From positions 62,001-126,000 of the forward strand of contig CADBAY010000004.1 of assembly GCA_902792815.1 (NCBI GenBank): a DNA stretch of 64,000 bases. Direction: 5' to 3'. This DNA comes from an uncultured Bacteroidia bacterium (GTDB lineage: Bacteria; Bacteroidota; Bacteroidia; Bacteroidales; UBA932). Below are positions 1 to 64,000 of the stretch, one piece after another. A program made the translations under genes and the position numbers. Positions within the stretch are counted from its first letter, which is position 1; every line of letters starts with the position of its first letter. The notes below the pieces were generated by a model that did not search any database, was not told the DNA's origin, and saw only the letters and a list, made by a program, of their open reading frames with translations.

Positions 1-1791
1 CTGCAGGCGGGTGCCTGAAGTGAGCAGGTAGTATCCTTTCTCCAAAACGTAGTCGAGGCGGAAGGGACCGTTCTCATCGTATTCCATAAGGCGGGAGCCG
101 CTTTGGCCTATGCGGGTAAAGGTGTATTGCCTGTAATACTCCGGCTTCGAAGAGAGGGGAGTGGAAAGCTTCACGATTGCCACGGGAGCAGCATTTCCGG
201 GTACTTCGCTTTCAAATGCCGCGTCAATCCACAGGTCTCTTTGGAAATACTGCACCTTCCCGGTCACCTGGTCGATGCGGGCGGGTATGCCGAGGGTGCG
301 GCACAGGGCCACAAAGAAGATGTCCCTCCCGCGGGCGTCGGCTTTGCGGGCTCGCCATACATCCACCGGCGAGGTGCGCAGGCCCTGCGGGTTCCGTCCC
401 TCCACCAGGGAAATGCTGTCGCGCACCCATTGAACCACTTCCCGGGCGGAATGCAGCCGCCCGGCTATTCCGGAGCCCCGGACTTCTTTCCTGAAAGGCC
501 TGAGGTGCTCCAGCTCCACACGGGGCGAGACAACATCAGGATTGTCGCTCGTAATGGGGAGGACGTCTTCAAGGACATCCAGGGTAACATCACTCCGGTC
601 TTTGTCGGAGAGGGACTGAAGCACTGTTGTGCCCTCCTCGCCGTGGGCTTCAAAAAATGAGTCGGAATCAGGGTTGCGGTGGGGATGGGAATTGCGTATG
701 GCATCTTCGGCGGCAAGGCGCTGCCTGTTGGCCTCTTCCTGCTCCGGGGTGGCTCCGGAAGGAATGGGGTTCTCGGGCGGCGGCACTATGTCGATATCGG
801 CGCTGAAACGCTCCCCGATGTTATGCTCAAGGCGTACTGTCACGCTCTCGGAACTTGCTTTTGCAAATCCGAACTTCCCGTCTTTTTGCGCCCATACCAG
901 CAGGTCTCCCAGACCGGTGTCGAGGGCTGCAGTGCCGTCGGCTCCCGTGGTGTAAGCGGCAACGGTATAGAACTCGGCATAATTGTAAATCTTGAATTCC
1001 ACCTTTGCTCCTTGGACGGGAGATCCGCCGTCGAGCACGGTCACAACGGTGCGCCGTGCAGGTACGTAGCCTCGGATTACATTGATTTCGGTATAGCATG
1101 GGGTGCGCCGGATAACATCCTCGGGTCCGTCGTAATTGCCGTACACCTTGGTGTGCAGGAGCATTGCCCGTGACACAGGGGCGTTGAACCAGGCATTGTC
1201 AAGTGTGGGCGCAGGCTCACAGGCGCCCATGAAATGCCACTTTCCGTCTTCGGTGTAAACTTCTACCCAGGCATGGTTGTCGTCGGTGTGTGCCCAGCGG
1301 GGAGTGTAAACCTGCCGCGCCGGTATGCCTGCTGCCCTTAGAGCGGCTACGGTAAGTACCGATTCCTCGCCGCAGCGCCCTACACCCCGTCGGACGGTAG
1401 CCATAGGAGCGCTGGTGCGGCCGTCGGAAGGTTCGTAACAAGCCTGCTCGTGGCACCAGTGATTGATTTCCAGTGCAGCTTGGCTCAGGCTCATTCCCTT
1501 GATCCGGGCGCAAAGAGTATCGGCATATGTGGTGCGGAAGTCGTCAAGTGTTTCGTTGTTCACCCTTAGGGGCAGCACAAAGTGGAGAAACTCCCGCTCC
1601 GGAACATTCCACTTCATGTCCTTGCGGACCTGGAGTGTTTTGGCCACGTTTGCCTCCCAGTAGCTGCGCGGGTACATCAGGCTGTCCGGCAGAGGCATAG
1701 CCTCATACAGCCAGTCGACGTATTTTTCCGATCCCGTGCAGGAAGAGAGCAGCAGTAAAAGAAAGCAAAAAAAAGCGGCACGTTTCATCAT
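1..1791 (-). CDS. Transglutaminase-like lipoprotein (3' end cut by window)
   Basis: The reading frame is open from an ATG at 1791 (or the next codon, 1788) to the window edge, 597 codons without a stop, so the C-terminus is missing. The N-terminus is a lipoprotein signal with the lipobox LSSC (Cys17). A transglutaminase-like core follows: Cys139 in GRCGEES and His172 in DDNHAWVEV are placed as the catalytic pair, followed by the GACEP stretch. A second, weaker transglutaminase-like segment with ALCRTLGIPARI lies near residue 500 and has kept no obvious catalytic Cys. Between them is a carboxypeptidase-regulatory-like beta-sandwich (GGSPVQGAKVEF). Known family: Bacteroidetes secreted transglutaminase-like proteins, substrate unknown. 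I infer an outer-membrane or periplasmic protein that acts on peptides or cell wall. Confidence 0.8.
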   Translation of the reverse strand, partial: MMKRAAFFCFLLLLLSSCTGSEKYVDWLYEAMPLPDSLMYPRSYWEANVAKTLQVRKDMKWNVPEREFLHFVLPLRVNNETLDDFRTTYADTLCARIKGMSLSQAALEINHWCHEQACYEPSDGRTSAPMATVRRGVGRCGEESVLTVAALRAAGIPARQVYTPRWAHTDDNHAWVEVYTEDGKWHFMGACEPAPTLDNAWFNAPVSRAMLLHTKVYGNYDGPEDVIRRTPCYTEINVIRGYVPARRTVVTVLDGGSPVQGAKVEFKIYNYAEFYTVAAYTTGADGTAALDTGLGDLLVWAQKDGKFGFAKASSESVTVRLEHNIGERFSADIDIVPPPENPIPSGATPEQEEANRQRLAAEDAIRNSHPHRNPDSDSFFEAHGEEGTTVLQSLSDKDRSDVTLDVLEDVLPITSDNPDVVSPRVELEHLRPFRKEVRGSGIAGRLHSAREVVQWVRDSISLVEGRNPQGLRTSPVDVWRARKADARGRDIFFVALCRTLGIPARIDQVTGKVQYFQRDLWIDAAFESEVPGNAAPVAIVKLSTPLSSKPEYYRQYTFTRIGQSGSRLMEYDENGPFRLDYVLEKGYYLLTSGTRLQ

Positions 1792-1821
1792 GCCGCTAAT
1801 TTAGTAAAAAAAACTTTGCCG

Positions 1822-2676
1822 TTACTTAAGAATCTTTTTGAACAAGCCTTTGGCAAGACCCTCGAGTCCGCCTTGACTGGATGCCTTGGGAGATTCCTGG
1901 CGAGGAGGAGTATCAACGTAGAAATAGGTGCAGATCTGCCCGTCCATGCAGGCGTCGGTGCGGTTCCAACTCCAGCACACTCCGTCGATAATCTTGTAGT
2001 ATGTGTCGGCGTTGAGGTCCTGGGGATTTGAACAGCCGCGGGCGATAAAGCCGGCGCTGCGCAGTTTGGCGGCGTAGGCCTCTACAAGGAAGGGACGACC
2101 GTCCAGGATAAGCCTGAATGAAGGATAGCCGTTGCGGGGAGTTTCTTCTTCAAGAATGAAATTGCTCCCGCCTACATCCCATTTTGGGAAAGCCGGAAGA
2201 TTCTGCTCCCAGTCGGTGAAAATGGCCGCCTCTGCAGCTGCCTTACGGGCCTTTTCTTCCTCTTCCTCCCTCTTTGCCTGGGCAATGGCGCCGGAGAACA
2301 TCATTCCGAATCCTCTAAGTGCGGCAGCGGCGCTTGCCGCCTGGGCCTTTTCTTCTTCGGTCATAGGACGCTGTGCGGCAGCCTGTGCGGGCGCTTCTGA
2401 GGGTGAGCCTTCAGCAGGGGCACCCTCGGCCGGAGCTTCCGCTGCCGGAGCCTGCCCTGCGGCTGCTGCGTCAAGGTCTTTCTGCGCCTGATCCATGGCA
2501 GAGTCATACTTCTCCATGGCGTCTGCCGTGCGCTGGGTGGCATTGTCGATCGCTTCCGCCTGTTTGTTTGCGAACTTTTCAGCAGCAGGTTTTACGGCTT
2601 TCTCGACAGCTTTACTCAATGCGTTGCCGATACCATCGCTGATGGCACCGCCAACAAGGTTTTTAAGGAATCCCAT
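1822..2676 (-). CDS. Hypothetical protein with amphipathic/Ala-Pro-rich N-terminal half
   Basis: A 284-residue protein that I do not recognise. The N-terminus (MGFLKNLVGG) starts a Gly/Ala/Lys-rich amphipathic stretch with no clear cleavable signal peptide. A low-complexity Ala/Pro/Glu linker follows (residues about 75-105), then a charged REEEEEKARKAAAE helix. The C-terminal domain (about 155-265) is compact, rich in aromatic residues and has three cysteines (ARGCSN, DGVCWSW, DACMDGQ). It sits 5 bases downstream of the OmpA-family gene on the same strand, so the two are probably one transcript and the product may act at the envelope. No catalytic motif is visible. Confidence 0.7.
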   Translation of the reverse strand: MGFLKNLVGGAISDGIGNALSKAVEKAVKPAAEKFANKQAEAIDNATQRTADAMEKYDSAMDQAQKDLDAAAAGQAPAAEAPAEGAPAEGSPSEAPAQAAAQRPMTEEEKAQAASAAAALRGFGMMFSGAIAQAKREEEEEKARKAAAEAAIFTDWEQNLPAFPKWDVGGSNFILEEETPRNGYPSFRLILDGRPFLVEAYAAKLRSAGFIARGCSNPQDLNADTYYKIIDGVCWSWNRTDACMDGQICTYFYVDTPPRQESPKASSQGGLEGLAKGLFKKILK

Positions 2677-2681
2677 ATCAG

Positions 2682-3785
2682 TTATTTTTTAACGAATTCT
2701 ACGCGGCGGTTCTTGGCCCGGCCCTCGTCGGTGCCGTTGTCGGCGACGGGGGAGCGGGAGCCTTTGCCAACGGCGCTAAGGCGCTCAGCGGCAACGCCTT
2801 GGGAGACGAGTGCCGCGACCACGGCCTCGGCTCTCTTCTGGCTCAGGGGATCGTTGACGGCGTCGGAACCTGTATTGTCGCAGTGGCCCTGGACCTCGAA
2901 ATTGAGTTCGGGGTGCTCTGCCATGAGTTTGGCGATACGGGCGATTTCGGTCATCGATTCGGGCTTGAGGTCGGCCTTGCCGGTGGCGAAGGTTATGCCG
3001 TAGGAGGTAATCTTGCCGTCGCTCAGCAGACGGTCGTACAGAGGCACTGCGCCCTTGGCGATGCGGACGTTGCTGATGCCGCTGTATTTGTAGAAGGTGC
3101 TGCTGCCAATGAAGAAATAACCCGGAGCTTTCATCGCCGGCACGTTTATTACGCGGACGCCGTTGATGTAGCCCTTGAAGGCCCTCTTGTTGAAGGAGAA
3201 GGCGAAGTGGTTCCATTCTCCGGCCTTAAGCGGATTGTCTTTTTCGTTGTAACCGCCGAAGTCCGGATTGAGTCCCAGTTCTTTCTCTCCGGCTGCCTGG
3301 TCGTCGGAATTCGGCTTGAGCAGACTCCACTCCATGTGCGAATATCCGTCTTCCCTATAATCAATGATTACGATGCTGGGAGCGTTATAGTAGTCTGACG
3401 CTCCGCGGTCGCCGAACAGTACTTCCATCCGCATAGAGGTTTCGCCATCTTCGGTGATAGGGGACAGGAACAGGTCGAATTCCAGTGTGAAGATTTCCGG
3501 CAACCAGTTCCACTGGTCTTTCATCAGGGGCATCACCTGTCCGATGCCGTTGTCTGTGAAGGCCAAAACCTTGCGGCCTTGGACCGAAGCGGTCTCCACG
3601 TAACCGTCAAGAAGGTCCCAATGGGAAGGGAACTCCCCGAGCTGTTCAGATGCAAAGTCATCTTCGAAGAAGATTTCGTCTCCGGGAACGAAATCCGATT
3701 TGGCATAGGCGTTTCCGGCCTCCTGGGCCAGCGCCCCTGAGAATGCTGTCACAAGGGCTGCAAGGGATAATATAAGTCGTTTCAT
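2682..3785 (-). CDS. OmpA-family protein with N-terminal beta-sandwich domain
   Basis: A 367-residue protein; I chose the ATG at 3785 because it begins a clean signal peptide (MKRLILSLAALVTAFSGALAQ), in preference to an upstream TTG. Residues about 35-225 look like a concanavalin/LamG-type jelly-roll (FEDDFASEQLGEFPSHW at its start, GEWNHFAFSFNK, GYINGVRV). Residues about 255-367 are an OmpA-like peptidoglycan-binding domain: ITFATGKADLKPES, then VQGHCDNTGSDAVNDPLSQKR and NRRVEFVKK. It probably anchors the outer membrane to diaminopimelate-type peptidoglycan while the jelly-roll binds a surface or periplasmic ligand. It precedes the Ala-rich protein by 5 bases. Confidence 0.88.
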   Translation of the reverse strand: MKRLILSLAALVTAFSGALAQEAGNAYAKSDFVPGDEIFFEDDFASEQLGEFPSHWDLLDGYVETASVQGRKVLAFTDNGIGQVMPLMKDQWNWLPEIFTLEFDLFLSPITEDGETSMRMEVLFGDRGASDYYNAPSIVIIDYREDGYSHMEWSLLKPNSDDQAAGEKELGLNPDFGGYNEKDNPLKAGEWNHFAFSFNKRAFKGYINGVRVINVPAMKAPGYFFIGSSTFYKYSGISNVRIAKGAVPLYDRLLSDGKITSYGITFATGKADLKPESMTEIARIAKLMAEHPELNFEVQGHCDNTGSDAVNDPLSQKRAEAVVAALVSQGVAAERLSAVGKGSRSPVADNGTDEGRAKNRRVEFVKK

Positions 3786-3821
3786 AACAAACAATTGGTA
3801 TTTGCAAAAATCGTGTCAATA

Positions 3822-6800
3822 TTATGGCAGTTGAGGCAGCCCAAGGTCTTTGAACGTGCGGTCGGCGGGGACCGGAGGCAGGGGCTTGCGGTCTTTGAGC
3901 TGTCCGAGGGCCACTTCTACTGCTTTTATGAGCTGCTCGTCTGTGCCTGCATATTCCTTGAGAGGATCGTTGTCAAGCAGGATGTCAGGGTCAACTCCGT
4001 GGTTCTCCACGATCCACTCGCCGGTGGCTCTGTCGTAATTGGTAAAGAAAGGTACGCGTACGTCGGTGCCGTCCATATAGGGCAAGGGGCCGCTGATGCC
4101 GACAATTCCTCCCCAGGTGCGGGTGCCAACCACCGTGCCCAGCTTGTTGGCCTTGAAGCTCCAGGGGAACAAGTCTCCGTCGGAGGCGGAGTATTTGTTG
4201 ATAAGCAGCACCTTGGGGCCGGTGTGCGTGCCGTCGGGCACCGTGCCGGTCATGGTGGAGTTGCGGCTCATGGTAAGGCGGTACACCTCTCTCTTGAGGC
4301 GTTCGATAATCATCGGCGAGATGTTGCCGCCGCCGTTGGCGCGGTCGTCTATGATAAGGGCTTCTTTGTCCAGCTGAGGATAGTAGTAGCGTGCGAATTC
4401 GCTCAGTCCTTCGGGCCCCATGTCGGGAATGTAGATGTATCCCACCTTGCCTCCCGAAAGCTCGTCCACGGTGCGGATGCACTTCTGCACCCATTCATAG
4501 TGACGGATGGGATACTCGTCGGCTATGGGCTTGACTATCACCTTCTTGCCTCCGGCTGCGGGCTTGTCGTTGACGGTGAGCTCGGTGAGAACTCCAGCTT
4601 TGCCTATCAGCTGCTTGTAGATGTTGTCAACGTCTTTAAGGCTCACGCCGTCTATAGCGGTTATGTACTGTCCTGCTTTTACTCCCAGCCCTGGCTCGCC
4701 CAGAGGGCACCGGAGCTTCTCGCTGTAAGGTGCACCTTCCAGGATGCGGTCTATCTTGAAGAATCCGCTCTTGTCGCGGGAAATCTCCGCGCCGAGCAGA
4801 CCCATCTGTATGCGTTCGGGTTTGGGGTATTCGCCGGGGCTGACGTAGGCGTGACCGGATGCAAGCTCAGAAATCATTTCGCCTATTACGTAATTAAGGT
4901 CAAGGCGTGTACGGACATAGGGGAGAAGCACGGAATACTTGTCTTTGATAGCTTTCCAGTCCCTTCCGTGCATGTTCTGGACGTAGTAGCCGTCGCGGAA
5001 GGCACGCCATACCTCATCGAAAATCTGTGCCCACTCCTGGGGGTAGTCGATGAATGCAACCGCATCTGAAGTGTTGATTGTTTCGCCGTGCATCTTTGCC
5101 CCGAACTTGGCGGCGCTCCAGCCACCCCTCTCGCGGATGAGGGCCATCTTGTCGCCGGCACGATAGGAGATACGCCCCTTGGCGCACTCTTCGTCGCTGC
5201 CCGTGGCCAGGTCGTACACCTTGGTGCCACCAAAGTCACTGTGCCATATTTTCTTGCCGTCGGAATAGAAGCCCATGCCGCCGAAGGGGAGTTTGACTAT
5301 GCGGGACCATATGCCGTCAGGGTCGATTTTGACCGTCCCGGAATCTTCCTTCGCGGCTTTGTCGGGCTTGTCGGCTTTTTCGGCCTTTGGCGATTCGTCC
5401 TTGGGAATCAGCGGGTTAGGCGTGTCGACGGAGAGCATGGCCAGGTATGCCGACCCCATGTTGCCCAGGGTGAAGTTCCACTCTATGCGGCTGTACTGCG
5501 GGTTGATGTCTCGGTCGGAGCTGAAAATCAGGTACTTGCCGTCGGTCGAAAATACGGGGCCGCTGCTATTGTACCAGCGTTCGGTCACCGGGTATTCCTT
5601 GCCGCTTTCGATATTGTACACATACACTATGTTCATCTCGTTCTTGGCGGGACGCGTGTAGGTGAGCCATTTGCTGTCGGGCGAGAAAGATACGCCCCTG
5701 AATTCGGCCTCGGGATTCTGCATTATGGTGCGTTTGGCTCCTGAGGGCACGCTCACCTCCACAAGGCGGTTCTTCCGGTCGGTATAGAGCAGGGTTTTGC
5801 TGTCGGGGGCCCACTGGAGGCCGCGGATATAAGTGTCGGTCCCGCTTGTCAGCTGGCGCGGCTCCCCGCCCTCGGAGGCATCGTAGATGTATATTTCGGT
5901 CTCGCCGGTACCGTCGCCTATCCACACTATGTATTTGCCGTCGGGGCTCCAGTCGGCGCTGCGGTCGTTGGATGCGGGGGAGCGGCTCAGGTTGCGTGTA
6001 ACTCCCTTGCCCACAGGTATGTCAAACACCTCGCCGCGGGCGGTGGCCACCATCCTGCTGCCGTCAGGCGAGAGAGCGGCGCTGCTGATGCGCTTGCCCA
6101 CGGGTCGCCTTTCAATCCTGGCCTGGGTGTTGTCGGAGTTAAGGGTTACGGGCACTTTGACGCAGCTCCGTCCCTTGGGGTCGAACCGGTATATCCAGCC
6201 GCCGTTTTCGAACACTATGGTATGTCCGTCGGTGCTCGGAAACTTGATGTCGTACTCTTTGAAATCGGTTACCTTTTCAGTCTTGCCGTTTTTTACATTG
6301 TAGCAGAACAGGTTCATGATCATGTCCCTGTCGGAGGCGAAGAATATCTCGTCGCCTATCCACATGGGGAAGATGTCCTGGGCGTCGTTCTGCGTAATGT
6401 TGGTGACTTTCTTTGCCTTGGGATCCCAGATCCAGATGTCGTCGGCCATGCCGCCGCGGTAGTATTTCCAGGTGCGGAATTCGCGCATCACACGGTTGTA
6501 GGCGAGCTTCTTGCCGTCCGGGCTCCAGCAGCAGAATCCTCCCTCGGGTAGGGGAATCTCGGCGGGCATTCCGCCCTTGGGCGATACGGTCCATAGCTTG
6601 CCGGCAAAACCGTCGCTTATGCGGTTGCGGTAGATGATCTGCTTGCCGTCGGGACTCCATCCCATTACTATGTTGTTGGGCCCCATACGGTCGCCGAAAT
6701 CGTCGCGGGCATTGGTGGACGTCCAGGTAAGACGCTCGGGCTCACCTCCTTGGGCGGGGATGAGATAAACCTCGCGGTTGCCGTCGTACTCGCCTGTGAA

Positions 6801-7037
6801 TGCTATGCTCTTACCGTCAGGAGAGTAGCGGGCGAACGCTTCGAACCCAAGGTGCGAGGTAAGGCGCCTTGCCTCTCCGCCCTCTGCGGGAACGGTCCAG
6901 AGGTCACCGGCATAAGTAAATGCTATTTCACTTCCGTTTGTTGCAGGAAAACGCAGAAGTCGGGCGTCGTCCTGCGCAACTGCCGCAGATGATGCAGCTG
7001 CGATGGCCAGTGCGGCCAGTATAATGTGTGCTCTCAT
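3822..7037 (-). CDS. Tricorn-like S41 family protease
   Basis: A 1071-residue exported protease (signal peptide ending AAVAQDD). The N-terminal half consists of repeated WD40/TolB-like propeller blades with the recurring motif FSPDGK or WSPDGK. A Lys/Asp/Pro-rich hinge follows near residue 550, then a tricorn core domain, a PDZ domain (GVSLKDVDNIYKQLIG) and the S41 peptidase domain. The nucleophile is Ser952 in YSASDGD, and Glu1011 in VENHGVDPDI matches the conserved tricorn glutamate 59 residues later; SGHAY carries the expected catalytic Ser-His of the charge relay. Length and order fit the tricorn family. In Bacteroidetes such proteins are periplasmic and degrade peptides. The gene stands alone, about 40 bases upstream of the OmpA gene. 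Confidence 0.93.
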   Translation of the reverse strand: MRAHIILAALAIAAASSAAVAQDDARLLRFPATNGSEIAFTYAGDLWTVPAEGGEARRLTSHLGFEAFARYSPDGKSIAFTGEYDGNREVYLIPAQGGEPERLTWTSTNARDDFGDRMGPNNIVMGWSPDGKQIIYRNRISDGFAGKLWTVSPKGGMPAEIPLPEGGFCCWSPDGKKLAYNRVMREFRTWKYYRGGMADDIWIWDPKAKKVTNITQNDAQDIFPMWIGDEIFFASDRDMIMNLFCYNVKNGKTEKVTDFKEYDIKFPSTDGHTIVFENGGWIYRFDPKGRSCVKVPVTLNSDNTQARIERRPVGKRISSAALSPDGSRMVATARGEVFDIPVGKGVTRNLSRSPASNDRSADWSPDGKYIVWIGDGTGETEIYIYDASEGGEPRQLTSGTDTYIRGLQWAPDSKTLLYTDRKNRLVEVSVPSGAKRTIMQNPEAEFRGVSFSPDSKWLTYTRPAKNEMNIVYVYNIESGKEYPVTERWYNSSGPVFSTDGKYLIFSSDRDINPQYSRIEWNFTLGNMGSAYLAMLSVDTPNPLIPKDESPKAEKADKPDKAAKEDSGTVKIDPDGIWSRIVKLPFGGMGFYSDGKKIWHSDFGGTKVYDLATGSDEECAKGRISYRAGDKMALIRERGGWSAAKFGAKMHGETINTSDAVAFIDYPQEWAQIFDEVWRAFRDGYYVQNMHGRDWKAIKDKYSVLLPYVRTRLDLNYVIGEMISELASGHAYVSPGEYPKPERIQMGLLGAEISRDKSGFFKIDRILEGAPYSEKLRCPLGEPGLGVKAGQYITAIDGVSLKDVDNIYKQLIGKAGVLTELTVNDKPAAGGKKVIVKPIADEYPIRHYEWVQKCIRTVDELSGGKVGYIYIPDMGPEGLSEFARYYYPQLDKEALIIDDRANGGGNISPMIIERLKREVYRLTMSRNSTMTGTVPDGTHTGPKVLLINKYSASDGDLFPWSFKANKLGTVVGTRTWGGIVGISGPLPYMDGTDVRVPFFTNYDRATGEWIVENHGVDPDILLDNDPLKEYAGTDEQLIKAVEVALGQLKDRKPLPPVPADRTFKDLGLPQLP

Positions 7038-7065
7038 AATTGATGCTAAATATAATAATTTTTGC

Positions 7066-7073
7066 TATTTTTG
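7066..7073 (+). promoter_or_regulatory. Bacteroidetes -7 box upstream of the acyltransferase
   Basis: TATTTTTG matches TAnnTTTG, 26 bases before the ATG at 7100. The upstream element is poor (ATTG with a 23-base spacer), so this is a tentative promoter. Confidence 0.45.
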
Positions 7074-7099
7074 ATGCGCTAAAACAATAATAATCCGCG

Positions 7100-8131
7100 A
7101 TGTCCGAGATTTGGGAGAAAGATAGAAGATACAGTTTTTTGCGGCATTGGGCCGATTGGTGTACACGCCGCAGTTTCAGGAAATTGGAAGTTTCAGGGAG
7201 CCTGCCCTCCGACGGACGGGCCATAATCATAGCTCCTAATCATTGCAATACTCTGATGGATGCCCTTGTGGTTCTTCAGGCCCGCAAGGAGGCTACAGTG
7301 TTCGGCGCGCGGGCGGACATCTTCAACAAGAGCGCTGCGGCACGTGCCCTGCGTTTCTTAAAAATATTGCCCATTGCCCGGCAGAGGGACGGCTTCCACG
7401 CCGTTGCCAAGAATCTCGAGGTGATACCGCAGATTTACGATGTACTGCACCATGATGTGCCTTTCTGCATATTCCCCGAGGGCCGTCACCGTACCATGCA
7501 CTCATTGCTCCCGATACGCAAGGGCGTAGTGCGTCTTGCTGTCGGCAATGCCGAAACACAGCCCACGGCACTGGTGCCCGTCGGGCTTGATTATACCGAC
7601 TTTCTGCTCTATCGCGGCGAGTGCCGTATGCGCTTCGGGGAGCCTATAGATGTGAATGCCTATGTCGAGGCGCACCGGGGAGCGGGCAAGACGGAATTGT
7701 ACGAGGGCTTGAGCGCGGAGTTAAGCAAGCGCATCTCCGAGCTGATAGTTTATTTGCCAGATGATGAGCATTACGAGGAACGCCTCGATGCCGTTATGCC
7801 TTTGAAGAAACCCGGTTGGTGGAAGTATCTTCTGGCGGTGCTTACGGCTCCTTTCTTCGTGCTGTCGGCATTGCTTACTTTACCCATGTGGGGCGTAGCG
7901 GAATGGATTTGCCGCTTCAAGCTGGGTGACAAGTCTTTCAGCAACTCGGTCCGCTATCTTTTGAAATTTGCCGGAACGCCGCTGATGCTTTTGATCTGGG
8001 CGGTACTTGGGTTCGTTTTCCTGCCCTGGTGGGCGGCTGCCGGGCTGCTGGTCTATTTCCTGTGTTCCTACAGCATCTTCTACGACTGGCTTAACCTCCT
8101 CCTCCCTCACAGGACCTTTCCCCGACCCTGA
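7100..8131 (+). CDS. PlsC-like acyltransferase with C-terminal membrane segments
   Basis: A 343-residue protein of the lysophospholipid/glycerol-3-phosphate acyltransferase superfamily. Residues 47-54 (NHCNTLMD) give the catalytic His48 and Asp54 in the HX5D spacing seen in a Bacteroidetes subgroup, not the classic HX4D. FPEGRHR at 125-131 is the substrate-binding motif. The C-terminal third holds two or three hydrophobic helices (LLAVLTAPFFVLSALLTL and LMLLIWAVLGFVFLPWW), so it is an inner-membrane enzyme. It probably transfers an acyl chain to a glycerophosphate or related lipid; the exact acceptor cannot be told from sequence. It is divergent from the Tricorn-like gene. Confidence 0.88.
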   Translation: MSEIWEKDRRYSFLRHWADWCTRRSFRKLEVSGSLPSDGRAIIIAPNHCNTLMDALVVLQARKEATVFGARADIFNKSAAARALRFLKILPIARQRDGFHAVAKNLEVIPQIYDVLHHDVPFCIFPEGRHRTMHSLLPIRKGVVRLAVGNAETQPTALVPVGLDYTDFLLYRGECRMRFGEPIDVNAYVEAHRGAGKTELYEGLSAELSKRISELIVYLPDDEHYEERLDAVMPLKKPGWWKYLLAVLTAPFFVLSALLTLPMWGVAEWICRFKLGDKSFSNSVRYLLKFAGTPLMLLIWAVLGFVFLPWWAAAGLLVYFLCSYSIFYDWLNLLLPHRTFPRP

Positions 8132-8145
8132 ATTACGTGGTGGTA

Positions 8146-8189
8146 CTCAACGAATTATGGCGCCCCGCAAGGCGCCATAATTCGTTGAG
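8146..8189. repeat. Perfect 19-bp inverted repeat overlapping the tRNA-Gln 3' end
   Basis: The arms 8146-8164 and 8171-8189 (CTCAACGAATTATGGCGCC and its exact complement) flank the 6-base loop CCGCAA. The right arm includes the last bases of tRNA-Gln, so the copy on the left duplicates the acceptor end in inverted orientation. The symmetry extends a few bases further with a one-base bulge (GGTACTCAAC against GTTGAGGTACC). No T-run follows on either strand, so it is not a classic intrinsic terminator. Confidence 0.85.
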
Positions 8190-8255
8190 GTACCAGGATT
8201 CGAACCTGGGCAGACAGAACCAAAATCTGTAGTGCTACCATTACACCATACCTCA
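8185..8255 (-). tRNA. tRNA-Gln (anticodon TTG)
   Basis: Read on the minus strand, a 71-base cloverleaf starts TGAGGTATGGTG. The acceptor stem TGAGGTA pairs with TACCTCA, the anticodon stem ACAGA/TCTGT encloses the loop TTTTGGT with anticodon TTG, and the T loop is GGTTCGAATCC. CCA is not encoded. A TATCTTTG box at 8266-8273 lies 10 bases upstream and is a likely -7 promoter element. Confidence 0.95.
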
Positions 8256-8342
8256 ATTCCGGAGGCAAAGATACGATATTTTTGTAGAAAACGAGAATAA
8301 TTACTAATTTTAAGGTTTGGAAAAAACAACCAAGCCTTAAAT

Positions 8343-9692
8343 ATGGACACACAAAAAGTTATCAAACAAGCCCTTGAAGTATCCGTGGCCACCAAGGCCC
8401 TGGAATTCGGCGAGGACATTCTGGACAGGGTTCCGGGCCTGTTCAACAAATTCTTCCCCGGAAAGAAGGCAATCGTCTTCGCAGATAAAATCACTTGGAA
8501 GGTAGCAGGCGAAAGAGTTTTCTACGAACTGGCCAAGGCAGGCGTGCCGGCTACCACTTTCCTCATCACCGACGACCGTTTCCACCCCGACTGGAAGTAT
8601 GTCGAGCAGGTTGACAAGGTCATGGAGTCTGAACCTGACGGTATTTTCGTGGCAGTCGGCGCGGGAGTCATCAACGACCTCGCCAAACTCGGTTCTTTCC
8701 GCCACGACCGCCAGTACATCTGTGTGGCCACCACCGCATCCGTTGACGGATATACATCATCTTCCGCCATCGTCAACGACGAGCGCGGAGCAAAGATAAA
8801 CATCAAATCAAACGCCCCTCTGGTGATAGTAGCCGACTCCAAGGTGCTCGCATCGGCCCCCTGGTTCCTCACGGCCGCCGGTTATGCCGACCTTGCCGCC
8901 AAGGTCACTTCCGGCGCAGAGTGGATGATCGCCGACCTGTTCGGCACCGAGCCCATCGACCCGCCCAGCTGGCACGTCACCCAGGATTCCCTCAAGGAAA
9001 TGCTGGACGACCCCGACGGCATCAAGACCGGCAAGCCCGAATCGGTAGAGAAACTCTTCCTCGGCCTTACTCTCGCCGGCATAGGTATGGAAGTTGCCGG
9101 CTCCAGCCGCCCCGCTTCCTGCGCCGAGCATCTGTACGGGCACTACTGGGACATGACCCATCATACCAATAACGGCCGCCCTGTGAGCCACGGCTTCCAG
9201 GTGGCGATTGGCGAACTTACGCTTTGCGCCTTCTTCGACGCCCTGTTCGAGATGGATCTGAGCAAGATTGATGTCGATAAGTGTGTGGCCGCCTGGCCGA
9301 GCCTCGAAGAGGAGCAGGAAAGGGCCAAACGCATCTATGCCGACTTCCCGGTGCCCACTCTAGGTTACGAAGAAATAACCAAGAAATGGCAGCCCAAGGA
9401 AGAAGTAAGGGCTCAGCTCCAGAAAGTTAAAGACACTTGGCCCGAGTTCAAGAAAAAGCTCCAGGCTCAGGTTTGGCCGTTCGAGAAGATGCGCGATATG
9501 TTCCGCAGGGCCGGCGCCCCTACCACTCCGGAAGAGATTGGCGTTACCCGTGCCGAACTGCGCAAGATTACCGATTACGTGCAGCTTATGCGCTGGCGTA
9601 TCAATCTTCTTGACCTTGCCAAGAGGGCATGTTTCTATGATGAATTAATGGACAAAGTATTCGGAAAAGGCGGAGTATGGGAAATACAGTAA
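8343..9692 (+). CDS. sn-glycerol-1-phosphate dehydrogenase family protein (AraM/EgsA-like)
   Basis: A 449-residue member of the iron/nickel-dependent dehydroquinate synthase-like fold. The NAD(P)-binding region has AVGAGVINDLAKLGS, followed by the family signature ATTASVDGYTSSSAIV. Metal ligands are placed at the Asp in that region, the His in PASCAEHLYG and the His in GRPVSHGFQVAIG. Known members make or oxidise sn-glycerol-1-phosphate with dihydroxyacetone phosphate. Here it overlaps by 16 bases a GatZ/KbaZ-like gene, which suggests a role in sugar or polyol phosphate breakdown, not in ether lipids; no prenylglyceryl phosphate synthase is nearby. TATTTTTG at 8277-8284 is a likely -7 box, 59 bases upstream. 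Confidence 0.85.
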   Translation: MDTQKVIKQALEVSVATKALEFGEDILDRVPGLFNKFFPGKKAIVFADKITWKVAGERVFYELAKAGVPATTFLITDDRFHPDWKYVEQVDKVMESEPDGIFVAVGAGVINDLAKLGSFRHDRQYICVATTASVDGYTSSSAIVNDERGAKINIKSNAPLVIVADSKVLASAPWFLTAAGYADLAAKVTSGAEWMIADLFGTEPIDPPSWHVTQDSLKEMLDDPDGIKTGKPESVEKLFLGLTLAGIGMEVAGSSRPASCAEHLYGHYWDMTHHTNNGRPVSHGFQVAIGELTLCAFFDALFEMDLSKIDVDKCVAAWPSLEEEQERAKRIYADFPVPTLGYEEITKKWQPKEEVRAQLQKVKDTWPEFKKKLQAQVWPFEKMRDMFRRAGAPTTPEEIGVTRAELRKITDYVQLMRWRINLLDLAKRACFYDELMDKVFGKGGVWEIQ

Positions 9693-11014
9693 TCAACCCT
9701 ATGATGTCTATTATCAGGCATCGTCAGGAGGGACTCAAAGCAGGTATCCCTTCGTATTGTACTGCAAATGAAATAGTAATCGAGGCCGTGCTCGAGCAGG
9801 CGAAGCGCTTTGGCGACAGTGTGCTTATAGAGGCCACCAGCAACCAGGTCAACCAGTTCGGCGGATACACCGGAATGAAGCCTGCTGACTACCGCGACTA
9901 CGTGTGGGGTATCGCCGACCGCATCGGATTCGACCGCAGCAAGATCATCCTTGCAGGCGACCACCTCGGCCCCCAGCCCTTCCAGAACCAGCCCGAGGCA
10001 GAGGCTCTCGAGAATGCCAAGGAGATGGTAAGGCAGTATGCCGCAGCAGGTTACACCAAGATCCATCTGGATACCAGCATGCGCGTGGCCGACGACGACC
10101 GCAGCCAGCCCCTGAGCGACTTTACCATCGCCCGCCGCGGGGCCGAACTGCTCAAGGTGGCGGAAGCTGCCTGGCAGGAACTGCACAAGCAGGACCCTTC
10201 GGCAGTCCACCCCGTGTTCATCATCGGCAGCGAGGTCCCCATTCCCGGCGGAGCCCAGGAAAAGGAGGAGATGCAGGTTACCGATCCCGAGGCTTTCGCC
10301 GCCACGGTGCGCGCTTACAAGCAGGTGTTTGCCGAATACGGCCTGTCGGATCTTTGGAAGTACATAATTGCCGTCGTTGTTCAGCCCGGAGTGGAGTTCG
10401 GCGATGCCGACGTGCACATGTACAACCGCTCTGACGCCGCCGCCCTGTGCGCCAAGCTCAAAGATTTCCCCGAGATAATGTTCGAAGGCCATTCTACCGA
10501 TTATCAGAGCCCTCAGGCCCTCAAGCAGATGGTGGAGGACGGAGTGGGTATTCTCAAAGTCGGTCCCGCTCTGACCTTTGCCGCCCGCGAGGCCCTGTTC
10601 GCCCTTAGCCACATCGAGGACGAACTTATCGACGAGCCCGAAAAGCGCTCGAACTACATTGCCGTTGTGGAGCAGGCCATGCTGGAGAATCCCAAGAATT
10701 GGCAGAAGTACTATCATGGCACTCCCAAGGAGCAGGCCCTCAAGCGCGCCTACAGCTATTCCGACCGCAGCCGCTACTACATGCCCGATCCCCGCATCGA
10801 GGCTGCTATGGACAAGCTGTTCGCGAATCTGCGCGGCGCCGATATCCCCATGGGATTGCTGCATCAGTACATGCCGCTGCAGTACATAGGTGTGCGTAAC
10901 GGAAGTCTTCCGATGGAGCCGCGTGCACTGGTAAAAGATGCCGTGCGCATTGTCTGCGACGACTACAACTACGCCACCCGCCCCAATTTCGTAGCGGGAA
11001 GCCTGTTTATCTAG
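9677..11014 (+). CDS. GatZ/KbaZ-family protein (class II tagatose-bisphosphate aldolase non-catalytic subunit)
   Basis: A 445-residue TIM-barrel protein of the GatZ/KbaZ family. Typical stretches are PSYCTANEIVIEA, LIEATSNQVNQFGGYTGM, LAGDHLGP, KIHLDTSM and FEGHSTDYQ. In enterobacteria this subunit stabilises the GatY/KbaY aldolase; an Agrobacterium homologue has been reported as a D-tagatose-6-phosphate 4-epimerase, so an independent enzyme is possible. No GatY/KbaY catalytic partner is in the window. Translation is probably coupled to the upstream dehydrogenase (16-base overlap). It converges with tadA, whose 3' end it overlaps by 4 bases. Confidence 0.87.
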   Translation: MGNTVINPMMSIIRHRQEGLKAGIPSYCTANEIVIEAVLEQAKRFGDSVLIEATSNQVNQFGGYTGMKPADYRDYVWGIADRIGFDRSKIILAGDHLGPQPFQNQPEAEALENAKEMVRQYAAAGYTKIHLDTSMRVADDDRSQPLSDFTIARRGAELLKVAEAAWQELHKQDPSAVHPVFIIGSEVPIPGGAQEKEEMQVTDPEAFAATVRAYKQVFAEYGLSDLWKYIIAVVVQPGVEFGDADVHMYNRSDAAALCAKLKDFPEIMFEGHSTDYQSPQALKQMVEDGVGILKVGPALTFAAREALFALSHIEDELIDEPEKRSNYIAVVEQAMLENPKNWQKYYHGTPKEQALKRAYSYSDRSRYYMPDPRIEAAMDKLFANLRGADIPMGLLHQYMPLQYIGVRNGSLPMEPRALVKDAVRIVCDDYNYATRPNFVAGSLFI

Positions 11015-11448
11015 CGCTTATCTTTAAAGAATTCCAGCATCAGGTTGCTGCACTCCTCGGAGAGCACGCCTGATGCTGTTTCTGTTTTGGGATGCAGCAG
11101 GGAAGGGGAGTAAAGGCTGTATCCCCGTTTGGGGTCGAGAGCTCCGAACACTATGCGGCTCACCTGTGCCCAGCATAGTGCGGCGGCGCACATGGGGCAA
11201 GGCTCTACCGTTACATATAAAGTACAGTCGGTCAGGTATTTGCCTCCCAACGACTCGGTAGCTGCGGTAAGGGCTATCATCTCGGCGTGTGCGGTAGGGT
11301 CGTGCAGGCGCTCTGTCATATTGTGTCCGCGGCCTATGATGCGGCCTCGGGCCACCACCACGGCGCCGATGGGTACTTCGCCCTCGCTCCGCGCCGCCTG
11401 CGCCTCCCTCAGCGCCTCCCTCATGAATCTTTCATCTTGCAGTTCCAT
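11011..11448 (-). CDS. tadA: tRNA-specific adenosine deaminase
   Basis: A 145-residue zinc deaminase. HAEMIAL supplies the first zinc ligand and catalytic Glu, and EPCPMCAAAL supplies the two Cys ligands. VPIGAVVV and RGHNMTE near the N-terminus and the C-terminal ECSNLMLEFFKDKR are typical of TadA, which converts A34 to inosine in tRNA-Arg(ACG). Length matches the family. It follows the glycerophosphodiesterase gene on the same strand, separated by a hairpin at 11472-11499. Confidence 0.92.
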   Translation of the reverse strand: MELQDERFMREALREAQAARSEGEVPIGAVVVARGRIIGRGHNMTERLHDPTAHAEMIALTAATESLGGKYLTDCTLYVTVEPCPMCAAALCWAQVSRIVFGALDPKRGYSLYSPSLLHPKTETASGVLSEECSNLMLEFFKDKR

Positions 11449-11471
11449 TGATTATCAGTAACTTATGAATA

Positions 11472-11499
11472 TTGACCTGGTGAAAAGCAACCAGGTCAA
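11472..11499 (-). terminator. Hairpin between the glycerophosphodiesterase gene and tadA
   Basis: A perfect 10-bp inverted repeat, TTGACCTGGT at 11472-11481 and ACCAGGTCAA at 11490-11499, with an 8-base loop, sits just after the stop of the 11520 gene. There is no clear T-run, so it could be a terminator, a processing site or an attenuation hairpin. Confidence 0.5.
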
Positions 11500-11519
11500 G
11501 ATGTGTAAGTGGGTTATAA

Positions 11520-12362
11520 TCAATAGATGACGTTGAGCCAGGGGGCATTCTTTTCGAGCCACGGCTTCATGGTGAAGGGGATGTCGGTGCACATGGCATC
11601 GGAGCCAAGATATGCGGCCAGCATAAAGTCTTCAATCTTGTGCGTAGGCCACAGGCTCACTATCATTCCTTCTTTGTGCGCCTTTGCTACCATGGAGCGT
11701 GTGGTGCCGTCGGTCTTGCATCCCATCACCCAAATGTCTTCACGCTTGCAAGTCTCTATAGTCTCATCGGTTACGCCGCTGTTGAAGATAATCAGAAGCT
11801 CCGACTCGGGCCCTTTCGATTTCATTTCCGGATGCGCCTTCTTGAGGTAGCGCAGGCCGCGGATGTCTGAGGAAGTGAAGCGCAGCACCGAATTGTGCGT
11901 CCTGATGCTTTTGGCTGCTTGATATACTCTTTCGGCTACTTCTTCTACCAGTTCCTGTGAATACAGCGAATCGGGTTTGGTCTTGAGCTCGAACTCTACG
12001 TACAGATTGTCTTTGTCCTGCAGGAAGGCGATGAAGTCGTCGAAACGCATCATTGTGTTGCCCTTCTTGGTGCGCAGTTGCTCTATCTCGGCCGATGTTT
12101 TGCGCTCGAAGATTCCACTGCCGTTGGTGGTGCGCTCCAGTGTGCAGTCGTGGGTGAGGTAAAGGACACCGTCCGCGGTGCGGCGGATGTCGGTTTCGAA
12201 GCCGGTATAACCTGCGTCCCAGCTGTCCTGGAAGGCCCCGGCTGTGTTTTCATCCCTCTCGAGGCGGCCGCCGCGGTGCGAGAAGGCGCGTATAGTCTGG
12301 GTTTGTGCATATGCGCCAGCCGCAAGGCATAGGGCGCAAAGTATTAAGAATGCTTTTTTCAT
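11520..12362 (-). CDS. Exported glycerophosphodiester phosphodiesterase
   Basis: A 280-residue protein; the ATG at 12362 is preferred because it opens the signal peptide MKKAFLILCALCLAAGAYAQ. The GDPD TIM-barrel motifs are in order: SHRGG and ENTAGAF at the N-terminus, then FETDIRRTADGVLYLTHD (metal-binding Glu/Asp and catalytic His), and late on VMGCKTDGTT and the C-terminal SDAMCTDIPF. It hydrolyses glycerophosphodiesters to glycerol-3-phosphate and an alcohol, probably in the periplasm. A TATATTTG box at 12368-12375 on this strand lies 6 bases before the start, back to back with the polA promoter. Confidence 0.9.
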   Translation of the reverse strand: MKKAFLILCALCLAAGAYAQTQTIRAFSHRGGRLERDENTAGAFQDSWDAGYTGFETDIRRTADGVLYLTHDCTLERTTNGSGIFERKTSAEIEQLRTKKGNTMMRFDDFIAFLQDKDNLYVEFELKTKPDSLYSQELVEEVAERVYQAAKSIRTHNSVLRFTSSDIRGLRYLKKAHPEMKSKGPESELLIIFNSGVTDETIETCKREDIWVMGCKTDGTTRSMVAKAHKEGMIVSLWPTHKIEDFMLAAYLGSDAMCTDIPFTMKPWLEKNAPWLNVIY

Positions 12363-12384
12363 GTTAACAAATATACGCAAGATA

Positions 12385-12415
12385 TTTGAAACTTTCGTAA
12401 ATAATCATATTTTTG
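12385..12415 (+). promoter_or_regulatory. polA promoter, nearly leaderless
   Basis: TTTG at 12385-12388, a 19-base spacer and TATTTTTG at 12408-12415 match the Bacteroidetes sigma consensus exactly. The polA ATG is only 10 bases after the -7 box, so the transcript should have almost no 5' leader. This excludes an upstream TTG start, which would lie within the -7 box. Confidence 0.75.
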
Positions 12416-12424
12416 TGTTTCAAT

Positions 12425-15064
12425 ATGAAACTTTTTCTCATAGACGGCCACGCGCTCGTTTTCAAAATGTATTATGCCTTCCTGGGGCGTCCCATGGTCA
12501 ATTCCAAGGGTCAGGATACATCCATTCTGTTCGGCTTTACAAAGTATCTCCTGGAACTTATCGACAGGGAGAACCCCACTCACATCGCCGTGAGTTTCGA
12601 CCCTCCCGGAGGCACTTTCCGTAATCAATTGTACCCTGAGTACAAGGCCAATCGCAGTGAAACTCCGCAGCTGGTAATCGACGCGCTTGAGCCCCTGACA
12701 TCCATCGTAAAGGCCCTCGATATTCCGGTGTTGATGATAAAGGGTTTCGAGGCTGACGATGTGATAGGCTCGATGGCCGTGCGCAGCGCCGCCGAGGGCT
12801 TCGACGTGTACATGGTCACTCCAGACAAAGACTACGGCCAGCTGGTAGCGCCGCACGTCTGGCAGTACAAGCCCGGTAAATCCGGCTCGGACAACGAAAT
12901 CCTGGGTCCCGAAGATATTTGCAGCAAGTGGGGGATAGACAGCCCCTCGCAGGTTATCGATATCCTCACCCTCTGCGGAGACTCCTCCGACAATGTGCCG
13001 GGGGTGCAGGGAGTGGGCCCCGTTGGAGCGTCAAAACTGCTTACAAAATACGGCTCCGTGGATGAGATTTACGCCCATCTGGACGAACTCACCCCGCGCC
13101 AGAAGGGGCTCTTCGAGGCCGCTGCCGGCCATATAAGCCTCTCGCGCGAGCTTGTAACCATCAAGACCGACGTGCCCCTTGACGCCACGGCAGAAGATAT
13201 GGTGCTCGACCTTGCGTGGACGCCCGAGGTGGAGGCTCTTTTTAAACAATTCGAATTCCCTTCGCTCATCCGCCTGGTCAGAAAGATATCGGCCCGTGTA
13301 GCCGAAGAGCACGGCAGCGGCTTTGGCCCTAACGGACAGGAGCGGGCGGGCGCTTCGGCTGACGGAGCCGGCAGCGTCTTTGGGCCGGTTAAAACCGTTT
13401 CCGCTTCAGACATAACCGACAAAAGAATCGCCATCCACTACTGCGACGGAACCCTCTACGTTGCCGACTCGCACGGCGTCGCTTCCGGATCGCCGTCTGA
13501 CTTCAAAAGCGTACTTGAGTCCCCGTCAGTGGCCAAGGCAGGCATAGCCCTCAAGCCGCAGATAAGAGAACTGCAGTATGCGGGCATAGAGATAAAAGGC
13601 CGTCTGGAAGACATAGAGCTGCTGCACTACCTGCTCAATCCCGAGAGCAGCCACAAGCTTGACATACTGGCATTTACCTACCTTGGTGCAGAAATCGGCA
13701 ACCCTCCTTCGGAAGGCCAGGGATCCCTTTTTGACGAGGCTCCCGCCGGGCCGGACCACAGCAAGGAAGCCTCTTTGCTGCTGCCTCTTTCCGACGCCCT
13801 CCTTGCGGAAATGGACCGTACTGACGCGCGCCTCAGAGAGCTTTACGACAAAATTGAAGAGCCCATGCTTAAGGTGCTCTGCCGCATGGAAACGGCGGGC
13901 GTGAAAGTTGACCTTGATGCCCTCCGCACTTATGCCGACGGCCTCCGTGAGCAAGCAGCGGCCCGCGAGGCGGAGGTGAGGAGCCTCTCCGGCGAACCTA
14001 CCCTTAACATCAACTCTCCCAAGCAGATAGGAGAAGTGCTCTTTGAGAAACTCAAGCTGGATCCTAAGGCCCGCAAGCCCCGCAAGGGCAACTGGCCTAC
14101 CGACGAAAAGACTCTCCAGGAACTCTCGGACCGCAGCCCCATCATAGAGGCCATACTCGACTACCGCGGTCTGCGCAAGCTTCTGGGGACCTACATCGAG
14201 CCGTTCCCCTCGTACGTGAGCCCGCGTGACGGACGCGTGCATACCACTTTCAACCAGGCCCTTACGGCCACGGGACGCCTATCCAGTTCAAATCCTAACC
14301 TGCAGAATATCCCCATTCGTACCGAGCAGGGGCGCGAAATCCGCAAGGCCTTCATCCCAGGCGCACCCGGCTCAGTGATTATGAGTGCCGACTACTCGCA
14401 GATAGAGCTCCGCATCATGGCGCACCTGAGCGGCGACGAGCACCTTTGCGCCGCATTCCGTCAGGGCGTGGACGTTCACGCAGCTACGGCCGCCAAAATC
14501 TTCCATGTGCCTGTCGGGGAAGTGTCTTCCGACCAGCGCCGCATTGCCAAAACGGCCAATTTCGGCATAATGTACGGCATATCGGCGTTCGGCCTGAGCC
14601 AGAACCTCGGATGCTCCCGCAGCGAGGCCGCCCGCCTTATCGACGACTACTTCCGTTCGTTCCCCAGCATACGCGCCTGGATTGACGCCACGCTTGCTTC
14701 CGCCCGTGCCAACGGCTACGTGGAGACTCTCCTTGGGCGCCGCCGCTACGTGCCCGACGTGAACAGCGGCAATGCAACCGTCCGTTCCTTTGCGGAGCGC
14801 AACGCAGTCAACGCTCCCATCCAGGGCACCAGCGCCGACATCATCAAGCTGGCCATGGTGGCGGTGGACCAAAAGTTGCAGGAGTTGGGCCTGGGCACCC
14901 GCATGGTGCTGCAGATCCACGACGAATTGCTGCTGGAGGTGCCTGAAGCTGAAATAGATACCGTTCGTGCCCTGCTGACCGGCATCATGCAGGGAGTAAT
15001 TAAATTGAATGTTCCACTTACAGTAGAATGTAATTATGGCTCAAACTGGCTCGAAGCACATTGA
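12425..15064 (+). CDS. polA: DNA polymerase I
   Basis: An 879-residue family A polymerase. The N-terminal 5'-3' exonuclease domain shows LFLIDGHALVFKMYYAF, KGFEADDVIGS and GDSSDNVPGVQGVGP. The central 3'-5' exonuclease-like domain (about 335-470) lacks the DxE motif (IAIHYCDGTLY in its place) and the Exo II Asp, though EDIELLHYLLNPE remains, so proofreading is probably lost. The polymerase motifs are intact: A, SADYSQIELRIM; B, RRIAKTANFGIMYG; C, QIHDELLLEVPE. It acts in Okazaki fragment processing and repair. The gene runs into the downstream sigma factor gene by 29 bases. Confidence 0.96.
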   Translation: MKLFLIDGHALVFKMYYAFLGRPMVNSKGQDTSILFGFTKYLLELIDRENPTHIAVSFDPPGGTFRNQLYPEYKANRSETPQLVIDALEPLTSIVKALDIPVLMIKGFEADDVIGSMAVRSAAEGFDVYMVTPDKDYGQLVAPHVWQYKPGKSGSDNEILGPEDICSKWGIDSPSQVIDILTLCGDSSDNVPGVQGVGPVGASKLLTKYGSVDEIYAHLDELTPRQKGLFEAAAGHISLSRELVTIKTDVPLDATAEDMVLDLAWTPEVEALFKQFEFPSLIRLVRKISARVAEEHGSGFGPNGQERAGASADGAGSVFGPVKTVSASDITDKRIAIHYCDGTLYVADSHGVASGSPSDFKSVLESPSVAKAGIALKPQIRELQYAGIEIKGRLEDIELLHYLLNPESSHKLDILAFTYLGAEIGNPPSEGQGSLFDEAPAGPDHSKEASLLLPLSDALLAEMDRTDARLRELYDKIEEPMLKVLCRMETAGVKVDLDALRTYADGLREQAAAREAEVRSLSGEPTLNINSPKQIGEVLFEKLKLDPKARKPRKGNWPTDEKTLQELSDRSPIIEAILDYRGLRKLLGTYIEPFPSYVSPRDGRVHTTFNQALTATGRLSSSNPNLQNIPIRTEQGREIRKAFIPGAPGSVIMSADYSQIELRIMAHLSGDEHLCAAFRQGVDVHAATAAKIFHVPVGEVSSDQRRIAKTANFGIMYGISAFGLSQNLGCSRSEAARLIDDYFRSFPSIRAWIDATLASARANGYVETLLGRRRYVPDVNSGNATVRSFAERNAVNAPIQGTSADIIKLAMVAVDQKLQELGLGTRMVLQIHDELLLEVPEAEIDTVRALLTGIMQGVIKLNVPLTVECNYGSNWLEAH

Positions 15065-17792
15065 CGAACTGGTGCGGCGTGCAATCATAGGAGACGGCAC
15101 CGCTTTCACCGCCCTGTGGGACGCCAACATAGCGTCCGTGCGGGCATACCTGCGCAAGACCATGACGCAGCTGGATCATTTTTATATCGAAGACGTGTGC
15201 TCCAAGACCTTCGAGAAGGCCTTCCGCCAGATTCACAGCTTCGACCCGTCGCTGGGCAGCTTCGAGGCCTGGCTCGGGCGCATAGCGCACAATACTGCCC
15301 TGGATGTCATCGACCAGGAAAAGAGGCGCCAGAGGGGCTACATTTCGTTCGACGACGACCCCCGCACCCTGAACGTCGTAGATTCGATGGGCGGCGTGGA
15401 GGAAGACGCCCTGGACGAAATCATCAAGACCGAGGCCCGGGAAGAAACGGAATCGATGGTGGACGGACTGCCTGAGATTTACCGCGAGATAGCCCGCAAG
15501 CGCCTCATCGAAGGAATGCAATATAAAGAAATAGCGGAAGAGACGGGACTGGAACTGAATACCGTGCGTACCCGGATCCGCCGCGCTAAACAAATGCTAG
15601 ACAAAATGAAGAACCTTGTAATTATCATTCTTGCCATTCTGGGCATCTCGCTCCAGGGCTTGGCAGCCGATTATGACTACATCTCCGTGTCAACGCGCAA
15701 CACCTCCCTGATTATGGCCGGCAAGGCCGGAGGAGCGCTGAACTACCGCCATTACGGCCCGTCGGTGAGCAATGCATCCGATTTTGCGGCCTACAATGCC
15801 TACACCGATTCGCATTCGGTAGGGGATATACAGATGTACCCGACTGCCGGCGGACGCTTCGTGTTCGAACCGGCGCTTGCAGTAAACTATCCCGACGGAG
15901 GCCTCAATACCGAGCTGCTCTACGAATCGTTCAGGCAGGAGCAGGCCGGAGATGATGTGATACGTACAGTAGTCCAGCTGCGCGACTCCAAGCAGCCTCT
16001 CTGCGTCAAACTGGTATTCGATGCTTATCAGGCCGAGGATGTGATACTTGCCCATGCCGAGATTACAAACGCCGGCAAGAAGGCCGTGCTGCTGCGCGAT
16101 TACTATTCTTCCTGCATTCCCATCTATTCCGATAAATACACCCTTACCCATTTCAACGGAAGCTGGGCTCACGAAAACTACATCGAGACCGAGCGCCTGA
16201 CTCACGGTATCAAGACCATCGAATGCCGCGACGGAGTCCGCACCACCCAGCGGTCCAATCCTTCTTTCCTGCTGAGCCTCGACTCCGACACCCTCGACGA
16301 GACCCACGGTGAAGTGATTGCCGGCGCGCTGTGCTGGAGCGGCAATTACAAGATCAACTTCCAGGTGGACGAGGCCGGACGGCTTTACATCCTTTCCGGA
16401 ATCCATCCTTCGGGCGCCGAGTATTCACTTGGCGGCGGTGCGACCTTCGTAACTCCCGATATGGTATGGACTTACAGCACTTGCGGCGCCGGACAGGCCA
16501 GCCGTAACCTGCACGACTGGGCACGCGGATACGGGATGTACGACGCATCGATGCACTGCCCGACCCTGCTGAACAGCTGGGAGGGAGCATATTTCTCGTT
16601 CAACACCAAGACCCTTACCGACATGATGGACGACGCTGCGTCCATGGGCCTTGAGATGTTCGTGCTTGACGACGGCTGGTTCGGAGAGGGCGAGTTTGCG
16701 CGCGACAACGACGATGCCGGCCTGGGTGACTGGGAGCTCAACAAGGCCAAGATTCCCGAAGGAATCGGCTATCTTGCCGACTACGCCCACTCCAAAGGCC
16801 TTAAGTTCGGCATCTGGATCGAGCCCGAGATGGTGAATCCCAAGTCACGTCTCTATCAGAAGCACCCCGAGTGGGTGGTGGTCGAAAAAGGCCGCGAAGC
16901 CTATACGGCACGCAACCAGCTGCTCCTTGACCTGAGCAACCCCAAGGTGCAGGACTTCGTGTTCGGTGTGTTCGACCGCACTATGCAGCTGGGCGATGTG
17001 GACTATATCAAATGGGACTGCAACCGCCACGTGTTCAACGTGGGCTCCAGCTACGAGGCCAGCCAGGCCAACTTCTGGGTTGACTATATCCAGGGCTACT
17101 ACAAAGTGCTCGATCGCATCAGGGCCAAGTATCCCAAGGTGCTCCTGCAGTCCTGCTCGTCCGGCGGCGGAAGGATGGACTACGGCGTGCTCCGCTGGGC
17201 CAACGAAGTGTGGACCAGCGACAATACCGATGCTTACTGCCGTGCATATATGCAGTACGGAGCGAGCCTCATTTATCCCGTACAGATCCTTGGCTCGCAC
17301 ATTTCGGCGACGCCCAACCATCAGACCGGACGCATCCTCCCGCTTAAGTTCCGCTGCGACATGGCCGCCACGGCGCGTCTGGGCATGGAAATCCAGCCCA
17401 AGCTTCTGAACGATGCGGAAAAAGACTATGTGCGTAAGTATCTTGCGGCCTACAAACAGTACCGCGACATCGTCTTCGACGGCGACCTTTACCGCCTCTG
17501 CTCGCCTTATAGCGGCAGCCACTATGCCGTGATGTACGTAAGCAAAGACAAGAGCCGCGCCGTGCTCTTCGCATTCTGCCTGCAATACGAGGGCAGGGGA
17601 CTGACTCCCGCTTTCCGCGCCGGAGGCCTTGATGCAGGCGCCAGCTACAAAGTGACCGAAATTGCTCCTGTCGGTAAATCTTTCTGGGGTGACGGAAAGG
17701 TGTTCGGGGGCGATTACCTCATGAATTACGGAGTCAATATGAACCTCAAACAGCCTCTTACCAGCGCTGTGCTGCTGCTTGAACGCCAATGA
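15036..17792 (+). CDS. In-frame fusion: ECF sigma factor + GH36 alpha-galactosidase
   Basis: One uninterrupted frame of 918 codons. Residues 1-190 are an ECF sigma factor: region 2 (YIEDVCSKTFEKAFRQ, then LGRIAHNTALDVID) and region 4 (YREIARKRLIEGMQYKEIA, LELNTVRTRIRRAKQML). No stop codon follows; Met191 at once begins a signal peptide (MKNLVIIILAILGISLQGLA) and a full-length GH36 alpha-galactosidase. Both halves look complete, with no indel visible at the junction. Either the stop codon was lost and the enzyme also starts at 15606, or the product is a membrane-tethered sigma factor with a periplasmic enzyme. The frame starts 29 bases inside polA and overlaps rsmG by 4 bases. The fusion is seen in the sequence; its function is inference. 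Confidence 0.8.
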   Translation: MAQTGSKHIDELVRRAIIGDGTAFTALWDANIASVRAYLRKTMTQLDHFYIEDVCSKTFEKAFRQIHSFDPSLGSFEAWLGRIAHNTALDVIDQEKRRQRGYISFDDDPRTLNVVDSMGGVEEDALDEIIKTEAREETESMVDGLPEIYREIARKRLIEGMQYKEIAEETGLELNTVRTRIRRAKQMLDKMKNLVIIILAILGISLQGLAADYDYISVSTRNTSLIMAGKAGGALNYRHYGPSVSNASDFAAYNAYTDSHSVGDIQMYPTAGGRFVFEPALAVNYPDGGLNTELLYESFRQEQAGDDVIRTVVQLRDSKQPLCVKLVFDAYQAEDVILAHAEITNAGKKAVLLRDYYSSCIPIYSDKYTLTHFNGSWAHENYIETERLTHGIKTIECRDGVRTTQRSNPSFLLSLDSDTLDETHGEVIAGALCWSGNYKINFQVDEAGRLYILSGIHPSGAEYSLGGGATFVTPDMVWTYSTCGAGQASRNLHDWARGYGMYDASMHCPTLLNSWEGAYFSFNTKTLTDMMDDAASMGLEMFVLDDGWFGEGEFARDNDDAGLGDWELNKAKIPEGIGYLADYAHSKGLKFGIWIEPEMVNPKSRLYQKHPEWVVVEKGREAYTARNQLLLDLSNPKVQDFVFGVFDRTMQLGDVDYIKWDCNRHVFNVGSSYEASQANFWVDYIQGYYKVLDRIRAKYPKVLLQSCSSGGGRMDYGVLRWANEVWTSDNTDAYCRAYMQYGASLIYPVQILGSHISATPNHQTGRILPLKFRCDMAATARLGMEIQPKLLNDAEKDYVRKYLAAYKQYRDIVFDGDLYRLCSPYSGSHYAVMYVSKDKSRAVLFAFCLQYEGRGLTPAFRAGGLDAGASYKVTEIAPVGKSFWGDGKVFGGDYLMNYGVNMNLKQPLTSAVLLLERQ
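15606..17792 (+). other. Alpha-galactosidase (GH36) module with its own likely start
   Basis: The ATG at 15606 (codon 191 of the fused frame) gives a 728-residue protein of normal GH36 length with a clean cleavable signal peptide. The active-site features are DDGWFGE, the nucleophile Asp in YIKWDCNRH and the acid/base Asp in WTSDNTDAYC; LQSCSSGGGRMD lies between. It should release terminal alpha-galactose from raffinose-type sugars or galactomannans in the periplasm. ACAAAATGAAG at the start has no Shine-Dalgarno sequence, as usual here. Confidence 0.85.
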
Positions 17793-18418
17793 GAACGAGT
17801 GAAAGCGATTTTGCCCGAGCCGTCGAGCTCTACCGCGAATGGAACGAGCGCATCAACGTGGTGTCGCGTAAAGACATAGACCATCTTTACGAGCATCACA
17901 TACTGCACTCCCTTGCCATAGCCCGGTATCTCGAACTGCATTACTCAAGTACGGTGCTCGACGGCGCATCGGTGCTGGACCTGGGGACCGGAGGAGGGTT
18001 TCCCGGTATCCCGCTTGCGCTTGAGTATCCCGGAGCTTCTTTTACGCTCTGCGACTCGATAGGCAAAAAGATAAAGGTGGCTCAGGCGGTAGCCGACGGG
18101 CTTGGACTTACCAACGTCCGCTGCGTCAATGCGCGCGCCGAAAGCCTCGGACAAGATTTCGACTGGGTGGTGACCAGGGCGGTGGCGTCGCTTGAAGATC
18201 TGTATCCTTGGGTAAAGGGGCGTTTCCGCCGCAGCATTCTGTGTCTCAAGGGGGGAGACGTGGCCTCCGAGATAGCAGTTTTGTGCCGTCGTTTTGCCAT
18301 CGGAGAGGGCCGAGTGAGAGTTTGGAGCTTAGAAGATTGGCTGAATGATGATTATTTCAAAGAAAAATTTGTAATTGAAATTGGAAAATCTTACCTTTGC
18401 CCTCCCAAATCTGATTAA
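17789..18418 (+). CDS. rsmG: 16S rRNA (guanine-527-N7)-methyltransferase
   Basis: A 209-residue Rossmann methyltransferase. NVVSRKDIDHLYEHHILHSL is the family N-terminal signature, and VLDLGTGGGFPGIPLA is the S-adenosylmethionine motif I. VTRAVASLEDLYPWV and CLKGGD complete the pattern. It methylates G527 in the 530 loop of 16S rRNA. It overlaps the preceding alpha-galactosidase frame by 4 bases (ATGA), and its 3' end carries the rpmH promoter. Confidence 0.95.
   Translation: MRTSESDFARAVELYREWNERINVVSRKDIDHLYEHHILHSLAIARYLELHYSSTVLDGASVLDLGTGGGFPGIPLALEYPGASFTLCDSIGKKIKVAQAVADGLGLTNVRCVNARAESLGQDFDWVVTRAVASLEDLYPWVKGRFRRSILCLKGGDVASEIAVLCRRFAIGEGRVRVWSLEDWLNDDYFKEKFVIEIGKSYLCPPKSD
18368..18399 (+). 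promoter_or_regulatory. rpmH promoter inside the end of rsmG
   Basis: TTTG at 18368-18371, a 20-base spacer and TACCTTTG at 18392-18399 give a full match to the Bacteroidetes promoter, 35 bases before the rpmH start. Confidence 0.75.
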
Positions 18419-18434
18419 TTAAAAATATTTAGAT

Positions 18435-18587
18435 ATGAAACGTACATACCAACCCTCCAACCGCAAGAGAGTCAACAAGCACGGCTTCCGTGAGCGCATG
18501 AGCACTCCTAACGGCCGTCGCGTACTTGCGGCTCGCCGTCGTCACGGCAGGAAGAAACTCAGCGTCTCTTCCGAAGACAGGTACTAG
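18435..18587 (+). CDS. rpmH: 50S ribosomal protein L34
   Basis: A 50-residue basic protein starting [18 protein letters not shown], followed by [22 protein letters not shown] and ending EDRY. This is the L34 signature and length. Unusually for bacteria, rnpA does not follow; the neighbour on the left is rsmG and the gene ends in a strong terminator. It has its own promoter. Confidence 0.97.
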
Positions 18588-18605
18588 TCCCTTACCGACT
18601 AGTTT

Positions 18606-18644
18606 CCGGAAGGCTGGCCTTTTGGCCGGCCTTCCGGCTTTTTT
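18606..18644 (+). terminator. Intrinsic terminator after rpmH
   Basis: CCGGAAGGCTGGCC, a TTTT loop, and GGCCGGCCTTCCGG form a 13-14 bp stem with one bulge, directly followed by CTTTTTTG. Confidence 0.88.
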
Positions 18645-18703
18645 GTGTGATTTATCGATAAAAAAGCTTATCTTTATAGCGTAAAAGAACAATAACAACC
18701 CCT

Positions 18704-19351
18704 ATGAATACCAAAGAGCAATTTGTTATCACCATCAGCCGCGAGATCGGAACCGGCGGCCGTACCGTTGGACGTCTTCTTGCCGAGAAGCTCGGCGTGC
18801 GTTTCTGCGACAAAGATCTGGTCAATGCGCTGCGTGAGCGTTTCGGCCTCACCACCTATGAGATCGAGAAACTCAAAGGCGAAAAGAAAAACTGGCTGAC
18901 GGATTTGTTTGCCAAGCTGAACCCCTCTCCCGTGGCAGTGATGAACGGTGACCCCGGCGGGGTATATTTTGACAATAGCGAAAAAGAAGTAACCACCGAT
19001 GAGATTTTTAAGGCCGAATGCGAGATTCTGCGTGCTATCGCCGAGGAGTCTTCGTGCGTAATTGCCGGCCGTTCGGGTTTCTTCGTGCTCGACAATCATC
19101 CCAACAAATTCGATATCTTCCTCACCTCTCCGCATCAGAATCGCATTGAGCGCGTTATGCGCAAGCAGGACCTTAACGAGAATACGGCCCGCATCATAGT
19201 TGACGAGATAGACAAGATGCGTGAGAATTATGTCAAGCGCTATACCGATAAAAGCCGTTATGACCTTCGCAACTACGACCTTTGCCTCAATATGGAAGGG
19301 CTGACCGAAGAACAGGCGGTGGATATCATCCTCAAGGCCCTGGGCAAGTGA
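18704..19351 (+). CDS. Cytidylate kinase-like family protein
   Basis: A 215-residue P-loop NMP kinase-like protein. SREIGTGGRTVGRLLAEKLG is the nucleotide-binding loop, VRFCDKDLV follows it, and VIAGRSGFFVLD is the typical second motif of the 'cytidylate kinase-like' group, which differs from true Cmk. The nucleotide substrate is not known from sequence. It follows the rpmH terminator; TATCTTTA about 25 bases upstream is a near-consensus -7 box. Confidence 0.88.
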   Translation: MNTKEQFVITISREIGTGGRTVGRLLAEKLGVRFCDKDLVNALRERFGLTTYEIEKLKGEKKNWLTDLFAKLNPSPVAVMNGDPGGVYFDNSEKEVTTDEIFKAECEILRAIAEESSCVIAGRSGFFVLDNHPNKFDIFLTSPHQNRIERVMRKQDLNENTARIIVDEIDKMRENYVKRYTDKSRYDLRNYDLCLNMEGLTEEQAVDIILKALGK

Positions 19352-19352
19352 T

Positions 19353-19381
19353 AAAAAACAAAAAACTGGCTTGCGCCAGTT
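19353..19381 (-). terminator. Intrinsic terminator of tRNA-Val
   Basis: On the minus strand AACTGGC, the tetraloop GCAA, and GCCAGTT are followed by TTTTGTTTTTT. The hairpin starts a few bases after the tRNA end. Confidence 0.85.
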
Positions 19382-19385
19382 CTTG

Positions 19386-19460
19386 TGGGAGATAACGGAC
19401 TCGAACCATTGACCCCCTGCTTGTAAGGCAGGTGCTCTAAACCAGCTGAGCTAATCTCCC
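19386..19460 (-). tRNA. tRNA-Val (anticodon TAC)
   Basis: On the minus strand a 75-base cloverleaf starts GGGAGATTAGCTCAGCTGG. The acceptor stem is GGGAGAT/ATCTCCC, the anticodon loop CTTACAA gives anticodon TAC, and the T arm has GGTTCGAGTCC. CCA is not encoded. Confidence 0.96.
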
Positions 19461-19474
19461 AGGTTTGAGGACTG

Positions 19475-19505
19475 CAAAGATAGTCAAGTTTTGTTGAATT
19501 CCAAA
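19475..19505 (-). promoter_or_regulatory. tRNA-Val promoter
   Basis: On the minus strand TTTG (19505-19502), a 19-base spacer and TATCTTTG (19482-19475) match the Bacteroidetes consensus, 15 bases before the tRNA. Confidence 0.75.
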
Positions 19506-19530
19506 ATAAACTTTCACACAAAGCGGCAAA

Positions 19531-19562
19531 TTTGGAAATTGTCGCTTTTAGTCGTATCTTTG
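19531..19562 (+). promoter_or_regulatory. Promoter of the family 2-like glycosyltransferase
   Basis: TTTG at 19531-19534, a 20-base spacer and TATCTTTG at 19555-19562, 20 bases before the ATG at 19582. Confidence 0.72.
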
Positions 19563-19581
19563 AAAGATATTTAACACGGGA

Positions 19582-20412
19582 ATGATTGCAGCGCTGACAA
19601 TGGTCAGAAACGATGATTTTTTCCTGGGCAAGTGGATTGAGTATTACGGCAACTTGCTCGGAAAGGAGAATCTTTTTATTTATGTCGATGGAGAAGACCA
19701 AAAAGTCCCCTCTTGCGCAGACGCTTGCAACGTTACCATAATTCCCCGTGTGGCGGGCAATGTGCGTATCTCCGACAAGCAGCGTATAGATATTCTGTCG
19801 GCCCGCGCCGCCCAGCTCCTGAGGCGTTACGATATGATAGTAGGCACCGATGTGGACGAGTTCCTGGTGGTGGATCCTGCTCTCAAAATGACTCTTCCCG
19901 AGTTCCTCTACGCCCAGAATACCACCGGCCGCAATTCGCTCTCCGGCCTTGGCTGCGACGTTATCTACAATTCGGAGTACGGCTCACTTGACCGCAGCAA
20001 ACCGCTGCTCGGACAGCGCCGTGCGGCATTGCTCTCGACCCGTTACACCAAGACATCGGTGCTTTGCGCCCCGGTGCAGTGGGGGAGCGGCTTCCACCGT
20101 ACGCGCAAAGGTGATTTCCATATCTGCAAGGGCTTGTATCTGTTCCATTTCGGCTGCGCCGATCCGTCCATTATCGGCCAGAAACTCAACGACAAAGATC
20201 TGGTGACGCGTGGCTGGGAGAGGCATCTTCGCAAGCGCCGCCGTATCATCGAGACCCTTCCGTCGATAGAATGGCGTGACTGGGAAGAGTGGACCCGCAA
20301 GGCCCGTTTTATCCAGAGCATCGTTCGTCTTCCTTACACGTGGAACAAGCCGGCGATGTTCAATCTTCGCATCAAAGTGCGTGTGCCCGAGCGCTTTTCC
20401 GGCATAGTTTAG
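19582..20412 (+). CDS. Glycosyltransferase family 2-like protein
   Basis: A 276-residue cytosolic GT-A-like protein. ALTMVRNDDFFLGKWIEYYG is the start typical of the 'glycosyl transferase family 2' group that acts on surface polysaccharides, and GTDVDEFLVVD holds the DxD metal and sugar-nucleotide site. There is no membrane segment. The sugar and acceptor are unknown. Its 3' end overlaps the convergent fimbrial lipoprotein gene by 4 bases. Confidence 0.85.
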   Translation: MIAALTMVRNDDFFLGKWIEYYGNLLGKENLFIYVDGEDQKVPSCADACNVTIIPRVAGNVRISDKQRIDILSARAAQLLRRYDMIVGTDVDEFLVVDPALKMTLPEFLYAQNTTGRNSLSGLGCDVIYNSEYGSLDRSKPLLGQRRAALLSTRYTKTSVLCAPVQWGSGFHRTRKGDFHICKGLYLFHFGCADPSIIGQKLNDKDLVTRGWERHLRKRRRIIETLPSIEWRDWEEWTRKARFIQSIVRLPYTWNKPAMFNLRIKVRVPERFSGIV

Positions 20413-21350
20413 TACACCTTACTTTCAAATTGCTCCGGACCGTCTACGCTGATATCGACCAGCGTGGTGCTGTTACGGCATATCGCAGGCAGGTTGATCT
20501 TGAACTGCCTGGTAACGCCGCTTATCTCACATTCCAGTACGAATACCGTGGCGGGAGTGCCTATCGTAGCTTCCGGCGAGTCGTTGGGGTAGCAATACAA
20601 TTCGGTGCCGGGACTTTGAGCAAATACGCCTATATCGTACGGGAGTGCCGTTTTAGGGGTCTCCTGGAGCACTTCCGAGGGCCTGAATCCGCCCTCGCGC
20701 AAGATTTCGGCGCCGGCGTTCGCGTTCTCGAGGAAAATGCGTGGATCTTCAAGACGCACGTATTTTTTCATGTTATTGCTGATTACTCCCAGTTTTACCC
20801 TCGCCATGAGGGGTGTCAGGGTTACTGTCCCCGAGGCTCCCGCTTCTATTACGGCAGTGCCGCTCATCAGGGGCAGCCGGGGCGAGTCGGCTTCGAACCT
20901 GCAGCTGAGCTGCTCGGCTCCGTCATAGCGTGAGGGGGGACTTTGGAACAGCTGCTCCGGGAAGTTGGCCACGGCTACCGCAAGCAGTTCTTCGTGGGGG
21001 CAGTAAATTACTGCGCTGTCAGGCAAGAAGCTATATACGCGTTTGGCTTTCAGCTCTTTGATGCCGTCAGCCCCGTATAGGAGCACGTCAAGGCGCTTTA
21101 CAGCATGTACAGAGTCCGCGAGGTAGTCGTCTATCTTGAAACGCAGGCAAATATGGCAGCTGTCCACAGGCACTTCTATTAGTTGGACATCCCCGTCTGC
21201 GGACAGTCTGCCACAAGAGGATAACAAACAGGCCGGCCACAGGGTAAGCAAGCTGAACAAGAGTATTAGTTGGAGCAGAGCGCTCCCCGGCGGCTGCCGG
21301 AAGATGAAGAAGGAGGTGCGCCGGCCTGTTTGATTCCATTTCGCTTTCAT
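20409..21350 (-). CDS. FimB/Mfa2-like fimbrial anchor lipoprotein
   Basis: A 313-residue lipoprotein. A basic, unusually long N-terminus precedes a hydrophobic stretch and the lipobox LLSSC near residue 46. The body is beta-rich and ends with conserved features of the FimB/Mfa2 fimbrillin-assembly family: GTVTLTPLMARVKLGV in the middle and FKINLPAICRNSTTLVDI near the end. Known relatives cap or anchor type V fimbriae on the Bacteroidales surface. No fimbrillin gene is nearby, so it may be an orphan anchor or a related surface adhesin. Confidence 0.72.
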   Translation of the reverse strand: MKAKWNQTGRRTSFFIFRQPPGSALLQLILLFSLLTLWPACLLSSCGRLSADGDVQLIEVPVDSCHICLRFKIDDYLADSVHAVKRLDVLLYGADGIKELKAKRVYSFLPDSAVIYCPHEELLAVAVANFPEQLFQSPPSRYDGAEQLSCRFEADSPRLPLMSGTAVIEAGASGTVTLTPLMARVKLGVISNNMKKYVRLEDPRIFLENANAGAEILREGGFRPSEVLQETPKTALPYDIGVFAQSPGTELYCYPNDSPEATIGTPATVFVLECEISGVTRQFKINLPAICRNSTTLVDISVDGPEQFESKVY

Positions 21351-21426
21351 AGTGCTGCAAAGCTATTGCGGCATCTGCTAAACGCCAAGGAATCAAAAAA
21401 AACGTAAACCGGATTTTGCTGATTAT

Positions 21427-22518
21427 TTAAGAAATGCCCTTGCTACCCCCGCGCGGACCACTCAGGAGCTCTGAATAGCGCTGTATAAACTGCTCTTTGC
21501 CGAAAGCTTTTTCGGCTGTCCGGCGGCTCTCTTGCCCTGCTTCCCGCAGAGCGCCTTCGCTGAGCGAAGCCATATTCTGGATGGCGGAGGCTATGCTTCG
21601 TGGATCTTTGGGGTCGAACAGGGCGCCGTTCTTGCCTTCATGGACGTAGAGGGAGTTGTCGCTGACTGCGCTCACTGCGGCGGGAAGACCGCAGGCAAGT
21701 GCTTCGGCAAGTGCGTTGGGAGTGCCCTCGTAAAAACTGGGGAGGCAGAATAGCTGCCCCTTGCGGTAGAGCTTTTCGGGGCTGGTGCTGGGCTGATAGA
21801 TAAAGAAGCGGTCCTGGAGATCCAGAGCGTCGATCAGGGCCCTGCAGCGGGCTGAATAGGCGCTCCCTGGGCTTTCTCCATACCATTCGAAGCGTATTCC
21901 GGGGCACAGGGCGGCGGCCTTGATGAGTCCGATGGCATTCTTCCGCCTGTCGAGGCGTGCGGCTGTAATGACGGTGAAGGGGCTCTCTTTTACTACGCTC
22001 GGAGAGGGACGGAACTTTTCGAGGTCGGTGAAATTGGGTATGGTGTAAAGTCTGCCTTTGAGGGAGGGGGCGTGGGCGCGTATGAATTCGCTCTGGGCGT
22101 AGCTGTTGCATACCACCCGCCATGCGTGACGGCGGTACTGGGCAAAGCGGAGACGGTCGTGAAGTCTGATGGAAGTGTTGCAGTTGCGCTCGGATACTAT
22201 CAGTTTAAGGTCCGGGCAGAGGGCTTTTACCATGCAGGCTTTGATGTTGGTACCGGCAAGGAAGGAAATGAGCACTTCACATCCGCTCTGTTTGAGGTGG
22301 GAGGCGATGTCGCGTACCAGGGTGAGCTCGCCGCGGCGTTGCTTGATGAAGATGTGGGGAACTCCCGCCCGGGAGAGTTCGCCTTCGTAGAATGAGCCGT
22401 CCCTGTATGTGAGTACTTCCACTTCGTGCCCCTCGGCTCGGAGAAGCACGGCGAGCCCTGTGAGCTGCCTTTCGGCGCCGCCCAGCCTTAAAGAAGCTAT
22501 CATACAGCAGATTTTCAT
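21427..22518 (-). CDS. GT4-family glycosyltransferase
   Basis: A 363-residue GT-B enzyme. The start at 22518 (MKICCMIASLRLGGAERQ) is chosen because the classic GT4 N-terminus with the GGAER loop begins here; upstream codons run into an inverted repeat. VITAARLDRRKNAIGLIKA and the C-terminal EGTPNALAEALACGLP (the EX7E donor site) are typical. It is probably a soluble or peripheral enzyme of capsule, O-antigen or glycan synthesis. The donor cannot be told. Confidence 0.9.
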   Translation of the reverse strand: MKICCMIASLRLGGAERQLTGLAVLLRAEGHEVEVLTYRDGSFYEGELSRAGVPHIFIKQRRGELTLVRDIASHLKQSGCEVLISFLAGTNIKACMVKALCPDLKLIVSERNCNTSIRLHDRLRFAQYRRHAWRVVCNSYAQSEFIRAHAPSLKGRLYTIPNFTDLEKFRPSPSVVKESPFTVITAARLDRRKNAIGLIKAAALCPGIRFEWYGESPGSAYSARCRALIDALDLQDRFFIYQPSTSPEKLYRKGQLFCLPSFYEGTPNALAEALACGLPAAVSAVSDNSLYVHEGKNGALFDPKDPRSIASAIQNMASLSEGALREAGQESRRTAEKAFGKEQFIQRYSELLSGPRGGSKGIS

Positions 22519-22540
22519 CTCATTCCGGATTTGTATTATT

Positions 22541-22662
22541 GCCTTTGATGCCACTGACTGCGGACCGTCTGCGCCCACGCAGCCGTGAGTGGGAGGGGCC
22601 CATCGCTTGCGATGGGAGGGATAGGCCGAAGGCCGTAGTCCGCAGTCAGTGGCAGCAAAGGC
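22541..22662. repeat. 122-bp structured inverted-repeat element, copy 1
   Basis: Outer arms 22541-22564 and 22639-22662 are complementary at 23 of 24 positions (GCCTTTGATGCCACTGACTG and on). Inside are three small hairpins: CTGCG-CCCA-CGCAG (22569-22582), CCCATCGC-TT-GCGATGGG (22599-22616) and GGCC-GAA-GGCC (22624-22634), giving a four-way cloverleaf. The core GGGAGGGGCCC..CGCTTGCG..GGGAGGG is shared with the element at 38113-38228, whose outer arms differ in sequence. It lies between the nqr terminator and the GT4 start. Confidence 0.85.
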
Positions 22663-22700
22663 AAAAGAAAAGATGCACCAGTATGGAGCCCTGATGCATC
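22663..22700 (-). terminator. Terminator of the nqr operon
   Basis: On the minus strand GATGCATCAG and CTGGTGCATC form a 10-bp stem (one G-T pair) with a 9-base loop, followed by TTTTCTTTT. It lies 14 bases after the nqrF stop. Confidence 0.85.
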
Positions 22701-22713
22701 TTCTTTGTAAATA

Positions 22714-23988
22714 TTAAGCACCAAAGTTGTCGTAGAGGATGTTCTCCGGAGCAACTCCAAGTGAGTCAAGCAGTTCGTTCACGCACTTGGTCATCATAGG
22801 AGGACCGCACATGAAGTACTTGATATCCTCGGGAGCCTCGTGGTCCTTAAGATATGTCTCGTACATCACGTTGTGCACGAAGCCCGCGGTGTAAGGCACT
22901 CCCGCCGCATCTGCAGCCGGGTCGGGCCTGTCGAGAGCCAGGTGGAACTTGAAGTTCGGGAACTCCTTCTCAATCTCGGCGAAATCTTCAAGGTAGAAGG
23001 CTTCCACAAGGGCGCGTGCTCCGTAGAAGAAATGAACCTTGCGGCCGGTCCTGAGAGTCTTGAACAGCTGCATGATATGGCTGCGAAGAGGAGCCATCCC
23101 GGCGCCGCCGCCCACGAAGATGTATTCCATATCTTCGGGATCGTTCTCGGGCAGGAGGAACTCGCCGTAAGGGCCGCTGATCCACACTTTGTCGCCGGGT
23201 TTACGTGAGAACACGTAAGTTGATGCGATTCCCGGAGGAACGCCGGGGACGAACTTGAACACGCCCTTGGGCTGTGTCTTGTCGAAAGGAGGAGTGGCAA
23301 TACGGACGTTGAGCTTGATGATGTTCTTCTCGCCGGGATAGGAAGCCATGGAGTAAGCACGGATGGTGGGCTCGGTATTCTTGTACTTGAGGGAAGTAAT
23401 ACCGTATTTCTCCCAGTCGCCCATGTACTCGGAATCCACGCCCATATCGGCGAAGTCGGCCTCGTATGCGGGAATATCGATCTGGATGTACTCACCGGAC
23501 TTGAAGTCGATATGCTCGCCCTCGGGCAGCTTGACGGTGAACTCCTTGATGAACGTAGCTACGTTCTTGTTGGAGATAACCTCGCATTCCAGCTTCTTGA
23601 CGCTCAGGGCGCTGTCGGCAACCTGGATCTTGAGGTTGTCCTTCACCTTGACCTGGCAGCCGAGTCTCCAGCCTTCCTTGATTTGCTTGCGGTTGAAGAA
23701 ACCGGTCTCGGTGGGCAGGATTTCTCCGCCTCCCTCCAGCACCTGTACCTTGCACTGGCCGCAGTTGGCCTTGCCGCCGCAAGCGGAAGGGAGGAATATC
23801 TTCTCGCCGGCAAGGGTGGCCATAAGGTTGCCGCCGGGAGCTACGTCAAGCTCTTTCTTGCCGTTGTTGATGTTGATCTTGACAGTCCCCTTGGGAGTGA
23901 TCTTGGCCTTCACGAAGAGCAGGAGGGCCACAAGGATCAGCGTCACTATGACGATGATCGCAATGGATGCAATAATAGTCTGTGTCAT
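22714..23988 (-). CDS. nqrF: Na+-translocating NADH:quinone reductase subunit F
   Basis: A 424-residue subunit and the electron entry point of Na+-NQR. One N-terminal membrane helix (IASIAIIVIVTLILVALLLF) is followed by a [2Fe-2S] ferredoxin domain with ACGGKANCGQC and the later LGCQV, then an FAD domain (RAYSMASYPGE) and an NADH-binding domain (VGGGAGMAPLRSHIMQ). It oxidises NADH at the cytoplasmic face and passes electrons to the other subunits. Last gene of the nqrABCDEF operon, 6 bases after nqrE and followed by a terminator. Confidence 0.97.
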   Translation of the reverse strand: MTQTIIASIAIIVIVTLILVALLLFVKAKITPKGTVKININNGKKELDVAPGGNLMATLAGEKIFLPSACGGKANCGQCKVQVLEGGGEILPTETGFFNRKQIKEGWRLGCQVKVKDNLKIQVADSALSVKKLECEVISNKNVATFIKEFTVKLPEGEHIDFKSGEYIQIDIPAYEADFADMGVDSEYMGDWEKYGITSLKYKNTEPTIRAYSMASYPGEKNIIKLNVRIATPPFDKTQPKGVFKFVPGVPPGIASTYVFSRKPGDKVWISGPYGEFLLPENDPEDMEYIFVGGGAGMAPLRSHIMQLFKTLRTGRKVHFFYGARALVEAFYLEDFAEIEKEFPNFKFHLALDRPDPAADAAGVPYTAGFVHNVMYETYLKDHEAPEDIKYFMCGPPMMTKCVNELLDSLGVAPENILYDNFGA

Positions 23989-23994
23989 AGCCGC

Positions 23995-24609
23995 TTAAAG
24001 TTGAATGCCCATAAAGATCATGAATGCCATACCCATGAGGCCCACCGTGATGAAGGTGATGCCTATGCCCTTGAGGGGCTTGGGAACGTTGCTGTAGCTC
24101 ATCTTCTCGCGGATTGCGGCGAGCGCCACGATGGCCAGGTACCAGCCGATGCCGGAGCCGAGCGCATACACAAGGGGCTCACCGATTCCGGTGAAATCTC
24201 TCTGCTGCATGAAGAGCGAACCGCCGAGAATGGCGCAGTTCACAGCGATAAGCGGCAGATAGATACCGAGCGATGAATAGAGCGAGGGGAGGAACTTCTC
24301 AACGATCATTTCTACAAGCTGTACGAATGCAGCGATGACCGCGATGAAGAGAATGAAGCTCAGGAAGCTCAGGTCGACCTCGGCGAACTGGGGACCGAGC
24401 CACTTGAGGGCGCCGGGCTGAAGCACATAGGTGTTCAGGAGCCAGTTGAGAGGAAGCGTGCAGAGGAGCACGAAGATAACTGCCAGGCCGAGGCCGTTGG
24501 CGGTTTTAACATTCTTCGATACTGCCAGGTATGAGCACATACCCAGGAAGTAAGCGAAGATCATATTGTCAACGAATATTGACTTTACGAATAAGCTGAT
24601 GTATTCCAT
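23995..24609 (-). CDS. nqrE: Na+-translocating NADH:quinone reductase subunit E
   Basis: A 204-residue integral membrane protein with about six helices. It begins [23 protein letters not shown] and contains [12 protein letters not shown] and [15 protein letters not shown]; the paired half-helix cysteines belong to the intramembrane iron-sulfur site shared with NqrD. Related to RnfA. Part of the sodium-pumping core. Confidence 0.97.
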
Positions 24610-24621
24610 AAGGCTGTGCTG

Positions 24622-25233
24622 TTATTTTTCCTGAAGATCTTTGTCAAAAGCCCTGTGTACCCAGATAATGCAACCCAGGAGTATGAGGGCGAAAGGAGGA
24701 AGGATTACCAGGTTGTTGGGAATGTATCCTGCAGGCAGGACCTGGAATCCGAACAGTGTACCGCTGCCGAGAAGCTCGCGGAAGAATGCGACCACCACCA
24801 GGATGAGGCCGTAGCCGAGTCCGTTGGCAATACCGTCGAGCAGCGAGGGGATGGGCTTGTTGCCGAGTGCGAAAGCCTCGATACGGCCCATGACGATACA
24901 GTTGGTAATGATGAGGCCGATGTACACCGACAACTGCTTGTCGATGGCGTATGTGGCCTCGCCGGCCTTGAGTATCTGGTCGACCAGGATCACCATCATG
25001 GCTACCACCACAAGCTGCACGATGATACGTACGCGGTTAGGAATAGTGTTGCGCAGCAGCGAGCAGATGAGGCTCGATATGCCGGTAACCACGATGACCG
25101 ACAGAGCCATCACCAGCGCGCCTTTGAGCTGGACGGTGACGGCCAGTGCCGAACAAATACCGAGCACAAGGACGGTAATCGGATTGCCCTTGAGTATCGG
25201 ATTGAGGATGGTTTCTTTAAGTTTCTTATCCAT
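24622..25233 (-). CDS. nqrD: Na+-translocating NADH:quinone reductase subunit D
   Basis: A 203-residue membrane protein with six hydrophobic segments, related to RnfE. PITVLVLGICSALAVT and NCIVMGRIEAFALGNKP carry the two conserved cysteines that, with NqrE, ligate the intramembrane cluster. 12 bases separate it from nqrE and 3 from nqrC, so it is in one operon. Confidence 0.97.
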   Translation of the reverse strand: MDKKLKETILNPILKGNPITVLVLGICSALAVTVQLKGALVMALSVIVVTGISSLICSLLRNTIPNRVRIIVQLVVVAMMVILVDQILKAGEATYAIDKQLSVYIGLIITNCIVMGRIEAFALGNKPIPSLLDGIANGLGYGLILVVVAFFRELLGSGTLFGFQVLPAGYIPNNLVILPPFALILLGCIIWVHRAFDKDLQEK

Positions 25234-25236
25234 AAC

Positions 25237-26025
25237 TTATTCCTCCTCTGCGTTAGTAGTTGTTTCAATGGCATGCTCCTCGAGGGCGTTGAAGAAAGCG
25301 CCGGGCCCGAAGTGGTTCTCGTAGGCCTTGAACCATACGTTGAGCGCCTCGTTGAGGCCCTTGGAAGTCATGGTGGCGCCGGTTATGGCGTCAACTGCGT
25401 TGGCGGCTCCGCTTGCTTCGGCATTCTTTTCGAGCCTGAAGGCGGGGGTGTCTCCCCACTCGACCGTCTTGCCGATGAACTTCTCGCGGAACCAGGCTTC
25501 GTCCTTGATCTTGGCACCCAGGCCGGGAGTTTCGCTCTCGTGGTCGAAGAAGGCGCCGGCTATTGTGTGGCAGTCGGGCTCGAAAGCGATATATCCCCAG
25601 ACCGGGCCCCAGAGGCCGGCTCCGTAGATAGGAATGACGGCCTTGCCGCTCTTGAACCGATAGACGGGCAGGGTGACATCACCTTCGGCAAGGATGGCCT
25701 TGTGCTGAGGCTTGAGTTTGCTGACAAGCTCTATCTTGTCTTTGCTCACGGAAAGATCTCCGTTCTTTTCGCCGTCGAGGCCAATAGTGTAGGCTTCCTC
25801 GATATTGTCTGCGTAAAGCTGGAGAATCTCGGCGTTTTTGGCCGCATAGAGTTCCTCTGTAGGCTTGACACCTGCGGCTGACATCATCTGGCGCAGGGTC
25901 TCGGCCTTGGCGTTGGCATCTTGGGCGGGACCCAGCTTGCCGGACACGAAGGCGAGCAGCGCAGCCACGACGATGACTATGACCGTCGTATAGATGACTG
26001 TATAGACGTTACTGTTTGTATTCAT
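25237..26025 (-). CDS. nqrC: Na+-translocating NADH:quinone reductase subunit C
   Basis: A 262-residue subunit with one N-terminal membrane helix and a periplasmic FMN-binding domain. The covalent FMN attachment site is the Thr in DAITGATMTSKG, the flavinylation signature of RnfG/NqrC proteins. GLGAKIKDEAWFREKF and GPVWGYIAF are family motifs. Flavin transfer by an ApbE enzyme is needed; none is in the window. Confidence 0.97.
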   Translation of the reverse strand: MNTNSNVYTVIYTTVIVIVVAALLAFVSGKLGPAQDANAKAETLRQMMSAAGVKPTEELYAAKNAEILQLYADNIEEAYTIGLDGEKNGDLSVSKDKIELVSKLKPQHKAILAEGDVTLPVYRFKSGKAVIPIYGAGLWGPVWGYIAFEPDCHTIAGAFFDHESETPGLGAKIKDEAWFREKFIGKTVEWGDTPAFRLEKNAEASGAANAVDAITGATMTSKGLNEALNVWFKAYENHFGPGAFFNALEEHAIETTTNAEEE

Positions 26026-26027
26026 GG

Positions 26028-27143
26028 CTATGCTGCGTTAAGTTTCTTTAACCTGCGTGAGATATGTACGCTCGTGACACAGTGGTCGATGAGCGGTGCG
26101 AAGGTGTTCATCAGAAGGATTGCGAGCATCATACCCTCGGCGTATCCGGGGTTGAAGAGGCGCACCGTGATGCAGAGCATGCCGATGAGCACGCCGTAAA
26201 TCCACTTGCCGCACTCGGTCTGGCAGGATGTCACAGGGTCGGTGGCCATGAACACGGTACCGAATGCAAATCCGCCGTAGAGAAGCTGCATGTAGAAGGG
26301 GATGTCGGTGATGCCGGCAATGTTGCCGATCCAGCCCACCAGAAGCGCGCCGGCGATGCTGCCGCACATGATCTTCCAGCTGGCGATGCCGGTCCAGAGG
26401 AGCAGGAAAGCGCCGAGCAGGATGGCGATCACTGAAGTTTCACCTACGCTGCCGGGAACGGTTCCGATAAAGAGGTCCCAGAATCCGGTGCCGTACTGTG
26501 CGGGGCCGTCAAGGGCAAGGGGAGTGGCGCCGGTGAATGCGTCGGCCACAGCGGTCTCGCCCTTCTTGAAGGCTATCCAGCACTCGGAGCCGGACATGTA
26601 GTTAGGATAGGAGAAGAAGAGGAATGCGCGGGTCAGGAGCGCGGGATTCCAGATGTTCATGCCGGTGCCGCCGAATACTTCCTTGCCGAAGATGACTGCG
26701 AAGGAAACTGCCAGGGCAAGCATCCACAGGGGGATGTCGACGGGGACGATGAGCGGAATGAAGAATCCGCTGACCAGATAGCCCTCGCTAACTTCCTCGC
26801 CGCGTATCTGGCTGGAAGCGAATTCGATGGCCAGACCTACGATGTAAGATACCAGGTACAGGGGAAGGACCTTGAGGAAACCGAACCAGAAGTACTCCAG
26901 AATGTGCACTCCGGTCTGGCCCATGGCAAGGCCGTGCTGATAACCCACGTTCCACATGCCGAACAGGGCAGCGGGGGCGGCGGCGATGACCACGAGGATC
27001 AGCAGGCGCTTGAGGTCGATGGAGTCGCGCACGTGGGAACCCTTGAGGGTTACGGTGCCGGGGACGTGGAGGAATGTCTCAAAAGCATCGACGGTACTGT
27101 GCAGCCAGTATAGCTTGCCGCCTTTTTCAAAAATCTTGTTCAT
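26028..27143 (-). CDS. nqrB: Na+-translocating NADH:quinone reductase subunit B
   Basis: A 371-residue membrane subunit with about ten helices, related to RnfD. The covalent FMN threonine is in DAFTGATPLAL. GYLVSGFFIPLIVPVDIPLWM and EVFGGTGMNIWNPALLTRAF are hallmark segments, the latter near the riboflavin and quinone region. Two bases separate its stop from the nqrC start. Confidence 0.97.
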   Translation of the reverse strand: MNKIFEKGGKLYWLHSTVDAFETFLHVPGTVTLKGSHVRDSIDLKRLLILVVIAAAPAALFGMWNVGYQHGLAMGQTGVHILEYFWFGFLKVLPLYLVSYIVGLAIEFASSQIRGEEVSEGYLVSGFFIPLIVPVDIPLWMLALAVSFAVIFGKEVFGGTGMNIWNPALLTRAFLFFSYPNYMSGSECWIAFKKGETAVADAFTGATPLALDGPAQYGTGFWDLFIGTVPGSVGETSVIAILLGAFLLLWTGIASWKIMCGSIAGALLVGWIGNIAGITDIPFYMQLLYGGFAFGTVFMATDPVTSCQTECGKWIYGVLIGMLCITVRLFNPGYAEGMMLAILLMNTFAPLIDHCVTSVHISRRLKKLNAA

Positions 27144-27148
27144 ATCTT

Positions 27149-28477
27149 TTAAGCCATTTCTTTAATCATAAGGTCGATGCCCCGCTCTATCATATCCTGG
27201 ATGTAGCACTTGCTCGGATCTACGAATTCGCACAGGGCCAGGTCTTCGGGAAGGACCTCGTAGATGCCGAACTTCTCCATCTTTTCAATGTCTCCGGCAA
27301 GGCAGGCCTTGGCGAGGAACACAGGATAGATGTCCATGGGGAGAACCTTGGTGTAGTAATTCTCGTTCATAAGGAAGGGACGCGGACCGCCGTGCAGGTT
27401 GGTGCTCATGTCGTACTTCTTGCCGGGCAGGAGCCAGCTGAAGTAGCTGCGGTCGGAGCTGAACTGGTTGAAGCGCAGCGGACGGATCCAGCCGAGGAGC
27501 TCTTTGTCGTAGCCCTCGTGGATGATGGTCAGCTGGTCGTCGTTCCAGCCAAGGTAACCGTTCAGGCCCACCGAAACGCCGCTGAGAACGTCTCCGCTGA
27601 TGATGCGGACTTCGTCGGCGGAGTTGCCGTAGAAGGGCGCGAAATCTTTGACGGGAGTGCCGGGCAGGGTCTCGACGTATGAAGGCTGGAGAGCCGCAGG
27701 ACCGCACACCGCAACCTTGCGGCGGACATCCACGCGGCCACTGCTCATCAGGCGTCCTACTGCGGCCACTCCGTTAAGGGTGATGGTCCAAACAGTATCG
27801 CCCTTGATGATGGGGCTGATGTGGCTGATCTGTACGCCTACGTTGCCGGCGGGGTGCTTGCCCTTGAAGCGGTGGACGGTACAGCCCGTGAGGGATGAGA
27901 AGGCGCTGTTTTTCAGGGCTCCGTTGATGCTCACGTGCACGGGAGCAATCTCGCCGAGAGCGTCGATACCCTTCTGGATGGCCTGGACCTGGTCTCCCAG
28001 GGTGAATTCCAGGTCGGCTGCCAGAGGTGCGGTGTGGAAGGCGGATACAAAAATGGCCTTGGGGGTAATGGCAGGGTCTGCCAGCACGCCGTAAGGCCTT
28101 TGTGTAAAGAGAGTCCACAAACCGCTCTGAAGCAGCGCCGTTTTAACATTTGAGGTGTCGATCCGGGCATATTCCTGCGCGGCGTCGGTCTCGATAAGAA
28201 CTGCGAGAAGCTTGCGTTTCTCGCCTCTTACCACTTCTTTGACCGTGCCGCTTGCCGGGGCGCAGAGCAGGATGTCCGGTTTTTTCTTGTCAGCAATGAC
28301 GGGAGAGCCGCACAGCACGCGGTCGCCTTCCTTTACCAGCAGCCTTGGGAGCAAACCCTTAATGCCGTCCGGCTGGACGGCAACAAGCGCCGGAATCATC
28401 GATTTGCTGACATGAAGGCTTGCACACCCGCTGATGGGGATGTCCAAACCCTTCTTCAAAACGATGTTTTCAGACAT
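27149..28477 (-). CDS. nqrA: Na+-translocating NADH:quinone reductase subunit A
   Basis: A 442-residue peripheral subunit and the first gene of the operon. The N-terminus (LKKGLDIPISG) and the lipoyl-like segment ASGTVKEVVRGEKRKLLAV are typical of NqrA, which contributes to the ubiquinone/menaquinone site. The gene starts back to back with the UvrD-type helicase gene, with only 73 bases between the two chosen starts. TATCTTCG on this strand near 28520 is an imperfect -7 box for the operon. Confidence 0.97.
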   Translation of the reverse strand: MSENIVLKKGLDIPISGCASLHVSKSMIPALVAVQPDGIKGLLPRLLVKEGDRVLCGSPVIADKKKPDILLCAPASGTVKEVVRGEKRKLLAVLIETDAAQEYARIDTSNVKTALLQSGLWTLFTQRPYGVLADPAITPKAIFVSAFHTAPLAADLEFTLGDQVQAIQKGIDALGEIAPVHVSINGALKNSAFSSLTGCTVHRFKGKHPAGNVGVQISHISPIIKGDTVWTITLNGVAAVGRLMSSGRVDVRRKVAVCGPAALQPSYVETLPGTPVKDFAPFYGNSADEVRIISGDVLSGVSVGLNGYLGWNDDQLTIIHEGYDKELLGWIRPLRFNQFSSDRSYFSWLLPGKKYDMSTNLHGGPRPFLMNENYYTKVLPMDIYPVFLAKACLAGDIEKMEKFGIYEVLPEDLALCEFVDPSKCYIQDMIERGIDLMIKEMA

Positions 28478-28550
28478 TTTATGAATGGTTAAAAATAATT
28501 ACGAAATCGCCTTGCGAAGATACCACTTTTTTTTGTATTTTCGCATCATT

Positions 28551-30911
28551 ATGGAGAACAATGTGCGTGCTATTCTGGACTCTCTGAATGATGAGCAGGG
28601 CAAGGCGGTCCAGTGTACTGAGGGGCCTGTGTTGATTGTGGCGGGAGCCGGTTCCGGCAAGACCCGCGTTCTCACCAGCCGAGTGGCGTATCTGTTGGCC
28701 GGGGGGGCCGATCCGGCCCGCATTCTGGCGCTTACTTTCACCAAAAAAGCTGCCGGCGAAATGAAAGAGAGAATCGCCCTCCTGGTGGGTGCTTACAAGG
28801 CCCGCCGGGTGGTGATGGGCACCTTCCATTCGGTGTTCGTACGCTTCCTTCGCGAGTGGGCCGAGAGCCTGGGATATCCGCAGCAGTTTACCATATACGA
28901 CCAGAGCGATTCCACCGCCGCCGTCAAGGCCGCAATCAAGGAGCTTGGTCTGGACGACACTGTTTACAAGCCGCGTGATGTGCTCTCCCGCATTTCGTCG
29001 GCAAAGAACAATCTGATTACTGTCAACGCCTACCGCTCCGACAGGGGAGCCATCCAGGCCGACACCTATTCCAAGAAGCCGCGCATCGTGGATGTGTACG
29101 AGCGCTACCAGCAGAATCTCAGGAAGTCGGGAGTCATGGACTTTGACGATATCCTTGTAAACATGAACATCCTCCTGCGGGACAATCCTCAGGCACTGCA
29201 GAGCATAGCATCGCGCTTCTCCTACATTATGGTAGATGAGTACCAGGACACTAATTATGCCCAGTACCTCATCATCAAGAAGCTCGCCCAGGGGCACCGT
29301 AACATCTGCGTCGTAGGAGATGATTCTCAGTCGATATATGCCTTCCGCGGCGCGCAGATCCAGAACATACTTAACTTCAAAAAGGATTATCCGGAATGCC
29401 GCCTGTTCCGTCTGGAGCGTAATTACCGCAGCACCCCCAACATAGTGGAGGCCGCCAATTCGGTAATCGAGCACAATGCGGGCCGCATCCCCAAAAAGTG
29501 CTATGCCCAAGGGGATCCGGGCGAGAAGCTTAAGCTTATCCAGACTTATACCGAGCAGGACGAGGCGGTAGAGATAGTATCTGCCATACAAAAGCGCATG
29601 CGCACGGACGGTGCTGCATATCAGGACTTTGCCATCCTTTACCGCACCAACGCCCAGTCGCGCGCGCTGGAAGAGCAGCTCCGCCGGCGCAATATCCCGT
29701 ACATAGTCTATTCGGGTAATTCTTTCTTCGAGAGGGCAGAGGTCAAGGACATGCTCTCCTATTTCAAGCTGGTGGTGAACCCGCTTGACGAAGAGTCTTT
29801 CAAGCGCGTGGTGAACAAGCCTGCGCGGGCCATAGGGGACACTTCGGTTAAGGCACTCATCGCTGCCGCTCTCGCTCACGGGACCAGCCTTTTCAGAGCG
29901 GCGTTCCTTGATGACCTGGAACAGTTCGGGCTCAGGAGCGCAGCGGTGCTGAAAATCAGGGCGTTCTGCGCCATGATCGACGCTCTGCACCAGAAGATCA
30001 AGACCACCGGCGCCTTCGACCTGGCGCGCGAGATAGCGGACAAGAGCGGGCTTTATGCCTTCTACAAAGATGATACTTCAATCGAGGGACAGGCTCGTTT
30101 TGCCAACGTGGAGGAACTTGTGAATTCGGTAGCGGCTTTTGAGGAGGAGAGGCGTGACGAGGCTGAAGGGGCGGAGGATACCTTTACCCTGGACGATTAT
30201 CTGGAGAATGTGTCGCTGCTGAGCAACGTCGACCTGGTGGATGAAGACGATACCAACAATAAAGTCGCGCTAATGACGGTGCACTCGGCCAAGGGCCTTG
30301 AGTTTCCGTACGTGTTTGTGGCGGGCATGGAGGAGAATCTCTTCCCGAGCCAGAGCATGTTGCTGAGCCAGAAGGATATAGAAGAAGAGCGGAGGCTTTT
30401 CTACGTGGCTATTACCCGTGCCGGCAAGGCGGTGTCGCTCAGCTATGCCGGTACGCGCATGCGGAACGGACGGCATGAAAGCAATTCGCCGTCGCGTTTC
30501 TTGCGTGAGATTGATTCGCAGTATCTTGACAGGCCATTGGAGGACGACAGTCTCGGCGTCAGCGGCGCTTTCGGCTCCGGAGGAGGGTTTGGACGGAGCG
30601 GGTTCGCGCAAAGCTACGCCCGTCCGCCCAAACCCTCCTCCGAAAGCTCGAGGCTCGAACCCGCCAGAAGCCCGATCAGTCCCGTGCCTGCCCAGTCAAA
30701 ACCGGCATATACTCCCGACCCTGATTTCGTCCCGCTTCCGATGACCGAATTCCGAGTCGGCCAGCGTATCGAGCACAACCGCTTCGGCCCCGGGGAAATA
30801 CTGGACATTACCGGAACCGCTCCCGAACTCAAGGCCCGGGTACGCTTCGATACTTTGGGAGAAAAACTGCTCCTTCTCAAATACGCTAAAATGCGTCTGG
30901 AGAAGAAATAG
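28551..30911 (+). CDS. UvrD/PcrA-type superfamily 1 DNA helicase
   Basis: A 786-residue 3'-5' helicase. The ATG at 28551 is chosen because the conserved start (SLNDEQGKAV) follows at once. Motifs are: Walker A AGAGSGKTRVL, motif II DEYQDTNYAQY, motif III GDDSQSIYAFRGA, motif IV RLERNYRSTPNIVEAAN, motif V TVHSAKGLEFPYVFVAG and motif VI RRLFYVAITRA. The last 50 residues (VGQRIEHNRFGPGEILDI) form the Tudor-like domain of PcrA that contacts RNA polymerase. Roles are nucleotide excision repair, clearing of recombination intermediates and transcription-coupled repair. Its stop abuts the convergent thioesterase gene. Confidence 0.95.
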   Translation: MENNVRAILDSLNDEQGKAVQCTEGPVLIVAGAGSGKTRVLTSRVAYLLAGGADPARILALTFTKKAAGEMKERIALLVGAYKARRVVMGTFHSVFVRFLREWAESLGYPQQFTIYDQSDSTAAVKAAIKELGLDDTVYKPRDVLSRISSAKNNLITVNAYRSDRGAIQADTYSKKPRIVDVYERYQQNLRKSGVMDFDDILVNMNILLRDNPQALQSIASRFSYIMVDEYQDTNYAQYLIIKKLAQGHRNICVVGDDSQSIYAFRGAQIQNILNFKKDYPECRLFRLERNYRSTPNIVEAANSVIEHNAGRIPKKCYAQGDPGEKLKLIQTYTEQDEAVEIVSAIQKRMRTDGAAYQDFAILYRTNAQSRALEEQLRRRNIPYIVYSGNSFFERAEVKDMLSYFKLVVNPLDEESFKRVVNKPARAIGDTSVKALIAAALAHGTSLFRAAFLDDLEQFGLRSAAVLKIRAFCAMIDALHQKIKTTGAFDLAREIADKSGLYAFYKDDTSIEGQARFANVEELVNSVAAFEEERRDEAEGAEDTFTLDDYLENVSLLSNVDLVDEDDTNNKVALMTVHSAKGLEFPYVFVAGMEENLFPSQSMLLSQKDIEEERRLFYVAITRAGKAVSLSYAGTRMRNGRHESNSPSRFLREIDSQYLDRPLEDDSLGVSGAFGSGGGFGRSGFAQSYARPPKPSSESSRLEPARSPISPVPAQSKPAYTPDPDFVPLPMTEFRVGQRIEHNRFGPGEILDITGTAPELKARVRFDTLGEKLLLLKYAKMRLEKK

Positions 30912-31655
30912 CTAGGCCATTACAATCTTGCAGATAAAACTCTGCACTCCGTCAACCTGACCCTCTACGTACCAGGCTCCGTCGGGCCCCTGGGCGCGGA
31001 TCAACTGCACGGCCTGCCCCAGCCTGACCTCGTGGTTGTAATTCAGAATAAAGTCGGTAACTATCTGCCCAGTAGCGACTTCTGCCGGGAGGCAGTCCAT
31101 CGCCCAATGGGGATACTTACCATTGTTGGCGTGCTTGTTATAGTCCAGGTCGGACCAGGTAACAATGTGGCATCCGGCCTCTTCTTTGAGAGCATCGGCG
31201 GGAAAGACAACCTTGGGAGCGTCGGGCTCAAGTGCTCTCTCGGGGCATTGAGGCTCTGGCGAAAGAAGGTCGGAAATACGCTCCGGTTTGGCAATCCTGC
31301 GGGTTTCATAATCCATCAGAGCCCACGAACTCGTGGCGTTTATGATAGTCTTGCCGTCGGCGTCCAGCATGCGGTAATCCCTGGTGCTGATCGGGCCTTT
31401 GATGCCGCTGTGCCAGGTTTGCAGAGTGACCTTTTCGGCCATTAGCGGCAGCCTGTCAAAGTGGATAGAGTTTCTGAGCAATATCCAGCACATTCCGCGG
31501 GCATTCAGTACGGGATCGGGAAGGCCGAGCTGGGTTGAGCCGCGGACAGCCAGTTCCTGGGCGATGTCAAAGAATGATGATGCTTTAAGACGGTGGTTGC
31601 AGTCGATGAAATATCCGGGTATGACGTATTCTTCTTGATACTTATCTGGCATCAT
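30912..31655 (-). CDS. Acyl-ACP thioesterase
   Basis: A 247-residue double hot-dog protein. RDYRMLDADGKTIINATSSW in the first half and DLDYNKHANNGKYPHWAMD in the second half carry the conserved Asn/His catalytic region of bacterial acyl-ACP thioesterases. It releases free fatty acid from ACP in the cytoplasm. The start overlaps the end of the Nif3-family gene by 14 bases, so the two are one transcript. Confidence 0.9.
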   Translation of the reverse strand: MMPDKYQEEYVIPGYFIDCNHRLKASSFFDIAQELAVRGSTQLGLPDPVLNARGMCWILLRNSIHFDRLPLMAEKVTLQTWHSGIKGPISTRDYRMLDADGKTIINATSSWALMDYETRRIAKPERISDLLSPEPQCPERALEPDAPKVVFPADALKEEAGCHIVTWSDLDYNKHANNGKYPHWAMDCLPAEVATGQIVTDFILNYNHEVRLGQAVQLIRAQGPDGAWYVEGQVDGVQSFICKIVMA

Positions 31656-32424
31656 AGCAAATTGGATTGGTGTTTAGGGAAGTCTTAATAATGTCGGTAT
31701 CAGGGCATGCCGCGGCGATCAGGTCGCAGAGCAGGTCCACGGTGAACTTTTCGCTCTGATAGTGGCCGAGTTCGGCGAGCAGCATGCCGTCGTTCTCGAA
31801 GTAGTCGTGATAGTGGAATTCGCCGGTGATAAAGCAGTCGGCTCCTTTTCGCAGTGCATCTCTCATCAGAAAGGCGCCCGCTCCGCCGCAAAGAGCTACC
31901 GTCTTGATTTGCTTGCCGTTACATTCGGAGTGACGTAGGCACTCGACGCCAAAAGACTGCTTTAAGCGACGCAAAAAGTCGGAGTCCCGCTCCGGCTCCG
32001 GCAGCGTGCCTATGAGCCCCGAGCCGGCATCCTCGCCGTCTTTTGGCTGCAGCCACTGGAGATTCTCAAGACCTATGAGCTGGGCAATCTTATGATTGAC
32101 TCCGCCCTTGGCGTTGTCCAGGCTGGTATGGGCAGAGTAAACGGCGATACCTTTGGCCAGAGCCTTTACTACGCAGCGCTGCTGGTAAGTAAAGTCGCTG
32201 ACCTCCTTAAGCGCCTTGAACAGAAGGGGATGATGCGAGACGATCATCTCGCAGCCTTTCTCTTCGGCCTCGTTGACTATGGCCTCGGTAATATCAAGGC
32301 ATACAAGGACTTTGCTTACTTCGTTGTTTAAAAAACCTACTTGCAGCCCGGAGTTGTCCCATTCGTCCTGGAACCTTAGAGGGGCCACCTTCTCAACGGC
32401 TGCGATTATATGTTTGACTTTCAT
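31642..32424 (-). CDS. Nif3-like dinuclear metal centre protein
   Basis: A 260-residue protein of the Nif3/YbgI family. The ATG at 32424 (MKVKHIIAAVEK) is preferred over a TTG two codons upstream. DEWDNSGLQVG, IVSHHPLLFK (metal-binding His pair), AHTSLDNAKGGVN and the C-terminal ITGEFHYHDY are the metal site signatures. Bacteroidetes members often carry an inserted domain of about 100 residues; this one is the short form. The reaction is unsettled; GTP cyclohydrolase-like activity has been reported for relatives. Confidence 0.92.
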   Translation of the reverse strand: MKVKHIIAAVEKVAPLRFQDEWDNSGLQVGFLNNEVSKVLVCLDITEAIVNEAEEKGCEMIVSHHPLLFKALKEVSDFTYQQRCVVKALAKGIAVYSAHTSLDNAKGGVNHKIAQLIGLENLQWLQPKDGEDAGSGLIGTLPEPERDSDFLRRLKQSFGVECLRHSECNGKQIKTVALCGGAGAFLMRDALRKGADCFITGEFHYHDYFENDGMLLAELGHYQSEKFTVDLLCDLIAAACPDTDIIKTSLNTNPICYDAR

Positions 32425-32441
32425 AATCAATTCAATTATTG

Positions 32442-32807
32442 CTACCTTGCCGGCCGGCTGTGGATCCTCTTGCCGTCGCGGTCCCAGGTATATATCCAGT
32501 TGCCGTGCCTGGAAGTGAATGTGCTTCCGGACACTCCGCTTACATCGCCCACCGAGGAGTAGCTGAGCGATTTATATCTCCTGCCTTCGCTGTCGTACAG
32601 GTAAATCCAATTACCGTTGCGGGATACGAAGAAATCGGCGCTGAAGCCCTTGACTTCGCCTACGCTGGCGGCGCTTAGAGACTTGTAGCGGCGGCCTTGA
32701 TCGTCATACATATATACCCAGTTGCCGCTGTTCTCGACGCTGGAGATTTTGTGCCCTCCGGCAAGCAACGCGAGCCCTATAACGGCAATATTCAGAAACT
32801 TAAACAT
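32442..32807 (-). CDS. Small exported protein with three tyrosine/tryptophan-rich repeats
   Basis: A 121-residue protein with a weak N-terminal signal (MFKFLNIAVIGLALLAGG). The rest is three tandem repeats of about 35 residues, each built as NWxYxYDxxGRRYKSLSxxSVGxVxG, the last being degenerate. They resemble WG-type beta-hairpin repeats, but I cannot place them in a named family. The repeats could form a small beta-propeller-like or solenoid surface. It follows the flavodoxin gene at 1 base and precedes the Nif3 gene by 17. Confidence 0.72.
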   Translation of the reverse strand: MFKFLNIAVIGLALLAGGHKISSVENSGNWVYMYDDQGRRYKSLSAASVGEVKGFSADFFVSRNGNWIYLYDSEGRRYKSLSYSSVGDVSGVSGSTFTSRHGNWIYTWDRDGKRIHSRPAR

Positions 32808-32808
32808 T

Positions 32809-33648
32809 TTATCTCACTACCTGGGTGAATTCGGGAGCCTGTCCCTCAAGGACGTTGACGTAAACTTTGAACTCGCGTCCCGGCTGCTGGGGCACTCCCT
32901 CCCTGGGGAGGTCGACAGCGGTAAACAGATACTCGGTACCGCCGGGAACGGGGCGGGAGCTCACTTCCGACGCCTTGGCATGAATCATCGGGTAATCGCC
33001 CACGGCAGCATCGAAAATTGCCGATTCTTCATCGCTCACGGCATGCTGCCCGGAGAATTCTTCCTGGGGCTCGCAGTCTCCTTCGACGAAACCGCCCTCC
33101 TTGAGGAAGCGGTCGATCTCCTGAGGAGCGGCCTCAAGCCTTGCTGCACGCACGCCATAGCCCGGCAGAATCTCGGCGTCCGGGAATTTGGCCGCGAGAT
33201 CCCTCGAGCTGGAAGCAAGCCCGCCGCTGCCGAAGGTGCAGAAAGGAACTACCTTCTTGCCGTTCAGGTCTATGCTGTCCAGGAGAGATGCCACCGGGAG
33301 AGCATAGGTTCCGAACCACACCGGGTAGCCGAGGAAGATAATATCGTACGAGGCGATGTCGCTGCTGATTGGATTAACCTCAGGCAGAACTCCAAGCTCG
33401 CGCTCCTTGACGCTGCGCTCGATAACCTCCTGATATGAGCCTCCGTAAGGCTCTGCGGGAAGAATCGCCTCTATGTCGGCCCCGAGCCTCGTTGCAAATT
33501 CTTCTGCAACAGCCTTGGTGTTTGACGACTGGGAATAATAGAGCACCAATACCTTGGGCGCCTTTGTCTTGCTGCCGCACGAAGCAGCCCCGATGATGAT
33601 TGCCACAAGCGGCAGAATCCATCTGAAAGCCTTTGCTAATCTGGTCAT
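32809..33648 (-). CDS. Flavodoxin-domain lipoprotein
   Basis: A 279-residue protein; the ATG at 33648 gives a lipoprotein signal MTRLAKAFRWILPLVAIIIG with lipobox AASC. Residues about 30-180 are a long-chain flavodoxin-like fold: LVLYYSQSSNTKAVAEEF is the FMN phosphate loop, and FLGYPVWFGTYALPV and CTFGSGGLASSSRDL are the isoalloxazine loops. The C-terminal 70 residues are a separate beta-rich extension (VPGGTEYLFTAVDLPREG). An exported flavodoxin is unusual, although Bacteroidetes have several. It may reduce periplasmic redox partners. Confidence 0.87.
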   Translation of the reverse strand: MTRLAKAFRWILPLVAIIIGAASCGSKTKAPKVLVLYYSQSSNTKAVAEEFATRLGADIEAILPAEPYGGSYQEVIERSVKERELGVLPEVNPISSDIASYDIIFLGYPVWFGTYALPVASLLDSIDLNGKKVVPFCTFGSGGLASSSRDLAAKFPDAEILPGYGVRAARLEAAPQEIDRFLKEGGFVEGDCEPQEEFSGQHAVSDEESAIFDAAVGDYPMIHAKASEVSSRPVPGGTEYLFTAVDLPREGVPQQPGREFKVYVNVLEGQAPEFTQVVR

Positions 33649-33731
33649 AATAATCTCTGCTGAATCAAACTGTCCAGCAAAGATAAACAATGCTGACAAA
33701 TAATCGCACCCCCTGCATCACTTTCCCCGCC

Positions 33732-33981
33732 GTAGCTCTTCGCGTCGCCTTTTGCAGTAGTTTTTCGCACCGCCTCCTGCCGTAGCTTTTTGTGCGGCCT
33801 CCCGCAGTAGCTTTTTGTGCTGCCTCCTGCCGTAGCTCTTCGCGTCACCTCCTGCCGTAGCTTTTCGCGCCGCCTTCTGCAGTAGTTTTTCGCGCCGCCT
33901 CCTGCCGTAGCTCTTCGCGTCACCTCCTGCCGTAGCTCTTCGCGTCGCCTTCTGCAGTCGTTTTTCGCACCGCCTCCTGCC
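33732..33981. repeat. Ten 25-bp direct repeats beginning GTAG
   Basis: Ten head-to-tail units of exactly 25 bp start at 33732 and run to 33981. The consensus is GTAGCTCTTCGCG, then TCRCCTCCTGCM. Nine units begin GTAG and the last GTCG. Units 5 and 8 are identical, and units 5-6-7 resemble 8-9-10, hinting at a 75-bp higher-order step. There are no spacers, so it is not CRISPR. It is close to the 51-bp array and the HUH transposase, but is a different sequence. Confidence 0.9.
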
Positions 33982-34084
33982 TCATTTGCTTTAGCGGTAT
34001 CCTTTGCGTGCTGTCGCCTACAGAACTCTATCTCCATTGTCTTCCTCCGAACCCTTTCCCTCGGCCATATACCGGCATCCTATC

Positions 34085-34992
34085 ATTGTACAAGCTCTAT
34101 CGGGCCTCAGAACAGCAAAGTTAGGCCCAAGTTCCGACAAACCAGCCTCTGCCGGCCCGGAACCGTCCGAATCGGGCCCGGCACCGGGCAAACCAGCCTC
34201 TGCCGGCCCAGAAACAGCAGAATCAGGCCCGACGCTGGGCAAACCCACCTTCACTGGCCCGAAAACAGCAGAATCAGGCCCGACGCTGGGCAAACCAGCC
34301 TCCGCCGGCCCGGAAACGGCAGAATCAGGCCTGGCGCCGGGCAAACCCACCTTCACTGGCCCGGAACCGACCGAATCAGGCCAGACGCCGGGCAAACTCG
34401 CCATTGCCGGCCCGGAACCGTCCGAATCAGGCCCGGCACCGGGCAAACCAGCCTCCGACGGCCCAGAAACCGTCCGAATCAGGCCAGACGCTGGGCAAAC
34501 CCACCTTCACTGGCCCGAAAACAGCAGAATCAGGCCCGACGCTGGGCAAACTCGCCATTGCCGGCCCGGAACCGTCCGAATCAGGCCCGACGCGGGGCAA
34601 ACCAGCCTCCGCTGGCCCGAAAACAGCAGAATCAGGCCCGACGCTGGGCAAACCCACCTTCACTGGCCCGGAACCGACCGAATCAGGCCAGACGCCGGGC
34701 AACCCTGCCTCCTCCGGCCCAGAAACGGCAGAATCGGGCCCGACGCTGGGTGAACCAAGTTCTGTCGGCCCGGAGACGGCAGAATTAGGCCCGGCACTGT
34801 GCAAACCCACCTTCACTGGCCCGAAAACAGCAGAATCAGGCCCGGCACTGGGCAAACCCACCTTCACTGGCCCGGAATCGGCAGAATCAGGCCCGACACA
34901 TGGCAAACTCGTCATCGCCGGCCCGGAAACGGCAGAATAAGGCCAGACGCCGGACAAACTCGCCATTGCCGGCCCGGAACCGTCAGAATTGA
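34085..34992. repeat. Left array of 51-bp tandem repeats (about 17 units)
   Basis: The marker GGGCAAAC recurs every 51 bp from 34186 (34186, 34237, 34288, 34339, 34390, 34441), then after one 52-bp unit at 34493, then every 51 bp to 34952; a degenerate unit starts at 34135 and partial sequence at 34085. Each unit has a variable first half (CAAACCAGCCTCYGCYGG, CAAACCCACCTTCACTGG, CAAACTCGCCATTGCCGG or TGAACCAAGYTCTGTCGG) and one of two second halves (AACCGTCCGAATCAGGCC or AAACRGCAGAATCAGGCC). Many units can fold as CCGGG-CAAA-CCAGC-CTCC-GCTGG-CCCGG, a hairpin with a bulge. The 1-bp insertion near 34465 shows that reading frames through it are not maintained. Confidence 0.92.
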
Positions 34993-34995
34993 ACG

Positions 34996-35919
34996 CTAAT
35001 ATCGTTTTGGAAATAGCGAGTCTACAACTGACGGCTCCAACCTCAGCATCCTCAGAATCTGCTTGTTACTGGCGTGATACTCGTTGTGTAACAGGATTGC
35101 CAGATCCTTTTTTGCTGTAGCTGGCAGTAATGATGGTTTAAGCCCCCCGAACTTGTCCTTGCTTATTGCGAGAACAACCCCGAATAGTTCATCGTCTGTA
35201 TAAAACACTTGCTCCCCAATCTCTTCAGCAATCTCTTTTTGCGTTTCAATGTTTCGGGATAATTCTCTGAAATAGTGCGAGGCGCACCTAAACAATTCCT
35301 CTCCAAATTCTATGCAGCAAAACCCCATGGGACAAGCGTATCCGTCGACCTTAACGATAGGATGCGCAAGTTTGTCAGCGTCATGGCTATGAATAAAGGC
35401 TCTCCTTTCTGGTTTGGTCAGAGTCGCGTCTGATTCCCGGAACCTCGCCTTGGCTGAATAATTGAAATAATAAGTATTAGCGCCCCACTGGTATGTGAAC
35501 GGGGTTGTGTCGGGACTTACAATGTATCCATTCCTGTTAATGTAGGTGATAACATTCCTCAGTTCTTGAAGCGAGCTTATCTGCCGGATGTTAGCCTCAA
35601 AGGAAGACAAATCTATTGTGTACCCCCTGCTCTTCAAATATCTGCTAAGTGATCTTTTGAAAAGTTTAAAAAGACGTAAAGCCGCCTCTTTGAGCCCCGA
35701 AATGGCAAGATGAAGGTGATTACTCATCAGCTCAAAAGTAATAACTTTAGCTTCGGGTACCAGACGAGAGCAGATGGCAAGAATATTCATTCCTGCAATG
35801 AATGCATCTTTGTCAGGGAAAATCACTTGATAGTTTTCCGGGGTCCACAGGTGCCAATACGGGCCGGAATTACTGAAAGTCAAAGAGCATTTGCTCTCCA
35901 TTTCGGAATAAGAAATCAT
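34996..35919 (-). CDS. HUH (Y1) transposase, REP-associated type
   Basis: A 307-residue single-strand transposase of the IS200/REP-associated tyrosine family. MSNHLHLAISG carries the HUH pair, and LRNVITYINRNGYI contains the probable catalytic tyrosine (family form YIxxNP). The C-terminal 45 residues (KKDLAILLHNEYHASNKQIL and on) look like a DnaA-type helix-turn-helix. The body is visibly more AT-rich than its neighbours, which suggests transfer. It reads against the orientation of the two flanking 51-bp arrays and its stop lies only a few bases from the left array. No partner TnpB or terminal IS structure was seen. TACATTTG at 35950-35957 is a likely -7 box. Confidence 0.85.
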   Translation of the reverse strand: MISYSEMESKCSLTFSNSGPYWHLWTPENYQVIFPDKDAFIAGMNILAICSRLVPEAKVITFELMSNHLHLAISGLKEAALRLFKLFKRSLSRYLKSRGYTIDLSSFEANIRQISSLQELRNVITYINRNGYIVSPDTTPFTYQWGANTYYFNYSAKARFRESDATLTKPERRAFIHSHDADKLAHPIVKVDGYACPMGFCCIEFGEELFRCASHYFRELSRNIETQKEIAEEIGEQVFYTDDELFGVVLAISKDKFGGLKPSLLPATAKKDLAILLHNEYHASNKQILRMLRLEPSVVDSLFPKRY

Positions 35920-35979
35920 AGTTTAAGTCGCGGGATTAGACCCGGCAGTCAAATGTAGTAAAAAACTATCAAAGTCTCA

Positions 35980-36004
35980 GGCCTCATAGCAATATTTTGA
36001 GGCC
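35980..36004. repeat. 7-bp inverted repeat upstream of the transposase
   Basis: GGCCTCA at 35980-35986 and TGAGGCC at 35998-36004 flank 11 AT-rich bases. It sits about 60 bases upstream of the transposase start and next to the right repeat array, in an intergenic stretch that otherwise shows only the -7 box. It may be an operator or an element end. Confidence 0.4.
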
Positions 36005-36011
36005 AATTGTC

Positions 36012-36350
36012 AACTTTCTGATTGCTTTAGGCCCGTGTAGCGGTATAATCAGGCCCGATGCCGGGCAAACCAGCCTCCGCTGGCCCGGGACCGTCCGAAT
36101 TAGGCCCGATGCCGGGCAAACTCGCCTCCGCTGGCCCGGAACCGTCCGAATCAGGCCTGACGCTGGGCAAACCCACCTTCACGGGCCCGGAACCGTCCGA
36201 ATCAGGCCCGACGCAGGGCAAACTCGCCTCCGCTGGCCCGGAAACAGCAGAATCGGGCCCGACGCAGGGCAAACTCGCCTCTGCCGGCCCGGAACCGTCC
36301 GAATCAGGCCCGACGCGGGGTGAACCAAGCTCTGTCGGCCCGGAAACGGC
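36012..36350. repeat. Right array of 51-bp tandem repeats (6 units)
   Basis: The same units as on the left side, in the same orientation: GGGCAAAC markers at 36063, 36114, 36165, 36216, 36267 and the TGAACCAAG-type unit at 36318, with a partial unit before the first. Exact unit types are shared with the left array, including the TGAACC type, which occurs once in each. Confidence 0.92.
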
Positions 36351-36351
36351 A

Positions 36352-36384
36352 AGCGGGGCTGACCCGGTAAGAGTCAGCCCCGCT
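36352..36384 (-). terminator. Perfect 12-bp hairpin after pckA
   Basis: AGCGGGGCTGAC at 36352-36363 and GTCAGCCCCGCT at 36373-36384 with a 9-base loop, 24 bases past the pckA stop. No T-run follows, so it could end or stabilise the mRNA. It also marks the border of the right 51-bp array. Confidence 0.6.
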
Positions 36385-36407
36385 GTCAAAGTGATTAAGT
36401 CCGAAGG

Positions 36408-38024
<1,617 letters not shown>

Positions 38025-38060
38025 AATTGATCAGAGTTTTTGTTTGAAATTTCCAATCCA

Positions 38061-38091
38061 CAAATATAATCATTTTTAATGATTGGTCAAA
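38061..38091 (-). promoter_or_regulatory. pckA promoter
   Basis: On the minus strand TTTG (38091-38088), a 19-base spacer and TATATTTG (38068-38061) fully match the Bacteroidetes consensus, 37 bases before the pckA start. Confidence 0.75.
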
Positions 38092-38112
38092 CAAAACAAT
38101 GCCACAAATAGT

Positions 38113-38228
38113 AAAAAACGGCGGTATCTGTTCCGCGGTCGTAAGCACCCTCGCTTGTAGAGGGAGGGGCCCGCTTGCGGGAGGGGGCGAGCGCAGCGAG
38201 GACGGAGGAACAGATACCGCTGTTTTTT
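38113..38228. repeat. 116-bp structured inverted-repeat element, copy 2
   Basis: Outer arms 38113-38134 and 38207-38228 are complementary at 21 of 22 positions (AAAAAACGGCGGTATCTGTT and on). Inside is the core hairpin CCCGC-TT-GCGGG (38170-38181), embedded in AGGGAGGGGCCC..TTGCGGGAGGGGG, followed by GCGAGCGCAGCGAGG. The core matches copy 1 at 22541, while the outer arms differ. It lies in the 220-bp region between the divergent pckA and RsmI-like genes, its right arm ending against the likely -7 box TATATTTG at 38232. Confidence 0.85.
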
Positions 38229-38231
38229 TTG

Positions 38232-38239
38232 TATATTTG
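38232..38239 (+). promoter_or_regulatory. -7 box of the RsmI-like/recQ operon
   Basis: TATATTTG matches TAnnTTTG only 5 bases before the GTG start at 38245, so the transcript would be leaderless or nearly so. No TTTG at the usual upstream distance; the inverted-repeat arm occupies that place. Confidence 0.55.
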
Positions 38240-38244
38240 CCAAT

Positions 38245-38946
38245 GTGAAAGGAAAGTTATATCTGATACCTTCGCCTCTGGGCGAATATGACCCTGCTCT
38301 GGTGCTCCCTGCCCCGGTGCTGGAACTTCTACTCACTATTAACTGCTATGTGGTGGAAGAAGTCCGCACAGCGAGGCGCTTTCTCTCGGCGGCCGGTCTC
38401 AAAGGGCACATAGAGGGCCTGGAGTTCCATACACTTAACGAACACTCCTCAAAAGAAGATATCGAAGCACTGGGCTCCCTTTTCGACAACGGAGATGTGG
38501 GCCTTATTTCCGAAGCCGGCCTTCCCGCCGTGGCCGACCCGGGGGCTGACCTTGTGGCCCTCTGCCACCGCAAGGGAATAGAGGTGGTGCCCCTAGTGGG
38601 GCCGTCCTCTCTGATGCTCGCCCTCATGGCCTCGGGGCTGAACGGCCAGAGTTTCGCTTTCAGGGGTTATCTGCCCGCCAAGACGGACGAGCGCCGAAGC
38701 GCTCTCAAAGAAGTTGAGCGTTTATCCAAGGCCCTGAACCAGAGCCAGATATTCATAGAAACCCCTTACCGAAACGACGCTCTGCTGGGAGACCTCCTGA
38801 AGTTCCTCCAGCCTTCCACCCGCCTTACCGTAGCGGCCGACATAACTCTGCCCACTGCCTTTATCAGAACCCTGACCGTCGCCCAGTGGCGAAAGGCCCC
38901 CGTAACCATAGGCAAACGTCCCTGCGTGTTTATTATCCTGGTATGA
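38245..38946 (+). CDS. RsmI-like SAM-dependent methyltransferase
   Basis: A 233-residue tetrapyrrole methylase-fold protein with a GTG start (MKGKLYLIPSPLGE). DVGLISEAGLPAVADPGADLV, VPLVGPSSLMLALMASG and AFRGYLPAK are the family signatures of RsmI (2'-O-methylation of 16S C1402). This short Bacteroidetes form lacks part of the RsmI C-terminus, so the target is inferred. It overlaps recQ by 4 bases (ATGA). Confidence 0.88.
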   Translation: MKGKLYLIPSPLGEYDPALVLPAPVLELLLTINCYVVEEVRTARRFLSAAGLKGHIEGLEFHTLNEHSSKEDIEALGSLFDNGDVGLISEAGLPAVADPGADLVALCHRKGIEVVPLVGPSSLMLALMASGLNGQSFAFRGYLPAKTDERRSALKEVERLSKALNQSQIFIETPYRNDALLGDLLKFLQPSTRLTVAADITLPTAFIRTLTVAQWRKAPVTIGKRPCVFIILV

Positions 38947-40814
38947 CGGCAGAAGAGGTACTCAAGCGCTGGTGGGGCTACGATTCTTTCCGCCCCATGC
39001 AGAAGGAAATCATCATCTCCGCCCTTGAAGGCAGGGATACGCTTGCCATACTGCCCACCGGAGGCGGCAAGTCGATTTGCTTTCAGGTACCTGCCATGCT
39101 CCGCGACGGCCTCGCACTTGTGGTCACGCCTCTCATAGCCCTTATGAAAGACCAGGTGCAGAACCTCTCGCAGCGAGGCATCAGGGCCCTTGCCATCCAT
39201 GCCGGCATGCCACGGCGGGAGGTTGACCTTGCGCTGAACAACGCCGCCTACGGCGACTGCAAGTTCCTTTACGTCTCGCCGGAGAGGCTTTCCACTCCGC
39301 TCTTCAGGAGTTATCTTGAAGTGCTGAATATCAATTACATAGTCGTTGACGAGGCGCACTGTATCTCCCAGTGGGGCTACGACTTCAGGCCGGACTACCT
39401 GCAGATAGGTGAACTCCGCAAAGAAGTTGACGCTCCCGTAATTGCGCTTACCGCCACTGCCACTCCCAAGGTAGCGGAAGATATAATGAAGCGCCTCTCG
39501 CTTAACCCCCTCAAACCGTCTTTCCGCCTGCTCCGCAGCGGCTTCGAGCGGCCGAACCTGAGTTACATCGTACGCGAGTGCCGCGACAAGTCGGGCCAAC
39601 TGTTGGACATCTGCAACGGGGTGCCTGGCTCTGGCATTGTGTACCTTCGCAACCGCAGCCGGTGCGAGGAAGTGGCGGCCCTGCTAAGCGCCAGGGGCAT
39701 AAGCGCGTCGTACTATCATGCCGGCCTGGGACCTCTGAGCCGCAGCCAGAGGCAGGAAGACTGGAAGAGCGGACGCATAAGGGTGATGGTTTGCACCAAC
39801 GCATTCGGTATGGGAATCGATAAGCCCGACGTGCGCTTCGTGGTGCACTGGGAGCCCTCGGACAGCCTGGAATCGTACTTCCAGGAGGCGGGACGAGCTG
39901 GACGCGACGGCCTGCGCTCTTATGCCGTGCTCCTGTGGAACTCCGCTAATATCACGCACTTGCGCCAGATGCTGGATGCGTCGTTCCCTCCGCTCGAATA
40001 CATCGAAGATATCTACCAAAAGCTGCACATCTTCCACAATATCATATACGAAACGGGGGAGGGGCGCTCGCTGCGCTTCGACCTTGATGCTTTCTGCAAA
40101 CAATGGGGCCTTCAGCGCCCTTCTGTGCACTATGCCATACGCTACCTCGAGCAGTCGGGGCACCTGAGCTACGTCGAAGATGCCGAATTCCCCACAAGGG
40201 TGCGTATTTCCGTTCCTCGTAACGCGCTGTACGATACCGACTTGCCCGATCCTCGGATGATTCCTTTGCTGGAACATTTGATGCGCAGCTATCCCGGCAT
40301 CATGTCTTATTCGCTGCCCGTCGACGAGGATAGTCTTGCCGCAGCATGCGACGCAACCATACCCGACCTTCACCAGTTGCTGTACCGCCTGGCGCTGGAA
40401 AGGGTGCTCAGTTATATTCCTGCGGAGCGCAGTTCCATGGTGTACCTGCATCACAACCGTCTCACGCCGGGCAATATCGACCTGCAGCCCGAGCGCTATG
40501 CCTTCCTGAGAGGCATGGCCGAGGAAAGGCTGGAGGCTATGGAGTCGTACCTCACTGACGATGAAGAATGCCGCTCAAAGCAACTTCTGCGCTATTTCGG
40601 CCAGGAGGATTCCTCCGACTGCGGAACCTGCGACGTGTGCCGCTCACGCGCAGGCGAGGAGCGTACCAGGGCCGCGATCCTGAACTTCCTGCGCACTCAT
40701 CCCGGTGCGGGGATAAGCGAGGTAAAACAATTCTGCGGCAACCCCGGGAACGGAATGCCGCAGAACGCTATTGAGGTGTACCGTCGTCTGGTTGACGAGG
40801 GACTCGCCGGCTAA
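38943..40814 (+). CDS. recQ: ATP-dependent DNA helicase RecQ
   Basis: A 623-residue RecQ. The ATG at 38943 overlaps the previous stop and begins right before YDSFRPMQKEII. Motifs are LPTGGGKSICFQ (Walker A), VDEAHCISQWGYDFRPDY, ALTATATPKVAEDI, GMGIDKPDVRFVVHW and the arginine-finger motif QEAGRAGRDG. The zinc-binding part is reduced to CRSKQLLRYFG..CGTCDVC near residue 580. There is no clear HRDC domain, consistent with the short length. It unwinds forked and recombination DNA. Confidence 0.94.
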   Translation: MTAEEVLKRWWGYDSFRPMQKEIIISALEGRDTLAILPTGGGKSICFQVPAMLRDGLALVVTPLIALMKDQVQNLSQRGIRALAIHAGMPRREVDLALNNAAYGDCKFLYVSPERLSTPLFRSYLEVLNINYIVVDEAHCISQWGYDFRPDYLQIGELRKEVDAPVIALTATATPKVAEDIMKRLSLNPLKPSFRLLRSGFERPNLSYIVRECRDKSGQLLDICNGVPGSGIVYLRNRSRCEEVAALLSARGISASYYHAGLGPLSRSQRQEDWKSGRIRVMVCTNAFGMGIDKPDVRFVVHWEPSDSLESYFQEAGRAGRDGLRSYAVLLWNSANITHLRQMLDASFPPLEYIEDIYQKLHIFHNIIYETGEGRSLRFDLDAFCKQWGLQRPSVHYAIRYLEQSGHLSYVEDAEFPTRVRISVPRNALYDTDLPDPRMIPLLEHLMRSYPGIMSYSLPVDEDSLAAACDATIPDLHQLLYRLALERVLSYIPAERSSMVYLHHNRLTPGNIDLQPERYAFLRGMAEERLEAMESYLTDDEECRSKQLLRYFGQEDSSDCGTCDVCRSRAGEERTRAAILNFLRTHPGAGISEVKQFCGNPGNGMPQNAIEVYRRLVDEGLAG

Positions 40815-41479
40815 AGCCAGCCGCTGATAATCTTCTTCGCTTCCTCGGGGTCATCGGGGAAGTGATTGCCCAACACAAAGAAATTCTTGATTTCTTCTTT
40901 CTTGTCCGGGAAGAGTTTCTGGAGGTTCTTCTTGTTGATAGGGACCACTTTGTCACGGATGTACATGAACAGCTTTTCAGACACCGTGTAGGGATTGTTG
41001 CCCGTTTGGTCGATTCCGTGGGCTTCTCCGTCGGGATATACCGAGCCGTATTCAATTATGGCGTTCGACTTTGCCATGCCGGCCATCGTGGAACCCATGC
41101 GTATGTCTTTACGGATGTTTACTTCACGCTTGAGCGCAAAGCCGAAGATGTCGGTTACCGGATACATGCGGAAGTACAATCCGCCGCTGTGGATAAACCA
41201 AACATCGTCGATGACCACCTTGAGTACGTTGCTGCCTGCATCGGCAACGATCTCCTGACCCTTGTCCATGTAGCGGAGGGTATTGTCGACGGCGCAGATA
41301 TTGATCTGCCCCTTGACCGGCGCCTGGCCGGAGAAGTAAACGTAGCCGGTGCCGAACTTAGGCATGAGGTAGTAAACATCGTTGGGAATGCCGTTTACAT
41401 CCCCTTCCTGGGCGTATGCTCCTGCAGAAGCGAATGTGAGCAGGAACGCAGTCTGAATGAATATCGCTAAACGTTTCAT
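40811..41479 (-). CDS. Hypothetical exported protein
   Basis: A 222-residue protein with signal peptide MKRLAIFIQTAFLLTFASAG ending AYAQ. The mature part is a mixed alpha/beta domain with no motif I recognise; GYVYFSGQAPVKGQINIC and FYRMYPVTDIF-like aromatic strands dominate, and the C-terminus (KKNLQKLFPDKKEEIKNFF) is helical and charged. Its stop overlaps the convergent recQ end by 4 bases; upstream lies the M3 peptidase gene on the same strand, 12 bases away. It is probably a periplasmic protein. Confidence 0.78.
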   Translation of the reverse strand: MKRLAIFIQTAFLLTFASAGAYAQEGDVNGIPNDVYYLMPKFGTGYVYFSGQAPVKGQINICAVDNTLRYMDKGQEIVADAGSNVLKVVIDDVWFIHSGGLYFRMYPVTDIFGFALKREVNIRKDIRMGSTMAGMAKSNAIIEYGSVYPDGEAHGIDQTGNNPYTVSEKLFMYIRDKVVPINKKNLQKLFPDKKEEIKNFFVLGNHFPDDPEEAKKIISGWL

Positions 41480-41491
41480 AAATCAAAACAA

Positions 41492-43612
41492 CTATTTGCT
41501 GGCAGAGCCTTTTTCAACAAAATTGATGCCTATGATGCCCAGCTTCTCGAGAAGAGCTTCAGGCTTGGGGTCGTGGCCGCGGAAATTGCGGTACAGCACC
41601 GCCTCGTCTTCGCTGCTGCCCTTCGAGAGTATCTCGCGGCGGAAAGCGCCGGAAACCTCGGTATTGAAAATGCCTTTCTCCTTGAACAGGCTGAAGGCGT
41701 CGGCCTCAAGCACTTCGGCCCACTTGTAAGAATAGTAGCCGGCTGAATAACCTCCGGAGAAAATATGGCTGAAAGAGGTTGAAATGCAAGTGCTCGGAAT
41801 CTGCGGCATAAGGGCGGAGGGCTTGAGTATCTCTTTCTCGAACGCTTTGGCATCCTGCGCGGGGACTTCTTTGAGGCTGTGCCAGGCCATGTCCAGAATG
41901 CCGAAGTCGAGCTGGCGCACCTGAGAGTAAGCTGCAAGATAATTCTTGGCGGCGACTATCTTTTCTATCATCTCCGAGGGGATGACTTCACCGCTCTGGT
42001 AATGCCGGGCAAAGGTCCCGAGGTATCCGGGTTCAAAAGCCCAGTTCTCCATTATCTGCGAGGGTAGCTCGACGAAGTCGCGGGCGACGCTGGTGCCGGT
42101 GAGCGAGCCGTAGCGTCCTTCGGCCATCATGCCGTGCAGGGAATGTCCGAACTCGTGAAGGAAGGTGGTAAGCTCGTCGTGGGTGAGCAGTGAGGGGGAG
42201 TCGGCAGTAGGTTTGCTGAAGTTGGTGACTATGCTTATCAGTGGCCTCTCCTCTACGCCGTTGCGTATGCTCTGGCCGCGGAATTCGGTCATCCAGGCTC
42301 CGCCTCTCTTGGAAGCGCGGGGGAAGAAGTCGGCGTAGAACAGTGCCAGGTGCTTTCCGGAGGCGTCGGTGACGTCGTACACCATCACGTCTTTATGGTA
42401 TCCGGGGAGGTCGGGGCGCGGTGTGAACTGAAGGCCGTAAAGGGTTGTGGCCAGGCCGAACACTGCGTCGATGCAGTTCTCAAGTTTGAAATAAGGCTTG
42501 AGGGCGCTCTCGTCCAGGGTATAAGTTGCCTGCTTGTACTTCTCGCTCCAGTAGCTGAAATCCCAGGGCATAAATTCTCCCTCAAAGCCTTGCTCCTTGG
42601 CATAGGAGATAATCTGTGCTACTTCATTGCGTGCTGCAGGAAGAGAGGGGGTGAGCAGCTCGTTGAGGAAGGCGTTTACCTCGGCGGGTGTCTTGACCAT
42701 GCGCTCTTCGAGGGCGTAGTCGGCGAATGTAGGATATCCAAGAATGTTGGCAATCTTTATACGATGGTCAACTATATCTTTGATTACCTGGCTGTTGTCA
42801 TTCTCGCCAGAGGTGGCCCTGCTGTTATAGGCCATGTACATTTTTTCCCTGAGGTCACGCCTCGCGGAGTACTTCATAAAAGGGGAGTAGCTGGGATAGC
42901 TGAGGTCGAAAACCCAGCCTTCCTTGCCCTTCTCCGCGGCGGTCTGCTTGCCGAGGGCTACCAGAAATTCGGGCAGTCCTTCAAGTTCCGCCTCGTCGGT
43001 AAGCTCAAGTGTGAACGCGTTGGTGGCGGCGAGTATGTTCTTGCTGAAAGATAGGGTGAGCAGCGAGAGCTCTTCACTGAGTTTGCTGTACACCTGCTTG
43101 TCTTCCGGTGAGAGATTGGCTCCGCCGCGGGTAAAACTCTTGTATGTCTTTTCCAGCAGGCGAGCCTGGTCGGCTTCGAGTGCGAGGCTCTCCCGCTGCT
43201 CCCACACCGCCTTCACCCTCTCGAAGAGCTTCTCGTTGAGCGACACGTACATAGAGTACTCGGTAAGCATGGGGGACACCTTTTCGGCAATCTCCTGGAG
43301 GGTGTCGTTGGTATCGGCCTCCATGAGGTTGAAAAATATGCTGGACACCCGATCGAGGGTCTTTCCGCTGAATTCAAGTGCCTCCACTGTATTCTCGAAA
43401 GTGGGGGCGTCGGGATTGGCCACAATGGCGTCTATCTCGGCTTTGGCCTCCTGAATGCCCTGCTCGAAGGCAGGAAGGTAATGTTCGTTCTTGATTTTGT
43501 CAAACTGCGGGGCGCGATACTCCAGCGGCGACTCGCACAGAAGGGGATTTTGCATTTTGCAGGATGTGATTGCGACCGTTAGAAGCGCGGCGGCGAGGAT
43601 GGTTTTTCTCAT
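41492..43612 (-). CDS. M3-family metallopeptidase (Dcp-like lipoprotein)
   Basis: A 706-residue zinc peptidase. The lipobox is ITSC in MRKTILAAALLTVAITSC, so it is membrane-anchored in the periplasm. The active site is TFLHEFGHSLHGM (HExxH variant HEFGH), with the third ligand Glu in the helix after it (FVELPSQIMENW). The length equals that of peptidyl-dipeptidase Dcp or oligopeptidase A. It trims dipeptides from short peptides and may work together with the Tricorn-like protease. Confidence 0.95.
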   Translation of the reverse strand: MRKTILAAALLTVAITSCKMQNPLLCESPLEYRAPQFDKIKNEHYLPAFEQGIQEAKAEIDAIVANPDAPTFENTVEALEFSGKTLDRVSSIFFNLMEADTNDTLQEIAEKVSPMLTEYSMYVSLNEKLFERVKAVWEQRESLALEADQARLLEKTYKSFTRGGANLSPEDKQVYSKLSEELSLLTLSFSKNILAATNAFTLELTDEAELEGLPEFLVALGKQTAAEKGKEGWVFDLSYPSYSPFMKYSARRDLREKMYMAYNSRATSGENDNSQVIKDIVDHRIKIANILGYPTFADYALEERMVKTPAEVNAFLNELLTPSLPAARNEVAQIISYAKEQGFEGEFMPWDFSYWSEKYKQATYTLDESALKPYFKLENCIDAVFGLATTLYGLQFTPRPDLPGYHKDVMVYDVTDASGKHLALFYADFFPRASKRGGAWMTEFRGQSIRNGVEERPLISIVTNFSKPTADSPSLLTHDELTTFLHEFGHSLHGMMAEGRYGSLTGTSVARDFVELPSQIMENWAFEPGYLGTFARHYQSGEVIPSEMIEKIVAAKNYLAAYSQVRQLDFGILDMAWHSLKEVPAQDAKAFEKEILKPSALMPQIPSTCISTSFSHIFSGGYSAGYYSYKWAEVLEADAFSLFKEKGIFNTEVSGAFRREILSKGSSEDEAVLYRNFRGHDPKPEALLEKLGIIGINFVEKGSASK

Positions 43613-43618
43613 ATATGT

Positions 43619-44476
43619 TTATTCTATTATCATTCCGTCGAATGCCGGGTGGACTCCTTCGGGAAGGATACGGTCCAGCATGGCGTGAGGGGGCAGCAGG
43701 TGGGAAATATGGGTGATGTACGACTGCTCGGCGCCTACTCTCTCGAAGAACTTAAGTGCCTCGTGGAGAGAGAAATGGGCATGGTGCGAATCGAATTTCA
43801 CGCAGTTGATGGTTACCGCCTTGAGCCCCTTGAGCTTGTCGAATTCCGGCTCCTCTATCAAATTCATATCAGTCAGATAGGCTATGTCTCCGAAGCGGTA
43901 GCCAAGCACCGAAAGCTTCTTGACCTTGTGGTGCCAGCCTTGGATAGGGATGACCTCCACTCCCGTACCAGGATCGGAATGGCTCTCGATATGCCTGTAT
44001 CCGAAGCCCTTCTCCCAGCTGAGTATCTCGTCTCCGGCGTTTGAGTACACCTTGAAGGGGGCGCTGCCGTCAATAGTGTGCATATGCCACTCGGGGGCGC
44101 CCTGATAACGAGGCTCGGCAAAAGCGTAGGAGTATGTATGACGCAGCGATTTCTCTACGTATTCCTCGCAGTAAATATTCACCGGATGCCTCTCGCAAAG
44201 GTTGAGGGCACGGGTGTCGTCAAGCCCGCCCACGTGGTCCATATGATTGTGAGTCAACAGGATGGCATCGAGGTGATCGATACCGGCACGGAGCGCCTGG
44301 ATGCGGAAGTCGGGTCCGCAGTCAATAAGTATGGTCAGGCCGCCGTATTCCACCAGGGCTGACGCCCTGAGGCGGGCGTCCCTTGGGTCGGACGACTTGC
44401 ATACCGGGCAGCGGCAGCCTATCATCGGTACTCCCGACGATGTGCCCGAGCCCAGAATAGTAAGTTTAGCTTTCAT
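43619..44476 (-). CDS. MBL-fold metal hydrolase (PhnP-like)
   Basis: A 285-residue metallo-beta-lactamase-fold protein. The ATG at 44476 begins MKAKLTILGSGTSSGVPMIG, with the PhnP-type CRCPVC segment following. The metal site is THNHMDHVGG (HxHxDH), and a later His is in GWHHKVKKL. It resembles cyclic phosphodiesterases (PhnP) and lipoate-related MBL hydrolases; the substrate is unknown. It overlaps the upstream mtaB stop by 4 bases and lies 6 bases from the M3 peptidase gene. Confidence 0.9.
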   Translation of the reverse strand: MKAKLTILGSGTSSGVPMIGCRCPVCKSSDPRDARLRASALVEYGGLTILIDCGPDFRIQALRAGIDHLDAILLTHNHMDHVGGLDDTRALNLCERHPVNIYCEEYVEKSLRHTYSYAFAEPRYQGAPEWHMHTIDGSAPFKVYSNAGDEILSWEKGFGYRHIESHSDPGTGVEVIPIQGWHHKVKKLSVLGYRFGDIAYLTDMNLIEEPEFDKLKGLKAVTINCVKFDSHHAHFSLHEALKFFERVGAEQSYITHISHLLPPHAMLDRILPEGVHPAFDGMIIE

Positions 44477-45735
44477 ATCGTAACATCCACTATCTTGCCG
44501 CACAGCGACGCCTCCCAGGGACGCCGTATGCGAATGTAATTACCTGTATATCCTTCCATGAAGCCTTGTCTGTTGCTCGATTCGAAGAGCACCTTCTCTT
44601 TGACTCCGCGGTTACTCTCTACGAACTCGGCGTGCAGCCCTGCGCATAGCTCTTCAAGGGCCGCAACCCTCTCTTTCTTAACGCTTTCACTCACCTGCCC
44701 GCTCATCGATGCGGCCGGAGTGCCGGGCCGGCGGGAGTAGGGGAAAACGTGAATGAATGCGGGGCGGATCTGCTGCAGGAAGCTGTATGTCTGCCCGAAG
44801 AGGGCCTCGCTCTCACCGGGCAATCCCACCATGACATCTATTCCGAAGAACACTTTCGGCCCTCCGGGGCGTTCCATCGCCTTGCGTACATAGTCGAGTT
44901 TTCCGGCAAAAAATGCCGTGTCGTAGTGCCTGCCCATCTTGGCGAGCAGCTCGTCGGATCCGGTCTGAAGGGGAATATGGAAATGCGGCTGGAATTTGGT
45001 CCCGTAGGCAATCCAGTCGATTATCTCTTCGGTGAGCAAGTTGGGTTCGATGCTGGAAATGCGGTAGCGCTCAATGCCTTCGACCCCGTTAAGCGCCTTC
45101 AGAAGGTCAAGGAAAGACTCGCCGGTGCTACGGCCGTAGTCGCCCGTATTGACCCCCGTAAGCACAATTTCTTTCACCCCGAGGGCGGCTATGCTCCGGG
45201 CGTTTTCGACGCAGCGCTCCAGCGGCACGTTGCGGCTCTCGCCCCTGGCATAGGGTACCGTGCAGTAAGCGCAGTAGTTGTTGCATCCGTCCTGGACCTT
45301 GAGGAAGGAGCGGGTGCGCTCGCCGCTGCTCCAGGCATCGAATACCGGAGGCGGGGGAGTGGTGATAGCGGAGGTAATGCCAAGTGCGGAAAGAGTATCG
45401 GGCACGACGGACGATTTTTCGTTGCACCCGAATACCCGGGTAACGCCGGGGATGGCTTCTATCTCTTCGCGCCTGAGCTGGGCGCTGCATCCTGTAACTA
45501 TCACGGCTGCGCCCGGGTTGAGGCGCTGGACCTTACGTATCAGATTGCGCGATTTGGCATCGGCCATAGCCGTCACCGAACAGGTGTTGACCAGATAAAT
45601 GTCAGCCGCCTCGCCGCGCGGGGCAGCCTTCAACCCCGCAGCAAGGAAGCCGCGCTCGTAAGTGCTTGTCTCGGCATAATTAAGCTTGCAGCCGAGCGTC
45701 AGGAACGCTATAGTTTTATACTTACCCTCGCCCAT
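44473..45735 (-). CDS. mtaB: tRNA-t6A37 methylthiotransferase
   Basis: A 420-residue radical-SAM methylthiotransferase. AGGAGGAG is placed 7-9 bases before the ATG at 45735 (45741 is an alternative), one of few real Shine-Dalgarno sites here. FLTLGCKLN and VNTCSVTAMAD belong to the first 4Fe-4S domain, and DGCNNYCAYCTVPYARG is the radical-SAM CxxxCxxC cluster. The C-terminal TRAM-like segment is KEKVLFESSNRQGFMEGYTG. It converts t6A to ms2t6A at tRNA position 37, downstream of TsaD, whose gene is 6 kb away. Its start lies within the end of folB. Confidence 0.93.
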   Translation of the reverse strand: MGEGKYKTIAFLTLGCKLNYAETSTYERGFLAAGLKAAPRGEAADIYLVNTCSVTAMADAKSRNLIRKVQRLNPGAAVIVTGCSAQLRREEIEAIPGVTRVFGCNEKSSVVPDTLSALGITSAITTPPPPVFDAWSSGERTRSFLKVQDGCNNYCAYCTVPYARGESRNVPLERCVENARSIAALGVKEIVLTGVNTGDYGRSTGESFLDLLKALNGVEGIERYRISSIEPNLLTEEIIDWIAYGTKFQPHFHIPLQTGSDELLAKMGRHYDTAFFAGKLDYVRKAMERPGGPKVFFGIDVMVGLPGESEALFGQTYSFLQQIRPAFIHVFPYSRRPGTPAASMSGQVSESVKKERVAALEELCAGLHAEFVESNRGVKEKVLFESSNRQGFMEGYTGNYIRIRRPWEASLCGKIVDVTI

Positions 45736-46061
45736 TCGCATTCTCCTCCTACGGGAGGATTCTTCTTTGATACAGTCAGCTCGAAGTGTTCCAGGGACGG
45801 AAACTCCTTTTGGAGGCTCTCCGCAATGCGGCAGCACAAGTGCTCGAGCAGGTTGGACGGTTGCTTCATCTGTGCGGCCACTACTTCATAGACACGGCTG
45901 TAGTCCAGGGTGTCGTCCAGGTTGTCGCTCGCAGCGGCTGCGCTGAAGTCACTCGGGCAGCGGAAATCGACCACGAATTCGTTGCCCTCGAGGCGCTCGC
46001 TCTCGAGGCAGCCGTGATACGCCCAAAAATGCATTCCGCACAGTTCGATTTGTCCTTCCAT
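45708..46061 (-). CDS. folB: Dihydroneopterin aldolase
   Basis: A 117-residue T-fold protein. MHFWAYHGCLESERLEGNEF carries the N-terminal family motif (YHG and the later Glu), DTLDYSRVYEVV is the second, and FELTVSKKNPPVGGECEWARV closes the active site. It makes 6-hydroxymethyl-7,8-dihydropterin in folate synthesis. It ends about 30 bases into mtaB and begins 1 base from the TamB-like stop, all on one strand. Confidence 0.93.
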   Translation of the reverse strand: MEGQIELCGMHFWAYHGCLESERLEGNEFVVDFRCPSDFSAAAASDNLDDTLDYSRVYEVVAAQMKQPSNLLEHLCCRIAESLQKEFPSLEHFELTVSKKNPPVGGECEWARVSIKL

Positions 46062-49000
46062 TATTCGGTAATCTGTATGGTCTTCATCTGTTTCTTCTTC
46101 TCCGATTCGATCAGGGCCTCCTGCGCCTTGCGCTTCTTGCTCATGAACAACTGGCGGAGGAAGGTCCAGGTGTTGTCGAATTCTTTCTGGTAAGTAATAC
46201 CGGCGCCGTTGCGCTGGGAGTAGTCGAGGCTGCTGGTAAATTCGTCGGCCGAGTGGGAGAAGAGCTTGAGTATCAACTCTCCGCTCTTGATGACCTTGTA
46301 ACCTATGTCAAGGTCGCCCACCACGTCGCCGGACGCGCTGGTGGACGTGCTGTACTTTCGGTTGCCCACGGAGCCGTTGACCACAATGCGGTTGTTGAAC
46401 AGCTGGGTCGATACGGCCACGTCAAATATGTCCGTGCCTCCGTTGTCCTGCTGGTAGCCGAAGCCGAAGTCCAAAGGAATCTCCAGTTTCTGAAGTATGT
46501 TGTTGAGCTGCCCCGACACTATCTCTCCTACGTTGGCGAAGAGCATGTTGGTGCCGTTCACGACCCCCGCGTTCTCTTCCGGCAGGAAGGTGCCGAACAG
46601 CAGCAAGGCCACGAACTGCTTCTGTATCTTGTCGTTGGTGCTGAGCGCGGCATCGACCAGAATCTTGGTGTTGGGCTCCAGGTCGGGGACGTTGATGCCG
46701 AACGACACCTCGGGGTTGCGGAGCTTCCCGTCTATCTTGAGCTGGCACTCTACGGTGCGCCGGCTCGAGATTGCGGTGGAGTCAGCCGGCGCCAGCGTGG
46801 CGAGGCTGGTCTTGACATTGTGCACCGCCTCGATGTTGAGGGTGCTCTCCATAATGTCGCCGTTAAACTTCAGCGAGCTGCCGTCCTTGATGTCGAATTC
46901 CTTGCTCACAATGCCCGGTAGGTTGAAAAGGTATTTGCCCCGGTCGAGGATGTAGTCTCCCTTGAGCTGCAACTTGTCCTTGGATGTATCGAGGTCGAAT
47001 ACTACCGAACCGTTGCCTCCGGTGGTAAGCACGTGGCCCGATTCTTTGTCGATCTCAACATTGGCTGTCACCTCCGGGGAGATGCCCATCTTGGCGTGGA
47101 TAGTTATCTTGCCCGAAGGCTTGACGTAGTCGCTCTTAGGCGCCGGTGACGAATCGTCTTGCCCGTTGTCCCTCTCGACAAAGGTCAGCAGGTTGCTTCC
47201 CGCAGCAGCCGACGAAGAAGGTATGGGAACGTTTACGTTGCCGACCCCGGCCGTTACAATGTCGGCGTCGATACGCAGGGCCTCGAAGGGCCCCTTGACG
47301 CTGGCCTTGCCGCTCACGGCCAGGTCGCCGTACAAGGCGGAAGATCCCTTGACCGGAATGTCTATAGCCTTGAGCTTGTGCATTTCAAGGTCGGTGTTGA
47401 GACGGAAGTCCTTGAAATTGCGGAATCCCAGCGAGCCGTTCACAACGCCCAGTCCGCCGTAATCGTCCTTGACGCCTATGCCGTTGAACTTGACTCCGCT
47501 GTTGTCCAGTCCCACCGTGCCGTTAAGGGTATAAGCTACGTTGGTGTATGCCACCCGGGTGCGGAGGTCGACCAGTCTGATGCCCTCGCTCTCAAGCGAA
47601 AGCTTGTTTATGGGGCCGCTGGCCTTTACCGAACCGTACAGTTTTCCGTCAAGCTCGGAGAGTGCGCTCTTGACTAGAGGGGCGATGAGGCCGGCGTCGA
47701 ACCCGTCCATGCCCACCGTGGCCACAAGCTTCTTGTTGTTGAGTGCGTAGTTGCCAAGGACGCGCAGCATCTGATCCTCTCCTTTGGTGTTCATGAGCCT
47801 GAAGTTGATGAGCTTCTCGTCGTCGTCCCATTCGCTCAGCAGCCGTATGTTGCCAGCCTGGCGCCCCCACAGCTGCAGGTCGTCGAGTGAAAGGTTGGCG
47901 CTGATACCCAACTCCGAAGGGAGAGGGGAGATAACCGTGGCGTATCCGTCCAGGATACCCTGGATGTTGAGGCCGCCTTCGGGCATAAAGTCGTTGATGA
48001 TGCTAAGGTCGAGCTTGTCCAGTACCATCTGCATCTGCTCGTGGCTGTCGGGACTGATCTTTCCGTTGATAGAAATGCTCTGGGAGTCGCTGAACAGCTT
48101 GAATCCCACGGCGTCTATGCCTCCGTCGTGCAGCAGCAGCGACGAGCGGGCAAGCTCCCACACGTCATCTTTCACTCTCAGGTAAGAGGGCAAGGTCTGG
48201 ATGTCTATCTCCGGCTTGCCGCTCTCGCCCTTGTGCAGCCCGGCCTCCAGGTTGAGCTCGCTTCCTTTTTCGAGCACGTCTGCGCCCTCGTACAGCAGGG
48301 TAAGAGAGGCGCGGTCGTCTGCGGCCTGCGCACTGAGCTGGGCCTTGTCGAAGGTCATTCCGTTGAACTTGAGGCTCCCGGCGTTCAGGCTCAGGTCGAG
48401 ATTGTCAAACTGGTTGTCTATGGCGAGGTTAAGATCGGACACTCCTATGCCTCCGAGTGCAATTTGGGGAGAATCGACGTATCCTAGCAAGCGTCCGTCG
48501 GAGTCAAGGTCGACGTTGGCGGTGGTGCCGTTGGCTATGGTGAGCCCAGGCATTATGAACGTCAGCAGCGGGTCGGCGTCGTGGAACACGGCACTGACCG
48601 TTGCCTGCAGCCCTCCGCTTTCGGCTCCGGTGGCAAAATAGTCAGGGAAAGATCTCTCGACGGTGGCCAGTTTGACGTCCCGCACAAGGCCCTTCAGGTC
48701 GGTGGTGCCGGTGTATTTGACGTCCAGGCAGTTGGAATTAAGGATCAGGGTAAGGAGGGAGTCGCCGGTGCGGGCTTCGGCATCGATGTCGCCGATATAG
48801 TGGTCGCCGTCGTTGTTGGAGAGAATCAAGTCCCCGATTTGTATGTGCATGGGAGCGTTGGCCTCCACGCCCTGGTCGGCATACACCGAGCAGGACACTT
48901 TGGACGCTCCTCCGCGGGTGTCGATATTGAGCGCCGCCAGATCGACGTTCGTGAGTGTGCCGATGATGCGCCCGCTCTGGTTCTTGGTGTCCAGCGAGGC

Positions 49001-50551
49001 GTCGAGGTTGAGCAATGCGTTGGGGTCGTCGCTGCTCAGCGACGCTACGATGTTCCGGCCGTCGAAGGTGGCGTCAAGGCCGAGGCCGCTGTAGTCGTAG
49101 CCCATGAAATTGAGCCTGGAGATGTTGATTCCTTCCACATCGGCCTTAATGCCTTTCTTCCCCATGGAGGCATTAAGTTTGGCGTCAAGGTCGCAGGGCC
49201 CAAGGGAACTGTTCCCCAGGAGCTTGCCCAAATCCAGCGACGAGGTGTTTACAACTGCCGCCACCGTGCCGTCTTTCGAAGGATCAATGAGGTTGCGTGC
49301 AGAGGCCGAAGCGTTAACCTTGCCAAGGGAAGAATTGATGTCGAAGTTCCCTTTAAAGTCGTTAAGGAGGCCCGATATACTGCCGTTGAGCGTAAACTCG
49401 GCGCCTTTGGCCATATTGGCAGGAAGCTTGGCCTTGACCCCCAGTTTGTTCAGCGCCGCTTCAAGGCCCTTCGTGCTGAAGCGCACGTCGTCAAGAGTGG
49501 CGTCGATACGCATGTTCTGGGTGTCGGGAATGCCCTTGCAGGTACCGTTGATGGTGCCGGACGCCCCTTTGTCGGGGGTAGTGAATACAAAGTCGCTGAT
49601 GCGGAAATTGCTCACCGGCCCCTTGAAACGTCCGCTGCTTATGTCGGCGGTAAATTCGTTGCCGTAGAACACTCCGTTGCCGTAGCCGCTGATCGAACTC
49701 AGCACCAGGCGCGAAGGGGCGATATCTACATCAAGTTCGACTTTGTTCAAGAAGTCGCTCCAGGCGTAGGTGTCGTCGTAGCTGAATATGACGTGGCGGA
49801 GATTCATGTCCGAGCCGCCGTTGTCGCGGAGCTTGAAGGAGTTGATGATAGTCTTGCCCTGGCCCACCAGGCAGCTGCCCGATGCTTCATAAATCTCGAA
49901 TCCGCTCTTTTCTTTGGCATCCAGATGGTCCACCACGGCCCTGCAGCGCCCTCCGCTGAAGCCCACGTCGTGTGCCTCTACGTTGCACACTATGTCCATG
50001 TCGGCATAGTTCATGCCGTGCTGCTGGACGGTGGTAGAAGTGGCTGGCAGGTGCATGGTATAGCGTGCATTCTTGACCGAGAGCTTGTGTATGGTGAAGA
50101 GGCTGTCGAGGGTCATCTGGGCGTCGGGGTTCGACTTAAGGCGGAACACTCTGGTTATGTTCACGTCCCCTCCCTCCGGAGGGCTGACCAGCTGGAACAG
50201 GACATCTTTGATCTCCACCCTGTTGAGGTCGAATCCGCTCTTGCGGAAGAGGCTCTTGAGGGAGAACGTGGCCGACAGGTGCCCTATCCTTCCGAGTGTA
50301 TCGGTCCCGGGGATGGAGGGCGAACTGTCGATTATCGACACGTCTTTGACGATAAGGGTGTTGAACGGGAGGATGCGGACCGAACCGATGCTTACCTCCC
50401 CGTCCATCGACTCGGAGAGCTTGGCTGCCGCTATCTTGGCTATGCGGGTTTGCACGGCGGGAACTTGCAGCGCAACGACGCCGCAGAGCAGGAGCAAGAT
50501 CAACAGACCTACTATCCTGGCCGCTATGTATCTTTTCTTTGAGATAGCCAA
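46061..50551 (-). CDS. TamB-like AsmA/translocation protein
   Basis: A 1496-residue envelope protein. A single N-terminal membrane helix (IVGLLILLLLCGVVALQVP) is followed by a very long repetitive beta-rich body (AsmA/DUF490 type) rich in Asn, Asp and Gly, then a C-terminal TamB domain (residues about 1150-1460; LDTSKDKLQLKGDYILDRG, VSFGINVPDLEPN, FGFGYQQDN). The tail is charged (KKRKAQEALIESEKKKQ). Known homologues form a hydrophobic groove carrying lipids or outer-membrane proteins between the membranes. No TamA/BamA-like gene is adjacent. A TAAATTTG box at 50568-50575 is a likely -7 element. Confidence 0.88.
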   Translation of the reverse strand: MAISKKRYIAARIVGLLILLLLCGVVALQVPAVQTRIAKIAAAKLSESMDGEVSIGSVRILPFNTLIVKDVSIIDSSPSIPGTDTLGRIGHLSATFSLKSLFRKSGFDLNRVEIKDVLFQLVSPPEGGDVNITRVFRLKSNPDAQMTLDSLFTIHKLSVKNARYTMHLPATSTTVQQHGMNYADMDIVCNVEAHDVGFSGGRCRAVVDHLDAKEKSGFEIYEASGSCLVGQGKTIINSFKLRDNGGSDMNLRHVIFSYDDTYAWSDFLNKVELDVDIAPSRLVLSSISGYGNGVFYGNEFTADISSGRFKGPVSNFRISDFVFTTPDKGASGTINGTCKGIPDTQNMRIDATLDDVRFSTKGLEAALNKLGVKAKLPANMAKGAEFTLNGSISGLLNDFKGNFDINSSLGKVNASASARNLIDPSKDGTVAAVVNTSSLDLGKLLGNSSLGPCDLDAKLNASMGKKGIKADVEGINISRLNFMGYDYSGLGLDATFDGRNIVASLSSDDPNALLNLDASLDTKNQSGRIIGTLTNVDLAALNIDTRGGASKVSCSVYADQGVEANAPMHIQIGDLILSNNDGDHYIGDIDAEARTGDSLLTLILNSNCLDVKYTGTTDLKGLVRDVKLATVERSFPDYFATGAESGGLQATVSAVFHDADPLLTFIMPGLTIANGTTANVDLDSDGRLLGYVDSPQIALGGIGVSDLNLAIDNQFDNLDLSLNAGSLKFNGMTFDKAQLSAQAADDRASLTLLYEGADVLEKGSELNLEAGLHKGESGKPEIDIQTLPSYLRVKDDVWELARSSLLLHDGGIDAVGFKLFSDSQSISINGKISPDSHEQMQMVLDKLDLSIINDFMPEGGLNIQGILDGYATVISPLPSELGISANLSLDDLQLWGRQAGNIRLLSEWDDDEKLINFRLMNTKGEDQMLRVLGNYALNNKKLVATVGMDGFDAGLIAPLVKSALSELDGKLYGSVKASGPINKLSLESEGIRLVDLRTRVAYTNVAYTLNGTVGLDNSGVKFNGIGVKDDYGGLGVVNGSLGFRNFKDFRLNTDLEMHKLKAIDIPVKGSSALYGDLAVSGKASVKGPFEALRIDADIVTAGVGNVNVPIPSSSAAAGSNLLTFVERDNGQDDSSPAPKSDYVKPSGKITIHAKMGISPEVTANVEIDKESGHVLTTGGNGSVVFDLDTSKDKLQLKGDYILDRGKYLFNLPGIVSKEFDIKDGSSLKFNGDIMESTLNIEAVHNVKTSLATLAPADSTAISSRRTVECQLKIDGKLRNPEVSFGINVPDLEPNTKILVDAALSTNDKIQKQFVALLLFGTFLPEENAGVVNGTNMLFANVGEIVSGQLNNILQKLEIPLDFGFGYQQDNGGTDIFDVAVSTQLFNNRIVVNGSVGNRKYSTSTSASGDVVGDLDIGYKVIKSGELILKLFSHSADEFTSSLDYSQRNGAGITYQKEFDNTWTFLRQLFMSKKRKAQEALIESEKKKQMKTIQITE

Positions 50552-50587
50552 ATACGTATTTAACCTACAAATTTAGTAAATAATTGT

Positions 50588-50595
50588 TAAATTTG
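50588..50595 (+). promoter_or_regulatory. -7 box of tsaD
   Basis: TAAATTTG, 24 bases before the tsaD ATG and next to the reverse-facing TAAATTTG for the TamB-like gene; the two lie almost back to back. The upstream TTTG is not seen. Confidence 0.45.
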
Positions 50596-50618
50596 CGGTC
50601 ATTCAAAGCTTGTTTTAG

Positions 50619-51641
50619 ATGTCAGATATAATACTGGGCATAGAATCATCCTGTGACGACACTTCGGCGGCCGTCATCCGCGACGGCTGGCTGCTTTCCA
50701 ACGTCATTGCTTCGCAAGATGTGCACAAAGCGTATGGCGGCGTGGTGCCGGAACTGGCGTCGCGCGCCCACGAGCTCAACATAGTGCCGGTTGTGAGCGA
50801 GGCCCTGTCCAGGGCAGGAGTGGCTCCGGGAGATATTACCGCCGTGGCTTTTACCCGCGGCCCGGGCCTTCTGGGCTCTCTGCTGGTGGGAACCTCTTTC
50901 GCCAAGGCCCTCGGCCTGTCGCTGGGTGTCCCGATCGTTATGGTAAACCATCTCCAGGGCCATCTGCTGGCCGATTTCATACGCCAGGAGGGAGTCCCGG
51001 TGCGCGAGCCAGCATTCCCTTACCTGTGCCTGCTTGTGAGCGGAGGCAACTCGCAGATAGTCCGGGTTGACAGCCCCCTGTCGTACACCATCCTGGGCCA
51101 GACCATCGACGATGCGGTGGGTGAGGCCTTCGACAAATGCTCCAAGATGATGGGCTTGGGCTATCCCGGAGGCCCCGTTATCGACCGCCTTGCCGCCAAG
51201 GGCGATCCGCTGCGCTTCAAGTTCGCCAAGCCCCACATACCCGGGCTCGACTATTCGTTCAGCGGCGTCAAAACCTCGTTGCTGTATTTTGTCCGCGACC
51301 AGCTCGCCCTCGACCCCGACTTCATGGAGAAGAACAAAGAAGATATTTGCGCTTCTTTCCAGAAGACCCTAATCGACATACTCCTGGACAAACTCATCAA
51401 GGCTGCGCGCCAGACCGGCATCAAAGACATTACCATCGGCGGCGGCGTGAGCGCCAACAGCGGCCTGCGCAGCCGCATCGAGGCCGAAGGGCGCAAGAGG
51501 GGCTGGCGCACGTTTCTCCCGGAGTTCAAATTCACCACCGACAACGCCGCCATGATAGCCATTGCCGGCTACTATCATTATCTGGCAGGGGAGCGCGCCC
51601 CGCTTGACACGGCTCCCGTATCGAGAATGTCGGATTTCTGA
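50619..51641 (+). CDS. tsaD: tRNA threonylcarbamoyladenosine transferase
   Basis: A 340-residue ASKHA-fold protein. ILGIESSCDDTSAA, ELASRAHELNIVPVV (HxxxH metal site), NHLQGHLLADF, LLVSGGNSQIVRV and FKFTTDNAAMIA are the Kae1/TsaD signatures. With TsaB/TsaE it moves the threonylcarbamoyl group to A37 of ANN-decoding tRNAs. The product is the substrate of MtaB. It is divergent from the TamB-like gene and 40 bases before ddh. Confidence 0.96.
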   Translation: MSDIILGIESSCDDTSAAVIRDGWLLSNVIASQDVHKAYGGVVPELASRAHELNIVPVVSEALSRAGVAPGDITAVAFTRGPGLLGSLLVGTSFAKALGLSLGVPIVMVNHLQGHLLADFIRQEGVPVREPAFPYLCLLVSGGNSQIVRVDSPLSYTILGQTIDDAVGEAFDKCSKMMGLGYPGGPVIDRLAAKGDPLRFKFAKPHIPGLDYSFSGVKTSLLYFVRDQLALDPDFMEKNKEDICASFQKTLIDILLDKLIKAARQTGIKDITIGGGVSANSGLRSRIEAEGRKRGWRTFLPEFKFTTDNAAMIAIAGYYHYLAGERAPLDTAPVSRMSDF

Positions 51642-51681
51642 TTTTTTTGCTAACTTGCACCATTGGTTAGAAAGTTACAAT

Positions 51682-52575
51682 ATGGATAAGATCAAAGTTG
51701 CAATAGTGGGATACGGCAATATTGGCCGCTTCTCGCTCGAGGCCGTAGATGCGGCCTCCGATATGGAATGCGTGGGAGTTGTCCGCCGCAACGCCGCATC
51801 CGCTCCCGGCCTTGAAGGCCGCAAGGTAGTATCCGACATAAGCGAACTCGGCAAGGTGGATGTGGCCATCCTCTCGGTGCCCTCGCGCAAGGTGGAGGAA
51901 AATGCATTGAAGTATCTGTCGATGGGCATCAGTACCGTTGACAGTTTCGATATCCACACCGACATTTGCGCCCTGCGCTCCACCCTGGGACCCGTGGCGG
52001 CTGAGCATGGTGCCGTGAGCGTCATTTCCGCAGGGTGGGACCCGGGCAGCGACTCGGTGGTGCGCGCCCTTATGCAGGGCCTGGCTCCCAAGGGCATCAG
52101 CTACACCAATTTCGGCCCCGGCCGTTCAATGGGCCATTCCGTTGCAGCCAAGGCGGTTGAGGGAGTAAAGGAGGCGCTCAGCGTGACCATCCCCATAGGC
52201 ACCGGGCTTCACAGGCGTATGGTCTATGTCGAGCTGGAGAACGGAGCGGACTTCGAAAAGGTGCGGAGCGCCATTCTGGCCGACCCTTATTTTTGCCACG
52301 ACGAGACCCACGTGATTGCCGTCGATAACGTCGATGCCCTGAACGACATGGGCCACGGAGTTAACCTGGTGCGCAAAGGCGTGTCGGGTGCCTCCCACAA
52401 CCAGCTGCTGGAGTTCAATATGCGCATCAACAATCCGGCCCTCACCGGCCAGGTGCTGGTGATGGCGGCCCGTGCCGCCGTGCGCCAGGCTCCGGGTTGC
52501 TACACCATGATCGAGATTCCTGTAATAGATATGCTTGAAGGTGAGCGGGAGGCTCTCATCCGCTCGCTGGTCTAA
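51682..52575 (+). CDS. ddh: meso-diaminopimelate D-dehydrogenase
   Basis: A 297-residue protein. The ATG at 51682 (MDKIKVAIVGYGNIGRFSLE) starts at the Rossmann strand; the frame extends upstream into tsaD, but that part is unrelated. STVDSFDIHTD, SAGWDPGSDSVVRALM and GRSMGHSVAAKAVEGVK are signatures of Ddh. It reversibly aminates tetrahydrodipicolinate to meso-DAP in one NADPH-dependent step, a shortcut in the lysine/peptidoglycan pathway common in Bacteroidetes. Confidence 0.95.
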   Translation: MDKIKVAIVGYGNIGRFSLEAVDAASDMECVGVVRRNAASAPGLEGRKVVSDISELGKVDVAILSVPSRKVEENALKYLSMGISTVDSFDIHTDICALRSTLGPVAAEHGAVSVISAGWDPGSDSVVRALMQGLAPKGISYTNFGPGRSMGHSVAAKAVEGVKEALSVTIPIGTGLHRRMVYVELENGADFEKVRSAILADPYFCHDETHVIAVDNVDALNDMGHGVNLVRKGVSGASHNQLLEFNMRINNPALTGQVLVMAARAAVRQAPGCYTMIEIPVIDMLEGEREALIRSLV

Positions 52576-52583
52576 GTTTTTTT

Positions 52584-55046
52584 ATGGCAGAGGGGGCAAT
52601 CGGAGGCGAACTGATCGATTCTGCAGGGCAGATCGTAGAGCGTCTGCGCGAGGGTGGAGTAATGCTTCTTACGGCTCCTCCCGGTGCCGGTAAATCCACC
52701 GTACTTCCTCTCCATCTGCTTAACTCCTACAAGGGCAAGATCCTGATGCTGGAGCCGAGACGCATAGCCGCAAGGCAGATTGCGTCCCGTTTGGCTTCGC
52801 AGCTCGACGAGCCGGCAGGCCGCACCGTGGGCTACCAGATCCGCTTCGAAAAGCGGGTGTCACCCTTTACCCGCCTGGAGATTCTGACCGAAGGCATACT
52901 TACACGCCGCCTGGTTGAGGATCCTGCCCTGGATGGCGTGGAACTGGTGATATTCGACGAGTTCCACGAGCGTGGGCTCAATTCCGACCTTGCCCTTGCC
53001 CTCTGCCGCTCTGTAAGGGAAATCCTGAGGCCCGACCTCAATATCCTCATAATGTCGGCGACCATGGACGTGGATGCTCTCGGGAAGGCCCTGGGCGCCG
53101 TTACTTTCTGCTGCGGTGGCCGGCAGTTTCCTGTGAGCGCGGAGTATTCCACTTCAGAAGCTACTCCCGAAAACGTCGTGGAAAGAGTTGCCGCGGCCGT
53201 CCGCAAGGCACATTCCGAGCAGAGCGGCGACATACTGGCGTTCTTGCCCGGAGAGGGCGAGATACGCCGCTGCGCCGAGGCGCTGGGCTCTCAGACCGGT
53301 GATACTCAGGTGTATCCTCTTTACGGAATGCTGCCCGACAATCTTCAAAAAGCTGCTATTGCCCCGTCCGCTCCAGGCACCCGAAAGATAGTTCTCGCTA
53401 CTCCCGTGGCTGAGACTTCTCTTACCATAGAGGGAGTACGCACCGTGGTGGATTCAGGGCTTTGCCGGAGGAGCGTTTTTGATGCCCGCACTGGCCTGGG
53501 CCGCCTCGAGACCGTACGCATCAGCCTTGATATGGCCACCCAGCGTGAAGGCCGTGCAGGGCGGGTGGCTCCGGGCGTTTGCTATAAACTCTGGAGCCGC
53601 GCCCTCGAGGCCCGTATGGAGGCGATGCGCGAGCCGGAAATACTCTCGGCCGACCTTTCCTCCACGGTGCTCCAGATAGCCGCCTGGGGCGGACGGACCG
53701 AAGACCTTCCGTGGCTTACTCCGCCTCCTTCGCACTCCCTTTCTTATGGCCGCGACCTGCTGCAAAGCCTGGGGGCAATTGACCCTGATGGGCGTATAAC
53801 TTCACACGGAAGGGCGCTTGCAGTATTCCCTTGCCATCCCCGTATAGCCCAGATGCTGCTTCGTGCAGATACGCCTGAACTTAAGGCACTTGCATGCGAT
53901 ATTGCTGCCGTGGTCGAAGAAAAAGACCCGCTGCCGGAGAGCTGCGGATGCGGAATCGACCTGCGCGTTGACGCCCTGCGCCGGGCGCGCCGTAACAAGG
54001 CTCTTGGGGCCTTCGGGAGGATAGAGAGAGCGGCGGCCCAGTACCGCGGAATGGTAAGAGTGCAAGAAGACAATTCGGCCATCGATCCTTATCAGGCAGG
54101 GGCTCTGCTCTCTGCCGCATGGCCTCTCCGCATAGCCAAGGCGGGCGATGCCTACGGGCGCTTTTTCCTTACCGACGGCTCTATCGTATCGCTTGACCAA
54201 ACCGATGCGTTAAGCAGCGCCGGATGGCTTGCCGTGGCTTCGCTGAATGTGCGTCCTGGGGGCGTGGGACGCGTTTTCCTCGCCGCTCCCCTCGACGAGT
54301 CGGACCTTGAAGCATTTGTGCGCGAGAGGGATATTATTTGCTGGGACAGCAGGGAAGAGGGCGTAACTGCGCGAAGGGAACGGAGGATAGGAAACTTGCT
54401 CCTTTCGTCCAGGCCCCTCTCGGGCTGCGACGAGTCTGCCGTACTCGGCGTTCTGTGCGATGCGGCGCGCACCCAGGGAAGGTCGATGTTTACTTTCGAC
54501 GACGACTTCTACAATCTTTCCCGCCGCGTGGGGAGCGCTGCCGCCTGGCATCCAGAGCTGGGCTTACCTGTGCTTGGCGCCGATGAGCTCCTGTCCCGTG
54601 CTTCGGAGTGGCTGCCGCTTTATTACGGAGGCGCCCTTACCGCCGCCAGGCTGCGTAAGATAGATATGAGCGCGGTGCTGTGGGGCATGCTGGATTACTC
54701 CGCGCAGCAGGCCGTAGAACGCATCGCTCCTTCACATATAACAGTTCCTACCGGGAGCCGTATACGTCTCCAGTACCGGCAAGGTGCGGAGGTTCCGGTG
54801 GCAAGAGTGAGGCTTCAGGAGTGCTTCGGGATGAAAACCACGCCCACCGTTGACGGAGGCAGGAGGCCGGTTCTGATGGAGTTGCTCTCGCCCGGTTTTA
54901 AGCCCGTGCAACTTACCACCGACCTTGAAAGCTTTTGGCGGGGAACTTATTTTGAAGTGCGCTCCGAACTGCGCCGCCGCTATCCCAAGCATTCCTGGCC
55001 CGACGACCCGCTGACTGCGCCGCCCGTCCGCGGCACGCGGCGTTAA
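52584..55046 (+). CDS. hrpB: ATP-dependent helicase HrpB
   Basis: An 820-residue DExH helicase. TAPPGAGKSTVLPLHLL (Walker A), EPRRIAARQIA, VIFDEFHERGLNSD, IMSATMDVDAL and the TQREGRAGRVAPG motif give the DEAH core. The C-terminal domain FGMKTTPTVDGGRRPVLMEL is the HrpB C-terminal signature. It starts 9 bases after ddh and converges with rmuC, sharing 4 bases. The cellular role is not well defined; RNA remodelling is assumed. Confidence 0.93.
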   Translation: MAEGAIGGELIDSAGQIVERLREGGVMLLTAPPGAGKSTVLPLHLLNSYKGKILMLEPRRIAARQIASRLASQLDEPAGRTVGYQIRFEKRVSPFTRLEILTEGILTRRLVEDPALDGVELVIFDEFHERGLNSDLALALCRSVREILRPDLNILIMSATMDVDALGKALGAVTFCCGGRQFPVSAEYSTSEATPENVVERVAAAVRKAHSEQSGDILAFLPGEGEIRRCAEALGSQTGDTQVYPLYGMLPDNLQKAAIAPSAPGTRKIVLATPVAETSLTIEGVRTVVDSGLCRRSVFDARTGLGRLETVRISLDMATQREGRAGRVAPGVCYKLWSRALEARMEAMREPEILSADLSSTVLQIAAWGGRTEDLPWLTPPPSHSLSYGRDLLQSLGAIDPDGRITSHGRALAVFPCHPRIAQMLLRADTPELKALACDIAAVVEEKDPLPESCGCGIDLRVDALRRARRNKALGAFGRIERAAAQYRGMVRVQEDNSAIDPYQAGALLSAAWPLRIAKAGDAYGRFFLTDGSIVSLDQTDALSSAGWLAVASLNVRPGGVGRVFLAAPLDESDLEAFVRERDIICWDSREEGVTARRERRIGNLLLSSRPLSGCDESAVLGVLCDAARTQGRSMFTFDDDFYNLSRRVGSAAAWHPELGLPVLGADELLSRASEWLPLYYGGALTAARLRKIDMSAVLWGMLDYSAQQAVERIAPSHITVPTGSRIRLQYRQGAEVPVARVRLQECFGMKTTPTVDGGRRPVLMELLSPGFKPVQLTTDLESFWRGTYFEVRSELRRRYPKHSWPDDPLTAPPVRGTRR

Positions 55047-56356
55047 GACGCTTCTTCCTGCCCGGCGGCTGCCGGACCGATCTGCGGCAAAATGTGGCCT
55101 GCAGGCTGCTTGATGCCGTGGTTGACGGCCTTCCAGGCGGCTCCGACTATACTCTGCGGGCTGGTGTTCAGGCGGGCCGAATTGTCTTTGAACTTTTTGA
55201 GCGCGACCTCCAGAGTATGCTCGACCTCGGCGTTTTTTTCACAGAAAAGGGCCACCCTGTCGACCATGTTCTGGGCGGCGTCCACGATCTCCGAGATGTT
55301 TTCCATCTGCTCCTTCTGCACCCATGCGGTGCGGATCAGACGCAGGAATGGGATAAGGGTTTCTTCGGTGGTGATGAGCACGTTCTGGGAGAATGCCTTG
55401 GCAAAGATTTCCGGATCTTCTTGCTTGGCGAGCTGGTAGGCGCCGTAGTTGGGGATGAACATTATTACGTATTCGAGGGTCTTGCGCCCTACTACGTATT
55501 TTTGGTATTCCTTGCCGGTGAGCTCCTTGATATGGTTCATTACCGACTCCAGGTTGCGGCGCGACGCATCGGCCCGCTGCTCGTCGGTTTCAGCCTCGAA
55601 GTAGTCGGAAAGGGCGCTCAGCGACACCTTTGAGTCGATGAGGATGTCCGTGTCGTCGGGGAAGTGGAGGGCGAAGTCGGGGCGCATCTTACGGCCTGTC
55701 TCTTCGTTCTGGATGATATTGCCCTTTTTGTCGCGGAGCCAGATTTCGGCCTCGTAGTCGTGCCCTTCACGCAGGCCCTCGGCTTTGAGTATGTTCTCAA
55801 GTATGGTCTCGCCGAAGATGCCCTGCATCTTGTTCTTGCCCTTGAGGGCGCTGGCCAGGTTCTCGGCCTTGTTGCCTATGGTGTCGGTCTGCTCCTTGAG
55901 GTGGCGGACCGTCTCGGCGAACTGGGTCTTAATGGATGAACTCTCTTCGGCGTGGGTCTTTTTCTGCGCCTCGAAGGCCTCTTTCATGTCTTTTATGTTC
56001 TGGTCCAGGCCTCCGGTTATGGCTTTCATGGTTTCGGCGGCCTCTTCTTTGAGGGCTTGCTCGCGTGCTTTCAGTATCTTTTCGCTTTCAAGGACGAGCG
56101 CGTTCTTGGCCGCCTCTATGGCCTTCTCCTGCCCCGCCTTGAGCTCGGCAAGGGTCTTTTCGTACTGCTCTTTGTCGCTTGCGCGCAGCGCCTCGGCCGT
56201 GCGGGCCTGGGCATCTTTGCGTATAAGCTCTTCGTCCTTCTGGCTCAGTTGTTTAAGGAACGATACCCTCGAGCGGTTTGCGCTGATTATCCAGGCAAGC
56301 ACCAGGGCTACAATTATGACGGCCGCCGCTATGGCGATGATTACAATATTCTGCAT
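55043..56356 (-). CDS. rmuC: DNA recombination protein RmuC
   Basis: A 437-residue protein with an N-terminal membrane helix (VIIAIAAAVIIVALVLAWII), a long coiled coil (about 30-180) and the RmuC nuclease-like domain. FGETILENILKAEGL, LRDKKGNI, RKMRPDFALHFPD, ILIDSKVSLSALSDY and EYVIMFIPNYGAYQLA follow in order. Homologues limit inversions at short inverted repeats, which is relevant here given the many inverted repeats in this window. Confidence 0.93.
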   Translation of the reverse strand: MQNIVIIAIAAAVIIVALVLAWIISANRSRVSFLKQLSQKDEELIRKDAQARTAEALRASDKEQYEKTLAELKAGQEKAIEAAKNALVLESEKILKAREQALKEEAAETMKAITGGLDQNIKDMKEAFEAQKKTHAEESSSIKTQFAETVRHLKEQTDTIGNKAENLASALKGKNKMQGIFGETILENILKAEGLREGHDYEAEIWLRDKKGNIIQNEETGRKMRPDFALHFPDDTDILIDSKVSLSALSDYFEAETDEQRADASRRNLESVMNHIKELTGKEYQKYVVGRKTLEYVIMFIPNYGAYQLAKQEDPEIFAKAFSQNVLITTEETLIPFLRLIRTAWVQKEQMENISEIVDAAQNMVDRVALFCEKNAEVEHTLEVALKKFKDNSARLNTSPQSIVGAAWKAVNHGIKQPAGHILPQIGPAAAGQEEAS

Positions 56357-56400
56357 ACAAGCACAAATGTACTGATTTTTTTACTTATTTTTACTCCCGG

Positions 56401-56964
56401 ATGAAAGCAGTTTGTGAACAATTGTCCATACGGCAAGCAGTCGGCGCCGACCTGCCGCAAATCATGGACGTCCTTGAGGCGGCCAAAGGCATTATGCGCG
56501 CCTCCGGCAATACCGGCCAGTGGATCAACGGCTATCCTTCCACGGAGGTGGTAACCCGCGATATCCGGATGGGCTGGGGCTATGTGGTGGAGTACGAAGG
56601 GGGAGTCGCTGGCTATTTTGCTTTCATTCAATCACCTGAGCCTACCTACTCCAAGATTTACGGAGGCTCTTGGACCGACGATACCCTGCCTTATCACGTG
56701 GTGCATCGCATAGGCAGTTATCCGGAGGTTCACGGCGTGTTCAGGGCGATAATGGACTGGTGCTTCGGGCAGGACGGGAACATCCGTATCGACACGCACC
56801 GCGACAACCATATTATGCAGCACAACATACTCAAATACGGATTTGAGTACTGCGGCATTATCTATCTTGAATCGGGCGACGAACGCCTTGCCTATCAGTT
56901 GCTCTTGCCGGCAAAACGGCCCGCGAAGAGTACCGCGCTCGAACTTGATTCGCTGATCAGGTAA
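56401..56964 (+). CDS. GNAT-family N-acetyltransferase
   Basis: A 187-residue GNAT domain. AVGADLPQIMDVLEAAKGIMR is the N-terminal helix, YVVEYEGGVAGYFAF a central strand, and IRIDTHRDNHIMQHNILKYG the acetyl-CoA loop and helix region. The substrate is unknown. The last 23 codons (from 56895) lie antisense to the end of the serpin gene, a 70-bp overlap in which both frames look intact. Confidence 0.87.
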   Translation: MKAVCEQLSIRQAVGADLPQIMDVLEAAKGIMRASGNTGQWINGYPSTEVVTRDIRMGWGYVVEYEGGVAGYFAFIQSPEPTYSKIYGGSWTDDTLPYHVVHRIGSYPEVHGVFRAIMDWCFGQDGNIRIDTHRDNHIMQHNILKYGFEYCGIIYLESGDERLAYQLLLPAKRPAKSTALELDSLIR

Positions 56965-58133
56965 AGGAAAGGATGGTCGGCGTGCAGCACCACGCGGTCG
57001 CCCGGCATATACGCTGTTTCTTTCATCATCCCGGCGCTCGAAACCGCTGCGGCTTCGGTGCCTTCTTCATCGACTTTGATGACGGCGTCCTGCTGGACGA
57101 AGCTCAGGCACAGGGCGAAATCTGACATTGCCTTGAAATCGGCAAGGGCCTCGTCGAAAGCGCGCGGCATGCCCATGTCGGAGAGGATATCGTTGAGCTT
57201 GATGTGGTACTTGGTTTCGAACTTGGGCAGCCACAAATCTACCTCGCACTGGTCCATCTTGCGGCGGAGCCCATCCCAGGAAGTCTTTTTAAGAAAAGCA
57301 CAGATATCGGCCACTTTGTGGGAGCCTACCGGCAGCAGCACGGTCATCGAATAAACCCCGTTGCCGTAAGGAATGGTGACAGCCTTGAAAACGTCGTTCT
57401 CGGTATAGTTGTAGCTCTTTTCCTGCTTCATCATTTTTACCTTGCTCTTGGTTCCTGACTCGTCGGTGAAAAGCTCTTCGGCTGTTAAAGCTTTACTGAA
57501 CTTCTCGCTCCATTGACTCTTGAAATACAGTGCGTTAAGAAGATAAGCAAGTATGTCGGGGCTGACCTCGTCCAGGATCTTCGGGACCAGGCCCTCCGTG
57601 TGTTTGGAGCACCATCCGTTTATGACCTTGAGCGAGGCGGGGCCGTTGCTGAAAACCAGGTTCGACACCTCTGCCCGGTAGTATTTGCCCACGTCACTTT
57701 TGTAGCTGCCAAGCAGCGGCCAGCCCTCATCTACGAAGATGGCGTTAGCGATGTTGAGCTTGGTCTTCTTGTCCATTTTGGGCAGCTGCTCAAGCATTGA
57801 GAGGCAGTATTCGTTGACCGCGTCCACTTCGCCTTTGCCGTAGCCCAGTACGGAGCAAATCTCGTCGGCTGTAGCGCCCTGCGCTCCATCGAGGATCATT
57901 CCGAGGAGGAACTGCATGCTGAGAGGGGAGATTATGTAATCGCCCTTGGACTCGGAGTTGATGCGGTCGATGTACTCAAAGGTGAAGGATGAGCCCTTCT
58001 GTACGAACTCGGCGCCCTTGGTGCTGAGTTCCAGCGCCTTGTACGGATTGTTGCCGCCCTCGGGACCAACTTGGGAACAGGCCGCCGTGCAGAGCAGCAG
58101 GGACGAGGCTGCGAGAATGTATATGCTCTTCAT
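56895..58133 (-). CDS. Serpin-family protease inhibitor lipoprotein
   Basis: A 412-residue serpin. The lipobox TAAC (MKSIYILAASSLLLCTAAC) predicts a lipid-anchored envelope protein. FTFEYIDRINSESKGDYIISPLS starts the serpin core, SQWSEKFSKALT and FKAVTIPYGNGVYSMTVLLP follow, and the hinge EEGTEAAAVSSAGM before the reactive loop (MKETAYMP) keeps small residues as in inhibitory serpins; the C-terminus HPFLYLISESSSSAVLFAGR is complete. I place P1 near the Lys/Glu after the second Met, uncertain by one or two residues. It may guard the cell against host or competitor proteases. Its end overlaps the GNAT gene. Confidence 0.93.
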   Translation of the reverse strand: MKSIYILAASSLLLCTAACSQVGPEGGNNPYKALELSTKGAEFVQKGSSFTFEYIDRINSESKGDYIISPLSMQFLLGMILDGAQGATADEICSVLGYGKGEVDAVNEYCLSMLEQLPKMDKKTKLNIANAIFVDEGWPLLGSYKSDVGKYYRAEVSNLVFSNGPASLKVINGWCSKHTEGLVPKILDEVSPDILAYLLNALYFKSQWSEKFSKALTAEELFTDESGTKSKVKMMKQEKSYNYTENDVFKAVTIPYGNGVYSMTVLLPVGSHKVADICAFLKKTSWDGLRRKMDQCEVDLWLPKFETKYHIKLNDILSDMGMPRAFDEALADFKAMSDFALCLSFVQQDAVIKVDEEGTEAAAVSSAGMMKETAYMPGDRVVLHADHPFLYLISESSSSAVLFAGRFAGKSN

Positions 58134-58144
58134 TGCTTTAGATA

Positions 58145-58765
58145 CTAAAAAGTCCAGCCCAGGCCAGCTTGGAACAGCGTGGCGACCGAGCCGAGTGTTG
58201 TTTCAAAAAATCCGAAAAAATGCTCTCCGCCCAAGCGGACACCAACAGGGGTAATAGACGGAAGCGGAACTATTTTGGTGCCTTCGGTGAGTATGCCCGC
58301 ACCGGCGGCGGAATAGATTGCACAACTCTCCCCGGGATTCCAGATCCAGCGGACCTGAAATGTCAATGAGCCCACGGGTGTGGAGTTCCTCCATCCGGCA
58401 GGGTGCGGCTTATTGAGGTCAAAGCGAGGATTCCCTTTAGGATCGATACCGAATGCCTCGAATTGCGTTATCCTGTGCAGGTACCAATAGATGCCGCCGG
58501 TTAGCGCGAGTTCGCAGCGGGGGCTGACCAGCAAAGCGCCCGTAAGGTTTATCAGCGGATGGAGGGCCCCGCCTTTGTCAATCCGTATGCCCTCCATGGC
58601 GAGCTGCTTTTCCAAGTGCCGTGTATTGACATTCAAGGATTGTATAATCGGTAGGCCCGAGCTTAATTCGATAGTGAAACGATTCCGGAATACAGGCGCC
58701 TCTCTCTCTTGGGCGTATGCGGCAAGAGAAAGGCAGAGCAAAACTATAGTCAAGCACCGTTTCAT
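58145..58765 (-). CDS. Putative outer-membrane beta-barrel protein
   Basis: A 206-residue protein with signal peptide MKRCLTIVLLCLSLAAYAQ. The rest alternates hydrophobic and polar residues, with strands such as NRFTIELSSGLPI and CELALTGGIYWYL, and it ends in the aromatic FQAGLGWTF (a C-terminal Phe is typical for outer-membrane barrels). I do not recognise a family beyond a small barrel. Its start overlaps the upstream lipoprotein stop by 4 bases, so the two are co-translated. Confidence 0.75.
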   Translation of the reverse strand: MKRCLTIVLLCLSLAAYAQEREAPVFRNRFTIELSSGLPIIQSLNVNTRHLEKQLAMEGIRIDKGGALHPLINLTGALLVSPRCELALTGGIYWYLHRITQFEAFGIDPKGNPRFDLNKPHPAGWRNSTPVGSLTFQVRWIWNPGESCAIYSAAGAGILTEGTKIVPLPSITPVGVRLGGEHFFGFFETTLGSVATLFQAGLGWTF

Positions 58766-59142
58766 CGTCCCTCGTCCATTTTGATAACTATGTCACGTTG
58801 GCGAAGGTCGGCAAGGGTGGTGTCTTTAGGGACGTACAGGCCCTCTGGGTCCTCAAAATGGAGGTGGGGACCTATTTGGTTCTTGACATACGGGATACGC
58901 ACGCTGCAACGGCCGTCGTCGCCGCTGACACCAAGCTCCTGGCTATATCCGTTCTTGTACGCCTCTCCGAATATTCTTATACCGGCAATGGGATCTCCGC
59001 TCCGGTGTGAAACTACGGTAAATGACATTGGCGCTTCTCCGCCATCATCGAATGGTGAATAGCGGATGCCATAACAGGCCTGGAAAGCGAACAGAGCTCC
59101 TGTGAGCGAAGCTCCTTTAAGAAGGTTGCGAAGCCACTTCAT
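58762..59142 (-). CDS. Small putative lipoprotein of the ACYG type
   Basis: A 126-residue protein; the ATG at 59142 (MKWLRNLLKGASLTGALFAF) precedes the lipobox FQAC and the motif ACYGIRYSPF. The mature part is a beta-sandwich like a carboxypeptidase-regulatory domain (FTVVSHRSGDPIAGIRIFG, GDDGRCSVRIPY). It resembles the Bacteroidetes 'radical SAM-associated putative lipoprotein' group, but no radical SAM maturase gene is in this neighbourhood. It is coupled to the barrel gene. Confidence 0.62.
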   Translation of the reverse strand: MKWLRNLLKGASLTGALFAFQACYGIRYSPFDDGGEAPMSFTVVSHRSGDPIAGIRIFGEAYKNGYSQELGVSGDDGRCSVRIPYVKNQIGPHLHFEDPEGLYVPKDTTLADLRQRDIVIKMDEGR

Positions 59143-59192
59143 AAAAACGTACTTTACTTCTATAATCCAAAAAGGCCGGAAAACTTGCACGC

Positions 59193-59675
59193 CTACAGCG
59201 GATAAATACCGGCACCCACAAAATCTATCAAGTCTTCGGGCTTGATCTTGAACTGCAGTCCGCGCACGCCGGCACTCACATAGATGTAGTCGTACAGCAA
59301 GGCCGACTCGTGGAAAAAGGTGGGGAGGGGCTTTTTCATACCCACCGGGGAGCAGCCTCCGCGGATGTATCCGGTCTCGGGCAGGAGTTCCTTGAGGTGT
59401 ATCATGGCCGCCGACTTGTTGCCGGATATGCGTGCGGCAACTTTAAGGTCAACCTCCATGTCGCCCGGCATGACGCACACGAAGAGCCCGTTGCGGTCGC
59501 CCCGCAGGACAAGGGTCTTGAACACCATTTCGAGCGGCTCATTGAGCTGCTCGGCTATGTGCGAGGCCGCCAGGTCGTTTTCGTCCACCTCGTAGGGGAT
59601 GAGCTCGAAAGGTATTCCCGCCTGCTCGAGGAGCCGCGCCGCGTTGGTCTTCTGTATGTGCTTGTCGGTGGCCAT
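59193..59675 (-). CDS. ybaK: Cys-tRNA(Pro) deacylase YbaK
   Basis: A 160-residue YbaK/EbsC protein. The ATG at 59675 (MATDKHIQKTNAARLLEQAG) is preferred over an upstream GTG. PLEMVFKTLVLRGD, VCVMPGDMEVDLKVAA, GYIRGGCSPVGMKKPLPTF are the signatures; the last holds the tRNA-editing pocket motif GGCSP. It hydrolyses mischarged Cys-tRNA(Pro). Confidence 0.93.
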   Translation of the reverse strand: MATDKHIQKTNAARLLEQAGIPFELIPYEVDENDLAASHIAEQLNEPLEMVFKTLVLRGDRNGLFVCVMPGDMEVDLKVAARISGNKSAAMIHLKELLPETGYIRGGCSPVGMKKPLPTFFHESALLYDYIYVSAGVRGLQFKIKPEDLIDFVGAGIYPL

Positions 59676-59711
59676 AAGCTGCACAAAAATAATGAATTTA
59701 TGACAATTGTG

Positions 59712-60395
59712 CTACAGATACAGCGGGCGGGCCTTGAACATGCTCAGCATATAAATCAGGTCGTCCTTGATGTCGCGCCTGGCAAAGGAGTGGAGCCCTC
59801 CGTCGTCAAGCTCGCGTATCTCGCTGATAAGCTCCGACTCGGGCAGCTCCTCGAGATTCTCGATGCATTTGTCAAGATAGTCGGCCAGAGGCATTTCGGT
59901 CCTCGCCTCCACGATTGCCTTGTTGAGGGATGTGCGTTCCTTTAGGTAGAACCAACTGTCAAACACGTGACGGCTCGGAGTGACGCCCGCTCCAAGGAGG
60001 GCGCAGAGCTTGTGCGCAAACAAATCTTCCTTCGACATTACGCGCATTTGCAGGCCAAGGTAGTCGTGCATCTCGTAGTGGTTGTTCCACTGCCGCTTGG
60101 AAATCTCTATGCGCAGTTTACGCTGCCCCGACACCATAACCAGCCCGTGCGGCATGGGAGTCTCTTCGGGAGAGGAGTCGTATTTTTGTACAATCTTGCG
60201 GAGTTTGCCGTACACCTGCTCTTCCTTGCCCTGGTCGAGCAAGTTGAAGTCGAGGTTGTACGAGAAACGTGGCAGGTTGTAAAAGAACATGGCAGCCGAG
60301 GCTCCCTTGATGGCCAGCACCGACGAGAGCAGGGTATCGGAGAAGATGTCCTTGAGGAGCTGGAGCATAAAGATTTTTTGTTTGACGGTATCCAT
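59712..60395 (-). CDS. AbiEii/AbiGii-like toxin (nucleotidyltransferase fold)
   Basis: A 227-residue member of the AbiEii family (type IV toxin-antitoxin, abortive infection). The nucleotidyltransferase motif reads KGASAAMFFYNLPRFSYNLD; the family pattern ends in SxDLDF, so the first catalytic Asp is Asn here (NLDF). The second Asp is kept. SKEDLFAHKLCALLG is the conserved ED...AHK segment, but the usual RDxxD that follows is SRHVFD. The toxin may be inactive or altered. It starts in the stop codon of the antitoxin-like gene (TAATG), as in typical AbiE pairs. Confidence 0.82.
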   Translation of the reverse strand: MDTVKQKIFMLQLLKDIFSDTLLSSVLAIKGASAAMFFYNLPRFSYNLDFNLLDQGKEEQVYGKLRKIVQKYDSSPEETPMPHGLVMVSGQRKLRIEISKRQWNNHYEMHDYLGLQMRVMSKEDLFAHKLCALLGAGVTPSRHVFDSWFYLKERTSLNKAIVEARTEMPLADYLDKCIENLEELPESELISEIRELDDGGLHSFARRDIKDDLIYMLSMFKARPLYL

Positions 60396-60964
60396 TATCC
60401 AAGTATTTGTTTAACTCGTTGGTTTAGGGCTTTGCAGTCATACAGGGGGAGAAGCTCAAGCACTTTCCCCTTGCTGAGCGGCGAGGTGTTGTCGAAAAAG
60501 TAGTTTTGCTCCAGATAGAGCGTGTCGAGGAATGCTCTTTCGGGAGTAGCTATGTTTACGCCGCCTTCGCGTATGATGCCGCTGGTGTCGAACAGTATTT
60601 CCGCCTTGATTTTACGGTAGCGGTAAGTCTCGCCGTCAATCTGCAGGGTGCGGCTCAAATTGCCCACGGCGGTTATGCCGTCGCTGTCTTGAAAAATGAT
60701 TCCGGAGCGCTGCAGGACGTATTCGAGCGAGATGTATGAAGGTGTGTAGAGCAGGCACGACAATTCCCTGGGGTCGTATCCTTGCTTGGCAAATACACCT
60801 TTGCGGGGGTTCAGAATCTGTCCCTTGCGCACGTAGGCTATCATCCGGCTCTTGATTTTTTCTCTCTCCAGCCCGGAGCCGAACGAGAGGGCGATGCCCT
60901 GAGAGGTGAAAACGGAGGCCTTGTCTCTGTATATGTCCAGCAATAACTGATTTCGTAAACCCAT
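60395..60964 (-). CDS. AbiEi-like antitoxin
   Basis: A 189-residue protein. The ATG at 60964 (MGLRNQLLLDIYRDK) is chosen over an upstream GTG. The first 60 residues resemble a winged helix (SRMIAYVRKGQILNPRKGVF), the second part has PSYISLEYVLQRSGIIF and NIATPERAFLDTLYL, both typical for AbiEi_4-type antitoxins. Known relatives bind their own operator and repress the operon. It overlaps the toxin by 1 base. The 118 bases to the PreA start show no clear operator. Confidence 0.82.
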   Translation of the reverse strand: MGLRNQLLLDIYRDKASVFTSQGIALSFGSGLEREKIKSRMIAYVRKGQILNPRKGVFAKQGYDPRELSCLLYTPSYISLEYVLQRSGIIFQDSDGITAVGNLSRTLQIDGETYRYRKIKAEILFDTSGIIREGGVNIATPERAFLDTLYLEQNYFFDNTSPLSKGKVLELLPLYDCKALNQRVKQILG

Positions 60965-61027
60965 AGTGGTTCTACAGCACACTTTCAGTTCACAAAACTA
61001 AATATTACTATTGATTTTTGCAAGTCT

Positions 61028-61058
61028 GTTGCCGAAAAAAATAAAATTCTTACCTTTG
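61028..61058 (+). promoter_or_regulatory. Promoter of the PreA-like gene
   Basis: GTTG at 61028-61031, a 19-base spacer and TACCTTTG at 61051-61058, 25 bases before the ATG at 61083. Only the first element departs from the consensus by one base. Confidence 0.6.
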
Positions 61059-61082
61059 CTCGGAATAAAGCCACTGAAGATT

Positions 61083-62516
61083 ATGAACTTACAGGAAGAA
61101 TCGGCACGCTGCCTGCTCTGTCAGGATGCGCCTTGTACCAAAGCTTGCGCCAATGGAGACCCTGCACGGGCCGTTCGCGCCATCCGTTTTGACAACCTTA
61201 AAATAGCCGCCCGCTGGCTGGAAGGCTGCACTCAGGAAGATCTTGCGGCAGCAGAAAAAGCTTGCATACATTACGATTTCCCGCTGCGTCTGCGCGAGAT
61301 TGCGGCCGCACTGCCCGCTCCCGCACCCTCGACAGGCCTCCCGTCCCTTGAGATCGACTTTTGCGGCATTCATTGCGAGAATCCTTTCTTCCTTGCTTCA
61401 TCGGCCGTCTGCACCAATTACGAAATGGTTGCGCGCGCATTTGACGCCGGTTGGGCCGGTGTGTTCTACAAAACCATCTGCATGCAGGAAATCAAAGAAG
61501 TGTCGCCCCGCTTCGACGCTGTGGGGAAGCCCTTCACCGGCTTCCGCAACATGGAGCAGCTGAGCGAGAACCCGGCCGATGTGGACTTCGACATTCTGAA
61601 GCGCCTGAAGCAGAACTATCCTTCCAAAGTGGTGATAGCATCCATAATGGGCAATACTGAAGAAGAGTGGATTTCGCTTGCCAAGATGGCCGAGGATGCC
61701 GGATGCGATGCGGTGGAACTCAATTTCTCCTGCCCTCAGATGCGTCTTTCGGGCATGGGCAGCGATGTGGGGCAGAACGCCGAGCTGGTGACCTTCTACA
61801 CCGCGTTCGTAAAGCGCAGCGTAAAGATTCCAGTCATCCCCAAGATGACGCCGAATATAACCCACATATCCCAGCCGGCACTGGGCGCCTACTTTGCCGG
61901 AGCTGATGCAATTTCGGCCATCAACACCATAAAGAGCGTCACCCTGGGTGAAGGATCGGATGTCAACGGCTGCCAGACCGGATCGGGCTACTCGGGCAAG
62001 GCCGTGAAGCCCATCGCCCTGCGCCATATCCTGGCAATGGCCAAGATTTCCATCATGAAGAATGTGCAGTTCAGCGGTATAGGCGGTATAGAGACTTGGC
62101 GCGATGCCCTGGAATTCATACAGTTGGGATGCCGCAACGTGCAGGTATGTACCGCAGTAATGCAGTACGGCTACCGCATCATCGACGATATGATTGACGG
62201 CATGCAGCAGTATATGGCGGAGCGCGGGATCGAAAAGCTGGATGCCCTTGTGGGTGAGCTTCTGCCCAAGTTCTACCTGCCTTCCGACCTTGACCGTACC
62301 ACCATCGTCTATCCCAAGTTCGACAAAGAAAAATGCATCGGCTGCGGCCGCTGCGTCATTTCATGCTCGGACGGCGGTCATCAGGCCCTTAAATTCGACC
62401 TTCAGACACGCCGTCCTCAACTGATTGGCTCCAAGTGCGTCGGATGCCACCTGTGCCGCCTCGTATGCCCCGTGGGCGCGATAGGCTTGAGCAACAGGGT
62501 AAAAAAGAAAAGCTAG
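61083..62516 (+). CDS. PreA-like dihydropyrimidine dehydrogenase with extra N-terminal Fe-S domain
   Basis: A 477-residue enzyme; the ATG at 61083 follows the promoter, and the frame upstream of it is noncoding. Residues 1-90 (CLLCQDAPCTKAC, then CANGDPARAVRAIRFDN) resemble the N-terminal iron-sulfur domain of PreT/GltD/DPYD. Residues about 95-395 are a dihydroorotate-dehydrogenase-like FMN barrel (FFLASSAVCTNYEMV, ELNFSCPQMRLSGMGSDVGQ). The end has two [4Fe-4S] motifs (CIGCGRCVISC, CVGCHLCRLVC). In other bacteria PreA pairs with PreT; here only the Fe-S part of PreT is fused and no FAD/NAD domain is present, so the electron donor is unclear. It probably reduces uracil/thymine or oxidises the dihydro forms. 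Confidence 0.87.
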   Translation: MNLQEESARCLLCQDAPCTKACANGDPARAVRAIRFDNLKIAARWLEGCTQEDLAAAEKACIHYDFPLRLREIAAALPAPAPSTGLPSLEIDFCGIHCENPFFLASSAVCTNYEMVARAFDAGWAGVFYKTICMQEIKEVSPRFDAVGKPFTGFRNMEQLSENPADVDFDILKRLKQNYPSKVVIASIMGNTEEEWISLAKMAEDAGCDAVELNFSCPQMRLSGMGSDVGQNAELVTFYTAFVKRSVKIPVIPKMTPNITHISQPALGAYFAGADAISAINTIKSVTLGEGSDVNGCQTGSGYSGKAVKPIALRHILAMAKISIMKNVQFSGIGGIETWRDALEFIQLGCRNVQVCTAVMQYGYRIIDDMIDGMQQYMAERGIEKLDALVGELLPKFYLPSDLDRTTIVYPKFDKEKCIGCGRCVISCSDGGHQALKFDLQTRRPQLIGSKCVGCHLCRLVCPVGAIGLSNRVKKKS

Positions 62517-62523
62517 TAATTAA

Positions 62524-63108
62524 CTACCACTTTTCGTAGTGGATATTCTCCGGGTTCCATTTGTCCTTGGGCTTGTCGTTCCCGGCAGGGTGTCCTATGG
62601 GCACTATGCAATAAGGACTGATGTTCTCGGGCAGCCCGAGGGCTTCGACGGTGGGGTTCATGCGGTCTTCGTACGGATAGCATGCGGTCCACACGGCGCC
62701 AAGGCCGAGGGCCTCGACTGCCAGCAGCAGGTTTTCGGTCGATGCTGCGCAGTCGGCAGTCCAGTTCTTGTTGGGCGCTCCGAGTTTGTTGGTAGTCTTG
62801 CCGCAGACGATAATAACCACAGGGGCCTTGGCAATCATCTTGTTGAATCCGACAGCCAGTATGTCCTTGACCTTCTGGTCGGTAACCACCACAAAGCGCC
62901 AAGGCTGCATATTCATCCCCGATGGTGCTGCCATAGCCGCTTTCAATATGGTTTCAACTTGCTCGGGCGATACAGGCTCGTCGGTATAACTCCTGACGCT
63001 CTTGCGGGCGAAAATGTTGTCCAGGGCGCTCTGCTGCTCCTGGGCGAATCCGGTCATACATACCATAGCTAACAGCGTGGCTAATGCGATTTTGATTGTA
63101 AGTTTCAT
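62524..63108 (-). CDS. Exported nitroreductase-family protein
   Basis: A 194-residue flavin reductase with a clear signal peptide (MKLTIKIALATLLAMVCMTG ending FAQ). ARKSVRSYTDEPVSPEQVE and AAPSGMNMQPWRFVVVTD are the nitroreductase FMN-binding motifs, and GLGAVWTACYPYEDRM and IGHPAGN follow. Most members are cytosolic; a secreted one is unusual but occurs in Bacteroidales. It converges with the PreA gene (7 bases apart). The substrate is unknown. Confidence 0.87.
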   Translation of the reverse strand: MKLTIKIALATLLAMVCMTGFAQEQQSALDNIFARKSVRSYTDEPVSPEQVETILKAAMAAPSGMNMQPWRFVVVTDQKVKDILAVGFNKMIAKAPVVIIVCGKTTNKLGAPNKNWTADCAASTENLLLAVEALGLGAVWTACYPYEDRMNPTVEALGLPENISPYCIVPIGHPAGNDKPKDKWNPENIHYEKW

Positions 63109-63131
63109 AATACGTGCAAGTTAGTATTTTT

Positions 63132-63162
63132 TTTGAAAAATCGCGGAAAAACAGTAAAATTG
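63132..63162 (+). promoter_or_regulatory. Promoter of the 63182 gene
   Basis: TTTG at 63132-63135, a 19-base spacer and TAAAATTG (63155-63162, one mismatch) precede the ATG at 63182. Confidence 0.55.
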
Positions 63163-63181
63163 CTCCTGTAAATCGAATCGT

Positions 63182-63604
63182 ATGACAGAAGGTCGCAAAA
63201 CACAAGTTGCCAAACGCGGTGACTGGAAAACCGAGCCCATGCCTGTGCAGCATGATACTTTTGTGTTTAAAAGAGTTTTCAGCGAGAAGGAAATGGAAGC
63301 GCTCCGCTGCGGCAATGTTCCTCAAGCTATGGAGGATAAGTGGTTCTGGTTTATGGAGGGATCGACTCTTTGGGCTCACCGCAGCTGGACGGGATACTGT
63401 ATTTACCGTATTGATTTTAAAGAAGACAATAATCATGTGGTAACGGTCAACCGCGACCCGGAGCAATACACGTGCACCAGTATCAAAGATGACGTCGAGT
63501 CTTTAAACAAGCTTTTAAACTGGTGGGCCGACACTCCTTATGACCACTACGATGAGTGGCTCTCCGAGACCTTCGATGCCCTGAAGAAAGCAGGTAAGCT
63601 ATAG
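63182..63604 (+). CDS. Hypothetical protein next to a PARG-like gene
   Basis: A 140-residue soluble protein. The core FKRVFSEKEMEALRCGNVPQ and DKWFWFMEGSTLWAHRSWTG, then CIYRIDF and VVTVNRDPEQY, is a conserved-looking aromatic domain that I recall near ADP-ribose-related proteins; I cannot name it. It converges with the PARG-like gene, 4 bases apart, supporting a link. It is probably an accessory factor in ADP-ribose handling. Confidence 0.72.
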   Translation: MTEGRKTQVAKRGDWKTEPMPVQHDTFVFKRVFSEKEMEALRCGNVPQAMEDKWFWFMEGSTLWAHRSWTGYCIYRIDFKEDNNHVVTVNRDPEQYTCTSIKDDVESLNKLLNWWADTPYDHYDEWLSETFDALKKAGKL

Positions 63605-63608
63605 TGCA

Positions 63609-64000
63609 CTATTGCCCGAATTCTCTTTTGAAGGGCATCAGATTGCCTTCGGGATTGTGGCTCATGCCCGTTTTGTAGCCGTCCAGGATGGCGAAGTCGA
63701 TGAGCTTGAACCTGTTCTTGAATTCATCTTCCTCCATAACCTGGTGGAATAGTTTGGCGATGTGTGACGGCGGGTTGGCAAAAGCTCCGCAGCCAAAGGC
63801 CGATAGTACCAGTGAATCATGGTCGTTGGCCATCCCGATCCGGAAGATCGTACGAATCTTCTCCAAAGTCGTTTCTGCGTCTCTGTTGATCATCATGCCG
63901 TCGGGGCCGATGCGGGGGCAGCAAATCGCCGCTACTGAAATCACCGGGATATTGTATGGCTTGTCGTCCAGCTGCGATTCGTCTGATTCCGGGCCGCGGA
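63609..64000 (-). CDS. TIGR02452/PARG-like ADP-ribose hydrolase (5' end beyond window)
   Basis: The frame is open to the window end without a start, so the N-terminus is missing. The visible 130 residues include VISVAAICCPRIGPDG, RIGMANDHDSLVLSAFGCGAFANPP and HIAKLFHQVMEEDEFKNRFKLIDFAI, the C-terminal half of the TIGR02452 family (a macro/PARG-like fold). The catalytic GGG-EE region would lie in the missing part. It probably removes or binds ADP-ribose. Confidence 0.85.
   Translation of the reverse strand, partial: RGPESDESQLDDKPYNIPVISVAAICCPRIGPDGMMINRDAETTLEKIRTIFRIGMANDHDSLVLSAFGCGAFANPPSHIAKLFHQVMEEDEFKNRFKLIDFAILDGYKTGMSHNPEGNLMPFKREFGQ

Follow-up and report, generated by a model that had tools for sequence, protein, structure and literature searches.

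A RAYT-like transposase gene nested in a tandem array of 51-bp hairpin repeats in an uncultured gut-type bacterium

Results

The locus and its array

In the genome of an uncultured gut-type bacterium, a gene for a transposase of single-stranded DNA is nested among its own hairpin repeats, which are arranged in tandem. The window, i.e. the whole stretch of DNA analysed, spans 64,000 nucleotides, and all coordinates below refer to it. The array consists of 22 repeat units in a single orientation, 16 to the left and 6 to the right of the gene for a Y1/HUH transposase, with a unit length of 51 bp (52 in one or two units). The features of the locus are as follows.

32809..33699, - strand: flavodoxin-like gene, left neighbour and site anchor (Pfam Flavodoxin_4)
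34102..34152, + strand: degenerate outermost left unit, in phase, with a GGCC-type hairpin; outside the covariance-model matches
34153..34969, + strand: left array of 16 units, each 51 bp long apart from one of 52, then a partial unit to ~34989 (TRF, covariance model)
34996..35919, - strand: RAYT-like Y1/HUH transposase, 307 aa (open reading frame, alignment, predicted fold)
35542..35544, - strand: candidate catalytic tyrosine Y126 (Y-x-N-R-N), invariant in 24/24 relatives; role assigned from the family
35710..35721, - strand: HUH motif N67-H68-L69-H70, with N67, H68 and H70 invariant in 24/24 relatives
35920..36028, - strand: gap between the upstream array and the start codon (read by eye, five related loci)
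36029..36335, + strand: right array, 6 units (TRF 36047-36320, covariance model)
36408..38024, - strand: pckA, right neighbour and site anchor (NCBIfam/TIGR00224)

TRF assigned a period of 51 to both sides, with 16.7 copies on the left (34138-34989) and 5.4 on the right (36047-36320), and in the window array a period of 153 bp outscored that of 51. A covariance model of the window unit gave 22 matches in the bacterium's own genome, all on the + strand and all at the window locus, 16 of them to the left (34153-34969) and 6 to the right (36029-36335) of the gene; 150 of the 1458 first-look candidates were scored, and the absence of matches elsewhere holds at that sensitivity. A first-pass annotation of the sequence had described 51-bp repeats around the gene in one orientation, with the transposase reading the other way, and both statements are confirmed (16 + 6 units on the + strand, coding sequence on the - strand). 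It had also placed all units in phase, which is true of most, the exceptions being the 52-bp unit at 34459-34510 and the first right-hand match, likewise of 52 bp. The modular build it reported, four half-unit types combined with two others, is visible by eye in the unit alignment as two apical types and about four spacer types.

The gap between the right-hand array and the start codon contains a putative promoter-like stretch, a small hairpin close to the start codon and, further out, a second hairpin at ~35979-36003. An upstream gap of ~100 nt with a promoter-like stretch was seen by eye in five related loci.

The transposase

By its motifs and predicted fold, the gene product is a Y1/HUH transposase. 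The HxH and Yx[N/H]RN motifs were present in 88/88 fetched members (duplicates included), so that the HUH motif and putative single catalytic tyrosine expected of a REP/RAYT enzyme are both in place. The best AlphaFold model had a mean pLDDT of 85.3 (five models span 59.7-85.3), and the best PDB matches of the predicted fold in Foldseek were IS608 TnpA, ISDra2 TnpA and the RAYT 4er8, at probabilities of 0.98-1.00 with weak E-values of 0.01-0.03 and none at 0.001 or better; the fold predicted is thus the Y1 transposase fold of REP/RAYT enzymes. Pfam Y1_Tnp scored 14 bits against the window enzyme, below its threshold of 23, and matched 4 of 24 clade members at E<=0.01. None of the NCBIfam models, the curated RAYT model NF047646 included, matched the window enzyme at E<=0.01, and NF047646 gave no match at E<=0.1 to the clade members L002, L003, L031 and L046; the distant paralogues L004-L007 match it at 23-35 bits (cut-off 80).

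The bacterium's own genome encodes eight homologues, the window enzyme included, the other seven being at most 45% identical to it. Sibling enzymes close enough for measuring are under purifying selection (L108/L110, dN 0.005 and dS 0.121; L067/L074, dN 0.065 and dS 0.912; L118/L122, dN 0.007 and dS 0.048), while silent sites were saturated between the window enzyme and that of L067.

Distribution and sampling

A profile built from 24 relatives matched at E<=1e-30 in 221 of the 398 genomes of the bacterium's own family, distant paralogues included. The order-level scan (393 genomes) gave three matching genomes, all of the bacterium's own genus, and in the phylum-level scan (296 genomes) its own genome alone matched at E<=1e-20; scoring was limited to five or seven candidates per genome. 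All three scans covered part of the first-look candidates, and absences hold at that sensitivity. In the genomes sampled, the RAYT-like enzyme clade thus appears confined to the bacterium's own family. Spread by plasmids or phages was considered and rejected, the plasmid and phage collections searched having given no match at E<=0.001.

The loci studied comprise 80 of the best-scoring places, the window and seven further loci; among the best-scoring places G1036:C100 and G1045:C26 were passed over, and weaker members of the clade are not represented. Counts over 83 loci omit L014, L015, L016 and L019 (the places of L067, L074, L085 and L097) and L062 (a near copy of L063), and keep near-identical pairs such as L072/L076 and L118/L122. 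One relative sits at the edge of a contig that is catalogued as viral.

Insertion site and related loci

In G991, a closely related genome of a second species, the flavodoxin gene and pckA adjoin (locus L212), with 174 nt between their matched parts where the window has 2.7 kb, and neither transposase nor array was found between the two genes. Nucleotide homology to this empty site stops at window position 33726 and restarts at 36408. Four further loci are related to that of the window: L067 has the transposase between pckA and the flavodoxin gene, as in the window; that of L085 is downstream of pckA; that of L074 is beside the flavodoxin gene, with the other side off the contig; and that of L082 is beside pckA but inverted, along with the genes beyond. 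Upstream and downstream of the gene, respectively, TRF counted 5.4 and 16.7 copies in the window, 7.2 and 6.5 in L082, none and 2.0 in L067, none and 2.5 in L085, and 4.8 (at the contig edge) and 2.1 in L074. The sequences of these window-related loci also show additional hairpins that stand singly.

The hairpin

The bulged hairpin that the first-pass annotation had put forward for many units is rejected as the conserved structure: its exact sequence occurs once, and its CCAGC/GCTGG inner stem is complete in 2 of 23 units, several more forming the outer stem only. GGCC-N15..19-GGCC, by comparison, is present in 23/23 window units, with a short and weak stem, and GGCC-N16..18-GGCC has eight further copies outside the array. 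A folded energy of -5 or lower was reached by the GGCC hairpin in 11/23 units and by the earlier hairpin in 6/23. Related loci show a hairpin of the GGCC type.

Across 17 loci the hairpin takes the form of a 6-bp stem (one mismatch allowed), AAA-N10-TTT and the complementary stem. With one hairpin taken from each of these loci, 96.7% of cells pair, a value that is partly built in because the set was selected for pairing; slid partners pair in at most 56% of cells. Cells changed on both sides numbered 39 against 12.4 in shuffled sets, and the covariation score was 0.664 against 0.152 (neither value was reached in any of 500 shuffles). There were 14 further pair types, the shuffled sets giving 10.7 (13/500 as high), and 6 pairs with a double change, the shuffled sets giving 5.0 (113/500 as high). 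Many loops measure 8 to 10, and none of 12 to 14 was found. GT[AG]G at the hairpin foot was seen in 5 of 217 hairpins, about 10 being expected by chance.

A downstream hairpin is present at 66 loci, and at 17 of them the first is centred 15-25 nt past the stop codon. Hairpins were present on both sides of the gene in 56 of the 89 loci examined, and in 39 of these 56 four or more 6-mers are common to the hairpins of the two sides, as compared with 7.7% when hairpins of different loci are paired. The gene thus appears to be flanked on both sides by cognate hairpins, as is expected of a REP/RAYT system.

A shared pitch of 51 nt

Arrays with a TRF period of 45-58 were found in 58 flanks, with periods of 51 (51 flanks), 52 (4), 50 (2) and 58 (1); dropping four duplicates and two outliers (upstream of L104, period 58; downstream of L079, 2 kb from the gene) leaves 52 arrays at 35 loci. 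Such arrays flank the gene at 35/83 loci (two to three copies at 11 loci, three or more at 24), and at the other 48 TRF finds no tandem array. A period scan by autocorrelation, independent of TRF, ranked 51 first in 69/163 flanks and 102 first in 18/163; where a strong array was lacking (101 flanks), 51 still ranked first in 36. Hairpin centres lie 51 nt apart in 122 pairs against 0.6 in shuffled sequences, long arrays supplying many of the pairs. A strict scan for a hairpin pair at 50-52 nt was positive in 37/163 transposase flanks, 1/58 pckA flanks and 1/123 intergenic segments of the bacterium's own genome, the one positive segment lying just downstream of a distant paralogue. Counted by locus, 33 of 89 have such a pair on at least one side and 10 on both.

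The pitch is shared by units that differ in sequence. Seventeen loci whose pairwise unit scores stay below 20, a score reached by 1.4% of shuffles, have periods of 51 (14 loci), 52 (2) and 50 (1). Single linkage at a score of 28, which 0 of 6000 shuffles reached, gives 29 unit clusters with periods of 51 (25), 52 (3) and 50 (1); at 20, nearly all units join and three clusters are left, partly perhaps via a shared hairpin core. A pitch held within 50-52 nt where units show no above-chance similarity argues that something holds the length while the sequence turns over, and suggests that the 51-base spacing is tied to the enzyme family. On the enzyme tree, the loci that carry at least three copies have a distribution close to random (24 loci require 19 changes, of which supported branches force at least 16, and the mean of shuffled trees is 21.0), so that expansion or loss of arrays evidently recurs.

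Copies elsewhere in the genome

Two sibling enzymes of the same genome also have arrays, the units of which are here called R2 (second enzyme, locus L108) and R3 (third enzyme). For each of the three units, the window's included, scoring covered 150 first-look candidates out of a total above 1100. R2 has at least 47 matches, seven at its own locus and the rest at places without a transposase; the dispersed copies lie on contigs C7 (two places), C5, C14, C10 and C1, at 51-bp steps apart from inserts, and two weak matches on C6 fall at a 51-bp array. R3 has at least 31 matches, 18 at its own locus and 13 dispersed, in groups with steps of 51 or 52 on C1, C19 and C3 and of 48 on C14, some being single. 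The dispersed R2 and R3 places are away from all eight homologues, the nearest, on C6, being about 11-12 kb off, which fits REP/RAYT action in trans. Among the scored candidates from the same genome there was no dispersed copy of the window unit; of the many dispersed copies expected in a REP/RAYT system, tens were thus found for the two sibling units and none for that of the window. Both sibling units have spread, and no other copy of the window unit was found.

Run on 40 stretches of the bacterium's own genome (794,659 of 2,370,477 bases; score >=80), TRF found three arrays of period 50-53, namely the second transposase's own (L194), one formed by a relative of R2 with no transposase (L184) and one beside an R3 match (L177:10332). 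Over 151 genomes of the genus, with part of the first-look candidates scored, R2 gave 41 matches in the bacterium's own genome, 28 in G991 and a lone one in G1085, and its cognate enzyme occurred at 99% identity or above only in G991 and the bacterium's own genome, with 64% as the highest value elsewhere. These two genomes are close relatives, and the association of R2 with its enzyme therefore counts as one or two events.

The link between array and enzyme suggested by the first-pass annotation is partly supported: it recurs in relatives, with differing units at one pitch, and the arrays are not confined to the side of the gene. The expectation that arrays occur only beside a transposase gene fails, R2 and R3 copies and arrays being present elsewhere in the genome; arrays found widely without the transposase, which the annotation had named as evidence against the link, are seen at single loci for R2 and R3, but R2, the one family compared across the 151 genomes, occurs in quantity only where its enzyme is present.

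Change in unit number

The bacterium's own genome and G991, which belong to two species, differ in the number of units in 6/6 orthologous comparisons; the variation in copy number that had been proposed as a check between strains is thus seen between species. Upstream of the second transposase there are 2 units in the own genome and 4 in G991, a difference of exactly 102 bp, with the outermost and innermost units conserved; downstream of it there are 5 (with a ~180-bp insert) and 7. The other orthologous arrays have, in the same order, 3 and 5 units, 4 and 8 (with the insert), 12 (with the insert) and 2, and 4 and 3, the G991 array of the last pair running into a truncated gene. Unit numbers were taken from draft assemblies, in which tandem arrays may be collapsed. 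As in a minisatellite (VNTR), unit number varies between orthologous loci.

Discussion

Interpretation of the locus

We consider it probable that the locus is a RAYT-like cell, in which a Y1 HUH gene lies in opposite orientation within a head-to-tail array of its own hairpin, at a pitch linked to the enzyme. The association of enzyme and array is evidently not due to chance, as it recurs in relatives, with cognate flanks and with unit numbers that differ. In this reading the enzyme would bind each hairpin strand-specifically where single-stranded DNA is exposed and cut at a fixed place in the spacer, and through the joining of cut ends the array would lose or gain one or several 51-nt units, or units would be seeded at other places. 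The geometry of the nucleoprotein complex, e.g. two hairpins held by an enzyme dimer, would account for the constant pitch. The activity is proposed by analogy with three TnpA_REP/REP pairs that have been assayed in vitro on single-stranded REP (PMC8266576).

A bolder and less likely reading, offered tentatively, is that the transposase is an array-writing HUH enzyme, which would measure out and move 51-nt single strands at a pitch that it sets itself, both in cis and in trans; the sequence of the units could then drift freely provided that hairpin and length stay.

The main rival for the expansion step is slippage. Under minisatellite dynamics (slippage or unequal recombination), the enzyme would only seed or disperse units, and the pitch would descend from one ancestral repeat pair. 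Gain and loss of units need no enzyme, slippage or unequal crossing-over giving the same result; multi-unit blocks, such as the 153-bp period in the window and the 102-nt superunit in L125, are typical of recombination; and with looser similarity thresholds the units of separate loci become connected, so that a common ancestral repeat is conceivable. We nevertheless regard this explanation as rather unlikely, given that the pitch stays within 50-52 nt across loci whose units have no above-chance similarity, and that the array-rich loci are scattered on the enzyme tree in a manner that points to recurrent expansion or loss.

That the transposase merely landed in a pre-existing array, an option left open by the first-pass annotation, is suggested by the position of the gene inside the array and its reading against it; we now hold it to be very improbable, in view of the recurrence in relatives, the differences in unit number, the hairpins private to each enzyme on both sides of the gene (the 39/56 loci above), the empty site in G991, where gene and array are both absent, and the fact that, of the three arrays of period 50-53 in the 794,659 bases surveyed, one is that of the second transposase, one is formed by a relative of its unit and one lies beside an R3 copy. 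Hardly credible at all is a coding repeat (51 bp being 17 codons) in a gene for a repetitive protein interrupted by the insertion: open frames do span parts of the array on both strands, but this is expected of a stop-free repeat with a period that is a multiple of three, the 52-bp unit at 34459-34510 breaks the frame within the window array, and the idea was rejected on the periods of 52 and 50 in sister arrays.

The mechanisms by which REP-type hairpins are disseminated are described as poorly understood in the abstract of PMC8266576. The present loci form a natural clade whose hairpin families differ yet maintain a single spacing next to the enzymes, and the material further comprises dispersed arrays, an unoccupied site and orthologous arrays that vary in unit number. 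The clade offers a directly testable prediction, a 51-nt ruler, and its cognate pairs of enzyme and substrate lend themselves to the study of how a transposase of single-stranded DNA and its hairpin change together.

Comparison with known systems

With the REP/RAYT systems (TnpA_REP, 'REPtron') as described in PMC8266576 and PMC6006769, the locus shares a hairpin-bordered gene for an HUH enzyme with a single tyrosine, further members of the hairpin family at other places in the genome (here for the two sibling units) and a joint change of enzyme and hairpin. It differs in that the window clade is without the GT[AG]G foot, in that its tyrosine motif, YxNRN, is unlike the class-2 subclass motifs tabulated in PMC6006769, and in that the curated RAYT model NF047646 is not matched by the window enzyme (E<=0.01). 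The nearest described group is TnpA_REP subclass 2.6 (RAYT group 5), which, according to PMC6006769, is found mostly in Bacteroidetes and has atypical hairpins without GT[AG]G beside the gene and copies elsewhere; these are points of likeness to the loci studied here. The tyrosine motif of that subclass is YIH[QN]NP (PMC6006769), as against Yx[N/H]RNx in 24/24 members of the window clade, and the word 'tandem' is absent from the text of PMC6006769 that describes it.

RAYTs flanked by REPs are known, and so are ordered tandem REP/REPIN clusters, one of which lies beside each of three RAYT genes in P. fluorescens SBW25 (PMC3116915). In that respect the statement in the first-pass annotation that no description was known has to be narrowed. 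The open-access literature searched yielded neither a description of 51-nt hairpin arrays with a RAYT nor a clade with one tandem pitch common to hairpin families of different sequence. The SBW25 modules exceed the present units in length (in one type the REPs are spaced by 112 and 72 bp), the REPIN clusters include flanking DNA, and in its passages on these clusters PMC3116915 describes no pitch common to differing unit families.

A predicted catalytic fold and a hairpin-bordered gene are held in common with IS200/IS605 elements (IS608, ISDra2), from which the locus differs by the lack of near-identical copies in its genome, where the best other homologue is 45% identical. Integron attC sites, too, are arrayed in one orientation, and the integron enzyme belongs to a different class. 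The likeness to attC arrays is one of working only, in that both would use folded single-stranded DNA as sites of recombination (folding of attC is mentioned in PMC8266576).

Hairpins at the transposase and its distant paralogues

Hairpins adjoin five distant paralogues of the transposase in its own genome (L004 and L006 on contig C6, L005 and L007 on C3, and L008 on C9). At L006, L007 and L008 similar hairpins lie on both sides of the paralogue, and at L005 two hairpins stand beside it at a spacing of 52 nt. One relative of the transposase was also seen in a terminal position on IMGVR_UViG_3300020112_002877, a contig catalogued as viral (L257).

Features in the window and in an R2 array locus of the same genome (L250)
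Window, 33729-33981: second tandem array, made up of 10 copies with a period of 25 bp and a superperiod of 75 bp
Window, 35920-35960: small hairpin before the transposase start codon, read by eye
L250, 8312-8494: 183-bp segment between R2 array units

The small hairpin (CGGG...CCCG) was recognised by eye immediately 5' of the start codon at five loci, namely the window and the related loci L067, L074, L082 and L085; it might possibly control translation of the transposase. The start of the 25-bp array (33729) coincides with the end of nucleotide homology to the empty site (33726); additional copies of this array were absent from the stretches searched.

Arrays of the R2 unit

In the close relative G991, an array of R2, the 51-bp unit of the second transposase (a sibling of the window enzyme), continues straight into the gene downstream of it (L244:4093-4160), reflecting either a deletion beside the array or an assembly fault.

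The 183-bp segment is interposed among the units of R2 arrays at L250, L237 and L233, half of it adjoins the array at L235 (all own genome), and it recurs inside one array of G991 (L246); the stretches searched held no further matches. The segment is possibly cargo travelling with the R2 array units.
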